A stretch of DNA of 23,746 bases from Bdellovibrio sp. Lineage in GTDB: Bacteria; Myxococcota; SpSt-1050. The stretch spans positions 1-23,746 of the forward strand of contig DYEF01000088.1 of the NCBI GenBank assembly GCA_020725805.1. The letters are read 5' to 3'. The notes beneath the pieces were generated by a model. That model did no database searches. It saw nothing but the letters and a program-made list of their open reading frames with translations, and was not told the DNA's origin. The position numbers were made by a program, and so were the translations under genes. Position 1 is the first letter of the stretch, and each line of letters begins with the position of its first letter. Positions 1-23,746 of this stretch are shown one piece after another.

Positions 1-11
1 TCAAGAGGTCT

Positions 12-41
12 CTGGGATACCCCATTTTCCATATATCCCAG
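12..41. repeat. Stem-loop, 8-bp perfect arms
   Basis: CTGGGATA (12-19) and TATCCCAG (34-41) are perfect inverted arms around a 14-base loop. No T-run follows on either strand, so it does not look like a standard intrinsic terminator. It may be an RNA structure at the end of the gene upstream of the window or a binding site; its role is unknown. Confidence 0.4.
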
Positions 42-87
42 TGCAACGCAAAAAGCTCAGATCGCAGGATAAATTGTTAAATATTGT

Positions 88-116
88 TTGACAAATTTTT
101 GCAGATTTTATACGCT
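88..116 (+). promoter_or_regulatory. Candidate sigma-70 promoter for the FG-GAP lipoprotein
   Basis: A perfect TTGACA (88-93) is followed after 17 bases by TACGCT (111-116), a weak -10 box; TATACG at 109-114 is an alternative with 15-base spacing. The start codon lies about 70 bases downstream, behind a strong AGGAGG ribosome site at 179-184. The -35 is convincing, the -10 less so. Confidence 0.45.
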
Positions 117-189
117 TCCTCAAGGGCTTATTGTGGATTCTGTTTTAGAACAATTTTCAATTATCTGGTATAACTCATAGGAGGAAGTT

Positions 190-3100
190 ATGGGTACAGG
201 ATTAAGGTTATTGGCAGGAAGGGTTTTTTCTGTCTTTGGTCTGATTTTATTGATGACAGGTTGTTTCGAACAGGCGGAAGAGAAGGATAAAGTCAGTATA
301 GCAAAGAGTAGTGAGAGGGCTAATAACGAGAATAACTCGTGGCTTGCGACTATTCAGTCGCGGCTTGCAGCCGGCGAGTATAGAATCTCTCTGCAGGACA
401 ATAAGTTCCACGCGGTGAATCGTCAGCAGAACCTGCGTTTCTACTTTTACGAGGGCGGGCAATTCACGCTTCAGGCACGGGAAGGAGCAGGAGAGCCGGT
501 CGAGTTGAAGACGGTGGCGGTTCGTCAGGGAGATTCGCTCATTTCTCTGAACGGGGGGGCATTCGTTGCGGGACGTTGTATGGATGAAACCCGCCTCGGC
601 GGCGACGGCGCCTGTCTTGCGAGGCTCGAACGGAGGACGGGTGTCGTGACCGAGTGGTTCGACAACCGCAAAGAGGGACTCGAACAGGGATTTGACCTTG
701 CACAGCCTATATCGGAAAATGGCGGACTCATAGTGGTGGAAGTGAGCGTCGCGAACGCCGAAGTGAAATCGCAGGGAAGCGGAGCGGTCTTTATGCAGGG
801 AGAAAAGATGGTTGCACAGGTTCATTCTGTGTTTGTGCTCGATGCGCGGGGAACGAAGCGGGAAGGGCGGGTAGAGGTGTCGGGTAGTAAACTGCTGTTC
901 ACCGTTGATCCGTCGGGACTTGTCTATCCACTGACGATAGATCCCCTTTATGACGGAACTCCTGACAGAGTGGTCGAATCGAATCAGGCAGATGCTAAGT
1001 TTGGCGTTTCAGTCGCCTCTGCCGGCGATGTGAATGGTGACGGGTATAGTGATATTATCGTCGGAGCACCTTATTACAACAACGGCCAGACCGACGAGGG
1101 GGCCGTATTTATCTATCATGGATCGGCGAGTGGTATAGGAACAACTTATGCCCGTATGCTCGAATCGAATCAGGCAAATGCCTATTTTGGCTATTCAGTT
1201 TCATCGGCGGGTGATGTGAATGGTGATGGCTACAGTGATATTATTGTTGGTGCAAATTATTACACTAACGGCGAGACCTATGAAGGTGCCGTATTTATCT
1301 ATCATGGTTCGGCGAGTGGTATAGGAACAACTTATGCCCGTATGCTCGAATCGAATCAGGCAGGTGCCTATTTTGGCTATTCAGTTTCATCGGCGGGTGA
1401 TGTGAATGGTGACGGCTATGGCGATGTTATTGTCGGCGCAACCGATTACGATAACGGCCAGACCGATGAAGGAGCCGTATTCATCTACCACGGTTCGGCG
1501 AGTGGTATCGGGACAACTTATGCCCGCATGCTTGAATTGAATCAGGCGAACGCTCAATTTGGCTGGTCAGTTGCATCAGGCGGCGATGTGAATGGTGACG
1601 GGTATAGTGATATTATCGTCGGAGTACCTTATTACAACAACGGCCAGTCTGAAGAAGGAGCCGTATTTATCTATCATGGTTCGGCGAGTGGTATAGGAAC
1701 AACTTATGCCCGTATGCTTGAATCTAATCAGGTAAATGCCCATTTTGGCCGCAATATTGCCTCTGCGGGAGATGTGAATGGCGACGGGTATAGTGATATT
1801 ATCGTCGGAGCACCTTTTTACGCCAACGGCGAGACCAATGAAGGTGCCGTATTCATCTACCACGGTTCGGCGAGTGGTATCGGAACAACTTATGCCCGTA
1901 TGCTCGAATCTAATCAGGTAAATGCATATTTTGGCTATTCAGTTTCATCGGCGGGTGATGTGAATGGCGACGGCTATGGCGATGTTATTGTCGGCGCAAC
2001 CGGTTACGATAACGGTCAGAGCGAAGAAGGAGCCGTATTTATCTATCATGGTTCGGCAAGCGGAATCGGAACAACTTATGCCCGCATGCTCGAATCTAAT
2101 CAGGTAAATGCCAATTTTGGCTGTTCAGTTGCATCAGGCGGTGATGTAAATGGTGACGGATATAGCGACATTATTGTAGGTGCATATTTTTACGACAATG
2201 GTGAGACCAATGAAGGTGGAGTTTTTATCTACCACGGGTCGGCAAGCGGAACCGGAACAGCTTATGCCCGCATGCTCGAATCGAATCAGGCAGGTGCTCA
2301 GTTTGGCTATTCAGTTGCATCAGGCGGCGATGTGAATGGCGACGGCTATGGCGACATAATCATCGGTGCACCCTTTTACGACAACGGTGAGACTGATGAA
2401 GGAGCCGTATTCATCTATCATGGTTCGGCAAGCGGGATAGGTCCGAGTTATACCCGCATGCTCGAATCGAATCAGGCAGGTGCTCAGTTTGGCTATTCAG
2501 TTGCATCAGGCGGCGATGTGAATGGCGACGGCTATGGCGACATAATCATCGGTGCACCCTTTTACGATAAAGGCCAGACCGATGAAGGAGCCGTATTTAT
2601 CTATCATGGATCGGCAAGCGGGATAGGTCCGAGTTATACCCGCATACTCGAATCGAATCAGGCAGGTGCCTTGTTCGGCTGGTCAGTTGCATCAGGCGGC
2701 GATGTAAATGGTGACGGGTACAGTGATATCATCATCGGTGCACGCTCTTACGACAATGGCGAGAATGATGAAGGTGCCGCGTTCATCTATCATGGTTCGG
2801 CAAGCGGAATCGGAACAACTTATGCCCGTATGCTCGAATCGAATCAGGCAAATGCATATTTTGGTACTTCAGTTGCCTCAGCCGGTGATGTGAATGGCGA
2901 TGGCTACAGTGATATCATCGTCGGGGCACCCTATTATGACAACGGCGAGAGCGAAGAAGGCGCCGCCTTCATCTATCACGGCTCGGCAAGTGGTATCGGG
3001 ACTACGGCTGCCCGCAGACTCGAATCGAATCAGGCAAATGCATATTTTGGTAATTCAGTTGCCTCAGCCGGTGATGTAAATGGCGATGGCTACAGCGATA

Positions 3101-5412
3101 TCATAGTGGGGGCACGCTTTTACAATAACGGCCAAGCTGGCGAGGGAGCCGCCTTCATTTATCACGGTTCGGCAAGCGGCATCGGGACGAATTATGTCCG
3201 TATGCTCGAATCGAATCAGGCGAATGCCGAGTTCGGCTATTCGGTAGCCTCAGCGGGCGATGTGAATGGTGACGGGTATAGCGATGTCATTGTCGGGGCC
3301 CACTTCTACAACAATGGCGAATTCCGGGAGGGTGCCGCCTTCATCTATCACGGTTCGGCAAGCGGTATCGGGGCGGGTTATGCCAATATGCTCGAATCGA
3401 ATCAGGTAGAGGCTTTTTGGGGCAGGTCAGTTGCCTCTGCGGGCGATGTGAATGGCGATGGATACAGCGATGTTATCGTGGGAGCGCCTTTTTACGACAA
3501 TCCTGACTCTGCTGAAGGGGCCGCATTCATCTATCTGGGCAACGTGGGTGGCAAACCGATGCGTGGCAGACAGTTCAACTCGTCAGGGGCACAGGTGCTA
3601 TCTCCGTTCGCTTCGGTTCCCCTTTCCTCGGGATTTTCGGTCTCTGCGCTTGCCCGCTCATTTATGGGGCGCAGTAAGGCGCAGTTGTGGCTCGAATATA
3701 AGGGACATACACAGGCTTTCAACAACACCAGTCTCATAAAGGATACGAACTGGTACGATACCGGCACACAGGGGAATCTCATCAGTAAGGAAATCGGATT
3801 CCTGAGTCAGGGGAACTACAAGTGGCGCCTAAGGTTCAAATTCGCCGACGGTTCATTCTCCCGCTGGTTCGTCTTCGATCAGAGCCGCGGCGTGCTTACC
3901 CCCGATATCCGGGCGCGGGCGAATTATGGTACTTCCTGTACGACGGGGGCACAATGCGGTGGCGGAAACTGTGTTGACGGCGTCTGCTGTAACGAGGGAT
4001 GCGGCTACAGCGACGATAGCGACTGTCAGGTATGCAGCATTGCCAAAGGGGCGACGACAAACGGAATTTGCAAAATTCTTGATTCTTCCAAGGTATGCCG
4101 TTTGGCTGCCGGCGTTTGCGATGCGGTCGAATACTGCACCGGCAATTCTGCTGACTGTCCCGCTGACCTCAAACTCACAAGCGTATGCCGTAATGCAAAT
4201 GGCGATTGCGATGTGGCTGAGGTATGTGACGGAATAAACAACGACTGCCCATCTGATGCAGTAAGACCAGACACCTATATTTGCCGTGTCTCAAAAGGCG
4301 AATGCGATGTAGAGGAGAAGTGCAATGGAACGAATAAGGACTGTCCGGAGGATGCTTTTAAACCGGATACAACGGTATGCCGTACTGCGAAAGGATTCTG
4401 TGATGCAGAGGAATACTGCACAGGTTCATCACCTGCCTGTCCTGAAGATCTGAAACTGACGATAGAATGTCGTAAGGCAGAAGGGGATTGTGATTTAGCC
4501 GAGATATGTGACGGGATAAACAATGATTGTCCGGGTGATGCGGTTAGACCAGACACATACATCTGCCGTGTCTCAAAGGGAGAATGCGATGTAGAGGAGA
4601 AGTGCGACGGGTCAAGCAAGACCTGTCCACCTGATCTCTTCAAGCCTGAGACAACGGTATGCCGTACTGCGAAAGGAGTCTGTGATACCGCTGAATACTG
4701 CACAGGTTTGTCATGGCTCTGTCCGGAGAATAAGTATACAGAAGACGGGGAGTTATGCGATGATTCAAATCCTCTTACCAAAGGGGATAAGTGTATCGAT
4801 GGTGAGTGTACAGGGAATCTGATAGACGGTGTGTGCGGGAATGAAATAGAGATAGAGAATCTGCCGTATAGTAGGGATAGTACACTGACGGGTAGAATAG
4901 ATACAGTAGATGCGAAGGGGGAGAATTGTACCAGTATGGGAGCAGATGAGGTATATAAGGTGAATATGGAGGCTGGTAAGAGATACCGGATAGAGGTAAT
5001 CTCGAAGAGCGGGAGTTATGTAGGGTTTAATATAATGAAGGAGTGCGGGTTAGGGGATTGTCTTGCCGGAGCGGATAATACTGGAGGCGGGGAGAAGGCA
5101 GAGGTAGTATATGAGGCTGTAGATAGCGGAGAGGTGTATATAGTAGTAGAGGGGGAGAAGGAATATAGTATAAGGGTAAGTGTGGTTGAAGACCCGGATG
5201 CAGGTTATGACACAACGGGAGATGTTTCTGTATCAGATGCAGAGGATGTGTCGGTGACAGATGCAGGCGCAGATGCAGTAACGGATACAGGTAGCAAGGA
5301 TGTAGGAGCACAGGATACGGGGGTTAGAGATATAAGTATATCGGTTGATACCGGGACAAATAATGTAGGTACAGCAGAAAGCAGCGGTTGTTCGTGCAGT
5401 CTGGCAGAATAA
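190..5412 (+). CDS. Giant surface lipoprotein with FG-GAP propeller and disintegrin-like Cys repeats
   Basis: 1740 residues. The N-terminus is a lipoprotein signal (lipobox LMTGC, Cys25). Residues about 45-258 form a pre-domain that ends in YPLTIDPL, as seen ahead of FG-GAP arrays in related proteins. From about 263 to 1120 come 14 FG-GAP repeats of 62 residues, each with a calcium-loop sequence DVNGDGYSD, which suggests integrin-alpha-like beta-propellers. Then follow a beta-sandwich-like stretch (1125-1235), a short Cys-rich piece, seven disintegrin-like repeats (about 1302-1515; C-R-x3-G-x-C-D-x2-E-x-C-x-G-x4-C-P), a PPC-like domain (1540-1660), an Asp/Thr/Val-rich linker and the tail GCSCSLAE. 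Start chosen from AGGAGG five bases upstream. A calcium-dependent surface or adhesion role is inferred from domains only. It converges on the solute-binding gene with 14 bases between stops. Confidence 0.9.
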   Translation: MGTGLRLLAGRVFSVFGLILLMTGCFEQAEEKDKVSIAKSSERANNENNSWLATIQSRLAAGEYRISLQDNKFHAVNRQQNLRFYFYEGGQFTLQAREGAGEPVELKTVAVRQGDSLISLNGGAFVAGRCMDETRLGGDGACLARLERRTGVVTEWFDNRKEGLEQGFDLAQPISENGGLIVVEVSVANAEVKSQGSGAVFMQGEKMVAQVHSVFVLDARGTKREGRVEVSGSKLLFTVDPSGLVYPLTIDPLYDGTPDRVVESNQADAKFGVSVASAGDVNGDGYSDIIVGAPYYNNGQTDEGAVFIYHGSASGIGTTYARMLESNQANAYFGYSVSSAGDVNGDGYSDIIVGANYYTNGETYEGAVFIYHGSASGIGTTYARMLESNQAGAYFGYSVSSAGDVNGDGYGDVIVGATDYDNGQTDEGAVFIYHGSASGIGTTYARMLELNQANAQFGWSVASGGDVNGDGYSDIIVGVPYYNNGQSEEGAVFIYHGSASGIGTTYARMLESNQVNAHFGRNIASAGDVNGDGYSDIIVGAPFYANGETNEGAVFIYHGSASGIGTTYARMLESNQVNAYFGYSVSSAGDVNGDGYGDVIVGATGYDNGQSEEGAVFIYHGSASGIGTTYARMLESNQVNANFGCSVASGGDVNGDGYSDIIVGAYFYDNGETNEGGVFIYHGSASGTGTAYARMLESNQAGAQFGYSVASGGDVNGDGYGDIIIGAPFYDNGETDEGAVFIYHGSASGIGPSYTRMLESNQAGAQFGYSVASGGDVNGDGYGDIIIGAPFYDKGQTDEGAVFIYHGSASGIGPSYTRILESNQAGALFGWSVASGGDVNGDGYSDIIIGARSYDNGENDEGAAFIYHGSASGIGTTYARMLESNQANAYFGTSVASAGDVNGDGYSDIIVGAPYYDNGESEEGAAFIYHGSASGIGTTAARRLESNQANAYFGNSVASAGDVNGDGYSDIIVGARFYNNGQAGEGAAFIYHGSASGIGTNYVRMLESNQANAEFGYSVASAGDVNGDGYSDVIVGAHFYNNGEFREGAAFIYHGSASGIGAGYANMLESNQVEAFWGRSVASAGDVNGDGYSDVIVGAPFYDNPDSAEGAAFIYLGNVGGKPMRGRQFNSSGAQVLSPFASVPLSSGFSVSALARSFMGRSKAQLWLEYKGHTQAFNNTSLIKDTNWYDTGTQGNLISKEIGFLSQGNYKWRLRFKFADGSFSRWFVFDQSRGVLTPDIRARANYGTSCTTGAQCGGGNCVDGVCCNEGCGYSDDSDCQVCSIAKGATTNGICKILDSSKVCRLAAGVCDAVEYCTGNSADCPADLKLTSVCRNANGDCDVAEVCDGINNDCPSDAVRPDTYICRVSKGECDVEEKCNGTNKDCPEDAFKPDTTVCRTAKGFCDAEEYCTGSSPACPEDLKLTIECRKAEGDCDLAEICDGINNDCPGDAVRPDTYICRVSKGECDVEEKCDGSSKTCPPDLFKPETTVCRTAKGVCDTAEYCTGLSWLCPENKYTEDGELCDDSNPLTKGDKCIDGECTGNLIDGVCGNEIEIENLPYSRDSTLTGRIDTVDAKGENCTSMGADEVYKVNMEAGKRYRIEVISKSGSYVGFNIMKECGLGDCLAGADNTGGGEKAEVVYEAVDSGEVYIVVEGEKEYSIRVSVVEDPDAGYDTTGDVSVSDAEDVSVTDAGADAVTDTGSKDVGAQDTGVRDISISVDTGTNNVGTAESSGCSCSLAE
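976..3546 (+). repeat. Tandem 186-bp repeats encoding 14 FG-GAP units
   Basis: The codons for Glu-Ser-Asn-Gln open the first unit at 976 and the fourteenth at 3394, which is exactly 13 x 186 bp, so no net insertion or deletion has accumulated. Fourteen GDVNGDGY motifs can be counted. Units are very similar at DNA level, with long identical blocks such as the one encoding IYHGSASGIG. This points to recent duplication or ongoing gene conversion, and to possible copy-number variation between strains. Confidence 0.95.
4093..4731 (+). repeat. Disintegrin-like Cys repeats with a 282-bp super-repeat
   Basis: Seven units of 30-32 residues share the pattern Cys-Arg-x3-Gly-x-Cys-Asp-x2-Glu-x-Cys-x-Gly-x4-Cys-Pro. 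Units 1-3 (30+32+32 residues) are repeated as units 4-6, giving a 282-bp super-repeat at 4093-4374 and 4375-4656; a seventh, partial copy begins at 4657. Identical DNA blocks such as AACGGTATGCCGTACTGCG at 4371 and 4653 confirm the offset. Confidence 0.85.
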
Positions 5413-5426
5413 CCCAAACGCAGTAT

Positions 5427-6959
5427 TCAGTGTACCTCTGCAATCTCCTTTACAGCTTCAAATGAGGCGTTGGGGAAGATATTATAATTTGTATATTTAG
5501 AGTTTATTATAGCTATATTGTGTTCGTGCCAGAGGCTGATATAAGGAAGTTCGTCTGATATAATCTTCTGCACCTTGCTGTAAATCTCTTTTCTCTTCTC
5601 TCTGCCAAGTTCTCTTCTTCCTTCGTCAAGAAGATTGTCAATCACGGGATTGAAATACTTTCCGCGGTTTGCCCCGTTTGTATTCCCCTTTGCATCGGGG
5701 ATACTTTTGGAGTGAAAGAGCCAGTAATAGAAGTCAGGTTCTATTGGCTCGGTCCATTGCATTGTGTATATCTGAAAGTTGCCGGACTTGATATCAGAGA
5801 AGAATGTCCCGAATTCGTAAGCCCTCAGTTTTACCTCGATACCAATATCTTCCAGCATTCTGCAAATCATCTTTGCAATCTGGATTCTGAATTTGTTGGT
5901 GCTCGTCTTATAGGTTATCGTGAATCTTTTGAGAGGCCCGTCTCCGTCAGGGTCCGGAAAACCCGCGCTGTCGAGCAGTCTCTTTGCCTTTTCCGGATTG
6001 TATTCATACCTTTCGACATCCTTTTCATAAGCCCAGTGTTCGGGGACCAGAACAGAATCAGAGGGCCTCGCCATACCCATAAATTTGTTTTTGATTATGG
6101 ACTCGCGGTCGATGGCATAAGCGAGTGCCTTTCTCACATCCTTATTGCCGAGTATCGGGTCTGTGAGGTTTATGCCCATATATGTGTAAAGCACGGAAGG
6201 TGCGGAGATTACACTGACGGCGCTGTCTTTCAGTTCTGCAGCAATTATCGGGGCTGCGGCGTTCTGTATAAGGTCTCCACCCTGATTCAGAAGAGATAAG
6301 AGACGTGTATTGTCATCCCTGATGGTCTTGAAGGCGAGAAATCTTTTCGGAAATCTGATGGTCTTCTCCGTTTTCTCGAGAATAATATGTTCTTCACTGA
6401 TGTATTTGTGCAACCTGAATGAGTTTGTCCCTACAGGATTTTTTGACAGGTAATTCTCCTTATCCGTCTCTTTCGGTATGATACCCATAACAAGGTCCGA
6501 GATAAAAGGCGAATGTGGAGATTCGAGTCTGAATATAAGGCTGTATCGGTCAGTTATTTCAATCTCCCGGATTCTTTTATACATCCCGAAGTACGGCGAG
6601 TGTCTGCCGGGGTCTCTTATAGAATCGTAGGTATATTTTACATCCTCAGAGGTCAGTTCTGCGCCATTGTGAAAGCTTACTCCTTTTTTTATCCTGACAT
6701 ATAGTTCGGTTGGAGAAACGAAATCTATTTCTTCGGCGAGGTCGTTTGCAATATTGAGGTCCCGGTCAATTTTTACGAGTGAATTATATATAAGCCTGCA
6801 GGCCTTGATTGAATAGGCAGAGACTGCATATCTCGGGTCAAGTGTGTCTACCGGAAATTCTATGAGTATTGTAAAGGTATCGCTCTCTTTCCGGGTACAA
6901 CCGGTATCCGGAAGCAGAACCGTAAAAAGGAGAATCAGAAGAATCAGGGTATTTTTCAT
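5427..6959 (-). CDS. Solute-binding lipoprotein, family 5 (peptide/nickel ABC type)
   Basis: 510 residues. Related to DppA/OppA-type extracellular binding proteins, which capture peptides, nickel or other solutes for ABC importers. Family features seen: the N-terminal lobe DTLDPRYAVSAYS, the GVSFHNGAELTSEDVKYTYDSI segment, and the central VRKALAYAIDRESII block. The signal peptide ends in LLPDTGC (Cys21); the Asp at -3 is atypical for a lipobox but the Gly-Cys is present. The open frame runs further upstream, but that stretch lies within the hydrolase gene and is basic and non-family, so the ATG at 6959 is taken. It overlaps the hydrolase stop by ATGA and has no clear ribosome site, so translation is probably coupled. 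No permease or ATPase genes are adjacent, so the substrate is unknown. Confidence 0.9.
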   Translation of the reverse strand: MKNTLILLILLFTVLLPDTGCTRKESDTFTILIEFPVDTLDPRYAVSAYSIKACRLIYNSLVKIDRDLNIANDLAEEIDFVSPTELYVRIKKGVSFHNGAELTSEDVKYTYDSIRDPGRHSPYFGMYKRIREIEITDRYSLIFRLESPHSPFISDLVMGIIPKETDKENYLSKNPVGTNSFRLHKYISEEHIILEKTEKTIRFPKRFLAFKTIRDDNTRLLSLLNQGGDLIQNAAAPIIAAELKDSAVSVISAPSVLYTYMGINLTDPILGNKDVRKALAYAIDRESIIKNKFMGMARPSDSVLVPEHWAYEKDVERYEYNPEKAKRLLDSAGFPDPDGDGPLKRFTITYKTSTNKFRIQIAKMICRMLEDIGIEVKLRAYEFGTFFSDIKSGNFQIYTMQWTEPIEPDFYYWLFHSKSIPDAKGNTNGANRGKYFNPVIDNLLDEGRRELGREKRKEIYSKVQKIISDELPYISLWHEHNIAIINSKYTNYNIFPNASFEAVKEIAEVH

Positions 6960-8032
6960 AGTGTTTTTGCTGAATGGGATTCCACATACGAAGTAATGAG
7001 CGGGAATATCTCCGAAGGCGCCTTTCGTCCGAATATTATGTCTCCGTGTCCGTAGTCGGCAGAGAAACCCGAATGAATACCGGCGATTGTAATTCTGAGC
7101 TGTTCTTCTCTGAGTTTTTCTTTCAGCCAGAATACGGCCTCGGGAGGGCATATCAGGTCAACGGAACCTGTCATTGCAAATACGGGAATACTTATCGATT
7201 TTATCCCTTCCGAGAAATTTCTCTCTCCTTTTCTGTCTTTTATATATCCTTCTTCGACCCATCTGCCTATCTGGTTTACAAGTGTGGAACTCATATCAGA
7301 GGCGAGGTTGACGAATATTTTCCTTAAAACAGCTGTGTCGATGTTATCCAGATTTGCAGCGACTTCGGAATAGGGTATTGCCCTTGTCAGGTATGGTGCG
7401 AGTAATCTCCCCCAGAATTCCTGTCTGATATGAGAGAATATCCGTGCGCTCTTCAGCATCGGGATAAATCTTCTGAGTTCGCTCTGAAAGGTAAATACAG
7501 GAGGGCTCGAGATAGTAATGAGTGTTCTGACGTCTTTTTCGACTTCCCTGTTCTGTAATGCCGCATACATAATCATCCCGCCCAGCGAGTGACCTACCCA
7601 TATAACACTGTCGGACCCGCTCTTCGTTTTTGCATTTCCGATAATGGCGGGGACATCATATCTGACAATATCGTCGAAGTATATATTCCAGCGTGACTCC
7701 GAAAAGAGGTGTGGTTTTGAAGAGAGTCCGACCGTTCTCATCTCGGCGATATAGGTATCATAACCCATCTCGGTGAATTTTCTTGCGAGCGAGTATTCTG
7801 CGTCGAAATCCAGATTGTATCTGTTTGCACCAAGCCCGTGACACAGGATTACAGGTTCCTTGAATCTTCGGACCTTTGGAATCCTTCTTGAGACCGCAAG
7901 TCTGAATCCGTCATCGGCACTGATAAAATGAATCTCATCCGGATTCCATTTGATTTCGAAGTATCTGCTGACCACATAGTTGTGGATTATTACGAGAAAA
8001 GCAACGAGTAAAATTATACATAAGACAGACAT
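6956..8032 (-). CDS. Membrane-anchored alpha/beta hydrolase (lipase/esterase-like)
   Basis: 358 residues. An N-terminal hydrophobic segment (residues 2-20) probably anchors or exports the protein. The alpha/beta hydrolase core shows the oxyanion-type CHGLGAN (64-70), the nucleophile elbow GHSLGG with Ser149, a likely acid Asp292 in GSVDLICPPEAV, and His329 in YGHGD. The form resembles acid lipases and related esterases; the substrate cannot be named from sequence. The ATG at 8032 is preferred over upstream in-frame ATGs because AAGGGA lies about seven bases before it and the protein then begins directly with the hydrophobic segment. First gene of a two-gene unit with the solute-binding protein, perhaps releasing or processing a ligand for it (inference). 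Confidence 0.85.
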   Translation of the reverse strand: MSVLCIILLVAFLVIIHNYVVSRYFEIKWNPDEIHFISADDGFRLAVSRRIPKVRRFKEPVILCHGLGANRYNLDFDAEYSLARKFTEMGYDTYIAEMRTVGLSSKPHLFSESRWNIYFDDIVRYDVPAIIGNAKTKSGSDSVIWVGHSLGGMIMYAALQNREVEKDVRTLITISSPPVFTFQSELRRFIPMLKSARIFSHIRQEFWGRLLAPYLTRAIPYSEVAANLDNIDTAVLRKIFVNLASDMSSTLVNQIGRWVEEGYIKDRKGERNFSEGIKSISIPVFAMTGSVDLICPPEAVFWLKEKLREEQLRITIAGIHSGFSADYGHGDIIFGRKAPSEIFPLITSYVESHSAKTL

Positions 8033-8085
8033 AGTAATTCCCTTAAATCTCTTTAAATAAAACGGGCGTAAAAGTAAATAAAATT

Positions 8086-8113
8086 TTAATAAAATACTTG
8101 ATAATTTGCTCAA
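8086..8113 (-). promoter_or_regulatory. Candidate promoter for the hydrolase/solute-binding unit
   Basis: On the minus strand TTGAGC (8113-8108) is followed after 16 bases by TATTAA (8091-8086). It lies about 55 bases before the start codon and overlaps the candidate promoter of the divergent DUF507 gene, so the two units may compete for RNA polymerase. Matches are moderate. Confidence 0.3.
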
Positions 8114-8126
8114 TCGGGTTTAATAA
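8098..8126 (+). promoter_or_regulatory. Candidate promoter for the DUF507 gene
   Basis: TTGATA (8098-8103), a 17-base spacer and TAATAA (8121-8126). The -35 is good and the -10 is weak. The start codon follows 38 bases later. Confidence 0.35.
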
Positions 8127-8163
8127 CATAAGGTATTTTATCCGGGCCAAGGAGCATTGGGAT

Positions 8164-8682
8164 ATGAAAATATATATGAAACTTATACCGTCAATAGCAC
8201 AGGATATCCTCAGGGCGTTGTCCAAGGATGGTGATATCGAAATAAAGGATAACAGGCTGGATGAGGCAGTTCTGGATGTCTCGAAAGTATTCAGGGATTA
8301 TCTTGAAGAAGAGGAAGAGCTAAATCAGGAGGCAATGATCTTTATTCAGAACAATAATCTGGCATCGAAGGATTTTGCGTCAGTCAAGGCAAAGCTAGCC
8401 GAGGAGAGAGGATTCGATTACGGTGATGATGCTATCGAGATGCTTCTGGCCGATGTGGTTGATGCATTGCTGAAAAGTAAAAATATCGAGGAAGTTTACG
8501 AGGAAAACCACATACTTATAAAGAAAATGTATGAGGTTATCAAGAAGTATCTTGATGTTGATGCCGAACTGGATAAGGAGGCGAGGGAACAGCTCAAGAA
8601 TCTGGAAGAGGGTTCTCTGGAGTGGGATATCGCATACCGGAAGGCAATCCACGAAATAAAAAAGAAGAAAAATCTCGTCTGA
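8164..8682 (+). CDS. DUF507 family protein
   Basis: 172 residues, cytosolic and strongly charged (Glu/Lys/Asp-rich), predicted mostly helical. The order of segments matches DUF507: an N-terminal block MKLIPSIAQDIL, a middle block with repeated acidic helices, and the C-terminal EEGSLEWDIAYRKAIHEIKKKK signature. The biochemical function of the family is not known. The start at 8164 is supported by AAGGAG at 8149-8154, nine bases upstream; an earlier in-frame ATG at 8098 lies within the divergent promoter region and is not favoured. The gene is divergent from the hydrolase unit and is followed by 258 bases before the next gene. Confidence 0.8.
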   Translation: MKIYMKLIPSIAQDILRALSKDGDIEIKDNRLDEAVLDVSKVFRDYLEEEEELNQEAMIFIQNNNLASKDFASVKAKLAEERGFDYGDDAIEMLLADVVDALLKSKNIEEVYEENHILIKKMYEVIKKYLDVDAELDKEAREQLKNLEEGSLEWDIAYRKAIHEIKKKKNLV

Positions 8683-8685
8683 ATA

Positions 8686-8708
8686 CTGATTTTATTACGA
8701 TCAGCTTT
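8686..8708 (+). terminator. Weak stem-loop after the DUF507 gene
   Basis: CTGAT (8686-8690) and ATCAG (8700-8704) flank a 9-base loop and are followed by CTTTTC. The stem is short and AT-rich, so this is only a candidate terminator. Confidence 0.25.
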
Positions 8709-8748
8709 TCAAAACAGAATCTTTCAGATATGGTGTATGTCGGTGTAG

Positions 8749-8754
8749 TATAAT
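8749..8754 (+). promoter_or_regulatory. Perfect TATAAT box in the intergenic stretch before the sigma-4-like gene
   Basis: TATAAT at 8749-8754 is an exact -10 consensus, but no good -35 stands 16-18 bases upstream (the region reads AGATAT). Two copies of TGCCAT follow at 8754-8759 and 8764-8769, ten bases apart. The 258-base gap 8683-8940 otherwise holds AT-rich DNA and a possible 17-codon mini-ORF at 8888-8941. Confidence 0.3.
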
Positions 8755-8940
8755 GCCATAAGGTGCCATTTTGACCAATTTATGTGATATTTGAAAAAGG
8801 TAACTATTTCATATGCTTAGTGTTTTTTAAGTTGTAAAATAAAATAATTCTGATAAATTAACCCCTGTATTGAGGGATAATGTAATTATGATTAGTATTT
8901 TTTCCGGTAAATCCTGTGAGATATGGAGGGCAGAGGAGTA

Positions 8941-9360
8941 ATGTCTCAGTCAAGGACCAAACCAAAGACTCTCTCAAAAAGAGTTTTGAAGAGAACAAAA
9001 CTTACTCAGGAAGATATCGAGGACTTAAAGCATCTGCTGACACTCAAGAGGCCCCGCAAGAGGTCTGATTGTGTGAATTCGCTCAGACCCTGTCCTTTTG
9101 TCTCCTGTAAATATCATCTCTATCTGGATGTCAATGAGGAGAATGGTTCAATTAAGATCAATTTTCCTGACAAGACGATATGGGACCTGAGGGAGACCTG
9201 TGCTCTGGATGTTGCGGAGAAGGGTGGTCTTACTCTCGAAGAGGTGGGAGACCTGATGAATCTGACCAGAGAGAGGGTAAGGCAGATCGAGAGTGAAGCT
9301 ACCGAGATTCTGAGGAGACTGGGGATAGACCCTGATTATGACCTCGGAGAGAAGAAATGA
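8941..9360 (+). CDS. Sigma-70 region 4-like helix-turn-helix protein
   Basis: 139 residues. The C-terminal part (about 95-128) is a clear sigma region 4 helix-turn-helix: [21 protein letters not shown], the motif that contacts -35 DNA in sigma-70 factors. No region 2 or 3 is present, so this is not a complete sigma factor. The N-terminus is basic and is followed by four cysteines (44, 51, 56, 87) in and around RPCPFVSC, which could hold zinc or an iron-sulfur cluster (inference). I recognise this type as a small protein found in Myxococcota; its targets are unknown. Start at 8941 is set by the GAGGAG just upstream; an in-frame ATG at 8923 has weaker support. Overlaps purD by ATGA. Confidence 0.8.
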
Positions 9361-10628
9361 ATATACTCGTAATCGGCAGCGGGGGAAGGGAACACGCGCT
9401 GGTTTGGAAAATAAGAAAATCCCCTCTTGTCAAAGAGATTTACTGCGCCACGGGGAATGCAGGGACAGGTGAAATAGCCGTTAATATCGACATATCTCCG
9501 GAGGATATTGTCGGGCTGAAGAATTTTGCCATTGCAAACAGAATAGACCTGACAGTTGTCGGACCTGAGCTTCCGCTATCTTTAGGTCTGGCAGACGAAT
9601 TTTTAAAAAGCGGCCTTTTTGTGGTCGGTCCGATTCAGGGGGCAGCCGAGATTGAGTCGAGCAAGGTATTCTCAAAACTTATAATGAGAGAGGCCGGTAT
9701 CCCGACAGCCGATTTCGAAGTCTTTGATGATGTCTATGAAGCAGAAAAATATGTGATGTCTGCAGACAGGCCTCTGGTCGTAAAGGCAGATGGTCTTGCA
9801 CAGGGCAAGGGTGTTTTCCCCTGTCTAAATAAAGGAGAGGCCATTGCAGCCGTAAATGCGATTATGAAGGAAGGTATGTTTGGTCAGGCCGGAAGAAGGA
9901 TAGTTATCGAGGAATTTCTCGAGGGAGAAGAGGTCTCGTTTATGGGAATTACGGACGGGGAATATTTTGTCCCGTTTGCCACATCGCAGGACCACAAGAG
10001 GGCCTATGACAATGACGAAGGTCCAAATACAGGAGGTATGGGTGCATACTCTCCGGCCAGAATCCTGATGACAGATGAACAGGAAAAAGTAATTTCTGAC
10101 ATAATCAATCCGCTTCTGAAAAAACTCGGTGAAAAGGGTAGACCATACAGGGGATTTTTATACGCAGGACTTATGATAAAGGACGGCAAACCCTACGTAC
10201 TCGAATTCAATGCCCGTATGGGTGACCCTGAGACCCAGCCGCTTATGGTTAGAATGAAATCCGATATTGTGCCTCTGCTTATGGGTGCCTCGCAGGGTAA
10301 TCTTAAGGGACAGACTGCGTTATGGGATGAGAGCTTTGCGGTCTGTGTGGTTATGACAGCACAGGGGTATCCCGGCAGTTACAGAAAGGGAATGGAGATT
10401 TCGGGACTCGGGCAGTTCAGGGATAGGGATGACATTGTGATATTCCACGCCGGAACCAGAAGAGAGTCCGATAAAATAGTTACAAACGGTGGCAGGGTTC
10501 TGGGTGTGACTGCTGTCGATAAGAATCCCGAAAAGGCAATTGAGAAGGCGTATAGTGCGGTCTCCTCTGTTCACTTCGACGGTTCTTTCTTCAGGCGCGA
10601 TATAGGCAAGAGGGTATTGAAAAGGTAA
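9357..10628 (+). CDS. purD: Phosphoribosylamine-glycine ligase (GAR synthetase)
   Basis: 423 residues, the usual PurD length. It joins phosphoribosylamine and glycine with ATP to give glycinamide ribonucleotide, the second step of de novo purine synthesis, in the cytosol. Family marks are the N-terminal GSGGREHAL, the ATP-grasp lysine block PLVVKADGLAQGKGV, GPNTGGMGAYSP, and EFNARMGDPETQPLM. The start codon overlaps the stop of the sigma-4-like gene (ATGA), with GGAGAG upstream, so the two are translated as a coupled pair. No other pur genes lie in the window. Pairing with a putative regulator is unusual and suggests joint expression rather than a purine-specific function for the regulator. 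Confidence 0.97.
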   Translation: MNILVIGSGGREHALVWKIRKSPLVKEIYCATGNAGTGEIAVNIDISPEDIVGLKNFAIANRIDLTVVGPELPLSLGLADEFLKSGLFVVGPIQGAAEIESSKVFSKLIMREAGIPTADFEVFDDVYEAEKYVMSADRPLVVKADGLAQGKGVFPCLNKGEAIAAVNAIMKEGMFGQAGRRIVIEEFLEGEEVSFMGITDGEYFVPFATSQDHKRAYDNDEGPNTGGMGAYSPARILMTDEQEKVISDIINPLLKKLGEKGRPYRGFLYAGLMIKDGKPYVLEFNARMGDPETQPLMVRMKSDIVPLLMGASQGNLKGQTALWDESFAVCVVMTAQGYPGSYRKGMEISGLGQFRDRDDIVIFHAGTRRESDKIVTNGGRVLGVTAVDKNPEKAIEKAYSAVSSVHFDGSFFRRDIGKRVLKR

Positions 10629-10645
10629 AACACCTTATTATGTGT

Positions 10646-10674
10646 TTGCAAAATATTTCCAAAGGTAGTAAAAT
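10646..10674 (+). promoter_or_regulatory. Promoter of the Cys-rich lipoprotein
   Basis: TTGCAA (10646-10651), exactly 17 bases, then TAAAAT (10669-10674). Transcription would begin near 10681, about 20 bases before the start codon and just ahead of the ribosome site GGAGGTG (10691-10697). Both boxes match at five of six and four of six positions. Confidence 0.6.
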
Positions 10675-10701
10675 CACAGAAGAATTATCCGGAGGTGTGA
10701 T

Positions 10702-12207
10702 ATGAAAAGGATTTTTATTGCTTTGCTCTGTATCTTTCTGACCTTCTCTCTCTACTCCTGCAGTTCGGATACATCAAAGGGCGGGGATAAGGATTCGGGT
10801 TCAGTTGATATAAATATTACCGATACTGTCAATAAACCTGACGGTGATACCGATGAAGATGCCGGCCCGACAGACAGATTTGTTCAGAAGGATTATTTCT
10901 GTACCGAAAGGGATCAGGAATGTCCTCCGGATATGGTATGCGACAAGGATAAAGGCAAATGTGTGGCAGGAAAGCCCTGTATGGACAGCGCAAACTGTGC
11001 CTACGAGTTTCCGGCAGGTGATTATTACTGTGATTCAACGGGGAAGGTCTGCAAGAGAAGACTTATGATATGTGAGCCCTGCAGTACTGATGAAGAGTGT
11101 GGTTATAACCTTTCGGACGGAGAGAGTGAAGACAGATGCATTGAGTATCTCGGAGGAAAGAAATACTGCGGGAAGGCCTGCGGAAAGACCGCCTGTCCGC
11201 CGGGATTTGAGTGTGTGAGTGTCGAGAATCCACTACCGGACCCGAATCCGAATCAGTGCAAACCCAAGAGGCTCGACCAGGCAGACCCGTTCTCCTGTGC
11301 CGGCACTACTGTATGCAAGACTGAGGAAGACTGTAAGGATGCAAACAAGAGCAAGTGTGTAAAATATCTCGGTGGTTCCGAGTACGGAGTCTGTGCGGGA
11401 TACTGTGAGAACGACAGGGATTGTCCTCAGGAGTATCTTTGCCGGACAGACACCCACTCCTGTATTGCCTCCTGTATAAAGAACGGTCAGCCTTTCGATG
11501 ACCAGTGTTCATCTGCAAAGCCTATATGTCATTTCAACGGCAAATGCGACCAGCCCTGCACACTGGATTCGGACTGTGATACGATGTTTGGCAAACTGAC
11601 TCTTCCGAGGCAGTGGCTTTGCAAGAAGAGCAGATGTGTTATTCAGATATGCGATGAAAATAACAACTGCACCGAGGGGTGTCTCACCGATTCTGCCTGC
11701 TGTTTCCCTGGTTATTGTGACACGGATACAAATATGTGTATGTGTGACAAGTGCCGTACGCCGCAGGATTGCTGGTCCGGATACAAATGTGAAAACCAGC
11801 AGTGTATAAAACTCAACTGTCTTGAAAACGGCGGTGCAACGATTTCCTGTAATATCTTTGAATTCTGCTGCGGGGAAGACCCGAGTAAATCTCCCTGTAA
11901 AAATCCGGAAGGTGAGACGGTCAAGGACGGCGAATGCTATCTTGCATCGACCCCGCCATGGTGTACCAAGTGCGAAAAGAACGAGGAGTGCGATACAAAG
12001 AACGGATTTGATGGTTACTGCTATGAATTTCAGGACAAGGACGGAAATACTATCGGTAAATTCTGCGGAGTCCCCTGCACAGGGAAAGACGGAGAGTGTC
12101 CGAGAGGCCACGAGTGCAGGGATATCAAGGACCAGGACGGAAATCTTGTCTCAAAATCCTGTCTATGGCTCAAATGTCCTGACTGGATAAAGCAGAACCA
12201 GCAGTAG
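10702..12207 (+). CDS. Cys-rich secreted lipoprotein
   Basis: 501 residues with 64 cysteines. A signal peptide ends in LYSC (lipobox Cys20). After it comes a 40-residue Asp/Gly/Thr-rich linker, then repeated small modules of the type CxxxxxCPxGxxC and EYLGGxxYCGxxCxxxxxCP, two of which (around GGKKYC and GGSEYGVC) are clear paralogues. Leaving out the signal peptide Cys and the lipidated Cys, 62 remain, an even number, consistent with a fully disulfide-bonded extracytoplasmic protein. Similar Cys-rich lipoproteins are abundant in Myxococcota; none of the modules gives a function. The linker resembles the acidic tail of the FG-GAP lipoprotein. It has its own promoter and strong ribosome site and appears to be a single-gene unit. 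Confidence 0.85.
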   Translation: MKRIFIALLCIFLTFSLYSCSSDTSKGGDKDSGSVDINITDTVNKPDGDTDEDAGPTDRFVQKDYFCTERDQECPPDMVCDKDKGKCVAGKPCMDSANCAYEFPAGDYYCDSTGKVCKRRLMICEPCSTDEECGYNLSDGESEDRCIEYLGGKKYCGKACGKTACPPGFECVSVENPLPDPNPNQCKPKRLDQADPFSCAGTTVCKTEEDCKDANKSKCVKYLGGSEYGVCAGYCENDRDCPQEYLCRTDTHSCIASCIKNGQPFDDQCSSAKPICHFNGKCDQPCTLDSDCDTMFGKLTLPRQWLCKKSRCVIQICDENNNCTEGCLTDSACCFPGYCDTDTNMCMCDKCRTPQDCWSGYKCENQQCIKLNCLENGGATISCNIFEFCCGEDPSKSPCKNPEGETVKDGECYLASTPPWCTKCEKNEECDTKNGFDGYCYEFQDKDGNTIGKFCGVPCTGKDGECPRGHECRDIKDQDGNLVSKSCLWLKCPDWIKQNQQ

Positions 12208-12377
12208 AGTTCTTTTCGGAATCTGTTTTATATAAGATTAGTTTGATTGCGGTTATTCAGGATTCTTTTTCCGGATTCTCCTTGCTAAAAAGATTATTTA
12301 TGCGGAATTTCCGGGTTAACTGGTTCACCGGTCTTCTTTCATAATAGAGCGGAAGTAATATGCGGGATAATTATTAT

Positions 12378-12406
12378 TTGAGCAAGTCAGTTGTTTGTGA
12401 TACATA
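12378..12406 (+). promoter_or_regulatory. Possible promoter before the GT-C membrane protein
   Basis: TTGAGC (12378-12383), 17 bases, then TACATA (12401-12406) preceded by TG one base off (extended -10 type). The match is modest. The 240-base gap 12208-12447 holds no other clear element; an imperfect CCGG-flanked dyad lies at 12311-12331. Confidence 0.3.
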
Positions 12407-12447
12407 AACTCTGTTTTGTTTCAAATAACCTGAGAGAGGATTAATCA

Positions 12448-12477
12448 ATGGCAGGTATATTTGGAATTGATGTATAA
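12448..12477 (+). other. Nine-residue mini-ORF in frame with the next gene
   Basis: ATG at 12448 follows AGAGGA (12435-12440) at seven bases and encodes MAGIFGIDV, then TAA, which is immediately followed by the ATG of the membrane protein. The mini-ORF has the good ribosome site while the large gene has none of its own, so ribosomes may reinitiate at 12478. Both are in the same reading frame. Expression is inferred only. Confidence 0.45.
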
Positions 12478-14883
12478 ATGCGATATTCACTGAAAATTCT
12501 TATAGTTTTGATAGTCCTGACAGCGGCAAATATCTTCTCGCTATACCCCTTCTCAGTGAATCTGAAAGACTCCGCTCCGGATAATCCTGATGATGTTTTA
12601 CTCAATTCATATATTATGCAGTGGGAATATGAACACATTCTATCCTTTGATTTATCTGATTACTTCAACACTTCATATTACTATCCGTATAAAAATACCC
12701 TTGCGTTTACAGAGCATCACACTATAAGTCAGGTTTTCTTTATTCCCCTTTATACTCTGATAAGAGATTCCGTATTTGTTCACAATATAATGATTCTTCT
12801 TCTGTTGATTCTCTCAGGTCTGACAACGTTTATCTTTATTCACTACCTGACCAGTTCATTTTTATCATCATTACTCGGTGCAGTATTGTTTACTTTTGTT
12901 CCGTACAGATATACGCATCTCGTTCACCTGAATGTTATTCACTGGTGGATTATTCCGGTTGTCTTTCTTACCTTTTATATATTTTCTGTCAGAATCAGTC
13001 CGAAAAATGCCTTGGTTTTCGGACTTTCGGTTCTGGCCCTCGTTTTGTGGTCGAACAATATGACTGCATTTTTTATTGTCCCGTTTTTTATCTATGCCTT
13101 ATTCACAGGTATCTCATCTGGGGCAATATTAAAACCGAGATTCTATCTGTACCTGTCTATAATTCTTGTATCTGTGGTGATTCTCTCTGCCCCTTTTCTC
13201 TGGCACTATATTAAACTGCGGAATGAAATGTTTTTTGAGAGATTCCTCTTCGATATAAGATATTATTCCCCTCAGTTAAAGAATCTGCTGGGTGTCAGTG
13301 AGACGAATCTCTTCTGGGGGAAATGGCTTGGCAAATACGGAAAATGGGAGTGTTTTCTTTTCCCGGGAACGATATTCATAATGCTGTTTCTTATCTCCAA
13401 TCTGACTCTCTTTGTCAATAAATACAGGCGGTACATTCTTCTATTCTCCTTTATTGCGATTCTGACGCTTCTTCTCTCACTCGGACCGTATCTGGACGGG
13501 CTCGAGGGAGACACAAGGGGGCCTTATTACCTTTTATGGAAATTTATGCCCGGATACTACGGGATAAGGGTACCTACGCGTTTTGCCATCTTTGCATATT
13601 TTTCTATGGCTGTGGTATCTGCACTCTTTGCCGCCGGTATTTCGGAAAGGCTGAAAGACAGGAAGACCTTCAGGGTGATATTTTCATCGGCGGTATTGCT
13701 GTTTACTATCCTTTTCATATTTGAAGGTTCACACAGGCCTGAACTACACAGACCTCTGAATCATCCTGAGAGAGACCCTGTCTATTCAAAACTGAAAAAA
13801 ATGGATTACGGGGTGGTTTTCGAATATCCGGCCTTTGCGGCCTATAAGGATGCCGCTCATGTCTTTGCAACACTATATCACAGAAAACCGACTGTTAACG
13901 GGTATTCCGGATGGAATTCCAAACCGCTTGAAAACCTGAGGGATGCAGTAAATACCTATCACCCACGGTCCCTGATAAGATTTATGAGGGATATGAATAT
14001 CCGTTATTTTGTCCTTCGCGGCAATGTCCCTTCAGACATATACAATAGAGTGTCTAAACTCGATGAATATGATAAAGGAGTAAAGAAGGTATTTACAAAC
14101 TTCAGGGATATCCTTTTTCAGCTCGATGACGCAGAGCTCAACGAATTCGATTTTTATAAGACAGAGCTCTCTGGTAAAGAATTCTACATTCCTTCGTGTA
14201 TAAGAAATGGTGAAAGGATTAACGGAGGAATAATCATAAAAGAGAGTAATGACAGATTCTCTTTTTCGCACAGAAGGAGATATCCGGTTTATTTGGATTT
14301 TATAAGCAGAGGTAATGGTAAAATCAGTAAAGTCAGTTCAGATATCGTGGCATACAGGGTTTATGAGCCGGGCAATATTCACCTTCTGATAAAGTTTAAG
14401 GCGGATTTGCCGGAGGGTCTTTATGCGGTTCGCCTGAATAACCTTATCATTAAGGAGTCAGTTAAACTCTCCCCGTCCTGTCCTTATGACCTCTCTGAAA
14501 ATATTGAACTGACAGATATTGACTTGCCGGACAGACTGAATGAGGGTGAACCGTTAAAAGTGGAATTCAGGATTAGAAATAACGAGAAATATCTGAAGGC
14601 AGCCGTCGATATTGATGATTTTACAACAGATGGTGTATTCAGGGTTGCGGTTTTTTTATGGGGACTTGATGAAGAGAATCAGCAAATACGATATGAACAG
14701 CGCTATCCGATATATTCGGATATGTCTCAGGGAGATGTTCTGCATTTCAGGCAATATCTGCCATTCTTTCTTAAGGAAGGCAGATATAAACTCAGGGTTG
14801 ACTGTGTCTCCGAGAAGAGATTCTGGTTTTCCAGTAAAGGTTCTTGCGGAGTTGAAAAGGAGATAGTTGTCGGCAAACATTAA
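12478..14883 (+). CDS. Polytopic membrane protein, GT-C glycosyltransferase-like
   Basis: 801 residues. The first 420 or so contain about ten hydrophobic segments beginning at residue 5; the first external loop carries DNPDD (35-39), the place where GT-C enzymes keep a catalytic acidic motif, and EHHTIS near 80. This arrangement fits lipid-linked-sugar glycosyltransferases of the GT-C fold (PMT/YfhO-like), but no subfamily can be named. The last 380 residues are soluble; the final 140 (from about ENIELTDIDLP) look like an immunoglobulin-like beta-sandwich. No ribosome site precedes its ATG, which abuts the stop of a nine-codon mini-ORF. It stands alone, without other polysaccharide genes in the window. 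The molecular role remains inferred. Confidence 0.7.
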   Translation: MRYSLKILIVLIVLTAANIFSLYPFSVNLKDSAPDNPDDVLLNSYIMQWEYEHILSFDLSDYFNTSYYYPYKNTLAFTEHHTISQVFFIPLYTLIRDSVFVHNIMILLLLILSGLTTFIFIHYLTSSFLSSLLGAVLFTFVPYRYTHLVHLNVIHWWIIPVVFLTFYIFSVRISPKNALVFGLSVLALVLWSNNMTAFFIVPFFIYALFTGISSGAILKPRFYLYLSIILVSVVILSAPFLWHYIKLRNEMFFERFLFDIRYYSPQLKNLLGVSETNLFWGKWLGKYGKWECFLFPGTIFIMLFLISNLTLFVNKYRRYILLFSFIAILTLLLSLGPYLDGLEGDTRGPYYLLWKFMPGYYGIRVPTRFAIFAYFSMAVVSALFAAGISERLKDRKTFRVIFSSAVLLFTILFIFEGSHRPELHRPLNHPERDPVYSKLKKMDYGVVFEYPAFAAYKDAAHVFATLYHRKPTVNGYSGWNSKPLENLRDAVNTYHPRSLIRFMRDMNIRYFVLRGNVPSDIYNRVSKLDEYDKGVKKVFTNFRDILFQLDDAELNEFDFYKTELSGKEFYIPSCIRNGERINGGIIIKESNDRFSFSHRRRYPVYLDFISRGNGKISKVSSDIVAYRVYEPGNIHLLIKFKADLPEGLYAVRLNNLIIKESVKLSPSCPYDLSENIELTDIDLPDRLNEGEPLKVEFRIRNNEKYLKAAVDIDDFTTDGVFRVAVFLWGLDEENQQIRYEQRYPIYSDMSQGDVLHFRQYLPFFLKEGRYKLRVDCVSEKRFWFSSKGSCGVEKEIVVGKH

Positions 14884-14905
14884 CAATAACTAATTTTATT
14901 GCCGA
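14870..14905 (+). repeat. Inverted repeat over the membrane-protein stop codon
   Basis: TCGGCAA (14870-14876) and TTGCCGA (14899-14905) are perfect 7-bp arms around a 22-base loop that contains the stop codon. The right arm includes the candidate -35 of the next promoter. No T-run follows immediately. It could be a weak terminator or attenuator, or chance. Confidence 0.35.
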
Positions 14906-14927
14906 TTAGCACATTATAATATATTAT
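14899..14927 (+). promoter_or_regulatory. Promoter of the PEGA/NifH-like unit
   Basis: TTGCCG (14899-14904), exactly 17 bases, then TATTAT (14922-14927). A TATAAT at 14915-14920 is an alternative -10 without a matching -35. Transcription would start near 14934, just before AAGGAG (14940-14945) and the ATG at 14954. Confidence 0.5.
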
Positions 14928-14953
14928 ATCAATCACATTTAAGGAGTTTCCTG

Positions 14954-16351
14954 ATGAAAAGATTCATTTCGGTATTATTTCTGGCCTTGTTAATTACCAC
15001 AAATCTGTATTCAGAAGGACTACCATCTCTGATTGTTTTCAATATCGGGGCGGAGGAGGGGGTAACAAAAGGTAAAGCCAATATGCTCACGGAGATTCTT
15101 ATTGACGAGGTATCAAAACTCAATCAGTTTAAGGTAGTCGGACAGAAGGACCTTGACTCAATGTTCTTCTGGGAACAGAATAAACAGCTCAAGAACTGTA
15201 ACGATTCGTCCTGTCTCTCGCAGATAGCCGGTGCAATGGGTGCGGAATATTATGTCGAAGGCTCGGTCGGGCAGCTGGGCGACAAGTATATTATTGCTAT
15301 AAAACTTATAAATGCACACAAGGTTGAGATTATTAACAGACTTACCAAGAAGGTCTATAAGAGTGATAATGCACTGGTTGATGAGGTTCCCAAGATAGTA
15401 AAGGAACTCTTCGACCCGAAAAAACTCAAGATGGAATTCGAGGATGTAAAGGGCGAGGTCTTCTTTTCGTCCGGGCTTGATATAGTAAGTGAACCGTCCG
15501 GTGCCAGAATTACGATTGACAATGAGGATAAAGGAGTCACCCCGCTAAAAATAGAAAAACTTCGTAACGGCAAGCATATTGTTATTGCAAAGAAAGACGG
15601 ATTCAGGGACGAAGTGGTAAATGTAACACTGAATAAGGATGAGATTAAGCCTTTGATGATAAAGCTCAGAAAGAAGGTCTGCTCTATATATGTTGAGACG
15701 ACTCCCGAGAGTGCGGATGTCTATTTTCAGGGGAAGAAGTATTATACACCTGCCAGAATAGACAATGTCAGCCCCGGTAAGTATGAACTGAAACTGTATA
15801 ATAAAAAATACGGAGACAGGAAAGTGCCGGTAATTGTTTCGGAGGAGAATGAAGAGACAAAGGTGACACTCGATTTCGAGGCGACGACAATCGAATCTAT
15901 CAGGAAGTACAAAAAAGACGACGGAACGGGTTATTTTACATCAGACCTCTTCTATAGTTTCGGAGGGTCTTCTTACGGTGATGAAGACACTACTACTGCA
16001 CATATTCTGCAGTTCAGGACAAAGTTGAATCTGTTTCCGGTTTTACTGACTCCGCAGATCCAGTTACTTGCCACGAATAATAAATACTATTCGGGAAACT
16101 TCTCTCTGGTTGCCTTCAGCACGCAGCAGTTCGAGCTTCTGACGCTCGGGGTTGGTTTTACAAAAGGTCCAGAAACCGGAGGAGGAGGAATAGCATTTAA
16201 TCTCTACCGGATGAATATTGCCCTGCATACTGTTACAAGAAATAATGATACGCATCTTTTCATCGGTTTTATTGATGGTTATACGGGTGGCAAGAATGTT
16301 GTGGTCTCACTGATTTCTCTTGGGCTTGGTTACGGATTTTATATGTACTGA
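14954..16351 (+). CDS. Exported CsgG-like/PEGA-domain protein
   Basis: 465 residues. A Sec signal peptide covers about residues 1-20. Residues 23-135 resemble the CsgG/FlgO-type alpha-beta fold, with the segment NCNDSSCLSQIAGAMGAEYYVEG (two Cys, 82 and 87) typical of such proteins in Myxococcota. Two PEGA domains follow (about 174-240, SEPSGARITIDN...GVTPLKI; and 243-308, TTPESADVYFQG...TPARI), modules that occur in surface and cell-wall-associated proteins. The last 140 residues are rich in alternating hydrophobic strands and end in LGYGFYMY, with an aromatic terminus, so they could be a small outer-membrane barrel (inference). Good AAGGAG ribosome site. The NifH-like gene begins nine bases after its stop, so the two are likely one transcript. 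Periplasmic or outer-membrane scaffold role is likely; function unknown. Confidence 0.8.
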   Translation: MKRFISVLFLALLITTNLYSEGLPSLIVFNIGAEEGVTKGKANMLTEILIDEVSKLNQFKVVGQKDLDSMFFWEQNKQLKNCNDSSCLSQIAGAMGAEYYVEGSVGQLGDKYIIAIKLINAHKVEIINRLTKKVYKSDNALVDEVPKIVKELFDPKKLKMEFEDVKGEVFFSSGLDIVSEPSGARITIDNEDKGVTPLKIEKLRNGKHIVIAKKDGFRDEVVNVTLNKDEIKPLMIKLRKKVCSIYVETTPESADVYFQGKKYYTPARIDNVSPGKYELKLYNKKYGDRKVPVIVSEENEETKVTLDFEATTIESIRKYKKDDGTGYFTSDLFYSFGGSSYGDEDTTTAHILQFRTKLNLFPVLLTPQIQLLATNNKYYSGNFSLVAFSTQQFELLTLGVGFTKGPETGGGGIAFNLYRMNIALHTVTRNNDTHLFIGFIDGYTGGKNVVVSLISLGLGYGFYMY

Positions 16352-16360
16352 GGTTTTTGT

Positions 16361-17176
16361 ATGGAGAGTATCGCCTTTTACGGCAAGGGCGGGGTCGGTA
16401 AATCCTTTATATCGGCAAATATCAGTTACTATTTTGCAAAGAAGAAAAAGAAGGTTCTGCATATCGGATGTGACCCCAAGCACGACAGTACTGTTCTTCT
16501 GATGAGGGATAACAGGAAGGCATCCACTGTTCTGGATATAATAGGGGATAATGTAACTTTCAGCGATATCTCGGGTGTTATCAATGAAGGAAAACTCGGA
16601 ATAAACTGCATAGAGGCCGGAGGACCTCCTCCCGGTGTCGGTTGTGCAGGCAGAGGAGTTGCAAGGACTCTGGAATTTCTGCAGGAGAACCGCGTCATAA
16701 ATTCAAAAAAATATGACGTTGTCATTTATGATGTGCTCGGGGATGTCGTCTGCGGCGGTTTTGCAGCCCCTCTCAGACTCGGATTTGCAAAGAAGGTTGT
16801 GATTGTGACATCGGAAGAGGGCATGTCGCTGTATGCGGCAAACAATATTGCCAGAGCAGTAAATACATATTTCGATAACGGGATATTCTTATCGGGGCTG
16901 ATAGTCAATCTAAGAAACAATAATGCCGATAAAGAGATACTTTACAATTTCGCAGGCCGCATAAATACGAAGGTCCTCGGTTTTGTAAGAAGGTCAGACC
17001 TTGTGTTTGTTGCCGAAAAGGAGAGAAAGACACTGATAGAAAAATATCCTGATTCGACTGAATCGGGAGATATTGGACGGATTGCAGAAAACTTATTCAG
17101 ACACAAACTTAAATATGCCCGACCGACTCCTATGGATGATGAGGAATTCTTTGAATTCATAAAAAAAGGCAGCTGA
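16361..17176 (+). CDS. NifH/BchL-family iron-sulfur ATPase, partner not in window
   Basis: 271 residues, normal NifH length. The family comprises ATP-driven reductases (nitrogenase Fe protein, BchL/ChlL, BchX, CfbC) that form homodimers bridged by one 4Fe-4S cluster and pass electrons to a NifDK-like partner. Seen here: the P-loop GKGGVGKS (8-15), GCDPKHDST (36-44, closest in form to BchL), GVGCAGRG with Cys95 and Arg98, and GDVVCGGF with Cys131. Cys95 and Cys131 match the two cluster ligands, so the protein is probably active. GKSF after the P-loop recalls BchX. No NifD/K, BchN/B or CfbD gene is nearby, so substrate and partner cannot be given, and nitrogen fixation should not be assumed. 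Ribosome site GAGG overlaps the stop of the PEGA gene. Its last codons double as the T-run of a terminator for recG. Confidence 0.85.
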   Translation: MESIAFYGKGGVGKSFISANISYYFAKKKKKVLHIGCDPKHDSTVLLMRDNRKASTVLDIIGDNVTFSDISGVINEGKLGINCIEAGGPPPGVGCAGRGVARTLEFLQENRVINSKKYDVVIYDVLGDVVCGGFAAPLRLGFAKKVVIVTSEEGMSLYAANNIARAVNTYFDNGIFLSGLIVNLRNNNADKEILYNFAGRINTKVLGFVRRSDLVFVAEKERKTLIEKYPDSTESGDIGRIAENLFRHKLKYARPTPMDDEEFFEFIKKGS

Positions 17177-17183
17177 TCAGCTG
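17161..17183 (-). terminator. Intrinsic terminator for the recG unit, across both stop codons
   Basis: CAGCTGATCAGCTG (17170-17183) is a perfect 14-bp palindrome centred on the abutting stop codons TGA and TCA. In minus-strand RNA it can fold as a 5-bp stem with a GAUC loop, followed after two C residues by seven U residues (the A-run 17161-17167). The plus strand has no T-run after it, so it should act only on recG transcripts. Confidence 0.45.
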
Positions 17184-19537
17184 GTGGTTATCAGTTCGAG
17201 TTCTCTTTCACGTTTCTTTATCAGAGACCACAGAATGTTGTTCTTTTCTTCCTGAAGGTTCGGGTCAGTCTTTATAATCTCAAATGCGGAATTACGGGCC
17301 TCCTCGAGTATGTCTGCGTCTCTTATAAGGTTGCTCATATGCAGATCTGGTAATCCTGATTGTTTTGTGCCTGCAAGTTCGCCCGGTCCCCTTATCCTGA
17401 GGTCCTCCTCCGCTATCTTAAAGCCGCTGTTGGTCTTTTCCATAATTCTGAGTCTTTCAAAGGCATTTTCGGAGAGCCAGTTGTATGCAATCAGGTAACA
17501 GAAGGATTTCTTCGAACCCCTCCCGACCCTTCCTCTCAGCTGATGCAACTGCGAAAGACCGAATCTCTCTGCATGCTCGATGACCATTATCGAGGCTGCC
17601 GGTACATCGACACCGACTTCTATAACAGTCGTTGCGATGAGTATTTTCAGTCTGCCGGATTTGAATTCGTTCATTATATCTGTCTTTTCATCATCTTTCA
17701 TCCTGCCGTGTAAAAGACCTACAGGGATATCCCTGAAAACAGTATTTTTCAGTTTGTCATACATCTCTTCTGCCGCCTTCAGGTCGAGTTTTTCACTTTC
17801 TGAGATAATCGGATATACTATGTAGCATTGTGCGTCGTTCTTCAGAATCTGCTCTCTCAGTTCAATATATAATCTGTCTGCCTTTTCTCCTCTAATGACA
17901 TGTGTGGTAATCTCCTGTCTTCCGGGGGGCAGTTCCTTTATTATACTGATATCAAGGTCTCCGTAGAGAGATATTGCGAGCGTCCTTGGGATAGGTGTTG
18001 CACTCATCATAAGGAGGTCAGGATTGAGTCCCTTTGCCTTTATCCTTGCCCGCTGATTGATTCCGAACTGATGCTGTTCATCAACAATCACAAAAGTAAG
18101 GTTTCTGAAGGATATATTCTCTTCAAGCAGTGCATGTGTCCCTATTACTATCTTGGTTAAACCCATCTCTATATCCCCGAGGATTCTGGATCTTTCAGGT
18201 CCCTTGACAGAGCCTGTCAGAAGTCCGATGCGGCTCTGAAATGAGGGGAATATGTTGCAGAAATTTCTGTAATGCTGTTTTGCGAGTATTTCAGTCGGGG
18301 CAAGAATTGCGGTCTGTGTTCCGCTCTGTGCTACGAGATAGGATGTAATCATTGCGACCGCGGTCTTTCCGGAGCCTACATCTCCTATCAGGATTCTGTT
18401 CATCTGCTGAGAGCTTCTGAGGTCATTTATTATTTCATTAAGAGCGGTATTTTGTGAGGGGGTGAGCTTAAAGGGCAGATGATTTACGGCCTCTTTTACA
18501 GACGAATCCTCAATTTTGTGTGCATAACCGGTTTCGTCCTGAAATCTGGATTTTCGTAATGCAAGTGTTATTTCAAGGGAAAAGAGTTCATCGAAAATAA
18601 TTCTTCTTCTGGGCTCCCATCTGTTTGACTGAAGGATTCCGAAATCTACTTCCGGCAAAGGAAAATGAATCTCCTTTATCGCTCTCGGCAAGGGAATCAG
18701 ATTGTGTTTTTTAAGCAGATATTCAGGCAGGGGATCAGTCAGATATTCTGCATATTCATCGACTATATTTTTCATGATTTTTATAAGAAGACTTTCACCT
18801 ATTCCTTCGATGGCCGAATATACCGGAATGATTCTCCTGAAAAAGAGGTCATCATCTACCGATGAGGTCTCTTTGATTACAGGGTGATTTATCTGGATTG
18901 TTCTTTTGTAAAGATTCGCCTTCCCGCTGACAATCACATTCGTATCGGTTTTGAATCTTTCCTCCAGATAATTCCGGTAATGTGGCTGGATATTAAACCA
19001 TACGAGGTCAAGAAAACCGCTCCTGTCCGCTATCGTCATGGTATATGTTTTTCGTGTCTCCTTGGAACCGATAACCTTACCGGTTACCGTAACGGTTTCG
19101 CCCGGAGGTATATGGCCGATCGGAATTATTCTTCTCCTGTCTTCGTAATCCCTCGGGAAGAAAAAGAGGGCATCTCTGATAGTTGTAATACCTTTTCTGC
19201 TGAATTTTTCAAAGAGAACAGGCCCGACGCCTTTTACAAACTGAATGGGTTTCGAGAGAATATCGCCTGCAGGATTATTCTCCTTTGGTTTTTCCGTATT
19301 CTCTTTTTTTTGCTTTAGAAGTTCGCTTTCAATCAGGATTTTCAGCAGTTTCAGTGATTTTTCATCTGCTGCGATAACTGTCTGGTAAAGGTCGTTTAAA
19401 AAACCTGTCTTCTCCGAAAATTCGTCTTTCAAATCTTTTATCTCTTTACGGATCTGAGATATTTTTTCACTTTCGCTTCTGCCCGAGGCAACAAGACCCA
19501 GCAGTCTTCTGAGTCTTTCTGCAAATTCCTCTTTCAT
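17177..19537 (-). CDS. recG: ATP-dependent DNA helicase RecG
   Basis: 786 residues. RecG reverses stalled replication forks and processes branched DNA in the cytosol. The wedge/OB domain spans about 145-220 after FSRKGITTIRDALFFFPRDYEDRR; the helicase part has Walker A GDVGSGKT (385-392), the DEQH box (486-489), SATPIPRT (512-519) and GRVGRG near the C-terminus. It is about 95 residues longer than E. coli RecG (693): the extra N-terminal stretch (1-90) is charged and helical, possibly coiled coil, a feature of several deltaproteobacterial RecG proteins. Its start codon directly abuts the stop of the DUF1858 gene, so it is the third gene of a tight unit. It converges on the NifH-like gene with no base between stops. 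Confidence 0.96.
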   Translation of the reverse strand: MKEEFAERLRRLLGLVASGRSESEKISQIRKEIKDLKDEFSEKTGFLNDLYQTVIAADEKSLKLLKILIESELLKQKKENTEKPKENNPAGDILSKPIQFVKGVGPVLFEKFSRKGITTIRDALFFFPRDYEDRRRIIPIGHIPPGETVTVTGKVIGSKETRKTYTMTIADRSGFLDLVWFNIQPHYRNYLEERFKTDTNVIVSGKANLYKRTIQINHPVIKETSSVDDDLFFRRIIPVYSAIEGIGESLLIKIMKNIVDEYAEYLTDPLPEYLLKKHNLIPLPRAIKEIHFPLPEVDFGILQSNRWEPRRRIIFDELFSLEITLALRKSRFQDETGYAHKIEDSSVKEAVNHLPFKLTPSQNTALNEIINDLRSSQQMNRILIGDVGSGKTAVAMITSYLVAQSGTQTAILAPTEILAKQHYRNFCNIFPSFQSRIGLLTGSVKGPERSRILGDIEMGLTKIVIGTHALLEENISFRNLTFVIVDEQHQFGINQRARIKAKGLNPDLLMMSATPIPRTLAISLYGDLDISIIKELPPGRQEITTHVIRGEKADRLYIELREQILKNDAQCYIVYPIISESEKLDLKAAEEMYDKLKNTVFRDIPVGLLHGRMKDDEKTDIMNEFKSGRLKILIATTVIEVGVDVPAASIMVIEHAERFGLSQLHQLRGRVGRGSKKSFCYLIAYNWLSENAFERLRIMEKTNSGFKIAEEDLRIRGPGELAGTKQSGLPDLHMSNLIRDADILEEARNSAFEIIKTDPNLQEEKNNILWSLIKKRERELELITTS

Positions 19538-19753
19538 CTATTTTTTCTGGCTTAGGAGTTTGTTTATTTCATTGAGCAAAGTTCTGAGCGGAACATTATG
19601 CATCTCTGCCGCATTCTCAAGTGTAGAGGTGGGAGCAAGCACACATTCCCTGCAGTTCATTCCGAACTTCTCGAGAACCTCGCATACCTCAGGGTATTTT
19701 CTGATCAGTTCATCTATAAGAATGTCTTTGTTTATGGTCTGACTGTTTCTCAT
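19538..19753 (-). CDS. DUF1858 domain protein with CxxC motif
   Basis: 71 residues. The whole protein matches the DUF1858 type: an N-terminal INKDILIDELIRKYPEVCEVLEKFGMNCRECVLAPTSTLENAAEMHNV pattern in which Cys34 and Cys37 form CREC. Such proteins are annotated as redox-disulfide or hybrid-cluster-associated domains; a thiol or metal-related role is likely, but the reaction is unknown. It sits one base after the beta-barrel gene and its stop touches the recG start codon, so it is translated within the same message. A further Cys24 is present. Confidence 0.85.
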   Translation of the reverse strand: MRNSQTINKDILIDELIRKYPEVCEVLEKFGMNCRECVLAPTSTLENAAEMHNVPLRTLLNEINKLLSQKK

Positions 19754-19754
19754 C

Positions 19755-21041
19755 TCAGAACTGGCCTGTCATAGAGACATTCCAGAAGATAATGAATGTA
19801 TCTGCTATTCTGAACCTGTTTCCTCTCTGGTCGAGTATGGGTTCGTATACCGGGTTCGGAACGTCTCCCTCATCCTTCGAGCATCTTCCGTTGTTGTTCT
19901 TGTCGTCGGAGCAGGAATTGGCAAATGTCAGATAGTGCCAGGTGTCGTGTCCGAATCCCACATTGCTCATAAGTCTCAGATATTTTGCCACAACGAAACT
20001 TAGCCCGAAGATGCCTCTGAATTCAAAATACTGTTCGGTCGCTGTTATTCTCCCCCATGAATCGATTACGGGAAGGCCGTCATCACCCTTTACGTAGTCG
20101 CCGTTTGTATCCTTTTTGAAGTTTGGCAGAAATTCCGCAACCTCCGAATATGCCTTCTCTGCATTGCTGACGAATGCTGCCTGCAGCCTGAAGTCAAATG
20201 AGAATTTGTTTCCGAGCTGCACATCCTCATAAGGGATAATCTCTGTCCCTATGTCGAAACCTGCACGGTGGGAACCGGTAACGAGTGAACTGCTGATGGT
20301 AAGAGGTAGATTGTAGAAGACCCCGAAATACGGGTCGACATATTCGAATCTCTTGGAAAAGGCGGTCCAGAAGGAGAGAACCTGAAGTTTTTTCCCGATA
20401 TCACCCTTGTTGGAGGAGGTTGCCTGTTCATCGAGGTCATACCTTGCCCCTGTCGGTATTGTGTATTCAAGACCGATTACCCAGGTCGCCATAGTGTCGT
20501 CCCAGTTCAGTCTGGATTTATCTCTTTTCAGAATATGATAAGGTTTCTGGTCATAAAAAGGCGCCCATTTGATTCCTACTGCCATATCACCGAATCCGCC
20601 TCTGACTGCCTTGTCCGGAATCTTTCTGATGATTCTGTTCGGGTCTTCCGTAGTCTGTCCGTAGTAGGTATTGGTCTTGTTCATCGTAATCTGTTTCCAT
20701 CCGGCCTGCGTGGCAAAATTTATTGATTTTTCATATGAGAGATAGACCGGGAAATTTGCGTAAATTTCCAGATCTTTATATACACCTATTTCGAGTTTCG
20801 GAATTAGCAGATAGTATGTCTCGTCGTAGTCCAGATTTTTTGCATCGATAAGTATCCCCTTGTTTTTATCAAGAAACTCCCTTGTTATTGTTGAGTTTTT
20901 GTAAAAACCCTGAAAGAAGACCTCAACATTTGCATCGAAAGGGTCGTCTTCGGCAAAGGCACCTGCCACCTTCGTGTAATTGGATGCATAGAGCAGGAAG
21001 GGGAGAAGCATAAAGAACAGTAATGTGTTGAAAATTTTCAT
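19755..21041 (-). CDS. Predicted outer-membrane beta-barrel protein
   Basis: 428 residues. A Sec signal peptide ends near LLYAS (20). The rest shows repeated short amphipathic strands separated by polar turns, for example in ITSSSL-, SFDFRLQAAFV, FRGIFGLSFVV and the final aromatic strand TFIIFWNVSMTGQF, whose terminal Phe is typical for proteins inserted by the BAM complex. One loop, CSDDKNNNGRC, looks like a calcium-type Asp/Asn loop closed by a possible disulfide; another has DTNGD. No family recognised; a pore or scaffold is possible. Start at 21041 is supported by AAGGAGTAAT just upstream, a sequence present twice in the leader. First gene of a unit with DUF1858 and recG. Confidence 0.7.
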   Translation of the reverse strand: MKIFNTLLFFMLLPFLLYASNYTKVAGAFAEDDPFDANVEVFFQGFYKNSTITREFLDKNKGILIDAKNLDYDETYYLLIPKLEIGVYKDLEIYANFPVYLSYEKSINFATQAGWKQITMNKTNTYYGQTTEDPNRIIRKIPDKAVRGGFGDMAVGIKWAPFYDQKPYHILKRDKSRLNWDDTMATWVIGLEYTIPTGARYDLDEQATSSNKGDIGKKLQVLSFWTAFSKRFEYVDPYFGVFYNLPLTISSSLVTGSHRAGFDIGTEIIPYEDVQLGNKFSFDFRLQAAFVSNAEKAYSEVAEFLPNFKKDTNGDYVKGDDGLPVIDSWGRITATEQYFEFRGIFGLSFVVAKYLRLMSNVGFGHDTWHYLTFANSCSDDKNNNGRCSKDEGDVPNPVYEPILDQRGNRFRIADTFIIFWNVSMTGQF

Positions 21042-21043
21042 AT

Positions 21044-21079
21044 ATTACTCCTTTTATCCAAAAGAGCAGATTACTCCTT
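21044..21079 (-). repeat. Duplicated ribosome-site sequence in the beta-barrel leader
   Basis: The ten bases AAGGAGTAAT occur twice on the minus strand, at 21053-21044 (directly before the start codon) and 21079-21070. The upstream copy has no start codon at a useful distance. Confidence 0.6.
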
Positions 21080-21125
21080 CTTCTAAGGGTTCCGGGTAAT
21101 AAGAGCCCCTTAAAAACTTTGGAAG

Positions 21126-21154
21126 AATATACTTGTTAGATTAATAATTGTCAA
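21126..21154 (-). promoter_or_regulatory. Promoter of the beta-barrel/DUF1858/recG unit
   Basis: On the minus strand a perfect TTGACA (21154-21149) is followed after 17 bases by TATATT (21131-21126). Transcription would start near 21119, giving a leader of about 78 bases that contains a TAAGGG/CCCTTA stem and a duplicated AAGGAGTAAT. Confidence 0.7.
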
Positions 21155-21200
21155 GACCAAGACAATAATAAAAATAATTTAATTCTGTGGCCGATATCAC

Positions 21201-21228
21201 TTGATATATGTCTTTTTTTGTATATATT
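21201..21228 (+). promoter_or_regulatory. Promoter of the CsgG/DUF5683-rlmE unit, with dyad over the -35
   Basis: TTGATA (21201-21206), 16 bases, TATATT (21223-21228); both boxes match at five of six positions. The dyad ATATCA-CT-TGATAT (21194-21207) covers the -35 and could be an operator. The start codon is 31 bases downstream. Confidence 0.6.
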
Positions 21229-21258
21229 AGGAATATCATTTAATACCATGGAGGAGAA

Positions 21259-22314
21259 ATGACGAACAAGATTATTTTTACTATTTTGTTTGTACTTATA
21301 GGTTCAGGTATTATTTTTGCACAGGATAAGACAAAGGCTGCACAGACACCGCCGGCAAAGACAGAACCGAAGAAGGAAACCGCTATAGAGGAGAAGAAAG
21401 ATACAAAAGAGAAGGCTAAGGAAGAGAAGAGAGATGTCGAGGCCGACAAGAAGGAGATTCAGATAAAACTCAGGTCTGTTGCCAAGAATATGAGTAAGGA
21501 ACTTGAGAGAATAAAGGCAGGTGCAATTGTCAGAGTGGTTGTAAGCAGTTTTTCGAACAACGGGGAACTCGCAAAGAAGAAGGAAATCGGAACGCTTGTT
21601 ATGGGTGAACTTATGATAAATCTTTCCCGGTTCAATAATATCGAACTCATTGAAAGGGAGAAACTGGCAAAGGTACTGGATGAGATGAAACTCGTTCAGC
21701 TGGGCTTTGCCGATGAAAAGACCGCGGCACAGGTAGGTAAAATGCTGCAGGCTCAGGTGGTGGTCGTAGGTGAGGTTGCGGAGGCGGGAGATAAATTTGT
21801 CATTAATTCCAGAATTGTAGATGTCGAATCTGCAAAGGTACTCTATCAGGAGGGATTCAATTCTCCGATGGAGGGTATGATAGCACTTTCGAGTGAATCA
21901 CTTGTACTGAGAAGCAAACTGGATGCAACATACAGGTCACTCATACTTCCCGGCTGGGGTCAGTTTTATAACGGAGAAAAGATCAAGGGAGGAATTTTCA
22001 CTCTTGTTGAGATTGGTCTTTTCGCCACTGCCGTCTCTATGCACATTAACGGGACAAGAAAAGAGGATGAATATAAAAAACTGGATTGTACCGATCAGGG
22101 ACAGGACTGCCTTGACAAAGTTCAGAAACTGAAATCCGACGGAGAGGATTTCTATAAGCTGCGAAATTACTTTATCTACGGCGGGGCAGCCGTATGGGCA
22201 CTCAACGTTCTTGATGCCTATCTTTCGGGAAAGGACTTCAATTCGGCTCTCAAGACAACAGAGAACAGATTCGGATTTGGTCAGGGAGGTATGAGGCTCA
22301 GTCTTACTTTCTGA
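21259..22314 (+). CDS. Exported CsgG-like protein with DUF5683 C-terminus
   Basis: 351 residues. A Sec signal peptide ends at about IIFA (21), followed by a Lys/Glu/Ala/Pro-rich linker (22-75) that may cross the periplasm or bind peptidoglycan. Residues 85-205 have the CsgG/FlgO-type fold: LVMGELMINLSRFNNIELIEREKLAKVLDE, then AAQVGKMLQAQVVVVGEV. From 225 to 330 comes a DUF5683-like segment with SLILPGWGQFYNGEKIKGGIF and a second hydrophobic stretch FIYGGAAVWALNVLDAYLSG, suggesting two membrane helices. Function is unknown; envelope assembly is a reasonable guess. Its CsgG-like domain is a paralogue of that in the PEGA protein at 14954-16351. GGAGGAG lies just upstream, and rlmE starts two bases after its stop. 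Confidence 0.8.
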   Translation: MTNKIIFTILFVLIGSGIIFAQDKTKAAQTPPAKTEPKKETAIEEKKDTKEKAKEEKRDVEADKKEIQIKLRSVAKNMSKELERIKAGAIVRVVVSSFSNNGELAKKKEIGTLVMGELMINLSRFNNIELIEREKLAKVLDEMKLVQLGFADEKTAAQVGKMLQAQVVVVGEVAEAGDKFVINSRIVDVESAKVLYQEGFNSPMEGMIALSSESLVLRSKLDATYRSLILPGWGQFYNGEKIKGGIFTLVEIGLFATAVSMHINGTRKEDEYKKLDCTDQGQDCLDKVQKLKSDGEDFYKLRNYFIYGGAAVWALNVLDAYLSGKDFNSALKTTENRFGFGQGGMRLSLTF

Positions 22315-22316
22315 TT

Positions 22317-22916
22317 ATGGGAATTTATAACAGGAAGGATTTTTACTACAAAAAGGCAAAGTCGGAGGGTTATCGTTCGAGGGCCGCATACAAACTTCTG
22401 GAACTTAATAAAAAATTTTCGGTAATTAAAAAGGGCGATATCATAGCAGATCTGGGTTGTGCACCCGGCGGATTTCTTCAGGTTGCGTCAGAGCTGACAG
22501 GAGAAGACGGAATTGTGGTCGGTGTGGACCTTGTATCTGTCGAGCCTGTAGGAAGAAATGTCTTTCTTTTGCAGGGTGATTTTACAAAGGTAGATGTAAA
22601 AGAGAAGATGCTGCAGATTACAAGAGGTAAGAAATTCGATGTAATACTTTCTGATATGGCTCCCAAAACTTCAGGTATACATTTCAGAGACAGTTATCTC
22701 TCTTTCAGACTCGCTGAGGAGGCCTTTTCTTCCGCAAGGGATATGCTGATAAAAGGCGGAAATATCCTCATAAAAATATTTGAGAGTGAAGAGGTAAAAG
22801 GACTGACTGATTCGCTGAGAAAATCCTTCGAAAGTCTTTATCTGAACCGTCCCGAATCAACCCGTAAAGGTTCGAAGGAAATTTATATTATCGGTAAACA
22901 ATATAAGGGATTGTAA
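22317..22916 (+). CDS. rlmE: 23S rRNA (uridine-2'-O)-methyltransferase
   Basis: 199 residues, the typical RlmE (FtsJ/RrmJ) size. The enzyme uses S-adenosylmethionine to methylate the 2'-OH of U2552 (E. coli numbering) in the A-loop of 23S rRNA, late in large-subunit assembly. The SAM site is DLGCAPGG (45-52), and the catalytic K-D-K-E tetrad is complete: Lys26 (AAYKL), Asp113 (SDMAPKTSG), Lys153 (LIKIF) and Glu188 (GSKEIY). It begins two bases after the CsgG/DUF5683 stop and has no ribosome site of its own, so it is presumably translated by coupling. Its stop abuts that of the convergent FHA gene. The usual neighbour ftsH is not in the window. Confidence 0.96.
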   Translation: MGIYNRKDFYYKKAKSEGYRSRAAYKLLELNKKFSVIKKGDIIADLGCAPGGFLQVASELTGEDGIVVGVDLVSVEPVGRNVFLLQGDFTKVDVKEKMLQITRGKKFDVILSDMAPKTSGIHFRDSYLSFRLAEEAFSSARDMLIKGGNILIKIFESEEVKGLTDSLRKSFESLYLNRPESTRKGSKEIYIIGKQYKGL

Positions 22917-23651
22917 TCAGAAGAATCTTATTCTCATCCTGTATGAGCCTATATCGATATAATCGTCTTTTTTGAGTACTCTCTCTGTTATTTTTACTCC
23001 GTTGACGGAAACTGCGGGGAAGTTTTTGAGGGCGGTAATTTTGATATTCTCTCCGTCATACTCTATTTTTGCGTGTTTTGAGGCAATGAAGAAGCCGTTT
23101 AGTCTGATTTTGCACTCGGGGTCTTTACCTATATATGTTACCTCTTCACAGATATTTATCTTTTCCTTATTATCGGCAATTTCTATATACGCAATTGCTT
23201 TTAGCTGTTTTTTAACGTTGCCGTTCTGAGGGGGAGTAATTTTAATTACAGCAGTCTTGTCGAATTTAATAGTTTCATCTACCTGACCACTTTTAGGGTC
23301 ATCCTCTTCTTCGAGGAGCTTTTTTATATTTATGGAGTACGAAGAGTGCGTATCTTTCGGGGCTGAACTTTCAATGAAGATTATGCGGCATTTCCCTATC
23401 AGTAATTCTAAACCGGTGCTGAGCTGGCAGAGAGAGATTCTTGAGGTGTTTATGTATGTGCCGTTGGTAGAACAGAGGTCTTCGTAGTACCATTTGTTGT
23501 TTTTTTTGAATATCCTCCCGTGTTTCCTTGAGACAGCGAGATTGGGAATAAATATATTGGCCTCCGGCGCACGTCCGAGAAGAATGTTGTCCTTACTTAT
23601 ATTGTGGGTGCTTATCTCTCTTTCGCCAAGTAATATTTTTATGCTGCTCAT
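22917..23651 (-). CDS. Double FHA-domain protein
   Basis: 244 residues, cytosolic, no membrane segment. FHA domains bind phosphothreonine peptides made by Ser/Thr kinases. The first (about 5-93) has all key residues: Gly26-Arg27, Ser41-Arg42-x-His44 and Asn63-Gly64. The second (about 150-244) is weaker: Gly175-Lys176 replaces Gly-Arg, while Ser191-Lys-His193 and Asn217-Gly218 remain. The acidic linker between them contains DETIKF (Thr127), a possible phosphorylation site. No kinase or phosphatase gene lies nearby in the window. No ribosome site precedes the ATG, and the predicted transcription start falls at or next to it, so the message may be leaderless. Likely a phospho-dependent adaptor; partners unknown. 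Confidence 0.88.
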   Translation of the reverse strand: MSSIKILLGEREISTHNISKDNILLGRAPEANIFIPNLAVSRKHGRIFKKNNKWYYEDLCSTNGTYINTSRISLCQLSTGLELLIGKCRIIFIESSAPKDTHSSYSINIKKLLEEEDDPKSGQVDETIKFDKTAVIKITPPQNGNVKKQLKAIAYIEIADNKEKINICEEVTYIGKDPECKIRLNGFFIASKHAKIEYDGENIKITALKNFPAVSVNGVKITERVLKKDDYIDIGSYRMRIRFF

Positions 23652-23659
23652 AATAAGTG

Positions 23660-23688
23660 TTTTTACCTAAGGTGAACACCTTAGTCAA
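23660..23688 (-). promoter_or_regulatory. Promoter and operator-like palindrome of the FHA gene
   Basis: On the minus strand TTGACT (23688-23683), 17 bases, TAAAAA (23665-23660). The spacer is filled by the palindrome CTAAGGTGAACACCTTAG (23667-23684), with perfect 8-bp arms and a 2-base centre, reaching into the -35. A repressor or activator dimer could bind there. Confidence 0.6.
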
Positions 23689-23746
23689 GAAAAATCTTGC
23701 CTTGGAAACTGGAAATACCCCAAAATTTTTCATACATCCTCCGCAA

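Follow-up and report, generated by a model that had tools for sequence, protein, structure and literature searches.

Group VI nitrogenase paralogs are reportedly accompanied by a suite of radical-SAM genes and are said to include loci from Myxococcales. The group is attributed to Meheust et al. (2020, ISME J 14:2907-2922) in PMC11257099, and the passages of the latter article that treat these paralogs give tetrapyrrole modification as their potential function. IsrBHDK and MarBHDK combine a NifHDK-like reductase with a radical-SAM partner, and Mar carries metalloclusters of the nitrogenase type (PMC11423573, PMC12552129), whereas DPOR (BchLNB) and CfbCD are NifH-driven enzymes with a simple Fe-S cluster. 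The His-Xaa-Ser (Hxs) RiPP systems are defined by families that include the precursor HxsA4 (NF038313), HxsB (TIGR03978) and HxsC4 (NF038332) (Haft and Basu, through PMC9062424).

The window considered here is a stretch of 23,746 nucleotides from the genome of a Bdellovibrio sp. (G000; 3.29 Mb in 115 contigs, 97.9% complete), and the gene of interest within it is a complete reading frame from the ATG at 16361 to the TGA at 17174-17176, which converges with recG (17177-19537, minus strand). The match of its product to Pfam Fer4_NifH (PF00142) extends over residues 3-268 and lies so far above the cut-off of 25 bits (Table 1) that a chance match is of no concern; with this score, a P-loop and both cluster cysteines, the protein belongs to the NifH superfamily. 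The sequence-only reading had noted that the P-loop, the GCDPKHDST motif, C95 and C131 are all retained, and translation together with an alignment of 14 sequences, on which residue invariance was judged, confirms this; the protein is accordingly described here as a predicted ATPase. It falls below every NCBIfam equivalog cut-off, with the CfbC model the best scorer (284.1 bits, cut-off 402), followed by TIGR01287 for the nitrogenase iron protein NifH (281.3 bits, cut-off 394.35), BchL (192.4 bits, cut-off 345.15) and BchX (158.6 bits, cut-off 331.2). A tree of 79 NifH homologs inferred by maximum likelihood, with reference CfbC (L183), BchL (L184) and BchX (L185) sequences among them, agrees with these cut-offs in placing the protein outside the characterised NifH-like families, as had been supposed. 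It lies in a clade of 21 members from Myxococcota and Elusimicrobiota (support 99/96), among them Elusimicrobia RBG_16_66_12, GWF2_62_30 and I2_bin-066, and this clade is separate from NifH, Vnf/Anf-type, CfbC, BchL and BchX and from the Mar/Isr-like groups, so that IsrBHDK and MarBHDK differ from the present system in their NifH clades.

To call this branch undescribed, as the earlier reading did, was too strong, as the clade fits the group VI paralogs presented in PMC11257099 and by its sequence relationships almost certainly is that group. The two share their hosts, Elusimicrobiota and Myxococcota, a NifH clade of their own, which we assume to hold the original paper's sequences, and the company of many radical-SAM genes, adjacent in relatives and present as scattered orthologs in the window's genome. 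They differ in that the genes are dispersed in the window's genus, and the description of group VI in the relevant passages of PMC11257099 makes no mention of the link to HxsA4 and HxsB set out below. In one Elusimicrobia genome a second, very long-branched NifH-like gene adjoins the clade NifH (G064:C192:2553-3344; L169:610-1498).

A search of the window's genome with PF00148 returned exactly two genes, adjacent on contig C47, which encode a D-like and a K-like subunit, and the window's NifH is the sole full NifH in that genome. It was therefore right to say that the window holds no NifDK-like partner, and the suggestion of a distant partner is borne out by this single pair. A genome search for NifD/K-like genes had also been proposed as a check; it produced a co-conserved pair, but not one of known function. 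Among 195 genomes of the phylum, the K subunit of the clade and the clade NifH occur in one and the same set of 12; where tested, the remaining NifH holders of the 195 scored as nif or bch type. NifH lies near D and K in most of these 12 genomes, and in Elusimicrobia-type loci (L075, L179, L158, L161) NifH and D are fused in one ORF. A single NifH and a single NifD/K pair in the genome, co-occurrence in the same 12 genomes and the fusions together support an H-D-K complex, and the best explanation of the window's gene is that it encodes the ATP-hydrolysing electron donor, or H subunit, of a nitrogenase-like complex whose D and K are encoded on C47.

Table 1. Features of the H-D-K and Hxs gene set in the Bdellovibrio sp. 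genome (positions without a prefix are those of the window)
Feature	Position	Strand	Evidence or remark
NifH-like reductase (H subunit), group-VI, 271 aa	16361..17176	+	Fer4_NifH 268.4 bits; clade 99/96
P-loop GKGGVGKS, residues 8-15	16382..16405	+	invariant except residue 12 (14-sequence alignment)
GCDPKHDST motif, residues 36-44	16466..16492	+	G36, C37, D38, P39, K40, D42 invariant (14-sequence alignment)
Cluster cysteine C95	16643..16645	+	invariant (14-sequence alignment)
Cluster cysteine C131	16751..16753	+	invariant (14-sequence alignment)
PEGA-domain protein, judged a neighbour by position and not the functional partner	14954..16351	+	PEGA 76.8 bits
D-like subunit, 601 aa	L008:10634-12439	minus	PF00148
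K-like subunit, 440 aa	L008:9325-10647	minus	PF00148
D and K genes together	C47:25325-28439	minus	only NifD/NifK-like pair of the genome
HxsA4 His-Gly-Ser repeat precursor	G000:C42:7793-8173		84.7 bits, cut-off 55
HxsB maturase	G000:C42:8189-9667		530.8 bits, cut-off 370
rSAM-A	G000:C88:46381-47289		62% to NifHDK-linked counterpart in G005
rSAM-B	G000:C83:7027-7956		54% to G038
Third radical-SAM ortholog	G000:C80

Attention had earlier been drawn to the immediate upstream neighbour, described as a CsgG-like/PEGA envelope protein ending nine bases ahead of the nifH start. The spacing and the PEGA assignment stand, with two Pfam PEGA matches in that ORF; the CsgG assignment does not, as no Pfam CsgG match was found there at E<=0.001, and the window's CsgG match belongs to another gene (21259-22314), whose CsgG/FlgO-like product also has a DUF5683 domain. 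Directly upstream of the PEGA gene lies an 801-residue multi-spanning membrane protein with no Pfam match (12478-14883). A sigma-70-like site (9/12 match) is present at 14899-14927, but the region shows no excess of such sites (14, against 12.8, sd 4.0, in its shuffles). The two genes are probably co-transcribed, in the window's genus only. That NifH works with the PEGA protein and has no NifDK partner is nonetheless extremely improbable. The nine-base spacing is kept in the congener G001, but the two congeners are syntenic across the whole region, and a gene order common to both over that span lends the pairing little weight. The genus retains D and K as well, K accompanies the clade NifH in 12/12 genomes, and of all the NifH loci fetched, that of G001 alone yielded a homolog of the PEGA gene. 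Pairing with the envelope protein is thus not supported, its conservation stops at the genus, which is what the earlier reading had named as grounds for abandoning it, and the PEGA protein was rejected as the partner of NifH. Three predicted secreted proteins, one encoded in the window and two in L008, end in short Cys-rich tails (SSGCSCSLAE, SSSCSCSFLE, NSGCACAFIY; window 5383-5412, L008:1654-1683 and 3891-3920, minus strand) that resemble a C-terminal signal for sorting or anchoring.

Modelled with AlphaFold, D shows the core fold of NifD and matches both the MoFe alpha subunit (Z 21.8) and BchN-BchB (Z 17.5). No named family scores above about 40 bits with D or K, which, with the distance of the window NifH from the BchL and CfbC cut-offs, separates the complex from DPOR and CfbCD. 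Two cysteines are invariant in D (C185, C266) and one in K (C45), and with only three in all neither a P-cluster nor a FeMo-cofactor is expected, a point of likeness to DPOR and CfbCD and of difference from Mar. The conserved residues would fit one simple Fe-S cluster, whose fourth ligand is perhaps a residue other than cysteine, as it is in DPOR. Nitrogen fixation was rejected as a function, since neither the six P-cluster cysteines in D and K nor NifEN is present (the genome has just two PF00148 genes).

The loci that hold NifHDK in relatives are rich in radical-SAM genes, and orthologs of this suite are present in the window's genome in scattered form. The family termed rSAM-A was found in 17 of the 195 genomes, comprising 11 of the 12 with K and six of the 183 others (Fisher p about 5e-13, a value that ignores relatedness), and in G020, G030, G034 and G038 the start of NifH is within about 1 kb of it. 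The best match of rSAM-A is to HxsC4, at 178.6 bits against a cut-off of 500, so that it falls short of the equivalog, and rSAM-B reaches 48.3 bits against the same cut-off. The window's genome has 60 radical-SAM genes altogether, about 15 of them in 33 kb at G000:C41:47776-81107 (L220, L221), many with a B12-binding-like N-terminus and in the company of glycosyltransferase-like and oxidoreductase-like genes; a similar region occurs at G002:C105 (L222, L223), with one gene 43% identical between the two genomes. At G001:C93:23001-35664 (L214) at least seven radical-SAM genes stand in a row. One of them shares 36% identity with the radical-SAM gene adjoining NifH in G014, and another shares 28% over 760 aa with a double radical-SAM protein adjoining a NifD/K-like gene in G005.

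What exposed the link to Hxs was the finding of a double radical-SAM protein side by side with HxsA4 and HxsB on contig C42 of the window's genome, where both an HxsA-type precursor and HxsB exceed their cut-offs; that protein, sitting as it does with HxsA4 and HxsB, was dropped from the scattered NifHDK suite. His-Gly-Ser repeat peptides lie inside the NifHDK loci of G005, G002, G014, G069 and G065. HxsA4 exceeds its cut-off in G000, G005, G002, G014, G069 and G117 (G065 was left out of this scoring), and HxsB does so beside NifHDK or its D and K in G005, G002, G067, G065 and G069. In G105, G203 and G102 an HxsB above the cut-off lies close to rSAM-A. The most compact arrangement, in about 11 kb of the Myxococcales contig G005:C102, has the order HxsB-NifH-D-K-HxsA4-rSAM-rSAM-A-rSAM-B, and linked loci of this kind occur in several lineages of two phyla. 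In the NifH loci of other clades, the search for HxsB gave two weak matches alone (61-67 bits). At G105:C104 (L320) two adjoining precursors carry exceptionally long His-Gly-Ser stretches (dozens of repeats) with Trp at the end. An ORF cluster, 'c4', was discarded as a reverse-strand shadow of HxsB.

His-Gly-Ser arrays were found in 10 of the 12 genomes with K and in 10 of the 183 others, six of these 10 having rSAM-A, and in all six additional genomes, within the clade or close to it, to which NifH led (Elusimicrobiota and Myxococcota); a reversed-pattern control matched 4 genomes, with one or two matches each. Co-occurrence p-values take no account of phylogeny, and the base rate is that of the window's own phylum, to which the 195 genomes belong. 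Array matches in G011, G039, G085 and G201 seem unrelated, consisting of one to three matches or of HGT/HGW repeats. G030 and G044 have NifHDK with no array detected, and G044, which is 70% complete, also lacks rSAM-A and rSAM-B. Such co-occurrence could be purely ecological, with anaerobic, radical-SAM-rich bacteria holding both systems and the clustered loci a minority, and the 60 radical-SAM genes of the window's genome are in keeping with this. It is a very improbable account, given that in five genomes (G005, G002, G014, G065, G069) no more than about 12 kb separates NifHDK from arrays or HxsB, that a simple model puts the chance of at least 5/16 such linkages at about 1e-7, and that G067 adds an HxsB adjoining D and K.

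A further reading keeps the published proposal, namely that the group VI complex and its radical-SAM neighbours reduce a tetrapyrrole to a cofactor, and that the adjacency of Hxs genes reflects either their use of radical-SAM enzymes or a cofactor-bearing peptide. Besides the potential function on record for group VI, it draws on the best known small-cluster relatives, BchLNB and CfbCD, which act on tetrapyrroles (PMC11423573), and on the weaker likeness of rSAM-A and rSAM-B to the heme-modifying AhbD and NirJ (AhbD 66-86 bits). The HxsC4/HxsC models outscore those of AhbD/NirJ for both proteins, however (for rSAM-A 178.6 bits compared with 86.1, for rSAM-B 91.7 compared with 66.2), HxsA4 and HxsB above their cut-offs sit within NifHDK loci, and among the annotated neighbours, a subset of all neighbours, no tetrapyrrole gene was recognised. 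A tetrapyrrole substrate is on balance unlikely.

Co-function of the complex with the Hxs system is argued from the near confinement of H-D-K to genomes with HxsA4-type arrays, rSAM-A and rSAM-B, and from its physical clustering with HxsA4, HxsB and/or rSAM-A/B in several lineages and two phyla. The window's genus has these genes spread across several contigs, and since they are unclustered there the functional assignment rests on orthology. Compared with Hxs systems as described, HxsA4 and HxsB exceed their cut-offs both in the window's genome and in linked NifHDK loci; the present system differs in that rSAM-A and rSAM-B are distant relatives of HxsC4 and that a nitrogenase-like complex is added. 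Five genomes (G100, G102, G116, G117, G119) have arrays and rSAM-A with no NifHDK and indicate that the core pathway can do without the complex; NifHDK seems to be an optional component of a system made up of HxsA4, HxsB, rSAM-A and rSAM-B. Four of them, G102 (L295), G117 (L296), G119 (L297) and G116 (L307), hold HxsA4-type arrays, rSAM-A and rSAM-B, and HxsB where tested, and are natural comparisons for the contribution of the complex.

That H-D-K is optional, and that its loci hold many radical-SAM enzymes, would also suit a complex that leaves the peptide untouched and serves the Hxs radical-SAM enzymes, either by feeding them low-potential electrons or by inserting or repairing their clusters. 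Radical-SAM enzymes elsewhere draw on flavodoxin or ferredoxin, which counts against this role, as does the fact that every known NifHDK-like complex has a substrate of its own (PMC11423573). The N-terminal domain of D bears on the same point. It is about 115 residues long, doubled in G105 and G203, and confidently modelled (pLDDT 90); its structure gave no Foldseek match in the PDB at E<=0.001 and a best VIA-align Z of 5.4. In a single, chosen hhalign comparison it resembles the N-termini of radical-SAM proteins from the same loci (probability 91.7), which a plain HMM search reached only below significance. A domain that D seems to share in this way fits a common substrate better than a role in serving the radical-SAM enzymes, and the latter is quite improbable.

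The reading preferred here is that the H-D-K complex takes part in the making of the HxsA4 His-Xaa-Ser RiPP, and as a whole this explanation is favoured with moderate confidence. Membership of the Hxs pathway, taken by itself, is the firmer part and is likely; that the HxsA4 peptide itself is reduced, which would make group VI a RiPP maturase acting by ATP-driven, low-potential reduction, is tentative and falls somewhat short of an even chance. The steps may be pictured as follows. HxsB and the radical-SAM proteins would modify the (His-Gly-Ser)n core, and H, drawing on ATP, would deliver electrons to one Fe-S cluster that the three cysteines hold at the D/K interface. D/K might then reduce a group on the peptide, for example an unsaturated residue made by the radical-SAM enzymes or an imidazole ring, or else a small molecule to be attached to the peptide, and the N-domain apparently common to D and the radical-SAM proteins may dock both on the same peptide. 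HxsA4 of several genomes carries a twin-arginine-like leader (TRRDFL), scored weakly by TAT_signal in G005 (13.0 bits, below the cut-off of 16.7), and such a leader would be in keeping with export of the product once it is finished and folded. Within the window's genus these genes would have become dispersed, and the PEGA-nifH pair is read as one product of that dispersal.

For group VI, the linkage puts forward HxsA4 as a candidate substrate and HxsB, rSAM-A and rSAM-B as candidate partners, and the cluster at G005:C102 is compact enough for a direct test of the function of the complex. A literature search of incomplete coverage found no paper joining nitrogenase-like enzymes with Hxs or RiPP precursors. 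To our knowledge nitrogenase-type chemistry has no earlier case on a peptide substrate, and this would be the first. NifH matches from this clade in metagenomes should not be taken as evidence of nitrogen fixation. If the complex does act on the peptide, peptide maturation would join N2, pigments, cofactors and sulfur compounds in the range covered by nitrogenase-type reductases.
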